Source: Candidatus Eisenbacteria bacterium (GTDB lineage: Bacteria; Orphanbacterota; Orphanbacteria; Orphanbacterales; Orphanbacteraceae). Taken from it: DNA of 56,930 nt. Below, piece after piece: positions 1 through 56,930 of this stretch. Positions within the stretch are counted from its first letter, which is position 1; each line of letters opens with the position of its first letter. The stretch covers positions 1 through 56,930 of the forward strand of contig JAFGGD010000060.1 of NCBI GenBank assembly GCA_016930695.1, read 5' to 3'. Both the position numbers and the translations under genes were made by a program. The notes under the pieces are model-generated. The model was given only the letters and a program-made list of their open reading frames with translations. It ran no database searches and had not been told where the DNA came from.

Positions 1-113
1 TCTTTCCCTTTCCGGCGCCGGATCCGATCCGTCCGGCGCGAGGTCTTTCGATCCTCTCCGGTTTCTTTCCCTTTCCGGCGCCGGATCTGATCCGTCCGGC
101 GCGAGGTCTTTCG
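1..113. repeat. 63-bp-period direct repeat (two 50-bp copies)
   Basis: Positions 1-50 and 64-113 are the same 50-bp sequence with one difference (position 25 C versus 88 T), separated by 13 bp, so the period is 63 bp. Each unit contains the palindrome CCGGCGCCGG and ends in GGTCTTTCG. The first copy starts at the window edge, so more copies may lie upstream. The end of the second copy also forms the outermost left arm of the inverted repeat at 89-268. No coding function is seen. Confidence 0.85.
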
Positions 114-268
114 TCGCGAGGCTTCGGATCGGTAGGCGAGAGGCCGAGTTGGACGAGCCGGTTTCCGGAGATGTAGCCTTAGCTACATTGAGGAAACCGG
201 CGACGGAAACGAGGCCTCGCAGCCGGCGATCCGAAGCCGCAGCAGAAAGACCGAGCGCCGGCCGGATC
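89..268. other. Large nested inverted repeat, candidate structured RNA (copy 1)
   Basis: The segment folds on itself almost end to end. Arms: 89-112 with 245-268 (21 of 24 matching), 120-131 with 227-238 (12 bp perfect), 140-145 with 213-218, 157-166 with 192-201 (10 bp perfect) and 171-177 with 182-188, closed by a CTTA tetraloop. An 11 x 11 internal loop (146-156 and 202-212) separates the last two major helices. The flanking blocks GTTGGACGAGCCG and CGGCGACGGAAACG recur unchanged at 42128-42140 and 42177-42190, where the helices differ by compensatory changes. Either strand could be the transcribed one. No promoter or poly-T terminator was recognised. It could instead be a repetitive palindromic DNA element. 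Confidence 0.7.
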
Positions 269-587
269 AAATGAGGCCGTGCACCTTTCTTCGACCCTCA
301 CCAACGGAGCGTAAAACGAGAAGACGACTCAGGCCAAGCTCACCCGCGGCGCATGGCTGAGCCCGCTTACCGCTGCTACCTTCCGGTCCTGACGGGGTTC
401 ACGCGCCGCCATCGCGCGGGACCCGACCGTCAACGCCGCTTCTCGCTCCCTGCCTCCGCCGAGCCGAGCCTCGGAAAGGAATTCAACCCCGCTATAGCGG
501 ATTGCGGGTTCAGGGCACCGCTACCTCCCCGTCTAGCACGACCTTTCGATGGCGTCCGGGCGCGGTTCGTTTCGGGTGAAATGGAGG
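269..587. other. Intergenic, no gene recognised
   Basis: This stretch lies downstream (in the transcription direction) of the tRNA-Ala gene. Short open frames exist on both strands, but they lack a ribosome binding site and recognisable protein character. No terminator or repeat was identified with confidence. Confidence 0.4.
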
Positions 588-663
588 TGGTGGAGATGAG
601 CGGGATCGAACCGCCGACCTCTGCCTTGCGAAGGCAGCGCTCTCCCAACTGAGCTACATCCCC
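588..663 (-). tRNA. tRNA-Ala (anticodon CGC)
   Basis: On the minus strand the segment begins GGGGATG, has the D-arm box GTAGCTCAGTTGGGAGAGC, an anticodon stem CTGCC/GGCAG around the loop TTCGCAA, and a T-arm with GGTTCGATCCC. The anticodon CGC reads GCG (Ala). The acceptor stem pairs with one G-U, and the 3' CCA is encoded. It is the last of three tRNA genes running leftward in a row. Confidence 0.95.
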
Positions 664-701
664 ACCGTTCCGATCGCCCTACGCGCGGCTTATAAAAAAA
701 A

Positions 702-791
702 TGGCGGAGAGAGAGGGATTCGAACCCTCGGTAGAGTTACCCCTACACGTGATTTCCAATCACGCCGATTCAGCCACTCTCGCATCTCTCC
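702..791 (-). tRNA. tRNA-Ser (anticodon GGA)
   Basis: A 90-nt class II tRNA on the minus strand with acceptor GGAGAGA..., anticodon loop TTGGAAA (GGA, reads UCC/UCU), a long variable arm, the T-loop GGTTCGAATCC and an encoded CCA. A TATAAT-like hexamer lies in the 39-nt spacer ahead of it, and a run of eight T follows the gene (minus strand), possibly ending the transcript. Confidence 0.95.
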
Positions 792-830
792 GATCGATGT
801 CCGAGACGGCCGTCGCGATTATAACGCATC

Positions 831-920
831 TGGCGGAGAGAGAGGGATTCGAACCCTCGGAGGGCTTGCACCCTCAACGGTTTTCGAGACCGCCCCGTTC
901 AACCACTCCGGCATCTCTCC
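831..920 (-). tRNA. tRNA-Ser (anticodon CGA)
   Basis: A 90-nt class II tRNA on the minus strand. The anticodon loop CTCGAAA gives CGA (reads UCG). It has a long variable arm, the T-loop motif GGTTCGAATCC and an encoded CCA. Its acceptor and T-arm are nearly identical to the tRNA-Ser(GGA) 39 nt downstream, suggesting local duplication. Confidence 0.95.
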
Positions 921-1226
921 GGCGGGCCCCGGTCCCTACGTTGGGATTCCCCCGCCGGCGGGAACCGGAAACCTTGGGAGAGAATACCCGTTCCGACCTC
1001 TCCCCGCAAGGCCCTTTTCCCCGGGGCCGGGGCCGCCGCCACGCCCCGAACTCCTTGCGGGACAAGGGAGAGTGGGCGATGAAACCCGGATACTTATTTG
1101 CTCTCTCTCCCCCGGCAAACAGGGGGAGAGTGGAGAGGACGGACTCGGAATCGACTGTTTCCGGATTATAGGACGGGCCCGGGGAGATCCCCGGGCCCGC
1201 TCGTGTTTCGCCTGTCTGTTCGTCCG
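921..1226. other. Intergenic, with hairpins but no gene
   Basis: The region separates the tRNA cluster from the secreted-protein gene ending at 1227. It contains a 9-bp hairpin (CTCTCCCCC at 1105-1113 with its complement at 1122-1130) and the stronger 12-bp hairpin at 1174-1199. Open frames here lack protein character. A promoter for the leftward tRNA cluster should lie just above 920 but was not recognised. Confidence 0.4.
1174..1199. terminator. Strong GC hairpin, probable terminator
   Basis: A perfect 12-bp stem (CGGGCCCGGGGA / TCCCCGGGCCCG) with a 2-nt loop lies 28 bp past the stop of the minus-strand gene ending at 1227. The minus-strand sequence after the stem is only mildly T-rich, so termination may be incomplete or factor-assisted. 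Confidence 0.5.
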
Positions 1227-3404
1227 TTAACGGAGAAGAACCATCTTGCGGGTCATCTCCACGCCGGGCGCGGTCAGACGGTAGAAGTAAACGCCGGAGG
1301 GGACGCTTCTCCCCCGGGCGTTCCGGCCGTCCCAGACGACCTGGTGGCTCCCCGCCGCGGACTGGCCGTCGACCAGCGTCCGGACCAGCCGCCCGGAGAC
1401 GTCGAAGACCTCGATGGTCGCCGCGCCGCCGCCGGCCGGGACGTCATAGTGAATCGTCGTGATCGGGTTGAAGGGGTTCGGCACGTTCCTTCCGAGACGG
1501 AAGGTCGCCGGCGCCTCATCGGTTCCGACCCCGGTGTCGATCTCGTGACGGAGCGCGAATGCGAGATCGATCGACTCCGGATGGTAGGGATGACCGAAGG
1601 GGTAGCGCAGTTCGTTCCACGGTCCGAAGTAGGGTTCGATCCCCTGCCCCCAGACCGCGTCGTCGTTCCAGTGCTCGATGGAGGTCTTCCAGCCGAATCT
1701 CGCCTCCTGGTCGAGCGGGCGCGCCTGCACGTCGAGCCAGTAGACGACGTTGCTGTCCGGCCGGCCCATCTGATGGAACGCCTCCCCGATCGGAACGAAG
1801 AAGCGGTACCTCCAGCAGGTCCAGTCGGCGGGGAAGGAGTACTGAGTCGGCGGATCGAGCCAACCTTCCTCGATCCCCTCCTGATACGGTTCAGCGATGA
1901 AGCTTCCCGCCGGGAAGACCATGAACCAGAGGGGCTCGCCCGGCATGCTGTACCCGTTGGGGCTCACCGAATCGGGGATGTCGGAATGGAAGCTGAGCGT
2001 GAAATCGACCGCCATCGGATCCACGCCGAAGGGGAGATAGTCGTCCAGCCAGGAACCCCAGATGGTGATCTCCGTGATCCACGCCGGCATCTGGCAGAGG
2101 AAGTCGTCCGCCAGGACGTAGGGCTCGGTGGCGTTCACGTCGATGCCCGTGGTGTCCAGATCGGGCATCTGGATCCACTTGTAGTCCACCGGTTCCTCGA
2201 TCCAGACCTTGTAGTCCTCCACCTCGCCGTCCGAAGCGGCGCCGGTGAAGGGGAGCGGTCCCGCCGTGTTGAAGCGGACCCGCGCGAAGGTCGGCCCGAC
2301 GATCGCCATGGGCGGCACGAGGAATGGGATCGTCGTGGTGCCGGCGGGAACCCAGACACCGGCGGCGATCTGATCGATCGGCTGCGCCCAGCTTCCGTCG
2401 TTCCCGAAGTCGATCCAGGCGTCGATGAAGCCCGGGGCGGACGTGACCACATCGAAGGAAGAGGGCAGCCCCGGCATGAGCAGCGCGTTCCAGAAGACGC
2501 CGTCCTCGTCGTCGTTGCCGTCCAGGTCGTCGCCGGTGGCGGTCGCGTCCGGCTGTCCGTCCGTCTCCGGATCGACGCCGGCGCCCAGGAACACGCCGGG
2601 GACGATCACGTGATTCGCGCCGTTGCTTGCCGCGTAGGTCGGGTAATTCGGATCGGGGGCGTCGCCCCAATCGAGTTCCTCCTCGGTCGTCGTGGTGATG
2701 GCGAAGGCGAGGTCGATCGACTGGCCGGCCATCTCGTGCATCGGCGGGTAGATGAGTTCATACCAGGGACCGAGGAAGGGTTCCATGCCCTGCCCCCAGA
2801 CCGCGTCGTCGTTCCAGTGGTCCAGGGTGGTCTTCCATCCGAAGAGATACGCGCCCGGCCCGCTGACGATCGCCTGGACGTCGAGCCAGTACACCATCGG
2901 TTCCGCCGCATTCCCTTCCTGATAGAAGGCGTCCGCGGGATCGATGAAGAAGTTGTACTGCCAGCAAACATGATCCCCGGGGAAGATGTAGTAATCGGGC
3001 GGATCCATCCATCCCTCGTCGATGTTCTCGGCGTAGACGCGGGCGACGTATTCGCCGGGCTGGAACACCCTGTACCAGAGCACCTGGCCGGGCATGCTGT
3101 AACCGGTCGGGCTCTCGGACGCCGGAATGTCGGCGTGAATGCTCAGGATGAAGGTCGGCGCCGGATCGACCATGTCCATGTACCACGATCCCCACACATG
3201 AATGTCCGTGATCGGACCCGTTTCCATGCAAAGGAAATCGTCGGCCAGGATGTACGGCTCGGTGGCGTTCACGTCGATCCCCATCGGCGAGAGATCCGGC
3301 AACTGAACCCATTTGGCCGGCTGGCCGGGATCCCAGTCGGCGCCGGCCGGAACGGCAAGAAGGATCCAGACGGCCACGACGAGGAACGGTAAGAGTCTTC
3401 TCAT
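1227..3404 (-). CDS. Secreted protein with duplicated unknown domain, GEVED segment and FlgD-like sorting tail
   Basis: 725 residues; function not recognised. Seen: a signal peptide (hydrophobic residues about 4-20, then AGA-DW). Next come two copies of a roughly 190-residue domain opening K-W-[VI]-Q-[LM]-P-D and sharing the motif GIDVNATEPY (about residues 30-230 and 410-610). Between them is an acidic DDEDG stretch that ends in GEVEDY, the GEVED-family signature. The last ~90 residues hold NPFNP and end TRKMVLLR, a FlgD-Ig-like C-terminal domain used for sorting in FCB-group secreted proteins. The ATG at 3404 follows GAGAGGTGA. A consensus promoter at 3739-3767 would give it a 330-nt leader. 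It probably sits outside the cell. Substrate or partner cannot be inferred. Confidence 0.85.
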   Translation of the reverse strand: MRRLLPFLVVAVWILLAVPAGADWDPGQPAKWVQLPDLSPMGIDVNATEPYILADDFLCMETGPITDIHVWGSWYMDMVDPAPTFILSIHADIPASESPTGYSMPGQVLWYRVFQPGEYVARVYAENIDEGWMDPPDYYIFPGDHVCWQYNFFIDPADAFYQEGNAAEPMVYWLDVQAIVSGPGAYLFGWKTTLDHWNDDAVWGQGMEPFLGPWYELIYPPMHEMAGQSIDLAFAITTTTEEELDWGDAPDPNYPTYAASNGANHVIVPGVFLGAGVDPETDGQPDATATGDDLDGNDDEDGVFWNALLMPGLPSSFDVVTSAPGFIDAWIDFGNDGSWAQPIDQIAAGVWVPAGTTTIPFLVPPMAIVGPTFARVRFNTAGPLPFTGAASDGEVEDYKVWIEEPVDYKWIQMPDLDTTGIDVNATEPYVLADDFLCQMPAWITEITIWGSWLDDYLPFGVDPMAVDFTLSFHSDIPDSVSPNGYSMPGEPLWFMVFPAGSFIAEPYQEGIEEGWLDPPTQYSFPADWTCWRYRFFVPIGEAFHQMGRPDSNVVYWLDVQARPLDQEARFGWKTSIEHWNDDAVWGQGIEPYFGPWNELRYPFGHPYHPESIDLAFALRHEIDTGVGTDEAPATFRLGRNVPNPFNPITTIHYDVPAGGGAATIEVFDVSGRLVRTLVDGQSAAGSHQVVWDGRNARGRSVPSGVYFYRLTAPGVEMTRKMVLLR

Positions 3405-3731
3405 GATCAGTCACCTCTCTCGGTTCGGATACCCCTTGGCCGGCCGGAGAACCGCTTCGCCGGACCGGCCCCGCGCCGAGCGGTTCGCGGAGGAGAGCCC
3501 GCCCTCCCGCACAACCCCGCGGCGCCGTGCGACCATTTCTTTTCCGTTCAAGGGTCCCCCCCGCGAGGATCGCCGTCCGGCCGGGGGGACCTTCAACCGA
3601 TCGAACGCGCGGCGATCCCCGCGAGCCCGGTCGTTTCAAGGCATAGCAAGGCCGAAGTGAGGCAATACGGGGGTAATACCTGCTGAAGATAGGTGCGCGG
3701 AGCGAGGTGAGGCACAGGTACCACCAACCCG
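3405..3731 (-). promoter_or_regulatory. Long structured 5' leader of the 725-residue secreted protein
   Basis: Between the promoter at 3739-3767 and the start codon at 3404 lie about 330 nt with clear pairing potential. GGTACCTG (3722-3715) can pair with CAGGTATTACC (3682-3672). A perfect 9-bp GC stem pairs 3553-3561 with 3583-3591. Two degenerate copies of a block containing GTGAGGCA (plus strand, near 3657 and 3707) sit inside the first structure. No known riboswitch consensus was recognised. A cis-regulatory role is inference. Confidence 0.4.
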
Positions 3732-3738
3732 CTTCGGC

Positions 3739-3767
3739 AGTATAACAGCTGGAAGGCTAATTGTCAA
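3739..3767 (-). promoter_or_regulatory. Consensus sigma70-type promoter
   Basis: The minus strand reads TTGACA (3767-3762), a 17-bp spacer, then TATACT (3744-3739). Start of transcription is expected near 3732, driving the leader and gene at 1227-3404. Confidence 0.75.
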
Positions 3768-4030
3768 AGGGTTTTACGGGGTTCGGCCGCCACGGCGGCG
3801 GACCGCCCGCCGCGCGAGATCCGGCGACTCCGTGGTAACGCTCCCCTCGCCCCGTTCGAAGCGAACGGACCTCTCCGGGACGGGATCGTGCGCGAGGGGA
3901 TCGGCGAACCTCCCCGTTTCGGCTCATCGCCCGCCGCTCACGCAATCCTCCGTCTATCCAAACGCCCTCTCCAGGCGGCACGGCGGCGCATTCTCCATAA
4001 TGGTACGACAGGGAAAGGAGGTCTCCATTC

Positions 4031-5521
4031 ATGAACGGAAAAGAAGCCGCCCGCCTCGGCGCCCGCCTCCCCGCGGGAACGACCGTCATCGCCGCCATTC
4101 TCGCCGTCCTCCCCGTGCTTCTCGGTTTTCCCGCGGGGGCGACGGCCGCGATCACCTTCGACGATCACGTGATCGCCTACAATTTCGACGGCGCCTCTTC
4201 CATCCACCCGGTCGACCTGGACAAGGACGGCGACATCGACGTGCTCGGCTGCGCCTTCTATGGAGACGAGTTGACCCTCTGGCTCAACCCCGGGACCGGC
4301 CCCGACGGCTGGCCGGCGACGGTGATCGACGGCGCTTTCGACGGCGCCCATTACGTCAACACCGGCGACCTGGACGATGACGGGGACCTCGATATCGTCG
4401 GGGCGGCCCAACTCGCCGGGGAACTCGCCTGGTGGAGAAACGACGGCGGCGATCCGATTCTTTGGACCCGCATCTCCATCGACAACGCCTACAACGGCGC
4501 CCAACAGGTCTATCCGGTGGACATGGACGGCGACCAAGACCTCGACCTGGTCGCCTGCGCCTACCTGATTGACGACGTCTCCTGGTACCGGAACGACGGG
4601 GGCGACCCGCCGGTTTGGACCAGGCGGACGATCACCACATCGGCGGACGGCGTCGTCTCCGCCTGGCCGGTCGACCTCGACGACGACGGCGACATCGACG
4701 TGCTGAGCGCTTCCTACGACAACGGTCGCGTCCATTGGCACAGGAACGACGGCGACTCGTCGACGACATGGACCAGCCTACTCATCGACGGCGCCTTCGG
4801 CGGCGCCCACGAGGTGCGCTCCGCCGATCTGGACGGCGACGGCCTCACCGACGTGCTCGCCGCCGCCTTCTCCCTGTCCGATCTCGCGTGGTGGCGAAAC
4901 GACGGCGGCGATCCCTCCGGCTGGGTGAAGCAGATCGTCGCCCCCAGCTTCACCGGCGCCAGCTCCATCGCGAGCGCCGACCTGGACGCCGACGGCGACA
5001 TGGACATTCTGGGAGCGGCGCACACCAAACAGGATATCGCCTGGTGGAGCAACGAGGGGGGCGATCCCCTCACCTGGACCAAGCAGGTGATCGACGGCGA
5101 ACTCGCCGAGGCGTGGCCCCTCACCGGGGTGGACATGGACGGCGACGGCGATCTGGACGTTCTCGCCGCGGGCCGAGCCGCGGACCGGGTGGTTTGGTAC
5201 GAGAATCAGACCACGACGGCCGCCCCTTCCGGCGCGCCCGCCCCCCGCGCCCGAATCGACGGCGCCGCCCCCAATCCCTTCAATCCGAGCGTGGAGGTCC
5301 GATTCACGTTGGACAGCGCCGGAGAGACCCGCCTCGAGGTGTTCGACGTCGCCGGACGGCGTGTCGCCCTTCTCGCCGGCGGGACATTCCCCGCGGGGAG
5401 CCACGCCGCGCGATGGAACGGACGAGACGGCGCGGGACGCCCCGCCCCCTCCGGCGTCTACCTGGTCCGCCTCGCCGCCGGCGCGACCGTCGACTCGGAA
5501 AGGATCGTGCTGATCCGGTAA
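4031..5521 (+). CDS. Secreted FG-GAP/VCBS repeat protein with FlgD-like sorting tail
   Basis: 496 residues. Seen: a signal peptide (hydrophobic residues about 17-40). Then seven or so repeats of ~50 residues follow with the calcium-binding pattern D-x-D-x-D-G-D-x-D (for example VDLDKDGDIDVLG), each followed by a W-[YW]-x-N-[DE]-G-G-D-P block, typical of a VCBS/FG-GAP beta-propeller. The last ~90 residues (NPFNPS...SGVYLVRL...RIVLIR) form the FlgD-Ig-like C-terminal domain shared with other large proteins here. The ATG at 4031 follows AAAGGAGGT at good spacing. A hairpin terminator lies just beyond the stop. Propellers of this type bind proteins or sugars at the cell surface; the ligand is unknown. 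It is a single-gene unit between two leftward genes. Confidence 0.88.
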   Translation: MNGKEAARLGARLPAGTTVIAAILAVLPVLLGFPAGATAAITFDDHVIAYNFDGASSIHPVDLDKDGDIDVLGCAFYGDELTLWLNPGTGPDGWPATVIDGAFDGAHYVNTGDLDDDGDLDIVGAAQLAGELAWWRNDGGDPILWTRISIDNAYNGAQQVYPVDMDGDQDLDLVACAYLIDDVSWYRNDGGDPPVWTRRTITTSADGVVSAWPVDLDDDGDIDVLSASYDNGRVHWHRNDGDSSTTWTSLLIDGAFGGAHEVRSADLDGDGLTDVLAAAFSLSDLAWWRNDGGDPSGWVKQIVAPSFTGASSIASADLDADGDMDILGAAHTKQDIAWWSNEGGDPLTWTKQVIDGELAEAWPLTGVDMDGDGDLDVLAAGRAADRVVWYENQTTTAAPSGAPAPRARIDGAAPNPFNPSVEVRFTLDSAGETRLEVFDVAGRRVALLAGGTFPAGSHAARWNGRDGAGRPAPSGVYLVRLAAGATVDSERIVLIR

Positions 5522-5549
5522 CGCGGAACGATTCGCCCCTAAAACGACC

Positions 5550-5590
5550 GGCCGCCCGATCGATCGACCGGGCGGCCGCTCTCTTTTCTT
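5550..5590 (+). terminator. Rho-independent terminator
   Basis: A 9-bp GC stem (5550-5558 with 5569-5577) is followed by the T-rich CTCTTTTCTT. It follows the gene at 4031-5521 and may also stop the leftward gene ending at 5630, since the other side has TTTT. Confidence 0.8.
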
Positions 5591-5629
5591 ATACGGGACG
5601 TCGAAGAAGTACGACGGCCGCCGCCATCC

Positions 5630-8600
5630 TCACCGAATCAGCACCATTTTCCGCGTTTCCCGGAACGAGCCGGCCGTGAGTTGGTAGAGGTAGACACCGC
5701 TCGCCACGGCGCGCCCCCCGTCGCTTCGGCCCTGCCATGTCACGGCATGATAGCCCGCCTCCATCGGTTCCCCCTCGAGTAGAGAGGCCACCCGGCGTCC
5801 CTGCACGCTGTAGACCCGGAGCGTCACCCTTTCCCGCCGTGGAATGCCGAATCGGATCGTCGTGGTCGGGTTGAAGGGATTCGGGAAGTTCGATTCGAGC
5901 ACGTAGCGCTCCGGCAGGAGCCCCCGGCTCTCGTGTTCCTCATCGACATAGCTCTTCGTGCCGACAATCAAGAGCAATCGGCCGGGATTCTCCTCCGATG
6001 CTTTGGAAATCACGTGTCTCGCCGAGCGCCTGAGATCCTGTGAGACTTCGAGGGCCTGATCCACGAGCCAGACATCGTATTCTTCCGGCACCGTCTCGAT
6101 CCCCTCGAAGCGGATCTCCACCGATTCGCCCGTGTTGGCGCGCACCTCAAACGGCCAGGTCTCCCCCCGGCCGATCCGGGGACGCGCGTCCACGCGGAAG
6201 CGCTTCGCCGGCCCGTCCCAATCGCGATGGGGAAAGAACACGGTGATGTATTTACCGATCACCGGCTGCTCCGCCCGGTCGTGGGAATCCCAATCCGCTT
6301 TGGAGCCCCCGATCACCACGGCCGCGTTGTCCCGGTCCCGGCGCGACCCCGAACTCGCGAGGATCCGGATCGCGAAATCCGCTGCCGCCGTTTCGATCTT
6401 CCCGACGTCCATGCCGGGCCGGCAATCGGGGCAGATGATCAATCGATCGTCCGCGCCGGCGTACACCGCGTATCCCTCGAAGGGGCGAAGCGTGTCGTCG
6501 AATGCGCCCCATTCCGTTTCGAATTCTTCGAACTCCAAAGCGCCCCCCGACTCGAGCCGCGCTCGATCGGCGGGGATCGGGAAGTCGAAGGGGCTCCCGA
6601 CGAAGTTCCATCCCGGCACGAGGTTGATGGAAGACTCTTCGTCGAGGCGAAGAGAAGTACCGCTGCCGGTCGTGAGATGCCTGTTCGTCAGGTTCGTGGC
6701 GAACCAAAACGCGCGACCCGGCTCGAAGTCCTCCGTGTTCGGATATTCCACGTACTCCTGGCCGACGGTGAGACCGAACAGACGCCAGCGCGTCGTGTCG
6801 GCCTCCCCGAAATCGTCTATTAATACGGCGCCCGGATCGGGGTCCACCAAATCGATGGGCACGGAAACGAGGCGGTAATCCTCCGCATCCGGCCCGCTCG
6901 CCTGAACCTTCGGATTCCGAAGATCGGTCACGTTGACTTTCATATGGTGGACGCCGGATTCCCGTATCGCTCCGTCCCCGTCTTCCGCCCGAATGTAAAA
7001 CGCCAAACCCCGGGCGGTAACCGAGTCGGCCGGAACGGTCCCCTGATACTGCGAACCGGAAACCGGACTCATAACCGCCTCCGACCACTCTGTGCAGCCG
7101 CCGAGCCGGTAGCGGATGCAGGCCGATTGGATCCCGCCGTCGTCGGTGATCATGGCCACGACGACCATGGGGTCTCCGGCGTTCGGTGCGGTGGGGGGGC
7201 TGAGCGCGATCGACGGCGACGCGTTGACGCTCACCGTGACGCTCGATTGATTGTTCGAGGTCACCGCGTCGGCCAGCCCGCTCCGCGTGATGGTCGCGGT
7301 CTGCACGATCGACGAGCGGACGTCGACGGTCGCTTGGATGGTCAAGGTGGCGCCGGCGCCGGAGGAGAGTCCCGATAGATACCAGATGCCGCTCCCGTAC
7401 GTTCCTATGCTCGGTTCCGCGTCGAGGAAGGTGAGCCCCGAAGGTTTCCCGCAGAGGACCTCGATTCCCGTCGCCTGCCAGGGACCGTTGTTGTCGATCC
7501 GCAGAGTGAGGGTGATCGTATCCCGCACGTTCGGCCGGTCTTCGTCCACCTGCAACAGGAGCGCCAGGTCGGCCAGGGAGTCGGAGACGGTGACGCTCGA
7601 CACGTCGTTCCCCACGTTGGGATCGTGTCGGTCCGAGGAGGCGATCGACGCGGTGTTGATGTGCGAGCCGGAGGATTGGACAAGAGCGCGGACGAGAAGC
7701 GTGTCGCGCGCCCCCTCCGCCACGGAACCGACGGTCCAGACCGATCCGTCATACGTTCCGGCGGTCGCCGTGTGGGACAAGAAGGTGATCCCCGCCGGCG
7801 GGCCGTCCGCCACGGTAACGCCGGTCGCGCCGCTCGGCCCCTCGTTTTCGAGCGCCACCGTGTAGACCACCGTGTCCCCCACCGCAGGACTCTCGCGGTC
7901 CACCGTCTTCGACACGGCCAGGTCCGCCAGGAGCCCGGATACCGAGACGCTGTCCGCGTCGTTCGACGCATCCTCGTCCGTCTGGTTCGACGCGATCACC
8001 TCGGCGCGGTTGACGATCGTGCCGGAACGGTCGACGGAAGCCTGGATCGTGAGGGCGAGGCTCACGCCGTTGGAGAGGGCGCCGACGTTCCAGACCCCGC
8101 CGGTGTAAGTGGTTCCGCCGGGAGGCCACGAACCGGTCGGAGTGAGTCCGTCGGGGAGTTCGTCCCGAACCTGCACGCCGGTGGCGTGCTCCGGGCCGTG
8201 GTTGGTCACGGTCACGGTGTAGGTGACCAGACCACCCACGTCGGGGCTCGCGTCGTCCACGATTTTCACCACCGAAAGATCGGCGATCCCCTGCGGCGTG
8301 GCGCTCACCTGGAAGGAGTAGCCGCTCAGGTTTGCCTGCGTGTCGAACGCCTTCAGACGATAGTAATAGGTGTTCCCGTTGACGACGGTCGTGTCCTCGT
8401 AGGTGACGGTCGCCTCCTCCGAAGGGGCGATCGTGTCGATCACCGCCGTCGGGCTCGGTGTCGATCCTCGATAGAGAAGATAGCCGGCCAGATCGGATTC
8501 GTTGTTGGAATCCCAGGTGAGCGTGACCCGCGCGTTCCCGGCCGCCGCCGAGAGGTCGGTCGGGGAGGACGGCGGCGCGTAGTCGCCGGGAGTCGCGGGC

Positions 8601-10534
8601 ACGTCCTCGGAAAAATCCCCCTCGATGCCGGCGTCGTTCACGGCGGTGACGCGGTAATGGTAGGTGGTGCCGTTCTCCAAGCCGGTGTCCGTGTAGGTCA
8701 GTGTGGTGTCGGATCCGGCGCTCACCGATGCGATCTCCGTGGTGGGATTGGAAACGACGCCCCGATAGACGCGGTAGGAAGCGACGGTCTCCCCGGCCGG
8801 GTTCGCATCCCAGGTCAGAGTGACCCTCTCGTCCCCACCCTCCGCCGTGAGACCCTCCGGAGAGGAGGGCCGGGGCCCCGGCGTGGCGAAAACCTGCGCC
8901 GAGTAACCGCTCAGCAGATCTTCCGAGTCGTGCGCTTTCAGGCGGTAGTAATACTTGGTCCCCACCGTGACCGCCTCGTCGACATACTCCGTCGTTCCGG
9001 CCGCGACGGAGGCGATCTGCGTCGTCGGGTTCGCGCCCGTCCCCCGAAAGATCCGGTACTCGTCGAGGTCCGGTTCGCAGTTCTCATGCCAGGAGAGAGT
9101 CACGAAGTCCGAATCTCCCGTTGCCGAGATCCCGGTAGGCGCGGCGGGAGGACCTTCGGGCGGACAGATGATCCACCCACACGCTTCCGGACCTCCATAA
9201 GCGCCCATATCATTGCGTTCCGTTCCATAGGAAGGAGGGAAGCAAAGATCGTCGTAGTCGGGATGGGGGTTCCCGGCGTCCACGCAGGGGGAGGATTCCT
9301 TGATCCGGAGGTCGGTCAAGCTCGTGAAGTCGGGGAGGGAGTCGATGTTCCCCTCTCCGGAGTGGTCCCCCTCCACGAGGCTATAGGTGACCGTGGCCGT
9401 GCCGACGATCTCGTATTCGTCGTGGTTGTAAACGATCGAGTTGGTGACCTTCAACGGACCATCCGCTCTTCGGAGACCCTCGTCATCGTTGTAGGCGATT
9501 GTGCAGTTGACGAGTTCGGCGCTCCCGGATTCCAGATAGACGCCGGAGCCTCGTTCGTAGGGATTGTTTGCGGATGCCACGGTGGTCGCATTATTGGAGA
9601 TTACGCAGGCAACCGCCAGCAATGTTCCGTTGTAAACATGGATGCCCCCTCCATAGCCATAAGCGTATTCAACATGTTCATACCATGCATCGTGGAATTC
9701 TGATTCTCTCGCCCACGCTTTGTTTCCCTTGATCTCGCAATTCTCCAAAGTCAGTATGCCGCCTGCGTAGATACCACCTCCCCGACCGTATGCGGAGCAT
9801 CCACCTGTATTACAATTTCCATTGGCGCGGTTGTTGGAGACCTGGCATCTCTTCAAAAACACTCCACCCGACCCCGAAACGTGAAGACCCCCTCCATTGG
9901 AACTGTTCATCGTCGTGGAATCACTCGCGGTATTCCCGGTAATCACGCAGTCCTGCATAAAGAGGGAGCCGGTCTCCATATTCGCCCGTATCCCTCCGGC
10001 GTTTCCCGTCGACCGGTTGCTCGCGATCACGCAGTTCTCGAAACGGAGTTCGCCCTCCTCCGCGTCCATCGTCACGGAGAGACCTCCCCCCTCGTCCGCC
10101 GTGTTGTCGGAGATCCCGCAGTGATCAATGAAGATGGGGCTGTTGGTGATCCGCAGACCGCTGCCGGAGGAGTGTTGGATCAGGCAGTAGCTCATCCGCG
10201 TGGAGGGATCGACGCTCTCCAGGTGGATTCCCCCCCACACGGAATCGGGATGAACGGCCTGGAAATAGATTGAGTCGGTGTCCGCCCCGATCGCCGTCAG
10301 CATATGGGTGACGGTGAATTCGTAATCGCCGTCGAAAACGACGCGCACGCCCGACTGGATCGTCAGCGTCCCGACGGAAACGTTGCCTTGCACCAAATAG
10401 GGCGATCCCGCTTTCGTCCATGTTTCATTGTTGATCGTGCCGCCCGGCACGATCGTATCGCTCCAAGCCCCACCCGCGTTCAGGAAGGCGAGAGCGATGA
10501 GAAACGTTCCGATGGAAAGCGTGTTCTTTCTCAT
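5630..10534 (-). CDS. Giant modular surface protein: beta-helix, three FnIII, three DUF11, sorting tail
   Basis: 1634 residues. Seen in order: a signal peptide (1-25); a right-handed parallel beta-helix to about residue 460 with many N-[CN]-x-[IV] turns (pectate-lyase-like fold, no catalytic site recognised); three fibronectin type III repeats, each with Y-[RY]-[IVL]-[YF]-R-G and T-[YK]-Y-[YH]-[YR]-[LRV]-[KT]-A (about 465-760); three DUF11 repeats opening [AD]-L-[AS]-[VL]; an Ig-like segment; a unique region of about 300 residues; and the FlgD-Ig-like tail (NPFNPTTTIRFG...TRKMVLIR). The ATG at 10534 follows AAGGAGAGG. It is the last gene of a leftward run TIR-PEGA, TPR-TM, this gene, with gaps of 40 and 18 bp, so probably co-transcribed. 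Likely an adhesin-like or matrix protein; role inferred from domains only. Confidence 0.88.
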   Translation of the reverse strand: MRKNTLSIGTFLIALAFLNAGGAWSDTIVPGGTINNETWTKAGSPYLVQGNVSVGTLTIQSGVRVVFDGDYEFTVTHMLTAIGADTDSIYFQAVHPDSVWGGIHLESVDPSTRMSYCLIQHSSGSGLRITNSPIFIDHCGISDNTADEGGGLSVTMDAEEGELRFENCVIASNRSTGNAGGIRANMETGSLFMQDCVITGNTASDSTTMNSSNGGGLHVSGSGGVFLKRCQVSNNRANGNCNTGGCSAYGRGGGIYAGGILTLENCEIKGNKAWARESEFHDAWYEHVEYAYGYGGGIHVYNGTLLAVACVISNNATTVASANNPYERGSGVYLESGSAELVNCTIAYNDDEGLRRADGPLKVTNSIVYNHDEYEIVGTATVTYSLVEGDHSGEGNIDSLPDFTSLTDLRIKESSPCVDAGNPHPDYDDLCFPPSYGTERNDMGAYGGPEACGWIICPPEGPPAAPTGISATGDSDFVTLSWHENCEPDLDEYRIFRGTGANPTTQIASVAAGTTEYVDEAVTVGTKYYYRLKAHDSEDLLSGYSAQVFATPGPRPSSPEGLTAEGGDERVTLTWDANPAGETVASYRVYRGVVSNPTTEIASVSAGSDTTLTYTDTGLENGTTYHYRVTAVNDAGIEGDFSEDVPATPGDYAPPSSPTDLSAAAGNARVTLTWDSNNESDLAGYLLYRGSTPSPTAVIDTIAPSEEATVTYEDTTVVNGNTYYYRLKAFDTQANLSGYSFQVSATPQGIADLSVVKIVDDASPDVGGLVTYTVTVTNHGPEHATGVQVRDELPDGLTPTGSWPPGGTTYTGGVWNVGALSNGVSLALTIQASVDRSGTIVNRAEVIASNQTDEDASNDADSVSVSGLLADLAVSKTVDRESPAVGDTVVYTVALENEGPSGATGVTVADGPPAGITFLSHTATAGTYDGSVWTVGSVAEGARDTLLVRALVQSSGSHINTASIASSDRHDPNVGNDVSSVTVSDSLADLALLLQVDEDRPNVRDTITLTLRIDNNGPWQATGIEVLCGKPSGLTFLDAEPSIGTYGSGIWYLSGLSSGAGATLTIQATVDVRSSIVQTATITRSGLADAVTSNNQSSVTVSVNASPSIALSPPTAPNAGDPMVVVAMITDDGGIQSACIRYRLGGCTEWSEAVMSPVSGSQYQGTVPADSVTARGLAFYIRAEDGDGAIRESGVHHMKVNVTDLRNPKVQASGPDAEDYRLVSVPIDLVDPDPGAVLIDDFGEADTTRWRLFGLTVGQEYVEYPNTEDFEPGRAFWFATNLTNRHLTTGSGTSLRLDEESSINLVPGWNFVGSPFDFPIPADRARLESGGALEFEEFETEWGAFDDTLRPFEGYAVYAGADDRLIICPDCRPGMDVGKIETAAADFAIRILASSGSRRDRDNAAVVIGGSKADWDSHDRAEQPVIGKYITVFFPHRDWDGPAKRFRVDARPRIGRGETWPFEVRANTGESVEIRFEGIETVPEEYDVWLVDQALEVSQDLRRSARHVISKASEENPGRLLLIVGTKSYVDEEHESRGLLPERYVLESNFPNPFNPTTTIRFGIPRRERVTLRVYSVQGRRVASLLEGEPMEAGYHAVTWQGRSDGGRAVASGVYLYQLTAGSFRETRKMVLIR

Positions 10535-10552
10535 GGTTCCTCTCCTTCCTCT

Positions 10553-11116
10553 CTACTCGGGGAGTCCCGGGGGGCGGGAAATGGGATCGAGAGTGGTCGG
10601 GTTTTCCTCCCCTCCTCCCCCTCCCCCGGACGCGATACCGATGGCGATGCCGGCGATCACCGCTCCGCCCGCGGCGTACATCCACTTGCGGGAGCCGCCC
10701 TCCCCCGGGCCCTTCTCTTCTTTCGCGATGATCTCCCTCGTCTCCTCGACCAATCGGACATAGGTGGGCGGGTCGTTTTCCAGATCCGGCTGGTAGTCCG
10801 GGACCAGACGAAGGAGGTTGGCCACCGCCTCGCGCGCCTCGTCCCGGTAGGTCTTGCCGAGATAGCTCAACCCCAGAAGGCGAAGCGCCGCCTCCTGTTC
10901 CGACTGGGCGAGATCCGGCTTTTCGAGATAATCCTTGAGGATCAGGATCGCCTCGTCGAAGTTGCCTTCCGAGTAGACCTTGTCCGCGCGCCGCAGCTCC
11001 GGCACGGCCAGTTCCGTTTGCGCATAGAGGACCGACGCCGCGACCAGGAGAGCGAGCAGCGCGAGGAACGATCGAGAACCGCGCGCTCCGCCTTCACCGT
11101 TCCGCACAAAACACAT
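10553..11116 (-). CDS. Exported TPR-like protein with C-terminal glycine-rich TM segment
   Basis: 187 residues. The chosen start at 11116 follows AAAGGAGGT nine bases upstream; an in-frame upstream extension to 11170 lacks such a site and would precede the signal peptide. Seen: a signal peptide (hydrophobic SFLALLALLVAAS), TPR-like helices (ADKVYSEGNFDEAILILKDYL, then a second repeat and a L-R-L-V-P-D-Y-x-P-D block), a short hydrophobic segment rich in Gly/Ala (WMYAAGGAVIAGIAIGIAS) and a glycine run followed by a proline-rich tail. The protein probably spans or anchors in a membrane with TPR helices in the periplasm. It lies between the TIR-PEGA gene (40 bp) and the giant surface protein gene (18 bp), so it is a candidate adaptor of that unit. 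Confidence 0.8.
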   Translation of the reverse strand: MCFVRNGEGGARGSRSFLALLALLVAASVLYAQTELAVPELRRADKVYSEGNFDEAILILKDYLEKPDLAQSEQEAALRLLGLSYLGKTYRDEAREAVANLLRLVPDYQPDLENDPPTYVRLVEETREIIAKEEKGPGEGGSRKWMYAAGGAVIAGIAIGIASGGGGGGEENPTTLDPISRPPGLPE

Positions 11117-11156
11117 GGGGGGAAACCTCCTTTGAGGGAACGAGCGGCGCTCCGCA

Positions 11157-12839
11157 TCAGGGCGCCGCATGCAACGTAAAATGAAACGGCTGGGGACGAT
11201 CCTCTTCCAGCGTAAGGCTCACGGGATCGTCGACCGTCGTGTACCCCTCCTTCTTCACCAGGATCGTGTGCTCTCCCGGGCGGAGATGAAGATCGCTCGG
11301 CGTGTAGATCCCGGAGAACTCTCCGTCTATCCAGATCTCCGCGTAGAGCGGCTCCGACAGGACCTTGATTTGAAACTTGGGTGTGAAGTCGAAAACAATG
11401 GTCGTGTCCGCCGCGCCGAGTCGAACCTCCTTGGTCCAACGACCGAAAGTGGGGTGCGCCGCCGTGATCGTGTGGGACCCGAAAGGAAGGTCGGCGCTGC
11501 AGGGCCGGTTTCCGTCCTCCGCCTTCCGCTCGCCGTCCACCCAGATCTCTCCGGAGGGGATCACTTGCACCGTGAGGTCGCAGAACGCTTCATTCAGGAT
11601 TCCGCGGACCCGGCCCTCGGCGCGCGCCTCCACGGACGCGGTCCGCCGGTCTTCGATATAACCCGCTTTTCGAAAGATGATGGAATGCTCGCCTGGAGGA
11701 AGGCTGTCGATCGTCACCGGCGTCACTCCCGCTCGGCGGCCGGCGATCCACACCTCGGCGCCGGAGGGCTCGGAGGTGGCGCGGAGCTGTCCGGTGATCT
11801 TCAGCAACCGCGCGTTGAAAGAGGAATTGCGCTCTCCGCGGATCTCGACGTCCTTGGGGAACTCCTCGAAGCCCTCGGCTTTCACGACGACACGGTAGCT
11901 TCCGGCGGGGAGCCTGTGGTTGCGCAAAGGAGTCGTACCGATCCGGCTCCCGCCGATCCAAATCGCCGCGTCCGGAGGAGTCGATAGTACCGACAGAGTG
12001 CCGAAATCGACCGCTTGATTCTCGGCGGTCTCGCGGGGGACCGGCGCGTCTTCCCCCAGAGGGAGAGAGAGAACGACCCGCTCTCCCGCACCGATCGAAA
12101 CGACCGTGTCCTGTGACGTATATCCCTCTTTGCGGAACTCCAATGTATAGAGTCCGGGCTCGCAGTCGAGACGGACGAGCGGGGTGACCCCGGCGGAGTC
12201 TCCGTTCAGGAACACCGCCGCTCCGGAGGGAATGGAGTGGAGCGAAAACACGCCGGTTCGTGGAGCCGCGCCCCCGCTCCGGCCGTCCGCCGCTTGACTC
12301 TCACGATACTGAATCCAGAGAAAAACGAGGGCGGCGAGGGCGGCCGCGACCGGCAGCGTGAACAGAAGAGCCTTCCGCCGCTGTTTTCTACGGCGCGCGC
12401 TCAGGAGTCTGTGCCGGGAATCCTCCAGAACGCCCGAACCGGAGATCAGGCCCCGGATCGTGTCGGCGAGATAATCGATCTCCATGCCCGACGGCTTGGG
12501 ATCCCCGTCCAACCACTGGCTTGTCCGGAGGAAGTACTTCAGGCGCGGAGCGAGCGTCGTTTTCTCGATCTGGAACAGGACGATTTTCATGTTCCCGTCC
12601 GCCGCTCCCGCGATCTCCCGGTAGACATCGTCCGATGCGTTCGAAAGGGGGGAGAAAACCACGACCATGACTTTGCATTCCCGGAGAGCGCCCTCGATCG
12701 CCTCGCCCCAATCCGTGCCGGGAGTCACGTCCCGCGGAGCGACCCAACAGCCGATTCCCTTCGCCTCGAGACCACGGCAGATGGCGTTCGCCGTCGCGGC
12801 GTCCTCCTTGGCGTGACTGAGGAACACCATGTGCTTCAT
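11157..12839 (-). CDS. TIR-domain membrane protein with five PEGA repeats
   Basis: 560 residues. The start at 12839 (MKHMVFLSHAKED) follows a GGAGA site and opens the TIR fold directly; an upstream in-frame extension looks non-coding. Seen: a TIR_2-type domain (residues 4-130) with FLSHAKED (6-13), CWVAPRD (31-37), W44 and Glu46 in the place of the conserved TIR glutamate, and VVVFSP (59-64). A basic stretch precedes one TM helix (157-178). Five PEGA-type repeats fill 195-560, each with [PS]-x-x-A-x-[VI]-[WF]-[ILV]-x-G and E-[GA]-[YF]. Topology implied: TIR inside, PEGA in the periplasm. Known: bacterial TIR domains can hydrolyse NAD or make cyclic ADP-ribose isomers; PEGA domains occur on envelope proteins. 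Inference: an envelope sensor with a nucleotide-signal output. It is divergent from the SLOG-TM gene at 13225. A non-enzymatic scaffold role is the alternative. Confidence 0.9.
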   Translation of the reverse strand: MKHMVFLSHAKEDAATANAICRGLEAKGIGCWVAPRDVTPGTDWGEAIEGALRECKVMVVVFSPLSNASDDVYREIAGAADGNMKIVLFQIEKTTLAPRLKYFLRTSQWLDGDPKPSGMEIDYLADTIRGLISGSGVLEDSRHRLLSARRRKQRRKALLFTLPVAAALAALVFLWIQYRESQAADGRSGGAAPRTGVFSLHSIPSGAAVFLNGDSAGVTPLVRLDCEPGLYTLEFRKEGYTSQDTVVSIGAGERVVLSLPLGEDAPVPRETAENQAVDFGTLSVLSTPPDAAIWIGGSRIGTTPLRNHRLPAGSYRVVVKAEGFEEFPKDVEIRGERNSSFNARLLKITGQLRATSEPSGAEVWIAGRRAGVTPVTIDSLPPGEHSIIFRKAGYIEDRRTASVEARAEGRVRGILNEAFCDLTVQVIPSGEIWVDGERKAEDGNRPCSADLPFGSHTITAAHPTFGRWTKEVRLGAADTTIVFDFTPKFQIKVLSEPLYAEIWIDGEFSGIYTPSDLHLRPGEHTILVKKEGYTTVDDPVSLTLEEDRPQPFHFTLHAAP

Positions 12840-13224
12840 AGGATTGTCTCCGATCTCCCGCGAAAAGCAGGACCGGAAGGCCTCGGAGAGGTTCGAAGGT
12901 GGCCGGAGGGAAATCGTCGAAGACAAGAAATGCCGCGGTGGCGCGGAAGGGATCTGTGCCGGGAGATCTTCATAAGTGCTTTTCAACCGTGCCGGTTTTT
13001 CCCCGAAAGGAAGCGTTCACGCGCACTTCGAGAATCGCTCTGGTTTGTATGCTCTTTTATAGTACACGATCCAACCACGGGGAATGCCACAGAAAAAGAA
13101 GAATGGCCGGAAGAGATGCGGGCCTTCAGCCCGAGGTTGCTGTCCCCGTGGTTCGGCTGCTATGATCCGCCCGATGGTCATCACTTGGGGACTATCTTCT
13201 CGAAGCGAAGTGAATGGAACGAGA
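12840..13224. promoter_or_regulatory. Divergent control region between TIR-PEGA and SLOG-TM genes
   Basis: These 385 bp separate two start codons facing away from each other, so both promoters must lie here unless longer transcripts run through. A marked A+T-rich dip at about 13040-13070 holds TATAGT (13056-13061, plus strand) and, overlapping on the minus strand, ACTATAAAAG. No good -35 partner was found for either, so exact promoters are not assigned. No operator palindrome was recognised. Confidence 0.4.
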
Positions 13225-15075
13225 ATGAACCATACTCCCCCCGCTCTTCCCCGCCGGGTCCGCAAGACCGTTCGCGTCGGCGTGACCGGACACAGGGGAC
13301 TCTCCTCCACGGACAGAGCAGAGATCAAAGTCCGTACCTTTGAAATCCTGCGCAGAATCCGGAAGGCCGTCGAAGGGTGCGACCCCCTTCCCGGGTGCCC
13401 GGAGCTTTTCGAAAAGGAGATCCTGGCTACGGTTGTCTCTCCCCTTGCCGATGGGGCCGACCAGATCGTGGCGGAGATCGCTCTCGATTTGGGATACGAA
13501 CTCCAATCGCCTTTGCCTTTTCCGGCGGACGAGTACCGGAAGGACTTCGACGCGAGTCCCGAGGCGCTCGCCCGGTTCCGGTCTCTCATCGCGCGCGCGA
13601 CGGCCGTTCTCGAACTTTGCGGAACGCGCGAGAACGCAGGCGCCGCCTACGAAGCGGTGGGACGAGTCGTGTTGGAACACGCGGACATCCTTCTCGCGGT
13701 TTGGGACGGCGGCGATCCGGAGGGAGTGGGCGGAACCGGGCAGATCGTTCGAGAAGCGCTCGCGGCACGAATCCCGGTCATCGTGGTCAGTCCCGACGAT
13801 CCCGGCGTATTTCATCTCCGAATCTCCACTCGCGCGAACGAGGTGACCGAATGCCCGCCGGGAGAATTGGAGGAGCGGCTTCTCGACATCCTCTTTCCCG
13901 CACGGGACGGGGGATCGAGCAGCGCGTATCCCGAGGAGCATTACAGGAAGCAACAGAAGGAATACGCCTCTTTCTGCGCCGAGAAAGAGATCGGGAAGCG
14001 CTGGGGACGGCGTTTAATCATCGGACGCGCCTGGGGAGCCGCTTGGGGGCGTTTCACGGCTCCTTTCCGCGAAGGGGTCTGGCGGGAACCGGAACCGGCC
14101 GTTCTTCCCGACCAGCCCCAGAACAAGAGGGGCGACATCGATCGTTACCGGGCGTTTCTCGCCGGCCACTACTCATGGGCGAGCCGTCTCGCCATCCACT
14201 ACGCCGATCTTTATCGAAGTTCCTTTCTCATGAACTATCTTCTCGGCGCCGCGGCGGTGACTCTGGTGCTTCTGGCCAACTTCATTCACTCCCACGAGGT
14301 TCTCTTTCTTCTTCTCGAACTCGTCTGCATCGCGACGATTTTGCTCGTTCAGCGCGTGGGGCGTCGCCGGCGTTGGCATCTGAAGGCGGTGGACTACCGC
14401 ATTCTCGCGGAGCTTTTCAGGCAGATGCGCTACCTTGGTCCCCTCGCCACCAGCATTCCGTTTACACGGCTCCCCGCGCACGCGAGAATACAGGGCGATC
14501 TCACGGGGACTTGGATGAACTGGCATTTCCGGTCGGTGCTTCGAGAGGCCGGCATGGTATCCGTTTCCCTCACGAGCGACTACCGCCGGGCCTGTCGGGA
14601 AATGCTCTATCGGGAGTGGCTCGAACCGCAGAAGCTCTACCACTCGAGCATACGGAAAAACCACGAGCGATTGCGCGCCTGCCTCGAACGGGGAGGAGCG
14701 GCCCTTTTCCTCGTCACTCTGGTCGCCTGTGTCTTTCATCTGATCGCCCATCCCGTCTCCCGCGCGCTTCACGTCGAGCTATATCGGTTTCTTCTTCCGC
14801 TGCTCACGATTCTCGCGGCGAGTCTTCCCGCGTGGGCCGCGGCGTTTCACGGCATCGAAAGCCAGGGAGAACTGGAACGTCTTACCGGCCGTTCCGAATC
14901 GATGGAGTACCGCCTCGAGGAACTGCTGAACGGCTTTCCCCCGCCGGGCGAGGGGGACGAGGCTCCCTCTTATGCGGATTTGCTGCAATGGGCGCGGGAA
15001 GCGGCGGAAGAGATGTTGCAGGAAGTAATCGATTGGCGCGTGTTCTACAGAGCTCACGGAATTCCAACGGCGTAA
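13225..15075 (+). CDS. SLOG-domain protein fused to two 2-TM (SLATT-like) membrane modules
   Basis: 616 residues from the ATG at 13225 (GGAACGAGA upstream); the upstream extension is basic and lacks a site. Seen: a SLOG/LOG-like Rossmann domain (15-225) with GVTGHRG (19-25), ADGAD (75-79), LPFPADEY (97-104), VWDGG (159-163) and GVGGTGQIV (167-175). A long amphipathic stretch follows, then a TM pair (about 334-355 and 358-378) followed by the cytosolic motif WHLKAVDYRILAELFRQ, then a second TM pair (about 490-510 and 519-540) followed by another helical tail. Known: SLOG domains bind nucleotide-derived ligands, and SLATT 2-TM modules are predicted pore-like effectors in conflict systems. Inference: ligand-gated membrane effector, perhaps answering the divergent TIR gene. 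SLOG call is strong; the SLATT call is moderate. Confidence 0.85.
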   Translation: MNHTPPALPRRVRKTVRVGVTGHRGLSSTDRAEIKVRTFEILRRIRKAVEGCDPLPGCPELFEKEILATVVSPLADGADQIVAEIALDLGYELQSPLPFPADEYRKDFDASPEALARFRSLIARATAVLELCGTRENAGAAYEAVGRVVLEHADILLAVWDGGDPEGVGGTGQIVREALAARIPVIVVSPDDPGVFHLRISTRANEVTECPPGELEERLLDILFPARDGGSSSAYPEEHYRKQQKEYASFCAEKEIGKRWGRRLIIGRAWGAAWGRFTAPFREGVWREPEPAVLPDQPQNKRGDIDRYRAFLAGHYSWASRLAIHYADLYRSSFLMNYLLGAAAVTLVLLANFIHSHEVLFLLLELVCIATILLVQRVGRRRRWHLKAVDYRILAELFRQMRYLGPLATSIPFTRLPAHARIQGDLTGTWMNWHFRSVLREAGMVSVSLTSDYRRACREMLYREWLEPQKLYHSSIRKNHERLRACLERGGAALFLVTLVACVFHLIAHPVSRALHVELYRFLLPLLTILAASLPAWAAAFHGIESQGELERLTGRSESMEYRLEELLNGFPPPGEGDEAPSYADLLQWAREAAEEMLQEVIDWRVFYRAHGIPTA

Positions 15076-15188
15076 GAGGGGATCTTACTTGCAGTAGGCT
15101 TCAGGCGACATCATCTCAGCACTCCCGCACAGTGAGCCTATAAATATTACGTAATGGCGTGTTCCATCAACCCCGAGGAGGAAGTGAC

Positions 15189-16997
15189 ATGCTCACCCGG
15201 AAGTATCGCCACGCATGGACCATCCTGTTCGTTCTGCCTCTTGCCCTGTTCCTCTTCGGATGCGGAGGGGGCACGGATCCCGAAGAGAACGACGATCACG
15301 ATTACGGATGCACGCCCGAAGCCGATTCGATACTCGTCTTGGCGAACGCCGAGTTGGAGAGCGTGCTCTACGAACAGTTCAACCGCGCGGGCGAGATCGA
15401 ACACCCCTCGGAAGTCGATTTCACCAACGCCTACGATCTATACATGGACGCGTTGGTCGCGGCACCGGACTGCCCGACGGCCAATTTCGGCGCGGCCGTG
15501 ACGAGCCTTCTCCTCCTGAGCACCGACGCCGCGGTCGGTGACGCCTTCGACGAATGGCAGGACTACCTGGACGAGAACATCCCCTTCAGCGTGGAGAGCA
15601 CCGGGAAGCGCCCCCTCGGCATTCCGATCACCCTCTCCTCGGGACGCGACGCCCTCTCCCTCCCCTTCGACGTGGTGCCCCTGACCTCTCTCGCGATCGC
15701 CCGGCGGACGATGAAGGCGATGGAAGACAGCGTTCCCGGCATCGCGGACGTGCAGGATCTCCTCGAGACGACGGTTCTCCCGCAGGTGGAGGATGCCATC
15801 GGTTACCTGGACGAGGTGGCCTCCGAACGGGATTTTCAGTTCATCGTGTCCGGCAAAATGCAAGGAGACCAGGAGGAAGAGAACGCCGAGATCGACAGAA
15901 CGGATGTGCTCGCGCTCCGTTCCGGTTGCCATCTTCTCGCGGCGGCGATTCGGGTGGCCGCCGCCTACAACCTCGAATTAGACGCCTACGACAGCCTCAC
16001 TCTCCACCAGGCGATCCAACCGGGAAGCGGTTGGCTCACTCTGAAAAACGGCGGCGCCGCCAAGATGCAGGACGCGTACGACCGCCTCTTCGACTCGGTG
16101 GACGATCTCGATTCCGCGATCGTATCCCTGCTCGCGGAAGAGGACGATCAGAGGGACGATATCATCAAGATCGGTCCGGATAATTACAGTTACCGCGAGG
16201 ACATCGAGATCGAAAGGTCCGACGTCGACTCGATTCGCTACAATCTGGAGAACTTCCGGAACGCCATGCGAAACGGGTACGTTCGCACGGATGACTGGGA
16301 TAGCGACAGCGCCACCGCGGATGAGCCGCTGACGCTCCACTTCGAGCCGATCTTCACCAGCCCCGTGCAGGACTGGAAGGCGCTTCTACCGGCCTACACG
16401 GGAACGATCGTGCGCTGGCCCTGGGAAACGCATGATACCGATTACAACGAAAACACCACGACCACGGTAATCGTCCCCTCGTCCGGAAACTACGGCGCCT
16501 ATGTCAACCTGGCCATCCATCGGGGCGACGCGGAATACGAAATCGATGGCTACGGTACTTCGTTTATTGCTCAAGCTTTGCAGGACATCCTCGCGGATGA
16601 ACTGACCCAGGTCCAGGCCGAGCCGAGCTGGGCGGGCTATTTCTATGGGTACGCGAGTTACTACGGTGACCTCGCCGCGGGATCCCGGCCTATCCAAGTC
16701 AGCATGAACATCTATTACGATTACGCCGATTCGTGGGTCTACATTCCGGTTATCACCTGGGAGGCCGAGACCTTCGACGAATGGTCGTGGCCCGACCCGA
16801 CGATGAACGGTCTTCTTCCCGATATGACTTCCACCGAAGATCTCTGGGACATCTTCGGCATCACCGAGAGCCGGTGGGAACGCCGGTGGGATCTGGACTG
16901 GACCGAGGGGAATTGGGACTGGGATCTGGAAGAGTGGCTCGACAATGGAGGCGCAGGCAGCAGCGGCCCGACACCTCCGGCTGGTTGGGAGCAATAG
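15189..16997 (+). CDS. Large lipoprotein of unknown function
   Basis: 602 residues. The start at 15189 follows GAGGAGG. A lipoprotein signal with lipobox F-G-C (LALFLFGCGGG) predicts attachment to a membrane after processing. Residues about 45-110 look like a TPR-type helical pair (a repeated DALVAAPDC-type motif as in TPR proteins with few repeats). The rest is acidic, with many W and D near the C-terminus, and matches no family I recognise. It lies 113 bp after the SLOG-TM gene; a TATAAA at 15139-15144 in the gap could give it its own promoter. The next gene, an outer-membrane barrel, starts 8 bp after its stop, so these two are almost certainly co-transcribed. Confidence 0.82.
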   Translation: MLTRKYRHAWTILFVLPLALFLFGCGGGTDPEENDDHDYGCTPEADSILVLANAELESVLYEQFNRAGEIEHPSEVDFTNAYDLYMDALVAAPDCPTANFGAAVTSLLLLSTDAAVGDAFDEWQDYLDENIPFSVESTGKRPLGIPITLSSGRDALSLPFDVVPLTSLAIARRTMKAMEDSVPGIADVQDLLETTVLPQVEDAIGYLDEVASERDFQFIVSGKMQGDQEEENAEIDRTDVLALRSGCHLLAAAIRVAAAYNLELDAYDSLTLHQAIQPGSGWLTLKNGGAAKMQDAYDRLFDSVDDLDSAIVSLLAEEDDQRDDIIKIGPDNYSYREDIEIERSDVDSIRYNLENFRNAMRNGYVRTDDWDSDSATADEPLTLHFEPIFTSPVQDWKALLPAYTGTIVRWPWETHDTDYNENTTTTVIVPSSGNYGAYVNLAIHRGDAEYEIDGYGTSFIAQALQDILADELTQVQAEPSWAGYFYGYASYYGDLAAGSRPIQVSMNIYYDYADSWVYIPVITWEAETFDEWSWPDPTMNGLLPDMTSTEDLWDIFGITESRWERRWDLDWTEGNWDWDLEEWLDNGGAGSSGPTPPAGWEQ

Positions 16998-17004
16998 GCG
17001 GGCG

Positions 17005-18540
17005 ATGCCTATTCCCGTTAAATGGGCGAAGGCACGCGCCACGGCCTTGATCGGAGTCGCCCTTTTTCTCATGGACGGAGCGGCGCACGCGGACACGGAC
17101 GGCCTCGTCCTCGACCTTCTTCAGCCGGGGAGTCGATCCGCGATCGGTTTGGGCGGCGATCCGTTTCTGTCTCCGGTGAGCGACGGGACCGGTTGGTGGG
17201 GAGACTTCGTCTCTCTCCCCGGAACGGCCGTCTCATTCGACGCCGCCTTCGGGAAACCGATCACCGATGATCTGACGGGAAATTGGGGGGCTCTATCCCA
17301 CGAGGAGTACGCGACTCATTGGGCGGACGAGACGACTCTCGACGCGCTCCGCGTGCGATTCGCCGGCCGGATCGTCCGCCCTCGATCGACCGGAGCGTGG
17401 GACGGCTCCTCGGGAGAACTCCGGCTCGAGGACCGGACCGCGCGCGCGGAAGGAGGCGTGCGAATCTCCGCTCTCGATCGCCGCGTCGCCTTCCAGGCAA
17501 CCGTTCCTCTCTGGCGGCAGGACGACGACCTGCCGGCGCCGGCGGGCCGTGTCGGACTCCGATACCGGCCCGTTTCCGGGGTCGTCTTTCAAGTGGAAAC
17601 GGGGCGAAGCGCGAAACTGCAGGTCTTTTCGTTCGATCTGGAGGGCGAGCCGGGAAGCGCCTCTTTGAACACGTGGTCCGATGACTTCAAGCTGATGAGC
17701 CGGATCGATCTCCCCTCCGGCCTTCATGTCGCCGCCGGTTTGACCGACGCCGGCTATGACTCGATCGAACCCGTCCGCACGATTCCCCAATACCAGCTGA
17801 TGCCGATCGGGAGCGCCGACCTGTACCAGGCGGAATGCGGGTGGAGCGGGAAAAGAGGGGCGGGGTTCCTTCTCCGCTGGACGAAATACGAGGCGGACCT
17901 CGGCGGAGAGGCGTATTGGTCGTACGAGCGTTTCGGCACGCTCACCTACGCGGACATCGATCTCGAGTCGTATCTCCTCGCGTTCGAGTCGCGCGGGGAT
18001 CGCTATCGATGGCTTTTCGACACCGAACGGGTGAGGGCGAGCGGCAAGGCTCGGGCGAAGGTGGAATTCTGGCCCTTCACCGAAACGTTGATCGATCTCC
18101 TCGGCATCAGAAGGACCTGCAAGGCCGCCGGCGAGGTAGAGTGGTACCGCGTTCACGCCGGTTTCGAGAGTCCTCCCGGCGGGATGCTCCGCTACAGAAC
18201 GGGCGCGACATGGTACGACATCTATACGGACTTCTTCGTCGAGTCCTGGCGCCCCACATTTCTGGTGTTCGGTAAAAGCGATTACCAATCGGACGCTTTA
18301 AACCTGGATCGCCTCCAGCTCGCCGCGATCTCCCTGGGCGCGGATCTTGTCTTGGGTGCGTTTACGGCTCGAATCGACCTGCAGCAGTTCGTTTATGCCC
18401 ATACTTATAAAAGCGACAAGAATACCGGAGGGGACGAGGGAGGAGAAGAGGAGGGGCCGGCGGAAACGGGGGCATCGAAAGACGAGGAGTCCTGGACGGA
18501 CGGCGGACGGATCCGCCTCTCCCTCGCCCGAAGATTCTAA
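17005..18540 (+). CDS. Predicted outer-membrane beta-barrel protein
   Basis: 511 residues. The ATG at 17005 directly follows the stop of the lipoprotein gene (16997), and a basic then hydrophobic N-terminus (VKWAKARATALIGVALFLM...AHA) forms a signal peptide. An earlier in-frame start at 16945 would overlap the upstream gene and bury the signal. Seen: alternating polar/aromatic strands through most of the length and a C-terminal strand RIRLSLARRF ending in Phe, typical of outer-membrane barrels. An acidic, Gly/Glu-rich loop (about residues 473-500) precedes the last strand. Family not recognised. With the lipoprotein it could form an envelope-spanning unit downstream of the SLOG-TM gene. Confidence 0.78.
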   Translation: MPIPVKWAKARATALIGVALFLMDGAAHADTDGLVLDLLQPGSRSAIGLGGDPFLSPVSDGTGWWGDFVSLPGTAVSFDAAFGKPITDDLTGNWGALSHEEYATHWADETTLDALRVRFAGRIVRPRSTGAWDGSSGELRLEDRTARAEGGVRISALDRRVAFQATVPLWRQDDDLPAPAGRVGLRYRPVSGVVFQVETGRSAKLQVFSFDLEGEPGSASLNTWSDDFKLMSRIDLPSGLHVAAGLTDAGYDSIEPVRTIPQYQLMPIGSADLYQAECGWSGKRGAGFLLRWTKYEADLGGEAYWSYERFGTLTYADIDLESYLLAFESRGDRYRWLFDTERVRASGKARAKVEFWPFTETLIDLLGIRRTCKAAGEVEWYRVHAGFESPPGGMLRYRTGATWYDIYTDFFVESWRPTFLVFGKSDYQSDALNLDRLQLAAISLGADLVLGAFTARIDLQQFVYAHTYKSDKNTGGDEGGEEEGPAETGASKDEESWTDGGRIRLSLARRF

Positions 18541-18562
18541 GGAATCGGCGATCCAGGGGGGA

Positions 18563-19036
18563 CTATTCCTCCTTCTTCCGCATCTTCCGGAAAAACCGCT
18601 CCAGGAGGGCGGCGCACTCCGCCTCGCGGACGCCGTGGAGGACGTGGACGCGGTGGTTGAGGCGGGGGTCGGTCGGGACCGAGGCGAGGCTGACGCAGGC
18701 GCCCGCCTTGGGGTCGAGTGCGCCGAAGACGAGGTTCTCGATCCGCGCCAGCACGATCGCGCCGGCGCACATGAAGCAGGGCTCCAGGGTGACGTAGAGG
18801 GTCGCCCCCTCGAGACGGCGTGAGCCGAGCGCCTCCGCGGCGGCGCCGATGGCGAGGATCTCGGCGTGGGCGGTCGGGTCGCGGGTCGCCTCGGTCCGGT
18901 TGTGGCCGCGACCGATGAGCCGCCCCTCATGCACGATCACCGCGCCGACCGGGACCTCGTCCTCCTCCGACGCCTTCTCCGCCTCTCGGATGGCGGCGTC
19001 CATCCAGCGTTCGTGCGCTTCGCCGGCGATCAACAA
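18563..19036 (-). CDS. tadA: tRNA adenosine(34) deaminase
   Basis: 157 residues. Converts adenosine to inosine at the wobble position of tRNA-Arg(ACG), the substrate encoded at 24320. Seen: the zinc-deaminase signature H57-A-E59 (TAHAEILAI) and P86-C87-F-M-C90, and the family N-terminus HERWMDAAIREA. The start is a TTG at 19036, one base after the stop of the upstream glycosyltransferase gene, with GGAGGG ahead of it, so translation is probably coupled. Length is normal for TadA. Confidence 0.95.
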   Translation of the reverse strand: MLIAGEAHERWMDAAIREAEKASEEDEVPVGAVIVHEGRLIGRGHNRTEATRDPTAHAEILAIGAAAEALGSRRLEGATLYVTLEPCFMCAGAIVLARIENLVFGALDPKAGACVSLASVPTDPRLNHRVHVLHGVREAECAALLERFFRKMRKKEE

Positions 19037-19037
19037 C

Positions 19038-21035
19038 TCAATCCCTCCACCACTCCGGCAGATCCTCCCGCACGGGTAGGCGCCCGGTGACGGCGTGGAA
19101 ACGCCGGAGCGCCTCGGAGGCCGTCTCGTCCCGGCCGGCGCGGCGCGCGATTTCGTGCAGCACCACCCAACCGGCCCGCGACTCCGGCATCGACCGCGCC
19201 GCCTCCTCCGCCTCGTCCGCCGCCTCGTCCAGGCGGCCCATGTCGGCGAGCGCCATCGCCCGGCCGAGCCGCGCCAGCACCGCGCGCGCCGTCCCGCGCC
19301 GGATCGCCTCGTCGAAACGGGCGATCGCCTCCTCCGGCCGCTCCAGCGCGAGAAGCACGTTCCCCAGATTGATGTACACCTCCGGGTCCCGCGGGTCCGC
19401 CTCGAGTGCGCGCTCGAAATCGCGCCGCGCCCCCTCCCAATCGCCGCCGAGCATCCGCGTCATGGCGAGGTTGTTCCAGACGAAACCGCCGTATTCGGGG
19501 GCGATCCGTAGCGCCCCGACGAAGGCCCTCTCCGCCTCGTCCAGCTTGCCGCGTTCCGCCAATACCGCGCCGTAGTTGATGAGCGCCCGCGGATTCGGAG
19601 GACCCTGTTCGATGGAGAGCGCGTACTCCCTCTCCGCCCTCTCGAGATCGCCGGTCCGCGCGAAAGCCCAGGCGCGGTTGAAATGCACGACGTGCCTGTC
19701 GCCGACCGTGTCCACGCCGAAAAAGCGTGTGTGCCCGATCACCAGCAGCAAGATCGCGACCGGGAAAGCGGCGCGCCGGAGAAAGCGGCGGCGTTCCCGG
19801 ACCGCCCGCGCGAGGAAGTGCGCGGCGAAAAGAATCCAGAACGGCAGGATGGGAATCCGGAAGCGGGCGCAGACGAAAAAGAGGACCACGCCGAGCGCCT
19901 GCGCGGCGAGGAAGATCGCCAGGATCTCGCGCGCGGCGGGGCGCCTAACCGGCAGAAACATTCCGGCGGTTCCGAGGGCGATCAGGCACGCCGCGCAGAT
20001 CGAGAAGCGGAGCAGGTTGGGCGCGTACTCCCGGAAATGCTCGAACACGAAACGGTTGTTGGGGATCTCGTAGCCGTTCATCAGATAGTAGAGCTTCCGG
20101 CCGAAGAGGGCGAGCGACGCGCCCGGATCGTTCATCATCCAGCGGAGCGACTTCGCCGTCCAGTGCCGGGAGACGGCGGCGGGACCGAGTGGGCGCCCCT
20201 CCTCCCTCTCGGCGATCCGCGTGGCCGCCAGGGAGACGTTGTCCTCGTACTCCTTCGTCTCATAGGAGACGTCGAGCCAGCCGGGGACCGTGGCGGTCTT
20301 CCCGTCGGAGATCAGGTTATTTCCGATATAAAGATTGACGCCTCCCTGCGAGGCGAGTGTGAACTCGCCGTAGAGCGCCCGGTTGCGGGCGGCCGCGACC
20401 AGCGGGAAGGCGGCGATCCCCGCGGCGAAAAGAAGAACCGGCAGGGCGGCGCGGCGGCGGAGGCGGAAGATCTGCCAGAGGATCAGGAAGGGGACGATCA
20501 CGAGCGCCGTCGGCCGGGTAACGACGGCGAGGCCGAGGGCGAGACCGGCCGCCGCCCAGAGGACGCCCCCCTTTTCGGCGGCGCGGATCGCCAGCCACGC
20601 CGCGAGCAGGATCAGAAAGAGGTAAAGCGTCGTGACGAGAAGTTCCCCCTCGAAATAGAGGAAGGGGGCGTAGAAGAGGGCGATCGCCGCGGCGAGGAGC
20701 CCGGCGGTTCGCCCGAACGCTCGGGCGCCGATGCCGTAGATAAAGAGGATCGCGCCGAGACCGAGGAGGGAGTGGAACAGGCGGGGGACCCACGGATTCA
20801 CCCCGAAGACGCGGTAGATCTGCCCCAGGACGAGAGGATAGAAGGGGGCGCGAAAGAGGTCCCATTCGGTCCCCGGGGAGCCGTCGGCCCACGCGACCGC
20901 CCGGTCGTGGTACCATCGGGCGTCCAGAGTCGGCTCGCGGAACTCGGGGGCCCGGCTGTGGCCGGCGAGGTAAGCCACACGCAGCAAGATGCCGATAAGC
21001 AGGAGGAATGGCAGAATCCGCCTGGAGGTCACCAC
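19038..21035 (-). CDS. Polytopic membrane glycosyltransferase (GT39-like) with C-terminal TPR domain
   Basis: 665 residues, GTG start at 21035 after AAGGGGA. Seen: about ten TM helices in residues 5-420, with an early periplasmic loop holding ARWYHDRA and RAPFYPL, as in lipid-phosphate-sugar-dependent mannosyl/arabinosyl transferases (PMT/ArnT fold). Four or five TPR units follow in 430-640 (for example PRALINYGAVLAERGKLDEA and PEVYINLGNVLLALERPEEA). Known: this fold moves a sugar from a polyprenyl-phosphate carrier to an acceptor on the outer face of the inner membrane. The TPR part would face the periplasm and may hold the protein acceptor. Donor and acceptor are unknown. tadA is co-transcribed downstream. 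Confidence 0.85.
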   Translation of the reverse strand: MVTSRRILPFLLLIGILLRVAYLAGHSRAPEFREPTLDARWYHDRAVAWADGSPGTEWDLFRAPFYPLVLGQIYRVFGVNPWVPRLFHSLLGLGAILFIYGIGARAFGRTAGLLAAAIALFYAPFLYFEGELLVTTLYLFLILLAAWLAIRAAEKGGVLWAAAGLALGLAVVTRPTALVIVPFLILWQIFRLRRRAALPVLLFAAGIAAFPLVAAARNRALYGEFTLASQGGVNLYIGNNLISDGKTATVPGWLDVSYETKEYEDNVSLAATRIAEREEGRPLGPAAVSRHWTAKSLRWMMNDPGASLALFGRKLYYLMNGYEIPNNRFVFEHFREYAPNLLRFSICAACLIALGTAGMFLPVRRPAAREILAIFLAAQALGVVLFFVCARFRIPILPFWILFAAHFLARAVRERRRFLRRAAFPVAILLLVIGHTRFFGVDTVGDRHVVHFNRAWAFARTGDLERAEREYALSIEQGPPNPRALINYGAVLAERGKLDEAERAFVGALRIAPEYGGFVWNNLAMTRMLGGDWEGARRDFERALEADPRDPEVYINLGNVLLALERPEEAIARFDEAIRRGTARAVLARLGRAMALADMGRLDEAADEAEEAARSMPESRAGWVVLHEIARRAGRDETASEALRRFHAVTGRLPVREDLPEWWRD

Positions 21036-21124
21036 AGGTCCCCTTCCGCCGCCCGGCGCGGCCTTCCGGCGGAATGGTGCAACGAGAGCCGAGGGAAGTC
21101 AACCCGAGGGAGGTTGATTCAATC

Positions 21125-22339
21125 ATGAAACAGGAACGCCCGTTCGCGCGCACGCGAGGAATCGTCCCGATCGCCCGGCTTTGGCCTCTTTTCACTCTTT
21201 TCGTTCTTTTTTGCGGTCACCACGAAAACCCGGCCGAACCGGACGGGGCGCCGTCGATCGTGATCTCCTCCCCCGCCGAGGGGGACACCCTCTCGCCTGT
21301 CGGCTTCCGGGTGATCGGGAGCGCCGCCGATCCGGAGGGGATCGCCTCGATCCGCGTCGAATTGGACGGCGTGGAGATGGGCGCCGCCTCCCAATCCCCC
21401 TTCAACGTCTATGTCCCCTCCCTTCTCTTCGAGGACGGCGCGGAAATGGAGGTCACCGTGCGCGCCGAGGATGGGGGCGGCGTGACGGGGACGAAGAAAG
21501 TGACCGTCTTCCTGCGGGCGATCCGCTTCTCCAAGCTCGCCTCCGCGGGCGATCAGGCGGACACCGAAAGGGAGCCGTCCTGGTCGCCGGACGGCGCATC
21601 GATCGCCTTCGTCTCCGAGGGGGACGGCGGCAACCGGGACATCTGGACGACGGCCGTATCGGCCGGCGCGGCGGCGCGGATCACCGACTCGCCGAACGAG
21701 GACCGCTCACCCGACTGGGCTCCTTTCGGGAGCGTGATCGCCTTCGCGTCGGACCGGAGCGGGAACTGGGACATCTGGACAGTGGGAACGTCGGGAGGCG
21801 CCGCCACGCAGGTGACCACGAACGGGAGCCACGACCGCGGCCCGGCCTGGTCGTCGAGCGGGACGTCGATCGCCTTCCACTCCATCCGCGACGGCAACTG
21901 GAACATCTACACGATGCCGATGAGCGGCGGCTCGGCGGCGGGCGTCGCCGAGCAGAGGACCTCCGCCGCCTCGGCCGAGTCCTCGGCGGTCTGGACGCCG
22001 AATGGATCGTCACTCGTCTTCACGGGAAATCAGAACGGCGGCTTGGATCTCTGGTCCGTGACGCCTCCTTCCCTGACGCTCGTGGCGGTCCCCGGAGGCA
22101 ACGACCCGGCGGCGCGCGAGGTCGACCCGGAGTACGCGCCCGGCGGACGTCTCCTCGTTTACGCTTACTATAGGAACGGCAACTGGGACCTCTGGGCGCT
22201 CGACCCGGCGACGGGCGACAAAAAGATCGTCACCAACCACTTCGCCTCCGACCTCGAGCCGGCCTGGTCGCCGGACGGAACGCGCATCGCCTTCGCCAGC
22301 GACCGCGACGGCACATTCGACATCTGGGTTCTGGAGTAG
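21125..22339 (+). CDS. TolB-like beta-propeller lipoprotein with Ig-like domain
   Basis: 404 residues from the ATG at 21125 (GGGAGG upstream). Seen: a lipoprotein-type signal (LFTLFVLFCGHHENP), an Ig-like domain (about residues 45-140: PSIVISSPAEGDTL...GSAADPEGIASIRVELDG), then at least five PD40/WD40-like repeats with [PW]-[SD]-W-[AS]-[PS]-[DFS]-G and [IV]-A-F-x-S-x-R-[DS]-G-[ND]-W-[DN]-I-[WY]. Known: such propellers resemble the TolB C-terminal domain and bind proteins in the periplasm. There is no tol-pal cluster here, so this is not TolB itself. It is divergent from the glycosyltransferase gene, and convergent with the gene at 22441 across a long hairpin. Confidence 0.87.
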   Translation: MKQERPFARTRGIVPIARLWPLFTLFVLFCGHHENPAEPDGAPSIVISSPAEGDTLSPVGFRVIGSAADPEGIASIRVELDGVEMGAASQSPFNVYVPSLLFEDGAEMEVTVRAEDGGGVTGTKKVTVFLRAIRFSKLASAGDQADTEREPSWSPDGASIAFVSEGDGGNRDIWTTAVSAGAAARITDSPNEDRSPDWAPFGSVIAFASDRSGNWDIWTVGTSGGAATQVTTNGSHDRGPAWSSSGTSIAFHSIRDGNWNIYTMPMSGGSAAGVAEQRTSAASAESSAVWTPNGSSLVFTGNQNGGLDLWSVTPPSLTLVAVPGGNDPAAREVDPEYAPGGRLLVYAYYRNGNWDLWALDPATGDKKIVTNHFASDLEPAWSPDGTRIAFASDRDGTFDIWVLE

Positions 22340-22357
22340 GCGGGCGGGCGGCGGAAG

Positions 22358-22432
22358 GGGATCCGTCCCTTTCGTTACCAGATTCTCTCCGAACGAAGTG
22401 AGGAGGTATCCGGTAGCGAAAAACCGAATCCC
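22358..22432. repeat. Long intergenic hairpin between convergent genes
   Basis: Inverted segments pair in register: 22358-22362 with 22428-22432, TTCGTTACC (22371-22379) with GGTAGCGAA (22412-22420; one G-U) and GATTCTCTCC with GGAGGTATC nearer the loop. The loop contains GAACGAAGTGA. No T-run follows on either side, so it is not a textbook terminator, but it may act as a bidirectional one or be a palindromic repeat. Confidence 0.5.
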
Positions 22433-22440
22433 TCCCCTGC

Positions 22441-24111
22441 TCACTTCCTCTTCAACGCGCGGTCCCGAAGATCCTCCCACGCCGCGTCCGGGTCGGCCCC
22501 CTCCGGGGCGCGCACCCAAACCAATACGTAATCCCGGCGCCCCTCCGTGTCCGTCTCCCCCAGAGGGGCGAAGTCGACCAGGTAGGGAAGCTCCAGGCCG
22601 GCGGCCCGGAGTTCCTCCCGATAGGCGAGGCACTCCCGCAGGAGGGCGCGCGGCTTCAGCGCCCGGACGATCCGCATGTCGAACACCGTCGGCCGGTCCT
22701 TGAGAAAGTAAGTTTCCGGCACACGCTTGTCGTGGCCGGGCGGCTGGAGGGGCTCGTCCGGCGCCACGGGCCGGCGGGCCACCTCGGGCGTCACCAATCC
22801 GTGCGTGTCATAAATATACACGTCCGAATAATACCCTCGGGCGCCGATGGTCCCGCAGACGAAGGAGGGCCGCGGGTCCGCGTGGGGCCTCTCCTCCAGG
22901 TAACGCCGGAGCGCCCGTCCCTCCTCGGACCAAATCGCCGCCTTTCTCTTCGTCAGCTCCCAATGCTCGAATTCGCTCTCCTGGGCGCGCCGGAACTGGA
23001 ACCGGGCGCGCGCTTCGTGGGGAACGAGATGGACGTTCCAGGCGGGGAGCGCGCCGACGACGATCACCGCCCCCGCCAAGACCGGCGCCGCGATCCGCGC
23101 GTTTCGGCGGGGGGAACGCCGCAGATCGGCGAGCGCGAGAGCGAAAAGGAGCGCGCCGAAGGGGAGGCCGGGGACGAGGAATCGCCCCATGCTCATGAAG
23201 TCTCCCGTGGCGAGAACCGCGTAGACCGGGAAGGCGAAGGCGAGCGCCGCCGCCGGAAAGCCGATCCCGCGCCTCTCCCGGCGGAGCGCCGCGGGGAGGG
23301 CGAAGAGGAGCGCGATGGGCGTCAGGAAGGTGAGCAGAAAGGTGGCGACGTAGTCGAAGCCGCGGCCGAGACGGACCGCGTCGAGCGCCCCCTTGGCGAC
23401 CAGCGTGTTGGGCGTGATCGATCCGTAGTAGGAGAAGCGCCAGGCGAGGTGCGCCGCGATGGTCACGGCCGTCGCCGCCGCCGCGACGAGGATCGGACGG
23501 GAGCCCCCCTTCCGTCCGCGAACGAGCAGGGCGAGCACGAAAAGGATCGCCGCCCATCCTCCTCCCTCGACGCGCACAAGCGCGAGGAGAACGCCGGTGG
23601 CGCCGGCGCCGACCCCGTCCGGCCTCTCCGCGAGGAAGAGCCTGTCGAAGAGAAGGAAGAGGAGGAGGGCGAAGGGCATCGTCGCGAGCCCCCCCGTCGA
23701 CCAGACCGCGAAGGGGGGGAAGAGGGCGAGGGCGAGGGTCGCGGCGAAGGAGGGGAAATCCCCCGCGCCCAGGCGCCGGCGGAGGCGGTCGAAGAGGAGA
23801 AAGAGGAGCGCCGAGGCGCATGCGGCGGAGAGGAGCGGCGGCCAGAGGGTGATCGCCGCGCCGGCCCTCTCGAAGAGCGCGCAGATCAGCACCCAGAGGA
23901 AGTTGCTGTAACCCTCGACGGGAGGATTCTCGCCCGGGCTATAGCGGAGGCCGTGGCCGCACGCCAGGTTGCGGGCGTAGCGGAAAGAGATGTACGCGTC
24001 GTCGCAGACGAAGCGGAAACGCCAGGCGAAGAGCGCTCCCGCGACCCAGGCGGGGAGGAAAAGCCACGCGCGCCCCCCTCCCTTCCCCTTGCTGCCGTCC
24101 CTCTCTTTCAT
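22441..24111 (-). CDS. Polytopic membrane glycosyltransferase, family uncertain
   Basis: 556 residues. Seen: a basic N-terminus, about ten TM helices up to residue 350, and a large first loop with CDDAYISFRYARN and PPVEGYSNFLWV, a pattern found in actinobacterial and related polyprenyl-phosphate-sugar transferases (AftB-like). A soluble C-terminal part of about 190 residues follows (GTIGARGYYSDVYIYDTHG...). The paired aspartates in the first loop fit the catalytic position of GT-C enzymes. Expected to add a lipid-linked sugar to an envelope polymer or protein. With the gene at 19038 it makes two GT-C enzymes within 5 kb. Acceptor unknown. Confidence 0.8.
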   Translation of the reverse strand: MKERDGSKGKGGGRAWLFLPAWVAGALFAWRFRFVCDDAYISFRYARNLACGHGLRYSPGENPPVEGYSNFLWVLICALFERAGAAITLWPPLLSAACASALLFLLFDRLRRRLGAGDFPSFAATLALALFPPFAVWSTGGLATMPFALLLFLLFDRLFLAERPDGVGAGATGVLLALVRVEGGGWAAILFVLALLVRGRKGGSRPILVAAAATAVTIAAHLAWRFSYYGSITPNTLVAKGALDAVRLGRGFDYVATFLLTFLTPIALLFALPAALRRERRGIGFPAAALAFAFPVYAVLATGDFMSMGRFLVPGLPFGALLFALALADLRRSPRRNARIAAPVLAGAVIVVGALPAWNVHLVPHEARARFQFRRAQESEFEHWELTKRKAAIWSEEGRALRRYLEERPHADPRPSFVCGTIGARGYYSDVYIYDTHGLVTPEVARRPVAPDEPLQPPGHDKRVPETYFLKDRPTVFDMRIVRALKPRALLRECLAYREELRAAGLELPYLVDFAPLGETDTEGRRDYVLVWVRAPEGADPDAAWEDLRDRALKRK

Positions 24112-24206
24112 CGGGTCTCCCGTCGGACCGAGCCCGATTTCCCGTCGGACACGTCCCGCTCCGACCCGACCTTACCCCTTCCCCCACAACGAATAAACCG
24201 CTTTCT

Positions 24207-24261
24207 AAATAGGGGCGGTCACCTATGATAGCGAGTGGATAATCGGTGGCTGTCCCTATTT
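24207..24261. repeat. 17-bp inverted repeat ending AAATAGGG/CCCTATTT
   Basis: The left arm 24207-24223 (AAATAGGGGCGGTCACC) pairs with 24245-24261 (GGTGGCTGTCCCTATTT) with three G-U-type differences across a 21-nt loop. It stands directly upstream of the tRNA-Arg promoter. The sequence resembles dispersed palindromes I associate with REP/RAYT-type or IS200-like elements; this is from memory. No transposase is present in the window. Confidence 0.6.
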
Positions 24262-24265
24262 ATTC

Positions 24266-24294
24266 TTGTCGATTCCCGCGGATTGGACTATCCT
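24266..24294 (+). promoter_or_regulatory. Promoter of tRNA-Arg
   Basis: TTGTCG (24266-24271), a 17-bp spacer and TATCCT (24289-24294). The expected start lies near 24301, about 20 bases before the mature tRNA. Confidence 0.55.
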
Positions 24295-24319
24295 GACCCT
24301 TCGCGACACGCGAATCTTC

Positions 24320-24393
24320 GCGCCCATAGCTCAACTGGACAGAGCGTCTGGCTACGGACCAGAAGGTTGGGGGTTCGAGTCCTCCTGGGCGTA
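24320..24393 (+). tRNA. tRNA-Arg (anticodon ACG)
   Basis: 74 nt beginning GCGCCCATAGCTCA, anticodon loop CTACGGA (ACG, wobble position becomes inosine by TadA), T-arm GGGGG TTCGAGT CCTCC with one G-U. The acceptor GCGCCCA pairs with TGGGCGT (a terminal G-U). CCA is not encoded, unlike the Ser and Ala tRNAs of this window, so it must be added after transcription. Confidence 0.94.
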
Positions 24394-24399
24394 GACGTG

Positions 24400-24435
24400 A
24401 AACCGCCCGCTCGGCATGAGCGGGCGGTTTTTATT
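24400..24435 (+). terminator. Rho-independent terminator of tRNA-Arg
   Basis: A 13-bp stem AAACCGCCCGCTC (24400-24412) with GAGCGGGCGGTTT (24418-24430), then TTATTT. It starts seven bases after the tRNA. Confidence 0.92.
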
Positions 24436-24479
24436 TGCGGGAAGAAGAGAACCGCGCTCCGCGCGAAGGCGCCTCTCCT

Positions 24480-25484
24480 CTACCGCTCCACCTTCATATA
24501 ACGGTAGAGATTCGCGAGCTGGTCCTCCGTGCCGAGAAGGATCAACGTGTCGCCGGCGCCGAGAACGAGGTCCACCGGGGGATTGATGATCATGTTCTCC
24601 TTGTGGCGGACGCCGATCACGATCGCCCCCGATTCCTCGCGGATCCTCGAGTCCCGGAGCGCCTTCCCCGCCAAAACCGCGTCCCGCGCGAGAACGACCT
24701 CCTCCATTCGTAGGGTCACGTCCTTCCCGCGGGTCACGAAATCGAGGAAATCGCAGATGTGGGGGCGAACGGCGAAGCTCGCCATCCGGATGCCGGCGAT
24801 CTGCGCCGGCAGGATCACCTGGTCCGCGCCGGCGCGCCGCAGCTTGCGGATCGATTCCTCGTCCACACCGCGGCTGATGACCAGAAGGTCCAGCTTGAGT
24901 CCCCGCGCCGTCAGCACCGCCACGATGTTCTCCGCGTCATCGGGAAGCGCGCAGATCATCGCCCGTGCGTTGCGGATCCCCGCCTCCTCCAGCGCGCTCT
25001 CCTCCGTGGCGTTGCCGACGATGGCGAGCGCCTTCGGAAAGGCGGCGTTGAGCCTTCCGATCTTGGCATCGTCGATGTCGATCACCACGTAGGGCTCGCC
25101 GATCCTCTCCAGTTCGGCGACCACCTCCCACCCCGTTTTGCCGATCCCGGCGATCACGTAATGGTCCGCCAGGTTTTCGATCTCTTTCCGCATCCGCTTC
25201 CTCCGAATCGCGTGGCGCAGCCGCCCCTCGACGATGAAGGCGAAGATCGACCCGATCCCGTACGTCCCGACGCCGATCGCCAGGAAGATCACGAAAATGG
25301 TGAAGACCCGGCCGGCCGGGGAGAGCCCCCCCTCCTTGATCTCCTGGAAGCCGACGGTCGCGATGGTGATCACCGTCATGTAGACGGCGTCCAGCACCGG
25401 GAGGCTCTCGATGAGCATATAGCCGAGGGTGCCGAAGACGAGCACCCCGATCAGCAGGGCGATGGCGAGATAGAAGGTCCGCAC
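24480..25484 (-). CDS. Two-TM potassium channel with RCK (TrkA-N/TrkA-C) domain
   Basis: 334 residues, GTG start at 25484. Seen: TM1 (about 4-25), a pore loop with selectivity filter TIATVGFQEI, TM2 (about 58-85), an RCK-N Rossmann domain (residues ~105-225) with YVIAGIGKTGWEVVAEL and the acidic strand end VVIDID, and an RCK-C domain to the end. Known: MthK/GsuK-type channels conduct K+ and are gated by Ca2+ or nucleotides bound at the RCK ring. The filter reads TVGF rather than TVGYGD, and the usual G-D after it is Q-E. It lies 65 bp downstream of the tRNA-Ser(GCT) 3' end, separated by a terminator hairpin. Confidence 0.92.
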   Translation of the reverse strand: MRTFYLAIALLIGVLVFGTLGYMLIESLPVLDAVYMTVITIATVGFQEIKEGGLSPAGRVFTIFVIFLAIGVGTYGIGSIFAFIVEGRLRHAIRRKRMRKEIENLADHYVIAGIGKTGWEVVAELERIGEPYVVIDIDDAKIGRLNAAFPKALAIVGNATEESALEEAGIRNARAMICALPDDAENIVAVLTARGLKLDLLVISRGVDEESIRKLRRAGADQVILPAQIAGIRMASFAVRPHICDFLDFVTRGKDVTLRMEEVVLARDAVLAGKALRDSRIREESGAIVIGVRHKENMIINPPVDLVLGAGDTLILLGTEDQLANLYRYMKVER

Positions 25485-25513
25485 GTTTTCCAGCGCCGCA
25501 CCTCACGAGTGAA

Positions 25514-25538
25514 AGGGGCGCCCCGGCGGGACGCCCCT
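25514..25538 (-). terminator. Probable terminator after tRNA-Ser pair
   Basis: AGGGGCG (25514-25520) pairs with CGCCCCT (25532-25538). On the minus strand it follows the tRNA-Ser(GCT) gene by 10 bases and is followed by TTTC. Confidence 0.55.
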
Positions 25539-25548
25539 CCCGATAAGC

Positions 25549-25641
<93 letters not shown>

Positions 25642-25681
25642 GCGCGATGGGCCTTCTGCCGGATCAACCTCATTCCGATTC

Positions 25682-25767
25682 TGGCGGAGGGAGTAGGATT
25701 CGAACCCACGAACCTTTCGGTTAACGGTTTTCAAGACCGCCGCCTTCAACCACTCGGCCATCCCTCC
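25682..25767 (-). tRNA. tRNA-Ser (anticodon TGA)
   Basis: An 86-nt class II tRNA on the minus strand. The anticodon loop CTTGAAA gives TGA (reads UCA). It has the variable-arm hairpin AACCGAAAGGTT, the T-loop GGTTCGAATCC and an encoded CCA. It lies 40 nt ahead of tRNA-Ser(GCT), and the two are probably one transcript. Confidence 0.95.
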
Positions 25768-25878
25768 GGGGGTCACTGGGTATTGTAGCGCAATGGGTTG
25801 GGAGGTCAAGGGCCCTTCTGCCCTTCGCCGCAACGCCGTGGTCTGATTCGGTGTTCTTCCGGTCATGCGGATGCGGCA

Positions 25879-26466
25879 TCACTCGGGCGACCCGGTATCG
25901 GAATTCCCTTCGGAGCGAACACGGAAGTGTCCGATCATTTCGGCGCAGAAGACGTCCGCTGTTTCGCTCACATATCCCGGGTCGGGGAAGTTATCGATGA
26001 TCAGGGGAACGCCCTCGGAGGAGCTTTTGTCGGAGACGATCCCCACATGATCGGCGACGCCGTCCGAGCGGTAGGTTCCGGTGTAGAAAACGACATCGCC
26101 CGGAAGGAAGTCACGATCCAACGGTAGGGGCTCCCAATGCCGCCGAAACCAATCCACGAGAACGCGCGCCCTCCTGGCGTCAATGGAGTTCCCCTCCGCG
26201 AATGGGTATTCTTCCCTGTGCGCGCGGATGTCCTCGGCGAGAAGAGTCCGCAGATCGATCCCCGCGGAAAAGAAGGCATCCAAAACGACATCCGTACACA
26301 CTCCCTCTCCGGGGGAACGATAGTAGCCCATTGTTCTATCCCATGCGACGACGCCGATCTGCTTCTTGGCTCCGGCTAGAATCGCGCGACCTCGCGATTC
26401 TTCCGCTCCAGTGCTCGTCGACAACAAAAAGCACAGGAAAATGAGAACGGCGAGGCAGGCGTTCAT
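25879..26466 (-). CDS. Exported DUF1287 (YijF-like) protein
   Basis: 195 residues from the ATG at 26466, which opens a signal peptide (MNACLAVLIFLCFLLSTSTGA). An in-frame ATG 29 codons upstream (26553) has a better GGGGAAAG site, so the start is uncertain. Seen: GVCTDVVLDAFFSAGIDL, LPGDVVFYTG, ADHVGIVSD and a C-terminal GHFR, the order found in DUF1287. Known: the family has an NlpC/P60-like papain fold with a Cys-His pair (here Cys in GVCTD and His in ADHVGIV), but its substrate is not established. It is probably periplasmic, possibly acting on peptidoglycan. Its promoter was not identified. Confidence 0.85.
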   Translation of the reverse strand: MNACLAVLIFLCFLLSTSTGAEESRGRAILAGAKKQIGVVAWDRTMGYYRSPGEGVCTDVVLDAFFSAGIDLRTLLAEDIRAHREEYPFAEGNSIDARRARVLVDWFRRHWEPLPLDRDFLPGDVVFYTGTYRSDGVADHVGIVSDKSSSEGVPLIIDNFPDPGYVSETADVFCAEMIGHFRVRSEGNSDTGSPE

Positions 26467-26820
26467 CCGGTTCGAGACGGGCGCCTCTTGCGCTACGTTC
26501 TCCGGCGAATATGGAGCGTCCAAGTTCCCGCGTCCGATTCCTTTTATTTCCATTTTTCTTTCCCCTGTCCACGCCGTTTTTACGGAATCCCGGGCCGCTC
26601 GTTCGAATACTTTTACTATAAACACAAGGGAGGGCCTCGCCCAGCCCCCTACAAATGATGGGAGGCGAAAGTACGTCCACAACATCCACGCCTCACCCTT
26701 CAGCTTTACGCTCCCGACGGCTGGGCGAAAACGCCTTCCCCGTGTAAGTTGAAAGCGTCCGGGGATCGCCGGCGGCCTCCGGATGAAAACGAGTGGGGAT
26801 CGCCACCGGGGGAAAGAAAG

Positions 26821-27468
26821 ATGATTCCTCGAAGATCCATTCCCGTCTTGTTTGGGCCGTTGTTTTTTCTCGCCGTATTCCATCCCGGCCGGGCGGCCGG
26901 GCAGACCGTTCCGGTCGTCGAGGAGATCGAGGCGGTGGACATCTGCTGCCACGGTGTCTTCACGCGCGCGGATCTCTTCGAGAGGATCGTGCGCTCCGGG
27001 CCGGACAGGATCCTCGGGAATCAGATCCGGCGGTTCAACTACGCCGTCGCCTGCTATGTCCTCTATCCCCTGACGGAGGAAGACCGCCTGATCCTCCGTT
27101 TCCAGGCGGAGTGCAGGGAATGGTGCTTTCCCGATTCCACGCGGATACTCGTCGAGTGGAACGGCGAAACGTGGATGTCCGACTCCCTCTTCACCGTCGT
27201 GTACGACATACAGGACGGCTGGCTCTCTCCGCTCGTGATCCCCTTGGGGGCGGAACAGAGGAGGGTGCTTCGCCCCTTCGATTCGTCGGTGCTGAAATAC
27301 GCTGCGGAGAAAGAGATGAAAGCGCTCCTTCACGGGTGCTACTTCGGACACGGAAAGGGCCCTGCCGAGAAGATTCAGATCTTCGCGGTCATCCCGGTCC
27401 TCTCCACGAGTGGCGTCCCCTGGACGAACCAAGGAGAGACATTCCGTGTCTCTCTGGCGAAACTCTAG
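26821..27468 (+). CDS. Secreted hypothetical protein
   Basis: 215 residues from the ATG at 26821 (GGGGGAAAG upstream), which gives a signal peptide (IPVLFGPLFFLAVFHPGRAAG). The mature part is soluble with no TM helix, with four Cys in a spread pattern (ICCHG, ACYVLY, ECREWC, GCYFG) that could form disulfides. No family recognised. It is divergent from the DUF1287 gene (354 bp between starts). The following 280 bases to the ncRNA candidate contain small GC hairpins but no gene. Confidence 0.7.
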   Translation: MIPRRSIPVLFGPLFFLAVFHPGRAAGQTVPVVEEIEAVDICCHGVFTRADLFERIVRSGPDRILGNQIRRFNYAVACYVLYPLTEEDRLILRFQAECREWCFPDSTRILVEWNGETWMSDSLFTVVYDIQDGWLSPLVIPLGAEQRRVLRPFDSSVLKYAAEKEMKALLHGCYFGHGKGPAEKIQIFAVIPVLSTSGVPWTNQGETFRVSLAKL

Positions 27469-27746
27469 AGAAACGGCGGCGCACGATCCCCCCTCCCTTC
27501 CTTCCTCCGGCATCAAGAAAGCGAATAACCGATTCATTAGAAACAAGTTACGTTTAATTTCCAGGTTTTCGGGGGACGGGCCCCCAATCCCGCCCACCTA
27601 TCTTCTTGCCAAGAAAAAGGATAACGGGAAAAGGCATTTCAGCGTCCCCGGCACGGGGAGGAAAAGGGGCCGGCGGAGTGGATGAAAAGGGAAAGGAGCG
27701 ACGGGACGGGCAAGACCTAACCAACTGTCAATAATAGAATTAGAGC

Positions 27747-28014
27747 GCCGGGCTCTGTGATGTTCCAAGAAAATCCACGAGGGGCTTGGCCGGGAGGCGC
27801 TGTTTGGGATAGACTGGTTATTGCGACGACGAAACCTGTCGATGGACCGGAAGACGCCGGACCTGGTCGACGCGACGGGACGCCGCCGGGGCGAGGAGAA
27901 CGTCCTCGACACCTTCCTTACCTCCCATGCAGGCAGTTGGGAAACTGTTCGAAGGTCGTCCGCCCCCCCGGCAAGCGAACCCCGGAGCCAATCGGCCGGT
28001 CCGGCCTTTTTTTT
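27747..28014 (+). ncRNA. Candidate structured small RNA ending in a terminator
   Basis: A stretch without convincing coding potential ends in a textbook terminator on the plus strand, although no plus-strand gene precedes it closely (the last ends at 27468). A long-range helix pairs 27784-27797 with 27961-27976 (GCTTG/CAAGC plus CCGGG/CCCGG). Inside are the perfect hairpins 27892-27897 with 27903-27908 and CAGTT (27934-27938) with AACTG (27943-27947). A TAGAAT at 27735-27740 could be its -10 box, giving a start near 27747; the -35 is poor. It lacks the hallmarks of tmRNA, RNase P RNA and SRP RNA. A divergent 6S RNA is possible. It converges on glnA, ending 18 bases from the glnA stop. Confidence 0.5.
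27994..28014 (+). terminator. Rho-independent terminator of the candidate small RNA
   Basis: GGCCGG (27994-27999), a one-base loop, CCGGCC (28001-28006), then eight T. On the minus strand the hairpin is preceded, not followed, by the homopolymer, so it does not serve glnA. Confidence 0.8.
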
Positions 28015-28032
28015 ATCGCGATCGAGCCCGCC

Positions 28033-29388
28033 CTACAGCTTCTCCAGATAACGCTCCAGCTCCCAGCCGGTGACGTAATTACGGTATTCCTCCCACTCGG
28101 CGGTTTTGGCGCGGGTGAAGGCGTCGTAGACGTGCTCGCCGAGCGCCTCGCGTATGACATCGTCCCCGGCGAGGGCGCGGAGCGCGCCGCCCAGGGTCAT
28201 CGGGAGGGATTGGATCCCGCTCCGGGAGAGGGCCGCGTCGTCCAGATCGTAGACGTCCTCCTCCACCGGTTCCGGCGCGTTCATCTCCTTTTCGATTCCG
28301 TCCAGGCCGGCGGCGAGCATCACCGCGAAGGCGAGATAGGGATTCGCGCTCGGGTCCGGACAGCGGAGTTCGGCGCGCGTCGACTGTTCCCGTCCCGGCG
28401 AGTAGCTCGGCACGCGGATCAGCGCGGACCGGTTGACGCGGCCCCAGCAGACATAGACCGGCGCTTCGTAACCCGGCGTCAGCCGCTTGTAGGAGTTCAC
28501 CGTAGGCGCGACCACCGCGGCGAAGGCGCGGGCGTGGGCGAGCTGCCCGGCGATGAAACGGTACGCCGCCGGCGAGAGGCGGTAGCGGTCATCGGCGTCG
28601 AAGAAGGCGCTCTTCCCCTCCCGATCGAAGAGGGATTGGTGGACGTGCATCCCCGACCCGTTCTCCCCCTGGATCGGCTTGGGCATGAAGGTCGCGTAGA
28701 GACCGTGCGCCGCCGCCACGGCGCGGATCGTGTAACGGAGGGTGATCACGTTGTCCGCCGAGGTGAGGGCGTCGGCGTACTCGATGTCGATCTCGTGCTG
28801 CGCCATCGCCACCTCGTGATGCGCGCTCTCCGCGTGCATGCCGAGGGAGGAGGCGTAACGCATGATCTCCGCCTGCACCGCCGAAGCGAGATCGAGAGGG
28901 GAAAAATCGAAGTACCCCCCCACGTCGTGCGGCACCGGCCGGAGAGGGAAATCCATCCGCCGCGGCTTGTCGTCGGCGTTCTTCTTGAAGAGGAAAAACT
29001 CCAGCTCGGGGCCGGCGTTGTAGACGACTCCCATCGATGCGGCCCGCTCCATCATCCGCCGGAGCACGTATCGAGGGTCTCCCGGGAAGGGGGAGCCGTC
29101 GGGCCGGTGGATGTCGCAGATGATCCGCGCCGTGCGCGCCCCCGAAGGCGTCCAGGGGAGCACGCTGTAGGTGCGCCGGTCCGGCCGGAGCACCATGTCG
29201 GATTCATAGATCCTGGCGAACCCCTCGATGGAGGAACCGTCGAACCAGATCCCCCGGTCCAGCGCTTCCGGGAGACGCCCGGTGGGGATGCTGACGCTCT
29301 TCGTCGTGCCGAGAATGTCGGTGAACTGGAGGGCGACGATCTCGACCTCGTCCTCCTTCACCCTTTTCAGCAGATCGTCCCGTTTCAA
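28033..29388 (-). CDS. glnA: Glutamine synthetase, type I
   Basis: 451 residues from a TTG at 29388 that follows GAGGAGGTGACC; a GTG further upstream (29442) has no such site. Makes glutamine from glutamate, ammonia and ATP in the cytoplasm. Seen: FTDILGTTKSV near the N-terminus, WFDGSSIEGFARI, GPELEFFLF, NGSGMHVHQSL, the ATP-site block APTVNSYKRLTPG, and NRSALIRVP. The C-terminal part has VYDLDDAAL, not the adenylylated NLYDLP of the longer GSI-beta enzymes, and the length fits GSI-alpha, which is controlled by feedback rather than adenylylation. It stands alone; no amt or glnB is nearby. Confidence 0.96.
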   Translation of the reverse strand: MKRDDLLKRVKEDEVEIVALQFTDILGTTKSVSIPTGRLPEALDRGIWFDGSSIEGFARIYESDMVLRPDRRTYSVLPWTPSGARTARIICDIHRPDGSPFPGDPRYVLRRMMERAASMGVVYNAGPELEFFLFKKNADDKPRRMDFPLRPVPHDVGGYFDFSPLDLASAVQAEIMRYASSLGMHAESAHHEVAMAQHEIDIEYADALTSADNVITLRYTIRAVAAAHGLYATFMPKPIQGENGSGMHVHQSLFDREGKSAFFDADDRYRLSPAAYRFIAGQLAHARAFAAVVAPTVNSYKRLTPGYEAPVYVCWGRVNRSALIRVPSYSPGREQSTRAELRCPDPSANPYLAFAVMLAAGLDGIEKEMNAPEPVEEDVYDLDDAALSRSGIQSLPMTLGGALRALAGDDVIREALGEHVYDAFTRAKTAEWEEYRNYVTGWELERYLEKL

Positions 29389-29478
29389 GGTCACCTCCTC
29401 GCCGGGAAGGAAACAGGCGTCCGCGCCCGGCCGTCGCTTCACTAAAATCCGATCAGTAGCAGCGGCGGAAGGGAGGTG

Positions 29479-30564
29479 TCAAGAACGGAGCGCGGCGTCG
29501 ATCACGGCGCCGCCGAGGAGTGTGTCGCCGCGATAGAAGACGGCGGACTGGCCGGGGGTGACCGCCCTCTGTGGCTTGTGGAAGAGAACCCGCAGGCGGC
29601 CCCGATCGTCGCGGCGGAGGAGGGCGGCCGAGGGCTCGTGTCGGTAACGGATCTTCACGAGCACCTCGCCACGAAGCGCTTCCTCCTCCGGGGCGTGGAA
29701 GTTCTCGTCGCCGAGGATCGCGGCGGAGGCGAAAAGCTCCTCCTCCCGTCCGAGACGAATCACGTTCAGGCGGGTGTCCGTCTCCACCACGTAGAGAGGC
29801 TCGCCGGCGGCGACGCCGAGACCCTTTCTCTGGCCGATGGTGTAGCACGCGGCCCCGCGGTGCGTGCCGATGCGCGTCCCCGCCCCGTCCATGATCGGAC
29901 CGGGCCGCGGTTCGCCGAGGAAGCCGGGGAGATCGCCCGTCCCGAGAAAGCAGACGTCCTGGCTCTCGGGACGGTCGACGGCGGGGAGCCCGGCCGCGGC
30001 TGCGATCCTCCGCACCTCCGCCTTCGCAAGCCCGCCGACGGGAAAGGCGAGGCGCGGGAGCGCCGCGGCGCCGATCGCCCAGAGCACGTAGGACTGGTCT
30101 TTGGAGAGATCGGCCGCGCGCCGGATCCGGAGACCGCCCTCCGGCCCGGCGAGGCGAGCGTGGTGCCCCGTGGCGAGCCGGTCGAAGCCCCCGTCCAGAA
30201 CCTCGCGCAGAAGAACCCCGAACTTGATGCTCCGGTTGCAAACCACGCAGGGGTTCGGTGTGCGTCCGGCGAGATACTCCCGGCGGAAGGGCTCCATCAC
30301 TTCGTCCCGGAAGATCTCGCGCGCGTCCAGCACGTGGTGCGGAATCCCGAGCGCCTCCGCGACGCGCGCCGCGCCGCCGAGCGAGTCCTCTTCCGGTCCG
30401 CCCTCTCCTTCGGCGCCGCAGAGATGGCGGATGGTGAAGGCGACGGTCCGGCATCCCGCCTCGCGGAGAAGCCAGGCGGCGGCGGAGCTGTCCACCCCCC
30501 CGCTCAGGGCGACGGCGACCCGTTCCCCCGCTCCGGGCATCCGGTTTTCGCTTTCACCGCTCAT
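29479..30564 (-). CDS. mnmA: tRNA-specific 2-thiouridylase
   Basis: 361 residues. Adds sulfur to U34 of tRNA-Lys, -Glu and -Gln. Seen: the PP-loop SGGVDSS (21-27), TPNPCVVCN with the first catalytic Cys, GHHARL, KDQSYVLW, the second Cys in ESQDVCFL, and the C-terminal RYRHEP and GQSAVFY beta-barrel motifs. Length and motif order are normal. The ATG at 30564 has AGGAA upstream. It is separated by a strong terminator from the TPR gene at 30658, so it has its own promoter or reads through. Confidence 0.96.
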   Translation of the reverse strand: MSGESENRMPGAGERVAVALSGGVDSSAAAWLLREAGCRTVAFTIRHLCGAEGEGGPEEDSLGGAARVAEALGIPHHVLDAREIFRDEVMEPFRREYLAGRTPNPCVVCNRSIKFGVLLREVLDGGFDRLATGHHARLAGPEGGLRIRRAADLSKDQSYVLWAIGAAALPRLAFPVGGLAKAEVRRIAAAAGLPAVDRPESQDVCFLGTGDLPGFLGEPRPGPIMDGAGTRIGTHRGAACYTIGQRKGLGVAAGEPLYVVETDTRLNVIRLGREEELFASAAILGDENFHAPEEEALRGEVLVKIRYRHEPSAALLRRDDRGRLRVLFHKPQRAVTPGQSAVFYRGDTLLGGAVIDAALRS

Positions 30565-30584
30565 TCCGATTTCCTGGTGCGTCC

Positions 30585-30617
30585 GAAGAAAAGCCCCGCC
30601 TCCCGAAGAGGCGGGGC
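30585..30617 (-). terminator. Rho-independent terminator
   Basis: A 10-bp stem GCCCCGCCTC (30593-30602) with GAGGCGGGGC (30608-30617). On the minus strand it is followed by TTTTCTTC. It ends the TPR operon 30658-32571. Confidence 0.9.
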
Positions 30618-30657
30618 ATGCAACCCGCGGCGGGAGTCTTCCGCCGAAACGGTCGGA

Positions 30658-31830
30658 TCAGTCGCCGTATTCCTCGAGCTTCTCGTATTCCGCCTTCCGC
30701 CGGAGAGCGTCTTCCCGCTCGATCAGCTGCTCCTGCCTCGGAATCTGGCGTTCCGCGTAAGGGGACCAGATCGGATCGCTCAGAGTGACCGCCTTCTCGA
30801 ACTTGGCGATCGCCTGCTCGTACTTCTTCTGTTTCTCCAGGATGTCGCCCCAGACGCACCAACCCCGGGCGTTGTTCGGGTTCAGCTCGAGACCGCGGCT
30901 CACGTTCTGAATCGCCCCGCTCAGGTTCTTGATCTTGTCGCTCGCCTGCAGATCGGCGAGCCGGATGAAAGCCTCCGAGCTGGACGGGTCCTGCTGAATC
31001 AGACGCTCGTAGGCGCCCGCCGCGGCGAGGGTGTCCCCGGTGTGCAGGTTGGCGACGGCGAGGCTCCGCACCCAGTTGGCGTTGTCCGGCTCCAGGTCGG
31101 CGAGGCGGGCGTAGAGTTCCGCGGCGCCGCCGAAATCCTCCATCTCGACGCGCAGCCGGGCGACGTTCTTCATGAGTCGGGCGTTTTCCGGGTCCTTCGC
31201 CAAAAGGGTTTCCTGAGAGGCGAGCAGCTCGTCGGTTTTGCCGAGCTTGTTGTAGATCGCCGACAGCTTCTGCTGGATGTCCTCGTTGTCCGGCTCCGCC
31301 TCGAGCGCCTTCTCGTATGCGACCTGCGCCTCTTCCCAGCGCTCCTCCTTCTCGTAATAGAAGGCGAGGTCGGTCTGAAGCCGGGTATCCTCCGGATCGA
31401 CCTGGATCGCCCGCTGGATCTGGACGGCGGCGTTGGCGTAGTCTTCGCGATCCGCGTACGCCGCGGCGAGACGGGCGAATCCGTCCGCGTCGTCGGGGAA
31501 TTTAGCCGTGTAACGTTGATAAAGCTCAAAAGCCTCGTCGTAACGCTCCTGGGCGCGCACCGCGAAAGCGAGGTTGGTGTAGGCCACCTTGTTGTCCGGC
31601 TGGATCCGCACCACCTCGCGATAAGCCTCCTCCGCCTGGGAGTAGAGTTCGCTGTCCAGGTAGTGCTTGCCGCTGTTCATCAGGCGGGTCACCCTGGTGT
31701 CCTCGTCCACGGTGCCGTCCTTCTCGAACTCCATCACGTCCTCGTGCACCTGCTGGCAGGCGGCGAAAAGGAGCGCCGCGGCGGCGAAGAGAACGGCGAA
31801 GAGCAATGCTCGACGCTTACCGGTTTTCAT
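30658..31830 (-). CDS. TPR lipoprotein
   Basis: 390 residues from the ATG at 31830 (GGGAGGG upstream). Seen: a lipoprotein signal with lipobox FAAC (ALLFAACQQ), then eight or nine TPR units across residues 45-350 (for example AEEAYREVVRIQPDNKVAYT and AQVAYEKALEAEPDNEDIQQ). A charged C-terminal helix follows. TPR scaffolds bind partner proteins; as a lipoprotein it would act in the periplasm. It follows a second, smaller TPR gene by 90 bp, probably one operon from the promoter at 32713-32741. Partner unknown. Confidence 0.88.
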   Translation of the reverse strand: MKTGKRRALLFAVLFAAAALLFAACQQVHEDVMEFEKDGTVDEDTRVTRLMNSGKHYLDSELYSQAEEAYREVVRIQPDNKVAYTNLAFAVRAQERYDEAFELYQRYTAKFPDDADGFARLAAAYADREDYANAAVQIQRAIQVDPEDTRLQTDLAFYYEKEERWEEAQVAYEKALEAEPDNEDIQQKLSAIYNKLGKTDELLASQETLLAKDPENARLMKNVARLRVEMEDFGGAAELYARLADLEPDNANWVRSLAVANLHTGDTLAAAGAYERLIQQDPSSSEAFIRLADLQASDKIKNLSGAIQNVSRGLELNPNNARGWCVWGDILEKQKKYEQAIAKFEKAVTLSDPIWSPYAERQIPRQEQLIEREDALRRKAEYEKLEEYGD

Positions 31831-31920
31831 TTCTCGTCTTCCCTCCCTGAAAGAAGCGCAGTTCACGATCGGATTCCATGGGGATGTACGGAAAAACTGT
31901 ACAGACGCCTTCCCGGTCCG

Positions 31921-32571
31921 TCAACGGCCGAGCCGCCGTTCCGCGTCGGAGATGTTGACGCGGAGCCGGCTCGCCAGGCGGTGGCGCGGGTCCGTTTCCA
32001 AAGCCCGCTTCCACTCGCGAATCGCCTCCTCGAAGATTCCGGCCCGGGCGAAGAGGACGCCGAAGCCGAATCGCGCCTCCACGCAGCGGGGATCGATCTC
32101 CAGGGCGCGCCTGTACTCCTCCGCGGCCCGCTGAGTCTCCTTTTGCCTCTCCTCCGGTTCCGCGGCGATCTCGCCGCTTTCCGCGAGGAAATCGGCGTAG
32201 AAGGCGCGGGCGAGAGGATCGAGAGGCCGGGCGGCGAGGAAATCGCGGAAAGCCTTGTCCGCCTCTTCCCGCCGATTGAGTTCGGCCAGCACGTAGGTCA
32301 GGTTCACGAGCACCGGAAGATCGGCGGCGGCCCGGAGCGAGCGCCGGTACCTTTCAATCGCCTCGTCGTGCAGCTGCATGTCGTAGTACGCGTTCCCCAG
32401 CTTAAAGAGGATCTCTGCGGAATCCGCGTCCACGCCGAGGAGCGCCTCATAGGCGTCGACCTTCTGGGCCGGACTGGTCAGCGTTTCAATGGCGTCGAAG
32501 TCGACCGCCGCCGCGAGGGCGGGAATCGCGAGAAGAATCCAGATGGCGAGGTTTCGTGCTGTCCGAACCAT
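31921..32571 (-). CDS. Exported TPR protein
   Basis: 216 residues from the ATG at 32571, which starts a signal peptide (NLAIWILLAIPALAAA). A 30-codon upstream extension is possible but not supported by a site. Seen: four TPR units (SAEILFKLGNAYYDMQLHDE, ADLPVLVNLTYVLAELNRRE, a third with an acidic insert, and a last with CVEARFGFGVLFARAGIFEE). Probably periplasmic. First gene of an operon with the TPR lipoprotein at 30658. Confidence 0.83.
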   Translation of the reverse strand: MVRTARNLAIWILLAIPALAAAVDFDAIETLTSPAQKVDAYEALLGVDADSAEILFKLGNAYYDMQLHDEAIERYRRSLRAAADLPVLVNLTYVLAELNRREEADKAFRDFLAARPLDPLARAFYADFLAESGEIAAEPEERQKETQRAAEEYRRALEIDPRCVEARFGFGVLFARAGIFEEAIREWKRALETDPRHRLASRLRVNISDAERRLGR

Positions 32572-32712
32572 GGGGACGACCGTTCCTTTCCCTGTTTCCT
32601 TTTCCACCGGCCTGGGGATCGGCCGGTTCCCGCTCTCCGCGGGAGGCGAAGCCGGGAGCACGGCCGGTTCCGGGAGGTAGCCGTGCCTATCGCCAATAAC
32701 CAGAACATGTTA

Positions 32713-32741
32713 AGCCTACCCGTCCTCGCCGTTTCTGTCAA
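32713..32741 (-). promoter_or_regulatory. Sigma70-type promoter with TAGGCT -10
   Basis: The minus strand reads TTGACA (32741-32736), a 17-bp spacer and TAGGCT (32718-32713). Expected start near 32705, leading to the TPR gene at 32571. Confidence 0.65.
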
Positions 32742-33017
32742 CCGCAAAGGGGCGGCTCGACTTTGCTCCCTTTCTCCGCGGCGGCCGCGCCGTGACGATC
32801 AAGCGACGGGAAAAGGTGACGGATCGCCGGATCGGGGGAAACGGTGCCCTTCGCCCGAACGGGAGAGGATCGCGTGGGGATGGGGACGCGGGGGCTGGGC
32901 GCGAAGGAACCGGAGGACTCTGGAAAGGGTAGGCGCCCCACCGGCTTGAATGCTAGGATGGCGGCCGGGAAAGTGGGCGGCGGCTCGCGCCGACCACACA
33001 GTCCGGGGAGGCGGAGG

Positions 33018-34232
33018 ATGCACGTCGCTCTACTTCATCCGCTCGGCATGCGCGGCATCGGCCGCTACACCCACAACCTGGCGAACGCGGTGGCGCCTCG
33101 GGTCGATCGTTGTTCCCTGCTCACGTCGAGCCGTTTCGAACTCCGCGATCTTCCGCGCGCCTATCGATGGGAGCCCCTCTTCCACCTCTGGGACGTGGGA
33201 GCGAGGGACAATCGTTCCCTGACCCCCGGCGAACGGCTTCTCCGGCCGGCGGAAAGAATCACCCGTTTCCTGCGGTATGACCGATCGTACAGGCGGGCGA
33301 CGGCGTGGGTGCGGCGCGAGCGCCCCTCGGTGATTCACACGCAAGAGATTCTATTCTGGTGGGAAGCGCGGCACCTTCTCCGAATGGGAACGGATGGAAC
33401 GCGTCTCGTCATCACCTGCCACAACGTGGAAGACCTGGGGTCGCGAGCCGGTGAAGAGGGGGGCGACTCGTCGTGGATGCGCCGAAGCATGGACCGGCTC
33501 TACACGCGCGCGGCGGCGGTGATCGTGCACGGCGCAGCCAACCGCGAGGATTTCATCCGGCTCTACCCGGAGGCGGCGGAAAAAGTCTGGGTCGTGCCGC
33601 ATGGATGCGAGCCGCCGCCCGATCCCAACCCGGAGGCCCGCGCTCGTGGTCGCCGCCGCTGGGGGGTCGGCGACGACGAAATATTAGCGGTCAATTTCGG
33701 TGAGGTGAAACCCTACAAGGGGCTGGAGACGCTCATCGACGCGGCGGGGCTCCTCGCCGCGGGAAACGCACCGGTTCGAATCGTCGTGGCGGGGCTTCCC
33801 ATCGACCCGGCCTACGGCGCCGCCTTGGAGGCGCGCCGCGCCGCTCTCGACGCCGGCGCCGGACGTTTGACCCTGGACTTCCGCTACATCCCCGGCGATG
33901 AGGCGAGCGACCTCCTCCGGGCGGCGGACCTCTGCGTGCTCACTCACAGACGCGCCTACCAGAGCGGTGTTCTCGCGCTCGCTTTCACGCACGGCCTCCC
34001 GGCCGTGGTGAGCGACGCGGGAGCCCTCGGCGAGACGGTCCGCGAGACGGGCGCCGGCGTAGCCGTGCCGGCGGGAGACACGGCCTCCTTCGCCCGAGAG
34101 ATTCTCCGGCTCGCCTCCGACGGATCGGAGCGGAAACGCATGGCCGCGGCCGCGACGCGCGCCGCGTCGGGACCGCTTTCCTGGGAGGAGTCGGGACGCC
34201 GAACCATGGAAGTCTATAAGAAAATCCTCTGA
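33018..34232 (+). CDS. GT4-family glycosyltransferase
   Basis: 404 residues from the ATG at 33018, which follows GGGGAGGCGGAGG and opens the fold (MHVALLHPLGMRGIGRYTHN). Seen: an N-terminal Rossmann half with HTQEILFWWEARHL and TCHNVEDLG, then the nucleotide-sugar half with AVNFGEVKPYKGLETLIDA, RIVVAGLPID and SGVLALAFTHGLPAVVSDAGALGE, which holds the usual E-x7-E-like donor region in altered form (SGV in place of the first Glu). Cytosolic GT-B enzyme using a nucleotide sugar. The acceptor is unknown. Alone on the plus strand between leftward operons. Confidence 0.88.
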   Translation: MHVALLHPLGMRGIGRYTHNLANAVAPRVDRCSLLTSSRFELRDLPRAYRWEPLFHLWDVGARDNRSLTPGERLLRPAERITRFLRYDRSYRRATAWVRRERPSVIHTQEILFWWEARHLLRMGTDGTRLVITCHNVEDLGSRAGEEGGDSSWMRRSMDRLYTRAAAVIVHGAANREDFIRLYPEAAEKVWVVPHGCEPPPDPNPEARARGRRRWGVGDDEILAVNFGEVKPYKGLETLIDAAGLLAAGNAPVRIVVAGLPIDPAYGAALEARRAALDAGAGRLTLDFRYIPGDEASDLLRAADLCVLTHRRAYQSGVLALAFTHGLPAVVSDAGALGETVRETGAGVAVPAGDTASFAREILRLASDGSERKRMAAAATRAASGPLSWEESGRRTMEVYKKIL

Positions 34233-34294
34233 TGGGTTTCCATCCGCTGAGCGCGCCGCCCCGCGTCCGGGCGGCGGACTCCGTCACGGGCGGA

Positions 34295-35071
34295 TCAGGA
34301 GAGCGTGAGCGCGACCGCGCCGGCGGCCGCGACGGCGAGACAGTACCAACCGAAACGGTCGATCTTTCCCGCGAGCACGATGCCCACCAAAAAGCGGAGC
34401 GCCAGGTATCCGGAGAGGATCGCCACCGCCGTTCCGGCGAGGGCGGGGAGAAGCACGCCGCCGGCGGCCGCCTCGGCCCCCAGATCGCGCGCGGTGAGGA
34501 GGGCGGCGCCCAGAATGGCCGGCACCGAGAGCAGGAAGGAGAACTCCGCCGCTTCCTTTCGCCGGAGCCCCAGAAAGAGGGCCGTCGCGATGGTCGCGCC
34601 GGACCGGGAGATCCCGGGAAGGATGGCGATCGCCTGGGCGACGCCGATCAGAAAAGCGATCCGGTAGGTGAGCTCCCTCTCCCGTTTGGGCGCGAGGCGG
34701 GTCAGCAGAAGGATCACGCCGGTCACCGCCAAGGCGATCGTCGTCGGCCCGGGCCGCTCGAAAAGCTCCTCGATCCGGTCCTTGAGGAAAACGCCCGCGA
34801 ATCCCGTCGGGACGAGGCCGGCGACGATGGCGATTCGGTAACGATTTCGCGCGCGGTCGAATCGCGGCCGCAGAAGGTCGATCACCTTCTCCCGGTAAAA
34901 GAAGAGGACCACCAGCGCCGTGCCGACGTGGAGGAGCACCTCCATCAGGATGCCCTCGGCGTGCACGCCGAGCACCGCCTGCCCCAGCACCAGGTGCCCC
35001 GAGCTGGAAACGGGGAAAAACTCGGTTAATCCCTGAATCAATCCGAGAATGAGCGCGGCGGCGAATCCCAT
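34295..35071 (-). CDS. uppP: Undecaprenyl-diphosphatase
   Basis: 258 residues, seven or eight TM helices. Releases phosphate from undecaprenyl diphosphate so the carrier lipid can be reused for wall and glycan synthesis; also gives bacitracin resistance. Seen: the two family motifs GLTEFFPVSSSGHL (14-27) and LPGISRSGATI, with the catalytic Glu, His and Arg. The ATG at 35071 lies one base past the UbiA-family stop (TGACATG), so the two are translationally coupled. Confidence 0.96.
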   Translation of the reverse strand: MGFAAALILGLIQGLTEFFPVSSSGHLVLGQAVLGVHAEGILMEVLLHVGTALVVLFFYREKVIDLLRPRFDRARNRYRIAIVAGLVPTGFAGVFLKDRIEELFERPGPTTIALAVTGVILLLTRLAPKRERELTYRIAFLIGVAQAIAILPGISRSGATIATALFLGLRRKEAAEFSFLLSVPAILGAALLTARDLGAEAAAGGVLLPALAGTAVAILSGYLALRFLVGIVLAGKIDRFGWYCLAVAAAGAVALTLS

Positions 35072-35072
35072 G

Positions 35073-35903
35073 TCAGGACGGACTCCCGAGCAGAATCGCG
35101 AGCATGGCGACGATCATCTGCCCCTTCAGGATGCGAGAGAGACGAACCAGGTTTCCGCGATCGGGGCGGATCCAACATCGGATCATCCCCCACGCGAGGA
35201 GAAGATCCACGCCGACGGCGAACACGAAAAGATAAACCCAGTTGTAATCGCCGAGGAGAAAGGGGATCGGCGTGAGAATCACGAGACCCGCCAGAGGCGC
35301 GGCCGAAACGCCGATCGCCCGGCGGTCGCCGAGCCGGAGCGGCAGTGTGGCACGCCGCCCGGAGCCGTCCCCTTCGCGGTCGGCGACGTCCTTCACGATC
35401 TCCCGCCCCAGGTGGAGGAAGAAGGCGAAGAGCGCCGGGTAAAGGCCCGCCCGCGGGTCTCCGCCGAGCCAGGCGCCGAAGAGAAGCGCCGAGCCGCCCA
35501 GAGCGGCCACGATCAAATTCCCCGGAAGGCCGCGCCCCTTCCCCACGCGTTCGTACGCGACGAGGAAAACGCTCCACAGAAGGAACACCGCGAGGGGGAT
35601 CGGGCCGGCGACGGCGCCCGCCGCGGTCGCGCAAGCGAGCAGAAGGATTCGGAGCCCGCCGGCGGCCCGCATCGAGAGGGCTCCGGACGCGAGAGGTCTC
35701 TCCGGGCGGTTCACCCGGTCGATCTCCCGATCGTCCATGTCGTTCCAGACGTAGAACCCGGCCGCCAAAAGCACGGCGCCGGCGATCCCGAAGACGACGA
35801 CGCGCGCCTCCCCTCCCCCACCGGCGAGAAACCAGGCGAAGAGAAGGGCGGCGGCCAGAAGGGCCAGGTTGCCCGGCCGAACGATGATCCACGCCGCGCG
35901 CAT
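35073..35903 (-). CDS. UbiA-family prenyltransferase
   Basis: 276 residues from the ATG at 35903 (GAAGGGAG upstream). About eight TM helices. Seen: the first Asp-rich motif NDMDDREID (binds prenyl diphosphate through Mg2+), the following NRPERPLASG, and the second motif DVADREGD. Known: UbiA enzymes join a prenyl diphosphate to an aromatic ring, a heme or a glycerol phosphate. The motif NRPERPLASG resembles the geranylgeranylglyceryl-phosphate and related subgroups, but substrate cannot be read from sequence alone. It is coupled to uppP. Confidence 0.9.
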   Translation of the reverse strand: MRAAWIIVRPGNLALLAAALLFAWFLAGGGGEARVVVFGIAGAVLLAAGFYVWNDMDDREIDRVNRPERPLASGALSMRAAGGLRILLLACATAAGAVAGPIPLAVFLLWSVFLVAYERVGKGRGLPGNLIVAALGGSALLFGAWLGGDPRAGLYPALFAFFLHLGREIVKDVADREGDGSGRRATLPLRLGDRRAIGVSAAPLAGLVILTPIPFLLGDYNWVYLFVFAVGVDLLLAWGMIRCWIRPDRGNLVRLSRILKGQMIVAMLAILLGSPS

Positions 35904-35953
35904 CGCGCTCCCTTCGTTCCCGATTCTTTCAGAGAGAAACATTCCGTTCCGGG

Positions 35954-37168
35954 TCACTCCGCCGGCTCTTTCTCTCCGGCGGATCCCCCCAATTCGGCGG
36001 GGAGAAAAGTGAGTCTCGACCCGGAGAAGGCCGCCCCGTCGGAGACCGCCGACGCCGGAAGGGTGCGCTCCTGCAGAAGCCTGTCCGCGGTTCGATACGC
36101 CTGCCGCGCCTTATCCCCCGCCCCCTTTTTATCGTAGGCGATGCCGAGCACGTAGTAGGGGCGCTCGTCGCCCGGGTTGATCGCGATCGCGTGCTCCAGC
36201 GCCGCGATCGCGTCTTCCACGTTCTCCTGCTTGTTCTCCGCCACGCCCAGATAATAGAACGCCTTGGCGTTGTCCGGATCGAGGGAGAGCACTTTGTTCA
36301 TCTGTTTCCGCGCCCGGTCGTAGAGACCGCGCCGGATGTAGGCGCGCCCGAGCAGATAGTGCGCCTTGATGTTGTCCGGCTCCGCATCCAGCGCGATCCG
36401 AAACTCGCGGATCGCCTCCTCGAAGGAGCCTTGGTCGTGATAGATCATGCCGATGTTGAAGTGGGCCTCCACGTTCTTCGGGTCGAGCCGGAGCGCCTCC
36501 TGAAATTCGGCCAGCGCCTCCCGGATCATCTTCTTCTCTCCGTACACGGCGCCGAGGTTGAGGTGCCACTCCGCGCGTTCCGGCTCGGCGCGGATCGCCC
36601 GCCGGAAGTGGGTGAGCGCAAGATCCACGTCGCCGTTCCTGTCGTGGAGAAGGCCGAGGTTCGCGTGGGCGCGGGCGAACTCGGGGTCCAGCTCGAGGGC
36701 GCGACGATACGCCTCGATGGCGTCGTCGTTCCTCTCCTGGCGCGCCCGGAGAATGCCGAGCGCGTAGTGGCAGAGGGGAACCTCCGGGTTCCCGTTGACC
36801 ATGTGGAGGGTGAGGCGTTCCGCCTCGTCGATCCTGCCGAGGGCGAGCAGCGACTTGACCAGCCCGAGCTGCACGTCCAGGTTGTCCGCCGCCGCCGCCG
36901 CGGCCTCCTCGAGACGGACCACCGCCTCCTCGAAACGCCGCGCCTTGCGGAGAAGCCGGCCGGCGCGCACGCGGAGCCACACATTATCCGGATCGACATC
37001 GATCAGCCGGTCCAGATACTCGAGCGCCCTCTCGTAACGGCGTTCCCCTTCGAAATAGAGAATGACTTCCTCGAGCAGCTCCCGATTACGGGGCTCCTGC
37101 TCGAGTTTCCGAAGAAGAGGACCGCCCTCTTTGTCCCTCTCTTTTCTGGAGAACAGGCGAAAGCCCAT
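35954..37168 (-). CDS. Cytosolic TPR protein
   Basis: 404 residues from the ATG at 37168 (GGGAGGTG upstream); the long upstream extension is low-complexity and lacks a site. No signal peptide: it starts MGFRLFSRKERDKEGG. Seen: about ten consecutive TPR units from residue 20 to 365 (for example AHANLGLLHDRNGDVDLALT and AHFNIGMIYHDQGSFEEAIR), then a disordered tail. Acts as a scaffold. It lies between a barrel-like gene and the UbiA/uppP pair, in the same direction as the MglA-like GTPase gene; a role in polarity or envelope assembly is only a guess. Confidence 0.88.
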   Translation of the reverse strand: MGFRLFSRKERDKEGGPLLRKLEQEPRNRELLEEVILYFEGERRYERALEYLDRLIDVDPDNVWLRVRAGRLLRKARRFEEAVVRLEEAAAAAADNLDVQLGLVKSLLALGRIDEAERLTLHMVNGNPEVPLCHYALGILRARQERNDDAIEAYRRALELDPEFARAHANLGLLHDRNGDVDLALTHFRRAIRAEPERAEWHLNLGAVYGEKKMIREALAEFQEALRLDPKNVEAHFNIGMIYHDQGSFEEAIREFRIALDAEPDNIKAHYLLGRAYIRRGLYDRARKQMNKVLSLDPDNAKAFYYLGVAENKQENVEDAIAALEHAIAINPGDERPYYVLGIAYDKKGAGDKARQAYRTADRLLQERTLPASAVSDGAAFSGSRLTFLPAELGGSAGEKEPAE

Positions 37169-37350
37169 CGGCACCTCCCGGTTCGTGGGATCCTCCTGTT
37201 TATACCAGTTTCGAGGCCTCCGGCATACCCCTGAAATCCGCCCTCCCGGCGGCGTGGAAGGGCTTCCGGCGCCCTCCGGGAATGGGGGACCCCCGTCCCC
37301 GGTTTCCGGCGTTGCCCGGGTCCGATCAGGAGAGGTGTGTTTCCGGCGGT

Positions 37351-37842
37351 CTACTCGTTCTCGAAGGGATCGCGCAGCCAGAGAGATTCGCCCCAACTCC
37401 CGGCCTGATAGAGGGAGGGAACGGTCCGGTACTGGACCCGCATGAGGAATTTGTCGCTCGGGCGGTAGCTGAGGGTAAAACCGGGGAGAAAGCGCCCTCC
37501 CTCGTCCGGCTCGCCGAAGGTGCGCCGCAGAGGAGATGTGTACTCGTAGCCGAGGAGAACGGTCAGCGTGAGAGGATCGGCGAGCTGGTAGCTGAGACGG
37601 TTTTGATAGAGGCCGCTCATCCCGGCACGGCCGGAACCGGAGGCGTAAACAAAGGAAACGCTGTTGGAAAGGGAGAGTTTCGTGGGGTCGAGGATGCCGC
37701 TGAGCGATTGGGAGGGGAGTCGAAAAACGCTCGGCGGCGACGCCGACGACGAGCCGGCGAAGACCCGGTCCGTTTCATCGGCGGCGGCCGGCGCGATCGC
37801 GAGTAGGAGCAAGACCCAGAGCGCGAGGCTCCAACGAATCAT
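37351..37842 (-). CDS. Small exported barrel-like protein
   Basis: 163 residues. Seen: a signal peptide (SLALWVLLLLAIAPAAA), then alternating strands with aromatic residues (SVSFVYASG, NRLSYQLADPLTLTVLLGYEYTS, FTLSYRPSDKFLMRVQYRT), suggesting a short beta-sheet or barrel near the outer membrane. Family not recognised. Its promoter lies inside the last codons of the upstream mglA-like gene. GGGAGGGG precedes the ATG at 37842. Confidence 0.75.
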   Translation of the reverse strand: MIRWSLALWVLLLLAIAPAAADETDRVFAGSSSASPPSVFRLPSQSLSGILDPTKLSLSNSVSFVYASGSGRAGMSGLYQNRLSYQLADPLTLTVLLGYEYTSPLRRTFGEPDEGGRFLPGFTLSYRPSDKFLMRVQYRTVPSLYQAGSWGESLWLRDPFENE

Positions 37843-37863
37843 CGGAAACCCCTCCCTGCTCTC

Positions 37864-37892
37864 AGCCTATTTCCACTCTCCTCCCGTGTCAA
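37864..37892 (-). promoter_or_regulatory. Sigma70-type promoter with TAGGCT -10, inside the upstream gene's 3' end
   Basis: The minus strand reads TTGACA (37892-37887), a 17-bp spacer and TAGGCT (37869-37864). The -35 lies in the codons VDT of the MglA-like protein and the -10 begins in its stop codon. Start is expected near 37856, leaving a 14-nt leader to the ATG at 37842. Confidence 0.65.
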
Positions 37893-39147
37893 CCAGGACC
37901 GTCTCTTTCACCTGTTCCCGTTCCCGGCGATCTTGGATCGCGATCTCGAGGGCGATCTCGATCCGAACGGTTCCGGACCCGGCGTCGAGGCTGATCGGCA
38001 CGCGGACGACCCGGCGCTCCTCATCGTCCTTGCGGACGCCGGAGGCGGGCGATCCGGTCGAGACCTCCGCCCGGGGAGTCTCTTGCGCGACCGGGGGGCG
38101 TTCCGCGGAGCCGGACCGCAAGGCGGTTCCCGGCTCCCGCCGGACCAGGGGGTTTTCTTCTACTCCGCCCTGGGGCGATCGTCCCGGAGAAGCACCGGCG
38201 CCGGCGCCCTCCCGTAAGAGCGGATCATCATAGGACTCCACCCGGCCATGCAGCGTAACACGCCCCTCCGGAGCAGGACATTGTTCACCGGTCCGACCTT
38301 CCTCCCCCAGAGCCGCGGAATCTCCCTCTCGCCGCACCGGTTTCTCATGGTCCTTCTCCCCCGCGGGCCGTGATCGGCCGTCCGCCGTTCCCCCCGTTTT
38401 CGCCCACTGCTCGATCGAAGCGCTGACGCGGACCACCTCGTCCCCCGGTCCGCGCGGGCCTCCCGCTTCCGCGGCGCCCGCGAAGCGCGGATCGGGAAGC
38501 TCGCCGGCGGTCTCTTTACCGCCCTGGGACTTCTCCCCCTCCGCCTCGCCGTTTTCCCCGCTCAACGTCCTCTCGAGGCTCTTGAAAAGCGCGTCGATCG
38601 CCGCGCGGAACGTCTCCCACACACCGTCTCCTTTCACGGCGACCGCCTCGAAGAACGGCCAACCCCGCGGATTCAGATCCGCGTTCAATTGATCCACCGA
38701 AAGCGCGTTCGGCAGGTCTCTTTTGTTGAACTGAAGGATGACCGGGATCTTGGCCGTGGAGAGCTGATATTCCGCCAGGTTCTGTTCCAGGTTCGCCATG
38801 CTCTCCCGGTTCGCCTGCCGGAGGGCCGGATCGGAATCGGCCACGAAGATGATGGCGTCGGTCCCCTTGAGGACCAGTTTGCGCGTGGCGTTGTAGTGCA
38901 CCTGCCCCGGCACGGTGTAAAGCAGGAAACGGGTGTCGAATCCCTTGATCTGTCCCGCGTTCACCGGCAGGAAATCGAAGAAGAGCGTCCGGTCGCTTCG
39001 GGTTTTCATGGAGACCATTTTGCCGCGGCGGGTTTCGGGCACCTGCCCGAAGATCTGCTCGAGGTTGGTGGTCTTCCCGGAGAGACCGGGTCCGTAGTAA
39101 ACGACCTTCGCGTTGATTTCCTTGCCGCTGTAATTGAAAACGACCAT
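37867..39147 (-). CDS. MglA-like small GTPase with long disordered tail
   Basis: 426 residues. Residues 1-195 are a Ras-like GTPase of the MglA family: P-loop GPGLSGKTT (19-27), switch region with SMKTRSDRTLFFDFLP, TVPGQVHYNATR, and the guanine-specificity motif NKRD. Known: MglA sets cell polarity and drives gliding or type IV pilus reversal, switched by MglB. No mglB is present here. Unusual: after the GTPase come about 180 residues of charged, low-complexity linker and a final short beta-rich segment (VVRVPISLDAGSGTVRIEIALEIAI); MglA proteins normally end near residue 195. The tail may bind a partner. The ATG at 39147 begins MVVFNYSGKEINAKVVYYG, typical for the family. Confidence 0.92.
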   Translation of the reverse strand: MVVFNYSGKEINAKVVYYGPGLSGKTTNLEQIFGQVPETRRGKMVSMKTRSDRTLFFDFLPVNAGQIKGFDTRFLLYTVPGQVHYNATRKLVLKGTDAIIFVADSDPALRQANRESMANLEQNLAEYQLSTAKIPVILQFNKRDLPNALSVDQLNADLNPRGWPFFEAVAVKGDGVWETFRAAIDALFKSLERTLSGENGEAEGEKSQGGKETAGELPDPRFAGAAEAGGPRGPGDEVVRVSASIEQWAKTGGTADGRSRPAGEKDHEKPVRREGDSAALGEEGRTGEQCPAPEGRVTLHGRVESYDDPLLREGAGAGASPGRSPQGGVEENPLVRREPGTALRSGSAERPPVAQETPRAEVSTGSPASGVRKDDEERRVVRVPISLDAGSGTVRIEIALEIAIQDRREREQVKETVLVDTGGEWK

Positions 39148-39267
39148 GGAGTTTTGCCCCCTTGCCCGGCCCGGCTTGAGATTTGCTCGTGTAGGTACCT
39201 ATCAGGATCGGCAAGAGCCATGCCACGGACCGGCGGCGGCGGTCCCGAGAAGAAAAGAGCGAACTCC

Positions 39268-42024
39268 ATGCGCTGCAACGGATTACAAACTGGATTCACG
39301 AGGCGTTTGGGAACCCCCCGCCGGCCTCGTTTCCCGCTTCGCGAAACGCATGATCGGGCCGTGCATTCTGCGCGACTTCTGGGGTTCTCCCTGGTCTTCC
39401 TGGCACTCCTCGGGGCGGCCGTGGGAGGGGAAGGACTCCGAGCCCCGGATCCCCGCGGCGCGACCGTTACGGACCGAGAGGACGCCTTCGGCGGTGATTC
39501 CTCCGCCGGGAAGGTGGCCCTCTCTCCCGCCGGTGAGGCGCGCGCGCTCGTCGAGGGGGGACGATCGAGGATCCTGATCCGCTGGAGAGGGAAGCCGGAT
39601 CACGCGGCGATGGACCGCGCCGGTTTTCTTTTAACCCAATACGTCCCCGGCGGCGCATGGATCACCCGCGTGGATGAGAACGCGGACTGGGAGGCGGTGG
39701 AAGGGGCGATCCTGTGGGCCGGCGCGATCCACGGCGAGACGAAAATCGATCCGGCCGTGGCCGAGAGAGGGGCGGGGAAGACCGGCGGCGTGGCGGAGGT
39801 CCGCGTGAAGCTGCACGGCGACGTGGGACTCGGCGAGGGGGCGCGTCTCATCCGTCTTCTCGGCGGATCGGTGCGCGGTGCGCGGAGCGTTTTTCACGGC
39901 TTCGATGTCGAGGTCCCCTCCGCCGCGCTGGAGGAACTGGCGGGCCGGGACGAGGTGCTCTGGATCGGCGCCCCCCTCCCTCCGCCGGTCCCCGCCAACG
40001 ACGGCATCCGCGTGAACGGCAACGTGGACTCGGCCCTCGCCGCCCCCTGCGCCCTCACCGGCGCGGGCGCCCGCCCCGGAATCTGGGACGGCGGGCGCGT
40101 GGACGCGCACACCGATTTCACCGGCCGGCTGACGGTGGTGGATGCCGCATCGGTTTCGGATCACGCCACCCACGTCGCGGGAACGCTCGGGGGCTCCGGC
40201 GCGATGAGCGCCGTCCGGGGAGGGACGTCGCTGCAATGGAAGGGGGTCGCCCCCGCCTGCAGCCTCTTCTCCTACGATTTCTACGGAGACGTCCCTTCCG
40301 AGTACGGGTCGGCGATCGCGGTGTACGACATCGACCTCACGAGCAACTCCTGGGTGCTCGACGTGGACGAGGCCGGCTATCACAACTGCTACCTCTACGG
40401 CGACTACGACGCCTACGCGCCGGAATTCGACGAGGTGGTGACCGGTGTCTTCGGCAAGAGGATCCCGGTGGTCTGCGCCGCCGGCAACGAGCGAAACGAC
40501 GGCGACTGTTCCATCGACGCGCGCAGCGGGTACGCCTGCGTCCCGCCGCCGGCGACGGCGAAGAACGTGATCACCGTCGGCGCGATCCACACCAACAACT
40601 CCGCCATGACCACCTTCTCCGGATACGGCCCGGTGGACGACGGCCGGATCAAGCCGGATATCGTGGCGGGGGGATGCCAGTCCACATGGGACTATTCGAT
40701 CCGCTCCACCTGGCCGGGAGACACGTACGGCGCCAATTACTATTGCGGCACGTCGATGGCGACGCCCGCCGTGAGCGGCGCCGTCTGTCTGCTCATCGAG
40801 TGCTGGCGGACCGGACGGGGGGACCGTCTGGAAGCCCACGAGGCGTGGGAGCCGGGGAAGGCGGCCGCAGGCGCGGACGCGGATCCCCTCCCATCGACGC
40901 TGAAGGCGATCCTCATCGGCACCGCCGATGACCTCGGGAGCCCGGGGCCGGACTACCGGTTCGGTTTCGGCAGGATGAATGTGATGCGCGCGGTGGAGAG
41001 AACCTGCGACGGGACGATCGTCGAGGACAGCTTGACGGACGGCTCCACCAGCGACTGGAGCTTCTCCGTGCCGGCCGGCTTCCCGGATATTCGGGTCACA
41101 CTGGTCTGGGACGATCCGGCGGCGGTCCCACTCGCCGACCCGGCCCTCGTGAACGACCTCGATCTGGTGTTGATCCCCCCCTCCGGGCCGCCCTGTTACC
41201 CATGGGTTCTCGACCCGGCGAACCCGGCCCTCGGCGCCTCCACCGGCGAGGATCATCTGAACAATGTGGAACAGGTCGAGGTGAGCGCGCCCGTGGCGGG
41301 CGTCTGGACGGCGCGGATCACCGGAACGGATGTTCCCGTCGGCGTCTATCAGAAGTTCTCCCTCGTCGGGATCGACACGCTTCCGCCCGCCGAACCGGAT
41401 TCCTTCGAGACGGACGCGGCGGAGGACAGCTCCATCGGGATCGGCTGGGAGCGGCCGGCGGCGCTCGACTACGCGGGCGCGCTGCTGGTCCGCTCCGCGA
41501 CGGCGATCGCGTGGGCCCCCGTCGACGGAGAAGCGTACGCGCCCGGCCAGTCCCTCGGCGGAGGCGCGATCGTGGTCGATACGGGCGACGCGTGCGCCAC
41601 CGTCGACTCCGGACTCGCCCCCGGAACGCTCTACTATTACGCCGCCTTCTCCTACGATCGGGCGAAGAACTACTCCCCGGCCTCGACGACGGAACGGTCC
41701 ACCACGGGAGGCTGCACCGCCGTTCTTCTCGGCGGAGACGTGCCGGCGGCTCTCCGTCTCCACCCGGCCCGGCCGAATCCCTTCAACCCGACCACACACC
41801 TCCGGTTCGACATGCCCCGGAGCGGTCGCGTGAAGCTCGCCGTCTATGACATCGCCGGCCGGCTGGTCCGGACCCTTCTGGACGAGGAAGTCGGCGCGGG
41901 ACGCTACGAGGAGACATGGAACGGCGACGACGGCCGCGGCTCCCCCGCCGCCTCCGGCGTCTACTTCGCGCGCCTCCACGCCCTCGACCGCGTCGAGACT
42001 TCCAAGCTGATCCTCGTCCGCTAG
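39268..42024 (+). CDS. Secreted subtilisin-family (S8) protease with FlgD-like sorting tail
   Basis: 918 residues from the ATG at 39268; the start is uncertain because the signal-like hydrophobic stretch (LLGFSLVFLALLGAAVGG) begins about 33 residues in, and a GTG at 39360 is possible. Seen: a propeptide-like region to residue 260, then the S8 triad: Asp274 in GIWDGG, His299 in SDHATHVAGT and Ser496 in CGTSMATP; VVCAAGNE supplies the oxyanion Asn region. A P-domain-like or jelly-roll region with WDDPA follows, then an FnIII-like segment, and the FlgD-Ig-like tail (NPFNPTTHLRFD...SKLILVR). Probably acts outside the cell on proteins. It is alone on the plus strand, and the following intergenic region holds two large palindromes. 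Confidence 0.9.
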   Translation: MRCNGLQTGFTRRLGTPRRPRFPLRETHDRAVHSARLLGFSLVFLALLGAAVGGEGLRAPDPRGATVTDREDAFGGDSSAGKVALSPAGEARALVEGGRSRILIRWRGKPDHAAMDRAGFLLTQYVPGGAWITRVDENADWEAVEGAILWAGAIHGETKIDPAVAERGAGKTGGVAEVRVKLHGDVGLGEGARLIRLLGGSVRGARSVFHGFDVEVPSAALEELAGRDEVLWIGAPLPPPVPANDGIRVNGNVDSALAAPCALTGAGARPGIWDGGRVDAHTDFTGRLTVVDAASVSDHATHVAGTLGGSGAMSAVRGGTSLQWKGVAPACSLFSYDFYGDVPSEYGSAIAVYDIDLTSNSWVLDVDEAGYHNCYLYGDYDAYAPEFDEVVTGVFGKRIPVVCAAGNERNDGDCSIDARSGYACVPPPATAKNVITVGAIHTNNSAMTTFSGYGPVDDGRIKPDIVAGGCQSTWDYSIRSTWPGDTYGANYYCGTSMATPAVSGAVCLLIECWRTGRGDRLEAHEAWEPGKAAAGADADPLPSTLKAILIGTADDLGSPGPDYRFGFGRMNVMRAVERTCDGTIVEDSLTDGSTSDWSFSVPAGFPDIRVTLVWDDPAAVPLADPALVNDLDLVLIPPSGPPCYPWVLDPANPALGASTGEDHLNNVEQVEVSAPVAGVWTARITGTDVPVGVYQKFSLVGIDTLPPAEPDSFETDAAEDSSIGIGWERPAALDYAGALLVRSATAIAWAPVDGEAYAPGQSLGGGAIVVDTGDACATVDSGLAPGTLYYYAAFSYDRAKNYSPASTTERSTTGGCTAVLLGGDVPAALRLHPARPNPFNPTTHLRFDMPRSGRVKLAVYDIAGRLVRTLLDEEVGAGRYEETWNGDDGRGSPAASGVYFARLHALDRVETSKLILVR

Positions 42025-42106
42025 GTCCCGCCCCGCGGACCTTTCCCGCCCGCGCGCGCGGATCCCCGGACGAGATTGCTTGAACCGCTTATTTTTTGAT
42101 CCGCCG

Positions 42107-42206
42107 GAGGGCGGGGTCGGAGGGTCTGTTGGACGAGCCGCTTCGCGAGGCGTAGCCGTCGCTACGGTGAGCGGAGCGGCGACGGAAACGGGCCCCCGCG
42201 ATCCTC
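42107..42206. other. Candidate structured RNA element, copy 2
   Basis: Same architecture as 89-268. Helices: 42107-42110 with 42203-42206, 42111-42114 with 42196-42199, 42122-42126 with 42191-42195, a 10 x 10 internal loop, 42137-42146 with 42171-42180 (10 bp, one G-U), a 3 x 3 loop and 42151-42156 with 42161-42166 around a CGTC tetraloop. The 13-base GTTGGACGAGCCG and the 14-base CGGCGACGGAAACG match copy 1 exactly, while helix positions differ by paired changes. It stands between the subtilase stop (42024) and the convergent gene ending at 42335. Confidence 0.7.
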
Positions 42207-42268
42207 TCACTTCTTCGGTCTGCATTTTCCCCGCCTACTTCTCTTTTCTTCTTCTTTCTTCTTCTTCG

Positions 42269-42346
42269 GTGCGGCGGTGAGGGGGGATCGTTCGGGACTC
42301 CGAATCCGCAGTAGGAATCCCGGACGATCCCCCCTCACCGCCGCAC
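42269..42346. repeat. 33-bp-arm inverted repeat overlapping a stop codon
   Basis: The segment 42269-42301 pairs with 42314-42346 over 33 bp with two G-U-type differences and a 12-nt loop. The right arm covers the last three codons and stop (VRR-stop) of the minus-strand gene 42335-42748, so the gene's 3' end is mirrored downstream. Neither side has a T-run, so it is not a classic terminator. A polypyrimidine tract (42232-42267) adjoins it. Confidence 0.85.
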
Positions 42347-42748
42347 CCAGACGCCGGGAGTCTCGCTCAGCTTAGGCATCTCCTCGGCGTGCCCGCCCGC
42401 CCGTCGATAGTGGGAAACGAAGACGTCCCGAATGCGGCGATAGACGTCCGGGTCGCCGGAGGGGAAATAACGGACCTGCTGGTGGAGCATGCCGTCCTCT
42501 TCGGAGAAGAAGAAGAGCTCCACCTGTGTCACCGCTTCGAAGTCGATGCCGGCGTAACTCGACCGGGTGGCGGCGCCCCTCTCGAACCAAAGAGAGGTCA
42601 CACGACGATCCACGGAGAACCCATGACGGTTTTCCATGAGGAACTTCCAGAGTTCGAAGATGTCGAGGGGCACATAGCGTGTGGTGGGTTCCGTCGGGGA
42701 GGTGTCTTCTCTCGACACCAGACAGCGGACGATCTTCTCCGTCGCCAT
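42335..42748 (-). CDS. Small cytosolic protein of unknown function
   Basis: 137 residues from the ATG at 42748 (GGGAGGGGGGAG upstream); longer in-frame extensions run through the promoter. No signal peptide or TM helix. Seen: a compact alpha/beta sequence (VPLDIFELWKFLMENRHGFS, VTQVELFFFSEEDGMLHQQV, DVYRRIRDVFVSHYRRAGG). Family not recognised. It has one of the best promoters of the window (42776-42805) and a long palindrome across its stop codon, so it may be strongly expressed and its mRNA end protected. Confidence 0.8.
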   Translation of the reverse strand: MATEKIVRCLVSREDTSPTEPTTRYVPLDIFELWKFLMENRHGFSVDRRVTSLWFERGAATRSSYAGIDFEAVTQVELFFFSEEDGMLHQQVRYFPSGDPDVYRRIRDVFVSHYRRAGGHAEEMPKLSETPGVWVRR

Positions 42749-42775
42749 CGGTTCTCCCCCCTCCCGGAAGTTCAC

Positions 42776-42805
42776 ATTGTAAACTCTCTTTACGGCGCCT
42801 GTCAA
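42776..42805 (-). promoter_or_regulatory. Sigma70-type promoter
   Basis: The minus strand reads TTGACA (42805-42800), an 18-bp spacer and TACAAT (42781-42776). Start near 42769, leading to the ATG at 42748. Confidence 0.72.
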
Positions 42806-42837
42806 GGCGCGCGGGGGGAAAGGGATGCCGGGCGGAT

Positions 42838-44859
42838 TCAGCCGGAACGGACGGGACGGGGGAGGTTCTCGGGGAAATCCAGGGCGACCCGCGCGAAAGC
42901 TTCGCGGCGGGCCGCCTCCAAGAGGTCCGTGTCCCGCAGAAGATCGGCGATACCGAAACCGAAGCGCCCGCTCTGGCGTTCTCCGAGCAGATCGCCCGGC
43001 CCGCGCAGCCGGAGGTCCGCCTCGGCGATTCGGAATCCATCGGTCTCCCGCCCGATCACGGCGAGGCGTTCGCGCGCCTGCGGTGTGAGTTCTCCCCGGG
43101 TATGAAGAAAGCACCAGGACGCGAGATCGCTCCGGCCCACCCTCCCCCGGATCTGGTGGAGTTGGCTGAGACCGAAACGGTCCGCGTCCTCGACGATCAT
43201 CACCGTCGCGCGGGGAAGGTCGACGCCGACCTCGATCACGGTGGTGCTGACAAGCAGGTCCAGCCCGCCGCCACGGAAACGGTCCAGTGTCTCCACCCTC
43301 TCCGCCGCCGGGAGCCGGCCGTGGAGGAGGCCGACGCGATAGTCGCGGAAGGGACCTTCGGCGAGCCGTTTCGCCGCGGTGACCGCCGCCCGGCGATCGC
43401 CCGTATCGCTCTCCTCGACGAGCGCGAAGAGAACGAACCCCTGCTCCCCCGCGTCCAGACGCTCCCGAAGAAGACGATACGCCTCGGCGCGGCCGCGGTC
43501 CTCCATGTGGCGCGTCTCCGGCGGGCGCCTTCCCGGCGGCATGGTCCGGATGAAGGAAATGTCCAGGTCGCCGTAAAGGGTGAGGGCGAGTGAGCGCGGA
43601 ATCGGAGTCGCCGAGAGAAGGAGAAGGTGGACCGCTTCCCCCTTGGCGGGGAGGAGGGCGCGTTGCCGCACGCCGAAGCGGTGCTGTTCGTCGACCACGG
43701 CGAGGGCGAGGTTCCGGAAGCGGACCGGTTCCTGGAGCAGGGCGTGCGTGCCGATCAAGATCGCCACGTCGCCGTCGCGGGCGGCGCGGCGGACGCGCTC
43801 CTTCTCCGCCGCGGAAAGGTCGCCGGTGAGCAGCTCCACCCGAAGGCCGAGCGGCTCGAATCGCTCCGCCAGGGTGTCGCGGTGCTGGCGGGCGAGCACC
43901 TCCGTCGGCGCCAACACCGCCGATTGCCCCCGCGCGCCGGCGACCCAGGCGACGGCCGCGGCGGCGACGACGGTCTTCCCGCAGCCGACGTCGCCGACAA
44001 GAAGACGCTCCATGGGGCGGCCCGATGCGAGGTCCGCGCGGAATTCCTCCACCACACGCGCCTGGTCCTCGGTCAGAGGGAAGGGGAGCGCGCCCAGAAA
44101 ACGGCGAAGGACCTCTTCCCCCCCCGGCTCCGGGCGAGGCGTCGAGACGTCCAGGCGTTCGCGCCGGGCACGGGCGAAAATGCTCTGGAGACGATATAAC
44201 TCTTCAAAGATGAATCGTCGCTTCGCCCTCTCCGCTTCCTCCCGCGTCTCGGGGCGATGGATCGAGCGGATCGCCTCGGAGAGAGCGGGAAGACCGAGGC
44301 GCCGGCGGAGTCCCGTCGGGAGAGGATCGTCGAGAGGGGGGAGGCGGTCGAGGGCGTGGCGGATCGCCCGCCGGAGGGTGCGCGGCGGAAGGCCGGGCAC
44401 GTTCGGATAGCGGGGAAGGATCCTCTCGAAATCGGTTTCCTCGCCGTCGCGGATGACCTCGAATCGGGGGTGGAGGAAAACGGGCGGATCTCCGGTGGGC
44501 GCCCCCCGGAGAAGCATCCGGACGCCCGGCTTCAGAGATCGGGCGAGGTAGGGAGCGCGGAACCAGAGGGAGCGGGCGCTTCCGGTGTCATCCGCTACGA
44601 TCGCCTCCACGGTGGAGCGCCGCCACCCCCGCCGGAGGAGACGGATCGACTCGAGACGGACGTGAAAGACCGCGGGGTGGTCCGGTTCCGCCTCGGCGAC
44701 GGGGCGCCGCTCCGAGGGAAGGATGTACTCCCGCGGCGGGAAACGAAGCAGGTCGCCGACGCTCTCCACACCCCGCTGCGCCAGGTCTTTCGCGCGGGCC
44801 GGGCCGATCCCCGGAAGGGCGTGCACCGGGGCGTCGAGGTCGATCGCTTCAAGGGTCAA
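42838..44859 (-). CDS. recG: ATP-dependent DNA helicase RecG
   Basis: 673 residues. Remodels stalled replication forks and branched DNA. Seen: an N-terminal wedge/OB domain (PGIGPARAKDLAQRGVESVGDLL), helicase motif I GDVGCGKT, motif II DEQH (typical of RecG), SATPIPRSLALTLYGD (motif III), VSTTVIEVGVDLPRATVM and QIRGRVGRS (motifs V and VI), then the C-terminal LRLRGPGDLLGERQSG. The start is a TTG at 44859, overlapping the upstream FG-GAP gene by 11 bases, with GGAGA ahead of it. Third gene of the dapF-like / FG-GAP / recG operon. Confidence 0.96.
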   Translation of the reverse strand: MTLEAIDLDAPVHALPGIGPARAKDLAQRGVESVGDLLRFPPREYILPSERRPVAEAEPDHPAVFHVRLESIRLLRRGWRRSTVEAIVADDTGSARSLWFRAPYLARSLKPGVRMLLRGAPTGDPPVFLHPRFEVIRDGEETDFERILPRYPNVPGLPPRTLRRAIRHALDRLPPLDDPLPTGLRRRLGLPALSEAIRSIHRPETREEAERAKRRFIFEELYRLQSIFARARRERLDVSTPRPEPGGEEVLRRFLGALPFPLTEDQARVVEEFRADLASGRPMERLLVGDVGCGKTVVAAAAVAWVAGARGQSAVLAPTEVLARQHRDTLAERFEPLGLRVELLTGDLSAAEKERVRRAARDGDVAILIGTHALLQEPVRFRNLALAVVDEQHRFGVRQRALLPAKGEAVHLLLLSATPIPRSLALTLYGDLDISFIRTMPPGRRPPETRHMEDRGRAEAYRLLRERLDAGEQGFVLFALVEESDTGDRRAAVTAAKRLAEGPFRDYRVGLLHGRLPAAERVETLDRFRGGGLDLLVSTTVIEVGVDLPRATVMIVEDADRFGLSQLHQIRGRVGRSDLASWCFLHTRGELTPQARERLAVIGRETDGFRIAEADLRLRGPGDLLGERQSGRFGFGIADLLRDTDLLEAARREAFARVALDFPENLPRPVRSG

Positions 44860-46435
44860 GGGGTGTCGTTCTCCGCGGCGGGTCCCAGGGGAGGAAAAAC
44901 ACCTCGCCCGCGTCGCGCCGTTCGTCCATCGGTCCGTCTCCGCGCATGGTGGAGAGGATCAGGAGCGGCCGGCCTCCGAGGCGGCTTCGGCCGAGGGCGC
45001 TCGCGATCCGGTCGTTCACCGTCGGGCCGAGGAGGCGGAGGTCGGCCTCGTCGGCGGCGAAATCGTATCGGGGCCGGAGATTGGACTGCCGTCCGCCGAG
45101 AATCGCGTAAACCATTCCGGCGTCGAGTCGCCCCGCCGCCGGCCCGTCGTGGAGCATGGAGACGACGATCAGGTCGCCGAAGCCGTCACCGCTCCAATCG
45201 AACAGATCGATCAAGGAACCGGCCTGGTCCCCCGGCGCCTCGCCGTGAACCGTCACATCCGCTCCCTCGGCGAGATCGATGGATGGAGAATCGGGGGGGG
45301 CGCGGTGGCCGAAGAGAACATAGACGCCGCCGCAGTTGTCCCGTTCGTTCTCGGGGCCGTCGGCCAGGTTCGCGCCGATGGCGAGATCGTCCACGCCGTC
45401 GCCGTCCATGTCCCCCATGGCCACGGAAACGCCGGTGGCGTCGTAGGCGTCGCCGCCGTATATCGTGAGGTTCTTCCCCTCCTCGACCACCTTCTCGCCG
45501 CGGAAACGCACGCCCGGCCGGCCGAAAAGAACGAAGGTCTCCCCCGCGTTGGTCCGGCTGTTCGCCGGTCCGTCCGCGAACCCGCAGCCGAGGACGAGGT
45601 CGGGCGCGCCGTCGCCGTTCCAGTCGCCGACCGCCATCGCGCCGCCGAGCCCGTCGGACTGGTCCTCTCCGTGCAGCACCGGGACCTCGTCGATTGCGAG
45701 ATCGATGATCCCGTCCAGGTCCTCCCGGCGGTCGCCGTATACGAAGTAGACGGCGCCCGCGTCGGTCTCGTCGCCTCGGCGTCCGGAAGAGCCGACCGCG
45801 GCGAGCAAGAGGTCTTTCTTCCCGTCACCGTCCATGTCGTGGATCAGGATACGGCGACCGAGACGGTCCCCGGGCTCGCGGCCGTAAATCACCAGATCCG
45901 GGTCGCGCCGCGCATCCACATGTTCCATCCGGGAGCCGGAAGAACCGCCCAGGAGAAGAAACGCTTCGCCGCAGCGTGGGCGGAGCGAGTCGGGATGGCC
46001 GCCGGAGTAACGCGCGCCCACAGCCAGGTCGGGGAGGGCATCCCCGTTGAAATCGCCCGTGTCGACGCAGGAACCGATGCGATCGCCCGGGTTCGCGCCG
46101 TAAAGGACCGACACGTCGAATGACTCACCCGGCAGATCTCCCACCGGTCGCCCGTAGAAAACGTAAATCTCACCGCAGTTGATCCGGTTATTCCTCGGAC
46201 CGTCGCCGAGCCAGGCGCCCAATACGAGTTCATCCAACCCGTCGCCGTTCAGGTCGCCCAGGCGGACCTGCACGCCCATTTGATCGTCCGGATCGGCGCC
46301 GAGAAAGGAGAAGTCGAAGCGTTCGGCGAGGTCCGCGGAGCGGGCTCCCCTCCCCTCCTCCGCGGCGGCGGCGGCGGGGACGGCGGCGGAGAGCGCGCAG
46401 GCGAGCAACAGCGTCGCGACTCGGCGGCCCGTCAA
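44849..46435 (-). CDS. Exported FG-GAP repeat protein
   Basis: 528 residues from a TTG at 46435 that overlaps the dapF-like stop (TTGA), with GGAGAGG just upstream. A long upstream extension in this frame is only the shadow of dapF. Seen: a signal peptide (VATLLLACALSAAVPAAAAA), then seven FG-GAP repeats, each with G-D-[LMFW]-[ND]-G-D-G-x-[DP]-[DE]-L-[VAI]-[LVI]-G and a strand like GE[IVT][YF]V[FL][YF]G, the integrin-alpha-type propeller with Ca2+ loops. It lacks the FlgD-like tail of the other propeller. Probably periplasmic or secreted. Its placement between dapF and recG is odd, and overlaps at both ends imply tight translational coupling. Confidence 0.88.
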   Translation of the reverse strand: MTGRRVATLLLACALSAAVPAAAAAEEGRGARSADLAERFDFSFLGADPDDQMGVQVRLGDLNGDGLDELVLGAWLGDGPRNNRINCGEIYVFYGRPVGDLPGESFDVSVLYGANPGDRIGSCVDTGDFNGDALPDLAVGARYSGGHPDSLRPRCGEAFLLLGGSSGSRMEHVDARRDPDLVIYGREPGDRLGRRILIHDMDGDGKKDLLLAAVGSSGRRGDETDAGAVYFVYGDRREDLDGIIDLAIDEVPVLHGEDQSDGLGGAMAVGDWNGDGAPDLVLGCGFADGPANSRTNAGETFVLFGRPGVRFRGEKVVEEGKNLTIYGGDAYDATGVSVAMGDMDGDGVDDLAIGANLADGPENERDNCGGVYVLFGHRAPPDSPSIDLAEGADVTVHGEAPGDQAGSLIDLFDWSGDGFGDLIVVSMLHDGPAAGRLDAGMVYAILGGRQSNLRPRYDFAADEADLRLLGPTVNDRIASALGRSRLGGRPLLILSTMRGDGPMDERRDAGEVFFLPWDPPRRTTPLDP

Positions 46436-47289
46436 CGGACCTCTCCCTCGCGACTTCTGTCGGTGTCGATGGTCCCCTCGAAACACTCCTCGCACCACCC
46501 CCGCAGGATGAGCCCCTCCTCCGCCTCTTCGATCACGAGGGTCCCCCCCTCCATCACCAACTCCGCCCGCGGGCCGATGAGCCCCTTGCGCCGCGCCGCG
46601 GCGAAAGCGCCCGAAGCGCCGGTGCCGGAGGACTCCACGGGTCCGACGCCGCGCTCCCAGAGTTTCACTTCCAATCGATCCTCTGCGGCGACGCGGGCGA
46701 AATCGACATTGGTCCTCTCCGGGAAGAGAGGGTGATTTTCGATCTGCGGGCCGAGAATCTTCCAGTTCTCGTCGGTCCACCCCTGAAACACCACCGCCTG
46801 CGGATTGCCGATGGAGACGCCGCTCACGCGGATCCGCCCTTCGGCGAGGTCGAGCGGAACATCGAGGGCGTCCTCCCCCGCGACGCGCACGGGAATCTCG
46901 GTGGGGTGAAAGCGCGGCGCCAAGATCGAGGACCGGATGAAGAAGCGGCCGTGCTCCCTGCGCTCCAACTCGTGGCGGGAAACGCCCGCGACGGTTTCCA
47001 CGGTCGCCACGTTCTGCCCCTCCCCCTCGCGGGCGAGAGAGTAGGCGGCGACGCAGCGGGTGCCGTTGCCGGACATCTCCCCTTCGCTCCCGTCGGGGTT
47101 GAAGATACGCACCAGGAGATCCGCCACGTCGGAATGGTGGAGAAGGAGAAGCGTGTCGGCGCCCACCCCCTCCTTCCGGTCGCAGAGGAACCGGGCGAGG
47201 GAGGGCGGATCGGCGACCGGCGCCGTCCGTCCGTCCACGAGGACAAAGTCATTCCTTAAGGCCTGTACTTTCGTGAAGGAGATCCGCAT
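46432..47289 (-). CDS. Diaminopimelate epimerase-family protein with both catalytic Cys replaced by Ser
   Basis: 285 residues from the ATG at 47289 (GGGAGG upstream). Fold and motifs match DapF, which interconverts LL- and meso-diaminopimelate for lysine and peptidoglycan: NDFVLVD (13-19), FNPDGSEGEMSGNGTRC (63-79), SIGNPQAVVF, ERTNVDFARV, WERGVGPVESSGTG. But the catalytic cysteines of DapF (Cys73 in CGNG and Cys217 in ACGTG, H. influenzae numbering) are Ser73 and Ser221 here. The substrate-binding Asn and Glu are kept. Either a Ser-based variant of DapF or a paralogue acting on another amino acid. It heads the operon with the FG-GAP gene and recG. Confidence 0.85.
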   Translation of the reverse strand: MRISFTKVQALRNDFVLVDGRTAPVADPPSLARFLCDRKEGVGADTLLLLHHSDVADLLVRIFNPDGSEGEMSGNGTRCVAAYSLAREGEGQNVATVETVAGVSRHELERREHGRFFIRSSILAPRFHPTEIPVRVAGEDALDVPLDLAEGRIRVSGVSIGNPQAVVFQGWTDENWKILGPQIENHPLFPERTNVDFARVAAEDRLEVKLWERGVGPVESSGTGASGAFAAARRKGLIGPRAELVMEGGTLVIEEAEEGLILRGWCEECFEGTIDTDRSREGEVR

Positions 47290-47442
47290 CGGACGCCTCC
47301 CGCCGGGATGGGTTGTCGGGTTCCTCCTCAGCATACCCGCGATGCCGGGGATCGGCAAGGGCGCGCCGGACCTCCCTCGAAAGAGCGCAGGGGGAGAGAA
47401 CGCCCCGGATCGCGGGAGGGGCGGGCCGCGCCGCATACCCCG

Positions 47443-47471
47443 TTGACAGGCCTCCCCGCCATGGATACAGT
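47443..47471 (+). promoter_or_regulatory. Sigma70-type promoter immediately before a start codon
   Basis: TTGACA (47443-47448), a 17-bp spacer and TACAGT (47466-47471). Transcription should begin near 47478, but the ATG is at 47480, leaving almost no leader. Confidence 0.7.
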
Positions 47472-47479
47472 TTCTCATT

Positions 47480-48457
47480 ATGATGAAGAAAACGCTGTTT
47501 CTGCCGCTTCTCGTCGCTCTGTCCCTGAACACGGCATTCGCCTACACCGAGGTGGGGCTTCATCCCTCCTCCTCCTACACCGCCTCGGGAACCGCTATGG
47601 GGGGCGCCGTCGCATCCCTGCCGGCGCACCCTTCCAACCTCTGGGTGAACCCCGGGGGACTCGCCTATCAAACGGGGATCCTCTTCTACGCCGCGCCCCA
47701 CGACGAGGTGACCGGTTACGATGAAGAGATCCGCGATCGGATCTTTATGGCGAGCTACGCCGGGTTCGCCGGTGGAACGGTGGGCGCCGCCTTTATCCTC
47801 CGCCAACAGAAGGATCAAACCTTCCTGCAGGACGGCGGATCCTTTCCGGTCGACATCAATGAACCCGCCTTCCTGGTCTCCTACGGCAGAAAGGCGACCG
47901 GCTCGCTCGGCGTGGGGCTCAGCGCGATCGGGTACCAACACAGGGCGGACAAAGACGCCATCGACGGGGATCCCGCCTTCGGCATCACGGCGGGAGTTCT
48001 CTACCGAACCGAGTATCTGCACAAGGGCCGTACGCCGATCGATCTCCGATGCGGCTTCGCCGTGGCGAACGCCGGCCCCCGCTTCGACCTGGGCGAAGGA
48101 GAGGCGGACCTGCCGCTCAACCTCCGCACCGGCTTCAGCGCACGCTGGGAGAAGGAGCGGGGAACGGAGGTCACCGGCGCGGCGGACCTATACGTGCTCT
48201 ACCGGGACATAGGAAGCGGCAGCGACTTCGACCGATGGGGAGGCGGCGTCGGCGTGGAGGCGAAGATGAACGGCGTGGTCGCGGTGCGCGCGGGCTATCG
48301 TTGGGACGACGACTACCGCCCGGATGATTGGACCTACGGCTTCGGGGTCGGGAACGAGGTCTACGAGCACGTAGGGGGGATGATCGAATACGCCCACGCG
48401 CCGGGGGAGGGAGACTTCGCGGACCACATCGGTCTCCGTCTCTACTGGATTCCTTAG
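47480..48457 (+). CDS. PorV/PorQ-like outer-membrane barrel protein
   Basis: 325 residues. Seen: a signal peptide (MMKKTLFLPLLVALSLNTAFA), then the PorV-type opening SGTAMGGAVASLPAHPSNLWVNPGGLAY, and alternating strands to a C-terminal strand ending LRLYWIP. Known: PorV-like barrels shuttle cargo with C-terminal sorting domains in type IX secretion; the wider family also includes FadL-like porins. Five proteins in this window carry such tails, so a role in their export or surface attachment is plausible, though no other secretion component is seen. No Shine-Dalgarno is possible upstream if transcription starts where the promoter predicts. A terminator follows. Confidence 0.85.
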   Translation: MMKKTLFLPLLVALSLNTAFAYTEVGLHPSSSYTASGTAMGGAVASLPAHPSNLWVNPGGLAYQTGILFYAAPHDEVTGYDEEIRDRIFMASYAGFAGGTVGAAFILRQQKDQTFLQDGGSFPVDINEPAFLVSYGRKATGSLGVGLSAIGYQHRADKDAIDGDPAFGITAGVLYRTEYLHKGRTPIDLRCGFAVANAGPRFDLGEGEADLPLNLRTGFSARWEKERGTEVTGAADLYVLYRDIGSGSDFDRWGGGVGVEAKMNGVVAVRAGYRWDDDYRPDDWTYGFGVGNEVYEHVGGMIEYAHAPGEGDFADHIGLRLYWIP

Positions 48458-48484
48458 CAGGTCGGGCGAATCGAACACCGCACG

Positions 48485-48512
48485 AGCCCGGAGCCGAGCG
48501 CTCCGGGCTTTT
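48485..48512 (+). terminator. Rho-independent terminator
   Basis: A 10-bp stem AGCCCGGAGC (48485-48494) with GCTCCGGGCT (48500-48509), then TTTC, 27 bases after the barrel gene's stop. Confidence 0.85.
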
Positions 48513-48621
48513 CGCGTTTGTACCCGTACCGGGAGCCTCGGCTTCCGAGTACGCGCGCGGTTCGCCTTTGCGCCCTTCGGGCTCTTTGCGGTGACGGAAC
48601 AGACCGCGACGGACACGAACG

Positions 48622-48649
48622 GAAAAGGGCCCGCCGGGAAGGCGGGCCC
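48622..48649 (-). terminator. Rho-independent terminator
   Basis: A 9-bp stem GGGCCCGCC (48627-48635) with GGCGGGCCC (48641-48649). On the minus strand it is followed by TTTTCC. It ends the lipoprotein gene 48685-49653. Confidence 0.85.
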
Positions 48650-48684
48650 GAAAGCGAACGCTCGGAACACGGGAGCAAGGTTTT

Positions 48685-49653
48685 CTAACGAATCATGCAG
48701 TACTTGCCGGCGTACTCGAAAACGGCGAGTTGGAACTTGCCGGTCATCCCGATTTCCTGCTGCTGCCTGCGCGGATAGACGTCGACGATGTAGCCGCCGA
48801 CCGGGAAAGTTTTCCCCTGTTTCATCATGTCGATCAAAAGGAGTTTCACGCCGTCCTCGTCGAAATCGATCAACTCGAAACGGCGACCGGCGGCCGTGAT
48901 CACGAAAACATCGCGCTCCGTCGGCTCCTCGATTTTTCTCTCCCGCGGATAAAGAAGACCACGGGCGTCGAATTTTTCCTTCCCCTCTTCTTCTTCCACT
49001 CCGGCCGCCAGTGTGTCGGAGAAGGGCTCGCCGAGAGTGTCGGCCAAGGCTTCCTCTCCCTCCTCGGCGGTCTCCTCGGGAATGCTCAGCGCGAGTTCGG
49101 CTTCCTTCCGCGCGATCTTCTCCTCTTCGGTCAACTCACGCACGGACCACTCGATGGTCACCGGAATCCACACCTTCTCGTCCACCAGGCTGAGCGACGG
49201 CGCGGTTTCCTCCCAGGGTGTGATGTCGATCGGATCGAAGAGGGAGATGTCGTAGAGTTGCTTGTCGATCAGCAGGGGCATCCGCGACTCGCCCAGCACC
49301 CAGTTCGTCTCGATCGTCTCGCCGCCCACTTCGACCCCGTGCAGCCGAAAATGGGGATACTCCCGAGGCCATTTGCGGACGAGCAGACTGAAATCCTTCC
49401 CTTCGAGAGTGGGATAGAGATCCTCGAAGTCGTCGGCGGTCACCAGGTGGACCGAACGACCCTGACGCAGAAGCGCGAAATTCCCTTTCACGGCGGCTAT
49501 GTCCGGGTCGACGATTCGGTAGGTGTCCGTGGCGCTCTCCACGGAGCCGCTCATGGCGTCGTTGGCGGTGGCGTCGACATAATTCTCACCCCGGCCGCAG
49601 GCCAGGGAAAGGGCGATCAGCGGAACCCACAACAGGTACGCGCGCAGGCGCAT
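48685..49653 (-). CDS. Lipoprotein of unknown function
   Basis: 322 residues. Seen: a lipoprotein signal with lipobox SLAC (LIALSLACGRG), a mixed alpha/beta body, and an acidic low-complexity insert (EETAEEGEEALADTL...) near residues 190-225. The last third (VFVITAAGRRFELIDFDEDGV...FPVGGYIVDVYPRRQQQE) looks like a small beta-domain. Family not recognised. It has a clear promoter (49699-49728) and terminator, so it is a single-gene unit. It is probably tethered to a membrane on its periplasmic side. Confidence 0.82.
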   Translation of the reverse strand: MRLRAYLLWVPLIALSLACGRGENYVDATANDAMSGSVESATDTYRIVDPDIAAVKGNFALLRQGRSVHLVTADDFEDLYPTLEGKDFSLLVRKWPREYPHFRLHGVEVGGETIETNWVLGESRMPLLIDKQLYDISLFDPIDITPWEETAPSLSLVDEKVWIPVTIEWSVRELTEEEKIARKEAELALSIPEETAEEGEEALADTLGEPFSDTLAAGVEEEEGKEKFDARGLLYPRERKIEEPTERDVFVITAAGRRFELIDFDEDGVKLLLIDMMKQGKTFPVGGYIVDVYPRRQQQEIGMTGKFQLAVFEYAGKYCMIR

Positions 49654-49698
49654 GATTAAGTCCCCCGAGGTGACTGGTTGATAGATTGTCGACTTGCG

Positions 49699-49728
49699 AG
49701 CCTATCACCCGCGCGAGAAGGGTGTCAA
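49699..49728 (-). promoter_or_regulatory. Sigma70-type promoter with TAGGCT -10
   Basis: The minus strand reads TTGACA (49728-49723), an 18-bp spacer and TAGGCT (49704-49699). Start near 49691, leader of about 38 bases to the ATG at 49653. Confidence 0.65.
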
Positions 49729-50090
49729 CCCGATTGTCCGCGCCGTTTTACGACGGCATTGGAGACGCTTGCGGCGCCCACGGAAAACCGTTCCGGCGCG
49801 GCGGACCACGATAGAAGGCCGCAAGCCCTTCTTGCAGAGGTTCTCCGCGACGACCCGGCGACCATCCCCCCGTTTGGCGGGAAACGCAAGGGCTGAAGAC
49901 CATGGGGGACAAACGAATGAGAGGGAGAGGGAGAACGCGGCGGCACGGCGACGGACGCCCCCTTTTACGCGAAAATACGCTCCGCCTCACGACCGGCTAC
50001 GGTTTGCGGCCCACCCCTCCCATCCCCCATCGACGGAGGGAAAAGCAAAGGATGGTTCCGCTTGCCGAGTTTACATAATAGGGGGGGCAG
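49729..50090. other. Intergenic, no gene recognised
   Basis: This stretch lies between the promoter of the leftward lipoprotein gene and the tandem repeat at 50091. Open frames on both strands are short, Arg-rich and without start sites. No terminator was identified for the protease gene that ends at 50205. Confidence 0.4.
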
Positions 50091-50189
50091 GTCGTTCAGA
50101 TCATTCAGGTCGTTCAGATCATTCAGGTCGTTCAGATCATTCAGGTCGTTCAGGATGTTCAGCGTGTTCAGGATGTTCAGGTCATTCAA
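50091..50189. repeat. Eleven-unit 9-bp tandem repeat
   Basis: Eleven consecutive 9-mers run without interruption from 50091 to 50189. The first seven alternate GTCGTTCAG and ATCATTCAG; the next are GATGTTCAG, CGTGTTCAG, GATGTTCAG and GTCATTCAA. The run begins next to a seven-G tract and ends 15 bp before the stop codon of the metzincin gene (50205). Spacer-free short units exclude a CRISPR. Confidence 0.95.
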
Positions 50190-50204
50190 AGATGCGACGG
50201 CTTC

Positions 50205-52073
50205 TCAGCGGAGGAGAGTCATCGGGTGGACCGCGCTCTCACTTCCCGTCAGGATGCGGCAGAAGTAGAGGCCGCTCGGAACCTCCCTTCCCCGTTCGTC
50301 CCGTCCGTCCCACTCGAGAGTGTTCTCACCGCGCCCCACGTCGCCGTTCAACAAGACCCGGACCAGGGCGCCTCGCAGGTTATAAACCGCCGCTTCCCCT
50401 CTCCCCGCGGCCGGCGCCTCGAACACGACGCGTGTCGTCGGATTAAAGGGATTGGGACGGTTACAGAGAACACGAAGCGATGCCGGCGGTTCCGATTGCG
50501 GTTGGGGCGTAGTCCCGCCGCCGTCCCCGTCCCAAGAAAGGACCGTCGCGGAAGAGAAATTTCCGGCGGAGTTCCGAGCGCGAATCTCCACACCGTGCCT
50601 CCCCGTTCCCGCGAGGTCCGGCGGGATCAATGAAAAAGCCTCCTCCGCCTCTCCCCATTCGCCGTCCTCGGGGAGGGCGGGGGTCCATTCGCCGCCGTCG
50701 ATTCGCGCCTCCACGACTTCGATGGTGTTGATCGAGATCGCATGGGCGTAGCCATAGGGGTTCCGGTTCGGAAGAGGGCTCACCGAAACGGTTCCGGCAA
50801 CCCGCCCCCCCGATCCTCCCTCGGTGTACGCCTCGGTGACGATCGGATCGGTGTCGATCACGTCCGGGATCCCGTCGCCGTCGTTGTCGGCCCAGCCGAT
50901 CTGCCCGATCGCGGTGGCGCTCAGCGTCGCCCGAAAAAGAGGCCGGCTCCGCATGATGCACTCCGGCTCCTCCTCCGGGCAGGAGCCGTACTCGCTGTTG
51001 GCCGTCTCTCTTTCCAGGTAGCCCGAGGTCCGGTCGCAGGGAATCCTGGCCGAAGCGTATTGGTCGAGAGCGTAGAAGATGTGCCCCATCTCGTGCGCGC
51101 AGACGGCGGCGAAATTCTCCGGTCCCCATCCGTCGTTGTCCAAAGTGAGCACCAGGAAAGGACCTCCGAGATAGGCGTAGGCGAAATAGACGCCGTCGCC
51201 GAACATCCCGTCCGGGTCTTCGCTGGAATCGATCACATAAATCGCGAAAGCCCAATCGAGATCCAGACGCCCTCTCATATCGTTCAATAATTTCTGCGTG
51301 CCCGTGAAGCGATCCCCACCACCCCATCCGAGCGATTCGAGAGCGCCTCCGATCCAGAGCGCCTCCTCGCTTTGGGGATGGGTGATCGGCTCGTAGGGGA
51401 CGGAAACACCGGTATGAAATTCATACGTGAAAGAAAGCAGGCCGGACGGCGCCCATCGCGCCCACCAGTCGGTGGCGCGGCCGATCTCGGCGACGATCCG
51501 GTCGACCTCCGATTCGGTCCAATCCTCCGTGGAGGGCTCCACGGATCCATCCGACTCGACAAAAATCACGGCGACGCCGACCCGCCCGAGCATGTACTCG
51601 CTCCCGTCCCAGAATCCCGCGCCCGCCGGACCATATTCCCCGCGCGCGCCGACGGCCTTCTCGGGGAGGGCGGGGGGAAGAAGAGCATCGCCGACAAGCG
51701 GTCTCCCCATCCGGGGGCTCTCCCCCTTCGCCGCCGCGCCATCCGAAGAGCGGACCCGGTTCCAGATCCGTTCCGCCGGACCCGCGGTCTCCTCCGCCTC
51801 GCCGGAACGCATATCCCACTCCGGGCCGAGAGACTCCCGAAGCGCCGCCTCCCTTCCGGACGGAAGGTCGATAATGAGGCGGCGGGGCGGGAAGCGGTGA
51901 AGCACCGCCCCGCCCGCCGACCGCACGAGACGCTCCGCCCCGGCGCAATCGCCGGAGCTTCCCTGGCGCGCGAGCAGATAGGGCGAACCGAACACGCCGG
52001 AGGGGTGTAGAAGCAGAAACGCCGCTGCCGACACCATCCAGCGGGCCGCCCGTTGTGCGAATCCGAGATGCAT
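50205..52073 (-). CDS. Secreted metzincin-like zinc protease with FlgD-like sorting tail
   Basis: 622 residues. Seen: a signal peptide (WMVSAAAFLLLHPSGVFGS), a propeptide-like region to about residue 160, then a zinc-protease domain with His327-Glu328-M-G-His331 and Asp337, fitting the metzincin zinc motif HExxHxxxxxD with Asp as third ligand (as in snapalysin-type enzymes). PECIMR supplies a Met that could be the Met-turn. A short DNDGDGIPDVID calcium-type loop follows, then an Ig-like domain and the FlgD-Ig-like tail (NPFNPTTRVVFE...HPMTLLR). Family beyond the motif is not recognised. It probably degrades or processes proteins outside the cell. Divergent from the beta-helix gene at 52378. 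Confidence 0.88.
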   Translation of the reverse strand: MHLGFAQRAARWMVSAAAFLLLHPSGVFGSPYLLARQGSSGDCAGAERLVRSAGGAVLHRFPPRRLIIDLPSGREAALRESLGPEWDMRSGEAEETAGPAERIWNRVRSSDGAAAKGESPRMGRPLVGDALLPPALPEKAVGARGEYGPAGAGFWDGSEYMLGRVGVAVIFVESDGSVEPSTEDWTESEVDRIVAEIGRATDWWARWAPSGLLSFTYEFHTGVSVPYEPITHPQSEEALWIGGALESLGWGGGDRFTGTQKLLNDMRGRLDLDWAFAIYVIDSSEDPDGMFGDGVYFAYAYLGGPFLVLTLDNDGWGPENFAAVCAHEMGHIFYALDQYASARIPCDRTSGYLERETANSEYGSCPEEEPECIMRSRPLFRATLSATAIGQIGWADNDGDGIPDVIDTDPIVTEAYTEGGSGGRVAGTVSVSPLPNRNPYGYAHAISINTIEVVEARIDGGEWTPALPEDGEWGEAEEAFSLIPPDLAGTGRHGVEIRARNSAGNFSSATVLSWDGDGGGTTPQPQSEPPASLRVLCNRPNPFNPTTRVVFEAPAAGRGEAAVYNLRGALVRVLLNGDVGRGENTLEWDGRDERGREVPSGLYFCRILTGSESAVHPMTLLR

Positions 52074-52377
52074 GGCCCGCTCCGTTCTGTACGGAGAAGA
52101 CGCAACACGGATGCCAGGACGGCGGCATGCGCAAGAAACGCACAGGCCGTATCATGTTGTTTTTTATGTTGTTATGAGTTCGTCAATCGGGCGACTCCGC
52201 CGCTCCGACCGGAGGCGCGCATAGCGACGCGGGCTGCATCGTCGGTGGAAGCGCATCGCAACGTTCCTCCTTCTCTTGCGCCGGGGCGCGTGAAGGCCGA
52301 TACTCAAACAGCCGCGTTTCCCGACGGGGCTTCCGGACTCCTAATCGGGTTTGTCCTGTCCAAAAGGAGGTTTGCCG
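52074..52377. promoter_or_regulatory. Divergent intergenic region
   Basis: These 304 bp lie between two start codons. An A+T-rich stretch (52152-52185) is the likely promoter zone: the minus strand reads TTGACG near 52182, but no well-spaced -10 was found, so no promoter is assigned. About 190 bases of leader would precede the beta-helix gene, with no recognised riboswitch. Confidence 0.35.
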
Positions 52378-53253
52378 ATGAAACGCATATTCCCCTTTAT
52401 CGTTCTCGCTCTCTTCTGCTCCGCCCCGCCCTCTTCGGCGGTCACGCATCACGTGGGACAGGATGGCGTCGCCCGGGGCTACGAGTTGAACGAAACCATT
52501 TATGGCTCGGCCGACGGGGACACGATCCTGGTTTATCCCGGCACCTATGTGGGCGCGTACATCTACGCGGCGAGCAAGGACCTGGTGATTCGAAGCGTGG
52601 AAGGCCCCGAGAAGACGATTCTGGACGGGGACAAGGCCCTAATGGTCGCCTGGTTCCTCCACGTGACGGACAAGACCGTCCTTGAGGGCTTCACCATCCG
52701 AAACGGGTACGACCCCCGCTTCTCCGGCGGCATCCGGTGCGGCGGCGACGCGATCATCCGGAACAACATCATCGAGGGGTGCCAGTCCGGGTGGGGAGGC
52801 GGCGTTTACGTTGCGCCACAGAAGAAACCGACCATCGAGGGGAATCTTTTCCGAAACAACATTTCCACGACGGCCGGCGGCGGTATTTACGCGCAGTTTT
52901 CCAGGCCGGTGATCCGGAACAACACCTTCGTGGGGAACAACGCCGAGATCGGCGGGGACGACATTGCTCTCTACGGCACGTCCGCCGTGGTCGAGAACAA
53001 CCTCTTCACCGGCAACAAGGGGCTTTCCTCGATCTATCTGAAGGGGGACAAGAACGAGATCACGCTCGACTGCAACGCCTTCTGGAACATCAAAGGGCAA
53101 TGGATCGCCGGCGAAAAAGGGGCCGTCATTCCCGAGGACGGGAACCGCAAAACGGCGGACCCGGGGTTCGCGGACACCCAATCGTACAGTCTGGGCGCCT
53201 CCTCACCCTATGGGAAGAGCTGTTCCTGCGGACCGATCGGCTGGAGGTATTGA
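52378..53253 (+). CDS. Secreted right-handed beta-helix protein
   Basis: 291 residues from the ATG at 52378, which follows AAAGGAGGT. Seen: a signal peptide (IFPFIVLALFCSAPPSSA), an opening of DUF1565/NosD type (ADGDTILVYPGTYVGAYIYA, KDLVIRSVEGPEKTILDG), and beta-helix coils with repeated I-x-x-N turns (AIIRNNIIEGCQSG, PTIEGNLFRNNISTT, VIRNNTFVGNNAE, AVVENNLFTGN). No catalytic site was identified and there is no sorting tail. Likely binds or is part of surface polysaccharide; this is inference. A strong terminator follows. Confidence 0.88.
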   Translation: MKRIFPFIVLALFCSAPPSSAVTHHVGQDGVARGYELNETIYGSADGDTILVYPGTYVGAYIYAASKDLVIRSVEGPEKTILDGDKALMVAWFLHVTDKTVLEGFTIRNGYDPRFSGGIRCGGDAIIRNNIIEGCQSGWGGGVYVAPQKKPTIEGNLFRNNISTTAGGGIYAQFSRPVIRNNTFVGNNAEIGGDDIALYGTSAVVENNLFTGNKGLSSIYLKGDKNEITLDCNAFWNIKGQWIAGEKGAVIPEDGNRKTADPGFADTQSYSLGASSPYGKSCSCGPIGWRY

Positions 53254-53285
53254 TCGGTCTTTTACGGACGAAAGAAACACGACGG

Positions 53286-53313
53286 GGCCGCGGGCGCACC
53301 GCGGCCTTTTTTT
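53286..53313 (+). terminator. Rho-independent terminator
   Basis: An 8-bp stem GGCCGCGG (53286-53293) with CCGCGGCC (53299-53306), then seven T, 32 bases after the beta-helix stop. Confidence 0.92.
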
Positions 53314-53407
53314 GCGGCCGGCCCTCCCCGTCCCGAGCGTCCGGGAGCCTTTTCCCGAGCAGAACGATTCATGGACTTGCGCGAATGAAATTCGAACCGG
53401 GGACCGT

Positions 53408-54292
53408 TTAGGGGATGGAAAACGAGATGGGGATGGGCGTGAACGCGGCGATGAACAAGATCAGGGTGAGGACGCCGATCCATTTCCGCCGGGTGTCCAG
53501 GCCGACCTCTTCCCCCAGCGTGGGGGGATGGCGATAGCCGAAGTAAAGGAGGAGGAAGACCAAAAGAAGCCAACCCGGTGAGTAGACCACCGCCAACAGC
53601 GCGAAGGCGCCCAGCACGGCGAGGGAGATCGGCGCCGCACGCCTGCCGAGGAGACCGTACAGGACATGCCCCCCGTCGAGCTGGCCGATCGGCAACAGGT
53701 TGAGGGCGGTCACAAAGAGGCCGACCCAACCGGCGAAGGCGATGGGATGGAGAAGAAGCGTTTGTCCTTCGGGAATCGGACCGTTCGCGACCCGGCTGAG
53801 AAGCAGGAAAAGGAGCGAATCCCCGAGTGAGAGAATTTCACCGGCGCCGAAATTATCAGGCACGACCCTGGAGAGGCGGATGCCGATCAGCGTGATCGGG
53901 ATGGCGACCACGGTGCCCGCCAGTGGACCGGCGACCCCCACGTCGAAGAGCTGTTTTCTCGTCGCCCGCCTCCCGTCCATTTTGATCACCGCGCCGAAGG
54001 TGCCGATGATGGTAAAGGGCATGGGAAGAAAAAAGGGGAGCGTGGCGGGGATGCGATGGCGCCGCGCCGTCAGGTAGTGGCCCATCTCGTGCGTCAGAAG
54101 GATCGCGATCAAGGCGATCGAGTAGGCGACGCCGCCGACCAAGGCCGTGGACAGGAGGGTCAGTGTAAAGAGAACCGCCTGAATTCTGGGAAAAGGCCGG
54201 CGCGGGCGGACGGGAACGTACTCCCCCGCCCGCGGATCGTATTCGAGAGCCGTTTCCGATTCGGGATCCCCCCAGATCGGTTTCCCTTCCAT
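53408..54292 (-). CDS. Site-2 protease (M50) family membrane metalloprotease
   Basis: 294 residues with about six TM helices. Seen: zinc motif His68-Glu69-M-G-His72 within a TM helix (ILLTHEMGHYL), a PDZ-less loop with GTFGAVIKM, the N-P-x-x-x-D-G-type motif as NLLPIGQLDGGH, whose Asp is the third ligand, and a short basic/hydrophobic C-terminus. Known: S2P enzymes cut membrane-bound substrates such as anti-sigma factors. This short PDZ-less form, ending SFSIP, resembles plant EGY-like and cyanobacterial members. Substrate unknown; no sigma/anti-sigma pair is nearby. Confidence 0.93.
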   Translation of the reverse strand: MEGKPIWGDPESETALEYDPRAGEYVPVRPRRPFPRIQAVLFTLTLLSTALVGGVAYSIALIAILLTHEMGHYLTARRHRIPATLPFFLPMPFTIIGTFGAVIKMDGRRATRKQLFDVGVAGPLAGTVVAIPITLIGIRLSRVVPDNFGAGEILSLGDSLLFLLLSRVANGPIPEGQTLLLHPIAFAGWVGLFVTALNLLPIGQLDGGHVLYGLLGRRAAPISLAVLGAFALLAVVYSPGWLLLVFLLLYFGYRHPPTLGEEVGLDTRRKWIGVLTLILFIAAFTPIPISFSIP

Positions 54293-55250
54293 CGTCGTTT
54301 TCCTCTCCGACCCCGAATCGATCCGCTGCAGGAAACGTTGCCGTGCAAGCCGTCTGACCGTTTCAGGCCGATCCTTCCCTCGAACCGGGCACCCGACTAT
54401 AAAAGTACCGGTTTTATCGAATCACACAAGTGACAATACAATTGAGGAGCGTTATCCGAGGCGACTACAAAGGATCGACGGGAGCCGGGAATCCGGAGTT
54501 CATGAGAGAGGTTGGACGCCGGACTTGGGTTCCTAGGATGAGTTCGCGGGAACCGGAATCAGCGTCGCAAATTGAATAGGCGCGGGAATCGGCCGGGGAC
54601 GCGTTGAATGCTCTTCAGTCGGGTATTGGGGAGTCGCGGCCTACCCGTGCGCGAAGAGTCGCGGTCGACCTGATACGGATCGACAAGAGTGGCGGGAACC
54701 GACGGGAAATTAAAGATGCGGGGGGCGGAGGGCTCGCTCCGCCTGGGAATCCTAGAGCTTTTCGGACCACCCCCCGCAGTCTCCACGGTTGTTTCCCACG
54801 GTGGTTTTTTTCCCCGTCCTGGTTTTCTCTCTCCCCCGCATCACCTCCTTTCCCGTTCGTGAACACCTCCGTATATTCTCGCCAGCGGCTCACATGGAAA
54901 CCGCGGACGTTCCCATTGAGAAGCACGAGACGTGCCGGAATCGAAGATGGGGCGGGCGGAAGCGCAAAGCATTGCAAGAAAAGGGAATGCGATTTTCGTC
55001 CCCCGGCCGAGTCTCAGAAGAAGTGACCACGGCGTTGTCGTTTCGGTGGTTCCCATGACCACGGTATGGTCGGCGAACAATCGGGAGACCTCTCAACCGT
55101 TTCGAGCCGCCGTCAGGCGATCCGTTACCCTCTCTCATGCTGTCGTTCCCGACTCGACCGCGTGAATCCGTCGGCGGGGAAAAAAGAGAGAAGGAGGAGA
55201 CGCACCGCTCTTGCACCATCGCGTTCCGGTAAAGAGGAAAGGTATAGGGA
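54293..55250. other. Long intergenic region, no gene recognised
   Basis: Almost 960 bp between two leftward genes. The part near 54400-54430 is relatively A+T-rich and probably holds the promoter of the site-2 protease; the minus strand reads TTGTAT, 17 bp, GATAAA there, which is weak. The rest has only short open frames on both strands that lack start sites and family character. It may include decayed sequence or an unrecognised RNA. No terminator for the gene ending at 55251 was recognised. Confidence 0.4.
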
Positions 55251-56525
55251 TCAGCGAGCGGACACGGCCCCTTGGTAAGGAGCGAGAGCCTGTTCGAGAA
55301 GCTGCGTGTAATCCCGATGCAACACCTCCCGGACCGCTTGTTCCGGTGGCGTTCCGTCGCCGATCCGGTCCAGAAGCCGGGACATATGCCGGCCCGTGTA
55401 GGCCGTGCGGATGTGCGCCACCACCAGGTAGGATTCCAGGTAAGCGACCTCCACGAGCGATTCGGGCAGATCGAGAAAACTGTCCTCGAGGCCTTCGAGA
55501 GGGAGGAAACCGGAAACGGCGGCGATCCGCCCCGCCGCGCGCGACCGCGCCGCCGTCCACTCCCCGGCGACGTTCTGCGCCAGTCCCTCGTTCAACCAGG
55601 CGGGGCAACGATTGCCCACCCATTCAAAGACGACCACATGCGTGTACTCGTGCGTGGCGGTCTCGCGAAAGGCGCGGTCCACCTCCCCACTCTCCGGGAA
55701 AGGCACGCGAATCTTGCCGTCATAGAGCCCCCGAGTCCAGCCGTGCCCCTCCATGAGCCGGCGGAAGTCTCCCGGAGGATAGGCGACGCCGCTCACCGTC
55801 TGCTCCCCGAAGCGCCCCAGCTCCCGATGGACTCGGCGGCGCGCCTCCTCGAGCGCGTCCAGCATCCCGCCGACCAAGGCCCGCGCGTCCGGATAACCCG
55901 CGTCGTAGGTGATTCGGAAGTGAGGACTCCGCGCCTCGCGATAACCGTCCTCCAGTTCCCCCTCGCGCCCCGCCTTGTCGATACGCCGGCACAATTCGCT
56001 TCGCTCGGGATCGAGACGAACCGCGCTCTCCCAGCATCGAATCGCTTCCTCCTGGAGATCGAGCCGGTAAGCGGTGTCGCCCGAGAGCGCCCAGGCGTCC
56101 GCGTCCTCCGGATCGAGCCTCGCCGCCTCGCGATAGGCCCGATGCGCTTCCATGAAAACACCGTTCTCCTGATGGACGAAGCCGAGCACCTTGTAGAAAA
56201 AGGGAATCCCGTCGTCGATCGCGATCGCCTGCTTCGCTTCGCGAACCGCGGTTTCGTATCCATCGACGGACGCGCCGTCTTGGGCGATCCGGAGGGCCTC
56301 CCGCGCGTGGGAAGAGGCGAGGTTGAAACGGATCGTCTCGTCCGCGGGCAACGCCGCCGCGGCGGTTTCGAAACAGAGGATCGCGTTATGGAATTTCCCG
56401 TCCCGATAGGAACGAAGACCGCGCTCGTTCCAGACCGCCGGCTCGGAGATCGGCCCGCCGGAACGCACCGGCGCCGCGGCCAGGAAAAGGACGGCACATA
56501 GGAAGGGAATGCGGCGCGAAGACAA
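55251..56525 (-). CDS. Exported TPR protein with gluzincin-type peptidase domain
   Basis: 424 residues from a TTG at 56525 preceded by GGAGGGG. Seen: a signal peptide (IPFLCAVLFLAAAPVRS), four TPR units (residues ~30-190), then a peptidase MA-like domain with His292-Glu293-Y-T-His296 and the third ligand Glu313 in WLNEGLAQ, the gluzincin pattern. Known: MA-like domains fused to TPRs are common in environmental bacteria, and many are uncharacterised. Catalytic residues are all present, so an active zinc protease is likely, in the periplasm or outside. No operon partner is seen. Confidence 0.9.
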   Translation of the reverse strand: MSSRRIPFLCAVLFLAAAPVRSGGPISEPAVWNERGLRSYRDGKFHNAILCFETAAAALPADETIRFNLASSHAREALRIAQDGASVDGYETAVREAKQAIAIDDGIPFFYKVLGFVHQENGVFMEAHRAYREAARLDPEDADAWALSGDTAYRLDLQEEAIRCWESAVRLDPERSELCRRIDKAGREGELEDGYREARSPHFRITYDAGYPDARALVGGMLDALEEARRRVHRELGRFGEQTVSGVAYPPGDFRRLMEGHGWTRGLYDGKIRVPFPESGEVDRAFRETATHEYTHVVVFEWVGNRCPAWLNEGLAQNVAGEWTAARSRAAGRIAAVSGFLPLEGLEDSFLDLPESLVEVAYLESYLVVAHIRTAYTGRHMSRLLDRIGDGTPPEQAVREVLHRDYTQLLEQALAPYQGAVSAR

Positions 56526-56930
56526 AGCGGCCCCTCCGGATGGAGAGAATCCACCCTGGAAAGAGCCACTCTACGTATCGGCATCTCCCTCCCCCGATTT
56601 CAGTCCTCGGCTGTTCATACTTTGCACATTCTTCATCCCTCATCATCCCGCGCGGTTGAGCGGAGAAAAGGAACGTCGCGGACTCCCGCCATCCCCTCCG
56701 CCTCCTCTTCGGACGGACGGCGCGATCCTTCGAGGAGAAGGGGCGGGACGGGGATTACCTCCCTTCCGCCGCCGGGCTCCCTCTCGGGGCCGTCTCGACT
56801 CGCCGGGCACCCACCGGAGCCCGCCTCCGTCGAGGGGATAAAAGAATCTGTCGAGCTTAACGGGGCGGGCGAAGGTGGGTCGGCGAGCGAGAAGAGGGAG
56901 GATGCGGAAGCATCCGGACCGTGCCCCGAA
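56526..56930. other. Window end, no gene recognised
   Basis: No supported gene. A small hairpin GGATGC/GCATCC lies near 56898-56913, immediately after a GGGAGG tract at the window edge. An adjacent gene may begin beyond the end. Confidence 0.3.

Follow-up and report, generated by a model that had tools for sequence, protein, structure and literature searches.

Probable mobile, MITE-like palindromes with covarying helices at gene 3' ends in a Candidatus Eisenbacteria genome and in other phyla

The window analysed here, a stretch of 56,930 nt of contig JAFGGD010000060.1 from Candidatus Eisenbacteria bacterium, carries at its left end a gene for the bacterial large SRP RNA and, next to it, an element that folds as a single hairpin of about 180 nt (copy 1; -124.9 kcal/mol, z -12.8). 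The + strand of copy 1 is its best-folding strand and is antisense to the SRP RNA gene. Less complete copies are found at the very start of the window and farther along (Table 1). The earlier note had described copies 1 and 2 as a pair of like elements. This holds insofar as both are long hairpins (copy 2 with z -3.3), but only copy 1 is of full length and copy 2 is a truncated core. Two strings said to be shared are indeed identical in both copies (GTTGGACGAGCCG at 148-160 and 42128-42140, CGGCGACGGAAACG at 198-211 and 42177-42190), and the compensatory helix changes quoted between the copies are present. The internal loops are conserved as proposed, but the recurrent ones are mostly asymmetric (GA/GCA, GGA/GA) and not 3 x 3. 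In the third copy, the remaining arms measure 34 nt and are 94% complementary; two Rfam matches to EBv-sisRNA-2 at this place, on both strands, reflect a GC-rich remnant palindrome instead of a viral RNA. Positions 38689-42024 of the window encode a large secreted subtilase (Peptidase_S8) with a FlgD-Ig domain at the C-terminus.

Table 1. Copies of the element, parts of copy 1 and the neighbouring RNA gene in the window.
Feature	Position	Strand	Score
Partial copy, left arm and terminus; 98% identity to 64-113	1..50	+	
Copy 1, full, long imperfect hairpin	88..268	+	covariance model, 157 bits
Left arm, copy-specific sequence, pairs with 245-268	88..111	+	
Left subterminal loop motif CGTCGCGAGG, conserved; also in other phyla	112..121	+	
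Internal-loop strand GTTGGACGAGCCG, conserved	148..160	+	
Apex CCGGAG-ATGTAGC-CTTA-GCTACAT-TGAGG; the portion whose sequence is conserved between phyla	165..193	+	
Internal-loop strand CGGCGACGGAAACG, conserved	198..211	+	
Right subterminal loop motif CCGCAGCAGAA, conserved; also in other phyla	237..247	+	
Right arm; its end lies 8 nt from the SRP RNA 3' end	245..268	+	
Bacterial large SRP RNA gene, 3' end facing copy 1	277..541	-	RF01854, 186.7 bits
Copy 2, truncated; only the inner part of the hairpin (core) is left	42120..42198	+	covariance model, 48 bits, E 7.6e-7
Third copy, a remnant left by deletion; the core is missing and self-complementary arms flank the right terminus CCGCAGTAGGAATCC	42268..42347	+	

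The family is far larger than the two copies first supposed. A blastn search with copy 1 retrieved about ten more copies from its own genome, one of them inserted in the loop of another, and a covariance model built from nine copies raised the number in this genome of 3.78 Mb (G000) to about 27 copies of full or nearly full length, besides fragments. Several of its contigs end in the element and fragments often lie at contig ends; the element explains the repeated assembly breaks in these MAGs. The covariance-model search of relatives that the earlier note had recommended yielded additional copies with many compensatory changes. Within the phylum (seven genomes), the model matched 61 times in G006, 33 times in G003 and once in G004, and no match to the element was obtained in G001, G002 or G005. 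The exact core pattern failed as a detector of the family, matching only the two window copies in 60 relatives, because the stems vary. Scanning 84,980 species genomes with a pattern gave matches in G006 (Gemmatimonadetes bacterium DeMMO4_6, JAGUYC01), Ca. Eisenbacteria RS_13_32, Saprospirales PLM2.Bin40, Nitrospiraceae S06.Bin014, and Planctomycetota S40-2; all matches are long hairpins, and three are multi-copy. A model of the apex, applied to 386 genomes, matched ten further genomes outside the family. Nearly all of the matches inspected are hairpin apices whose + strand is more stable by about 12-50 kcal/mol; one distant match (L278 in G075) lacks an element-like fold and was treated as chance. 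The element occurs in sister genera, Ca. Eisenbacteria, Saprospirales, Planctomycetota, a Nitrospiraceae MAG, and about ten other families. The taxon names of the MAGs are used as deposited, and misbinning could partly account for shared elements, but the location of many copies on long gene-bearing contigs argues against this. Copies in G060 (L195-L203), G062 (L196-L206), and G157 (L274) combine the same apex with other outer loops (..GTGAAGATGGGATGCGA..), and this second structural class suggests that subfamilies exist.

Structure is maintained in these copies while sequence changes. In an alignment of 23 window-genome copies including the arms, 62 of the 70 consensus pairs show a two-sided change that keeps the pair. 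Paired cells amount to 94.6%, a value that falls to 70.6 +/- 0.7% on shuffling and to 46.5% or less when the partners are slid, and the covariation score is 0.674 versus 0.206 (shuffles) and no more than 0.18 (slid partners). The arms of most window-genome copies are copy-specific, yet remain paired along 15-25 bp. The fixed parts are loops, namely CGTCGCGAGG/CCGCAGCAGAA, GA/GCA near GAGGCGAGAGG/CCTCGCAGCC, and GGACGAG/GCGACGGA, together with the apex (CCGGAG..GTAGC-NNNN-GCTAC..GAGGAA). The internal loops are purine-rich and stay unchanged while the helices vary, and most of the fixed loops may be interpreted as tandem G.A mismatches plus an additional base. The suggestion of a possible new RNA or repeat family with selected structure is thus borne out: further copies covary, the structure extends across phyla, and the proposed Rfam comparison returned no family match for the element above the gathering score.

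The two strands are not equivalent. When pairing was scored without favouring either of them, the + strand of the window-genome copies contained 77 G.U against 27 A.C combinations (34 versus 8 columns, p 7e-5). The corresponding ratios are 34:8 in Saprospirales, 38:9 in Planctomycetota, and 33:20 in Nitrospiraceae, where the orientation had been set from sequence motifs and not from energy. An excess of G.U over A.C on one strand only implies selection for the folding of that strand. The sister genus shows only a weak, non-significant bias (87:66), and the strand constraint is not visible in these young copies, which are the most clearly mobile set.

The position of the element relative to genes is also oriented. 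The counts of gene ends depend on a simple gene caller based on codon bias. In the window genome, the right end lies within 20 nt of a called stop codon in 13 copies, and in L045 as judged by eye, and it adjoins five RNA genes (SRP RNA, the 5S rRNA operon, tRNA-Gln, -Leu, and -Gly). Neither a stop codon nor an RNA gene was found in this position at the left ends of the window-genome copies. In the sister genus (g4), a stop codon coincides with the terminal TA-G at 31 right ends as opposed to 10 left ends. In the other phyla, the right neighbour presents its end in 15 of 19 cases (its start in four), and the left neighbour its start in 15 of 20. The folding strand is therefore usually antisense to the neighbouring genes, and the strand under selection is the one that lies antisense at the gene 3' end. 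Downstream of the 23S-5S rRNA operon (L036, contig C47 of the window genome, 438-765), an ordinary intrinsic terminator with a U-tract directly precedes the element.

Some of these positions are old. The copies behind tRNA-Gln(ctg) and tRNA-Leu(gag) are orthologous in G000, G006, and G003: the alignment covers the element and the tRNA but does not extend into the flank beyond, and the helices have changed on both sides. At the SRP locus, five other relatives with a match run from the SRP RNA directly into dnaX without an element, whereas in the window the SRP RNA is followed by the element and the contig end and not by dnaX. Thus, the window copy represents a lineage gain or a rearrangement. 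Such loci bear on the possibility, which cannot be set aside even if it is not favoured, that the element is a structured non-coding RNA transcribed from the + strand and acting at gene 3' ends, as an antisense regulator or as an insulator against antisense transcription, with mobility being secondary. In every phylum one strand tolerates G.U and avoids A.C, as RNA helices do; the orthologous copies at the two tRNA loci were kept, with compensatory changes between genera, where the flank was not; and SRP RNA, 5S rRNA, and tRNA genes are adjoining. However, neither a promoter nor a terminator was identified on the + strand, expression data are lacking, the left-hand neighbours are not conserved, and the five relatives without an element between SRP RNA and dnaX indicate that it is not required there.

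Mobility is directly documented in the relatives. Copies measure about 180-195 nt, or about 245 nt in module variants. Most of those in the sister genus share the terminal repeat TA-GCCTGGATTATGCACG, and terminal repeats of the form TA[AG]CC[CT]G[GC]ATTAT[GT]CA are common to several phyla. For 12 insertion sites in G006, the element was removed in silico and the restored site was searched in G003. Uninterrupted orthologous sites were recovered for 6 of the 12, a seventh being a poor match, and at some of the loci the element is present in both genomes. Two empty sites are exact (L098, ..ATCGC-TA-GGAGG..; L123, ..CGGC-TA-ATAGC..). At L123 different bases adjoin the TA to its left and right, which shows a duplication of just 2 bp; the element of the relatives inserts at TA with a 2-bp TA duplication. 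For those window-genome copies that have copy-specific arms and therefore lack the standard terminal repeat, mobility is inferred. On contig C35 of this genome a nested copy splits the host loop at ..CCT-TA-GC.. and has TA/TT flanks. The element is thus mobile and MITE-like and not a plain RNA gene, and it is undecided whether the folded strand plays its role as RNA or as ssDNA. Some copies are extended, either by an apical hairpin module of about 63 nt or by another module on the right-hand side. The orthologous pairs L089/L119 and L112/L134 differ in the presence of the apical module, which must therefore have been gained or lost in place. Six G003 copies (L143, L144, L146, L148, L150, and L151) have one or two additional hairpin modules. 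In L056 (G000:C41:52923-53127), the apical module looks inverted compared with the sister genus, as if the inner part had been flipped by recombination between the arms.

In the few genomes tested, no transposase with matching ends came to light. G060 and G061 contain solo terminal repeats, which were considered as ends of a larger transposon and rejected, as no transposase lies behind them. Contig C27 of the window genome (L258, 560-960 and 1530-1600) contains a 200-aa RAYT (Y1_Tnp) gene with a palindromic repeat of its own, AAAGGTATCTGGTTACG, which constitutes a separate REP family. Single-strand transposition of the HUH type (Y1, RAYT-like) would use the folded + strand as ssDNA substrate, and the apparent TA duplication would consist of the left target TA and the TA at the element's right end. 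The strand-specific hairpin would suit this mechanism, and Y1_Tnp occurs in all four element-bearing members of the phylum and in none of the three without the element, a distribution expected by chance in 1 of 35 cases. The link is circumstantial, however, as RAYT genes are not flanked by the element and that of the window genome has the short repeat mentioned above on its flanks. Moreover, Saprospirales G060 and Nitrospiraceae G061, genomes whose completeness is not stated, showed no Y1_Tnp, and long terminal inverted repeats are atypical of the class, so that an HUH mechanism appears unlikely. Similar doubt attaches to an origin as a MITE of the IS630/Tc1-mariner type, a dead internal derivative of a DDE transposon whose structure is only a by-product of the palindrome. 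While the TA duplication, terminal inverted repeats, size, and nested insertion all agree with such an origin, DDE_3 transposase is absent from five of the six element-bearing genomes searched, and a by-product would neither fix asymmetric loops nor give a strand-specific G.U bias.

The covariation itself might have arisen without selection, by templated correction within palindromes (hairpin gene conversion). The arms of young sister-genus copies do vary in concert within each copy, and the process may contribute in the outer arms. As a general cause it is nevertheless quite improbable, because it would erase mismatched loops, yet the loops are fixed, and because it is strand-neutral, yet G.U exceeds A.C. 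That the element terminates transcription of the upstream gene or stabilises its 3' end can hardly be maintained, despite the location directly behind genes including those for 5S, SRP RNA, and tRNAs, since the sense strand, with its A.C mismatches, is the unselected one, the flanks inspected show no U-tract behind the hairpin on this strand, and several copies (e.g., L036) are already preceded by an ordinary terminator with a U-tract.

The element, which inserts at TA, nests, has spread in many copies, and combines covarying helices with fixed purine loops, probably represents a non-autonomous, MITE-like family of mobile palindromes whose folded single strand is recognised in trans. The recognition step is inferred. 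The folded strand, either RNA or ssDNA exposed during replication, would be the form bound by a trans-acting protein, with the conserved apex and the loops of tandem G.A type as the presumed contact sites. Recognition of a folded single strand would explain why structure is kept and sequence is not. Gene ends might be favoured because TA is part of TAA and TAG stops; since the element starts with G, its insertion at TA would recreate a TAG stop. Insertions that place the folding strand in an mRNA may have been lost more often. That old copies behind tRNA-Gln and tRNA-Leu were held across genera suggests a local role, for example in 3'-end shielding. In its widest form the interpretation remains tentative, although it deserves consideration: the family may be an undescribed cross-phylum class of mobile elements that rely on the folding of one strand, as structured RNA or ssDNA, for their mobility or for their success as parasites. 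In such a class, the stems would change rapidly while the tandem G.A loops and the apex stay fixed, an unidentified enzyme would mobilise the elements, and in places they would be kept as fixed elements behind stable-RNA genes.

Palindromic repeats of small size are commonly regarded as debris of a single lineage, and their hairpins as incidental. In the present family, structure and not sequence is kept, on one strand only and in several phyla, in an element that moves. It has long been asked whether hairpins of this kind are recognised in the form of folded single strands, and what recognises them. This question can now be tested directly, and the covariance model and the two orthologous tRNA loci are resources for this purpose. 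No match to the element was obtained in plasmids, phages, and viral contigs, and the open literature yielded nothing relevant for the terminal and apex strings except unrelated primer-like matches. A match to a known REP/RAYT or a transposon end, which according to the earlier note would have refuted a new family, did not appear. Integron attC sites are sequence-variable but structure-conserved hairpins just behind stop codons, the antisense strand of which folds. The element resembles them in all these respects, but it ends in GCTAG/TA, lacks the GTTRRRY core, and occurs as single TA insertions without gene cassettes. Membership was rejected, since RYYYAAC/GTTRRRY boxes are lacking and the ends are mostly GGCTAG and only occasionally GTTA. 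REP/BIME sequences with RAYT are GTAG- and CGTC-tagged repeats forming short hairpins of 20-40 bp (PMC3733652). The element shares with them a palindromic, extragenic, strand-specific hairpin, but is 5-9 times longer, has a TA duplication and terminal repeats, and is not adjacent to RAYT genes, which carry other repeats. It was excluded from the REP/RAYT group, as its unit of about 180 nt is not a GTAG/CGTC-tagged hairpin of 20-40 bp and RAYT is not flanked by it. YPAL/RU-2 of Yersinia is a mobile palindrome of about 168 nt that targets sites near dyad symmetry, but it has no TA termini and makes duplications of 3-26 bp, as opposed to the 2-bp TA of the element (PMC2229807).

The nearest kind is the TA-terminated bacterial MITE, with the mobiliser not identified. 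An autonomous transposon with the same ends is usual for TA-target MITEs and is not needed for membership. The element meets the criteria as a short, non-coding, dispersed unit with terminal inverted repeats and with TA duplication at L098 and L123. Among the reviewed TA-targeting bacterial MITEs, Correia/NEMIS, ERIC/IRU, and RUP form long stem-loop transcripts, and the effects of ERIC depend on orientation (PMC2229807). Like them, the element is shorter than about 200 bp, non-coding, dispersed, and intergenic, with TA termini and duplication. No sequence relation to Correia, ERIC, or RUP was seen, and a cognate transposon was not found in the few genomes tested; the element differs from them in helices that covary with one strand selected, in apex and terminal motifs that recur in several phyla, and in its location at gene 3' ends in one orientation. 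Relative to known MITEs, what is new is the conservation of apex and ends across phyla, the strand-specific covariation, and the antisense placement at gene ends.
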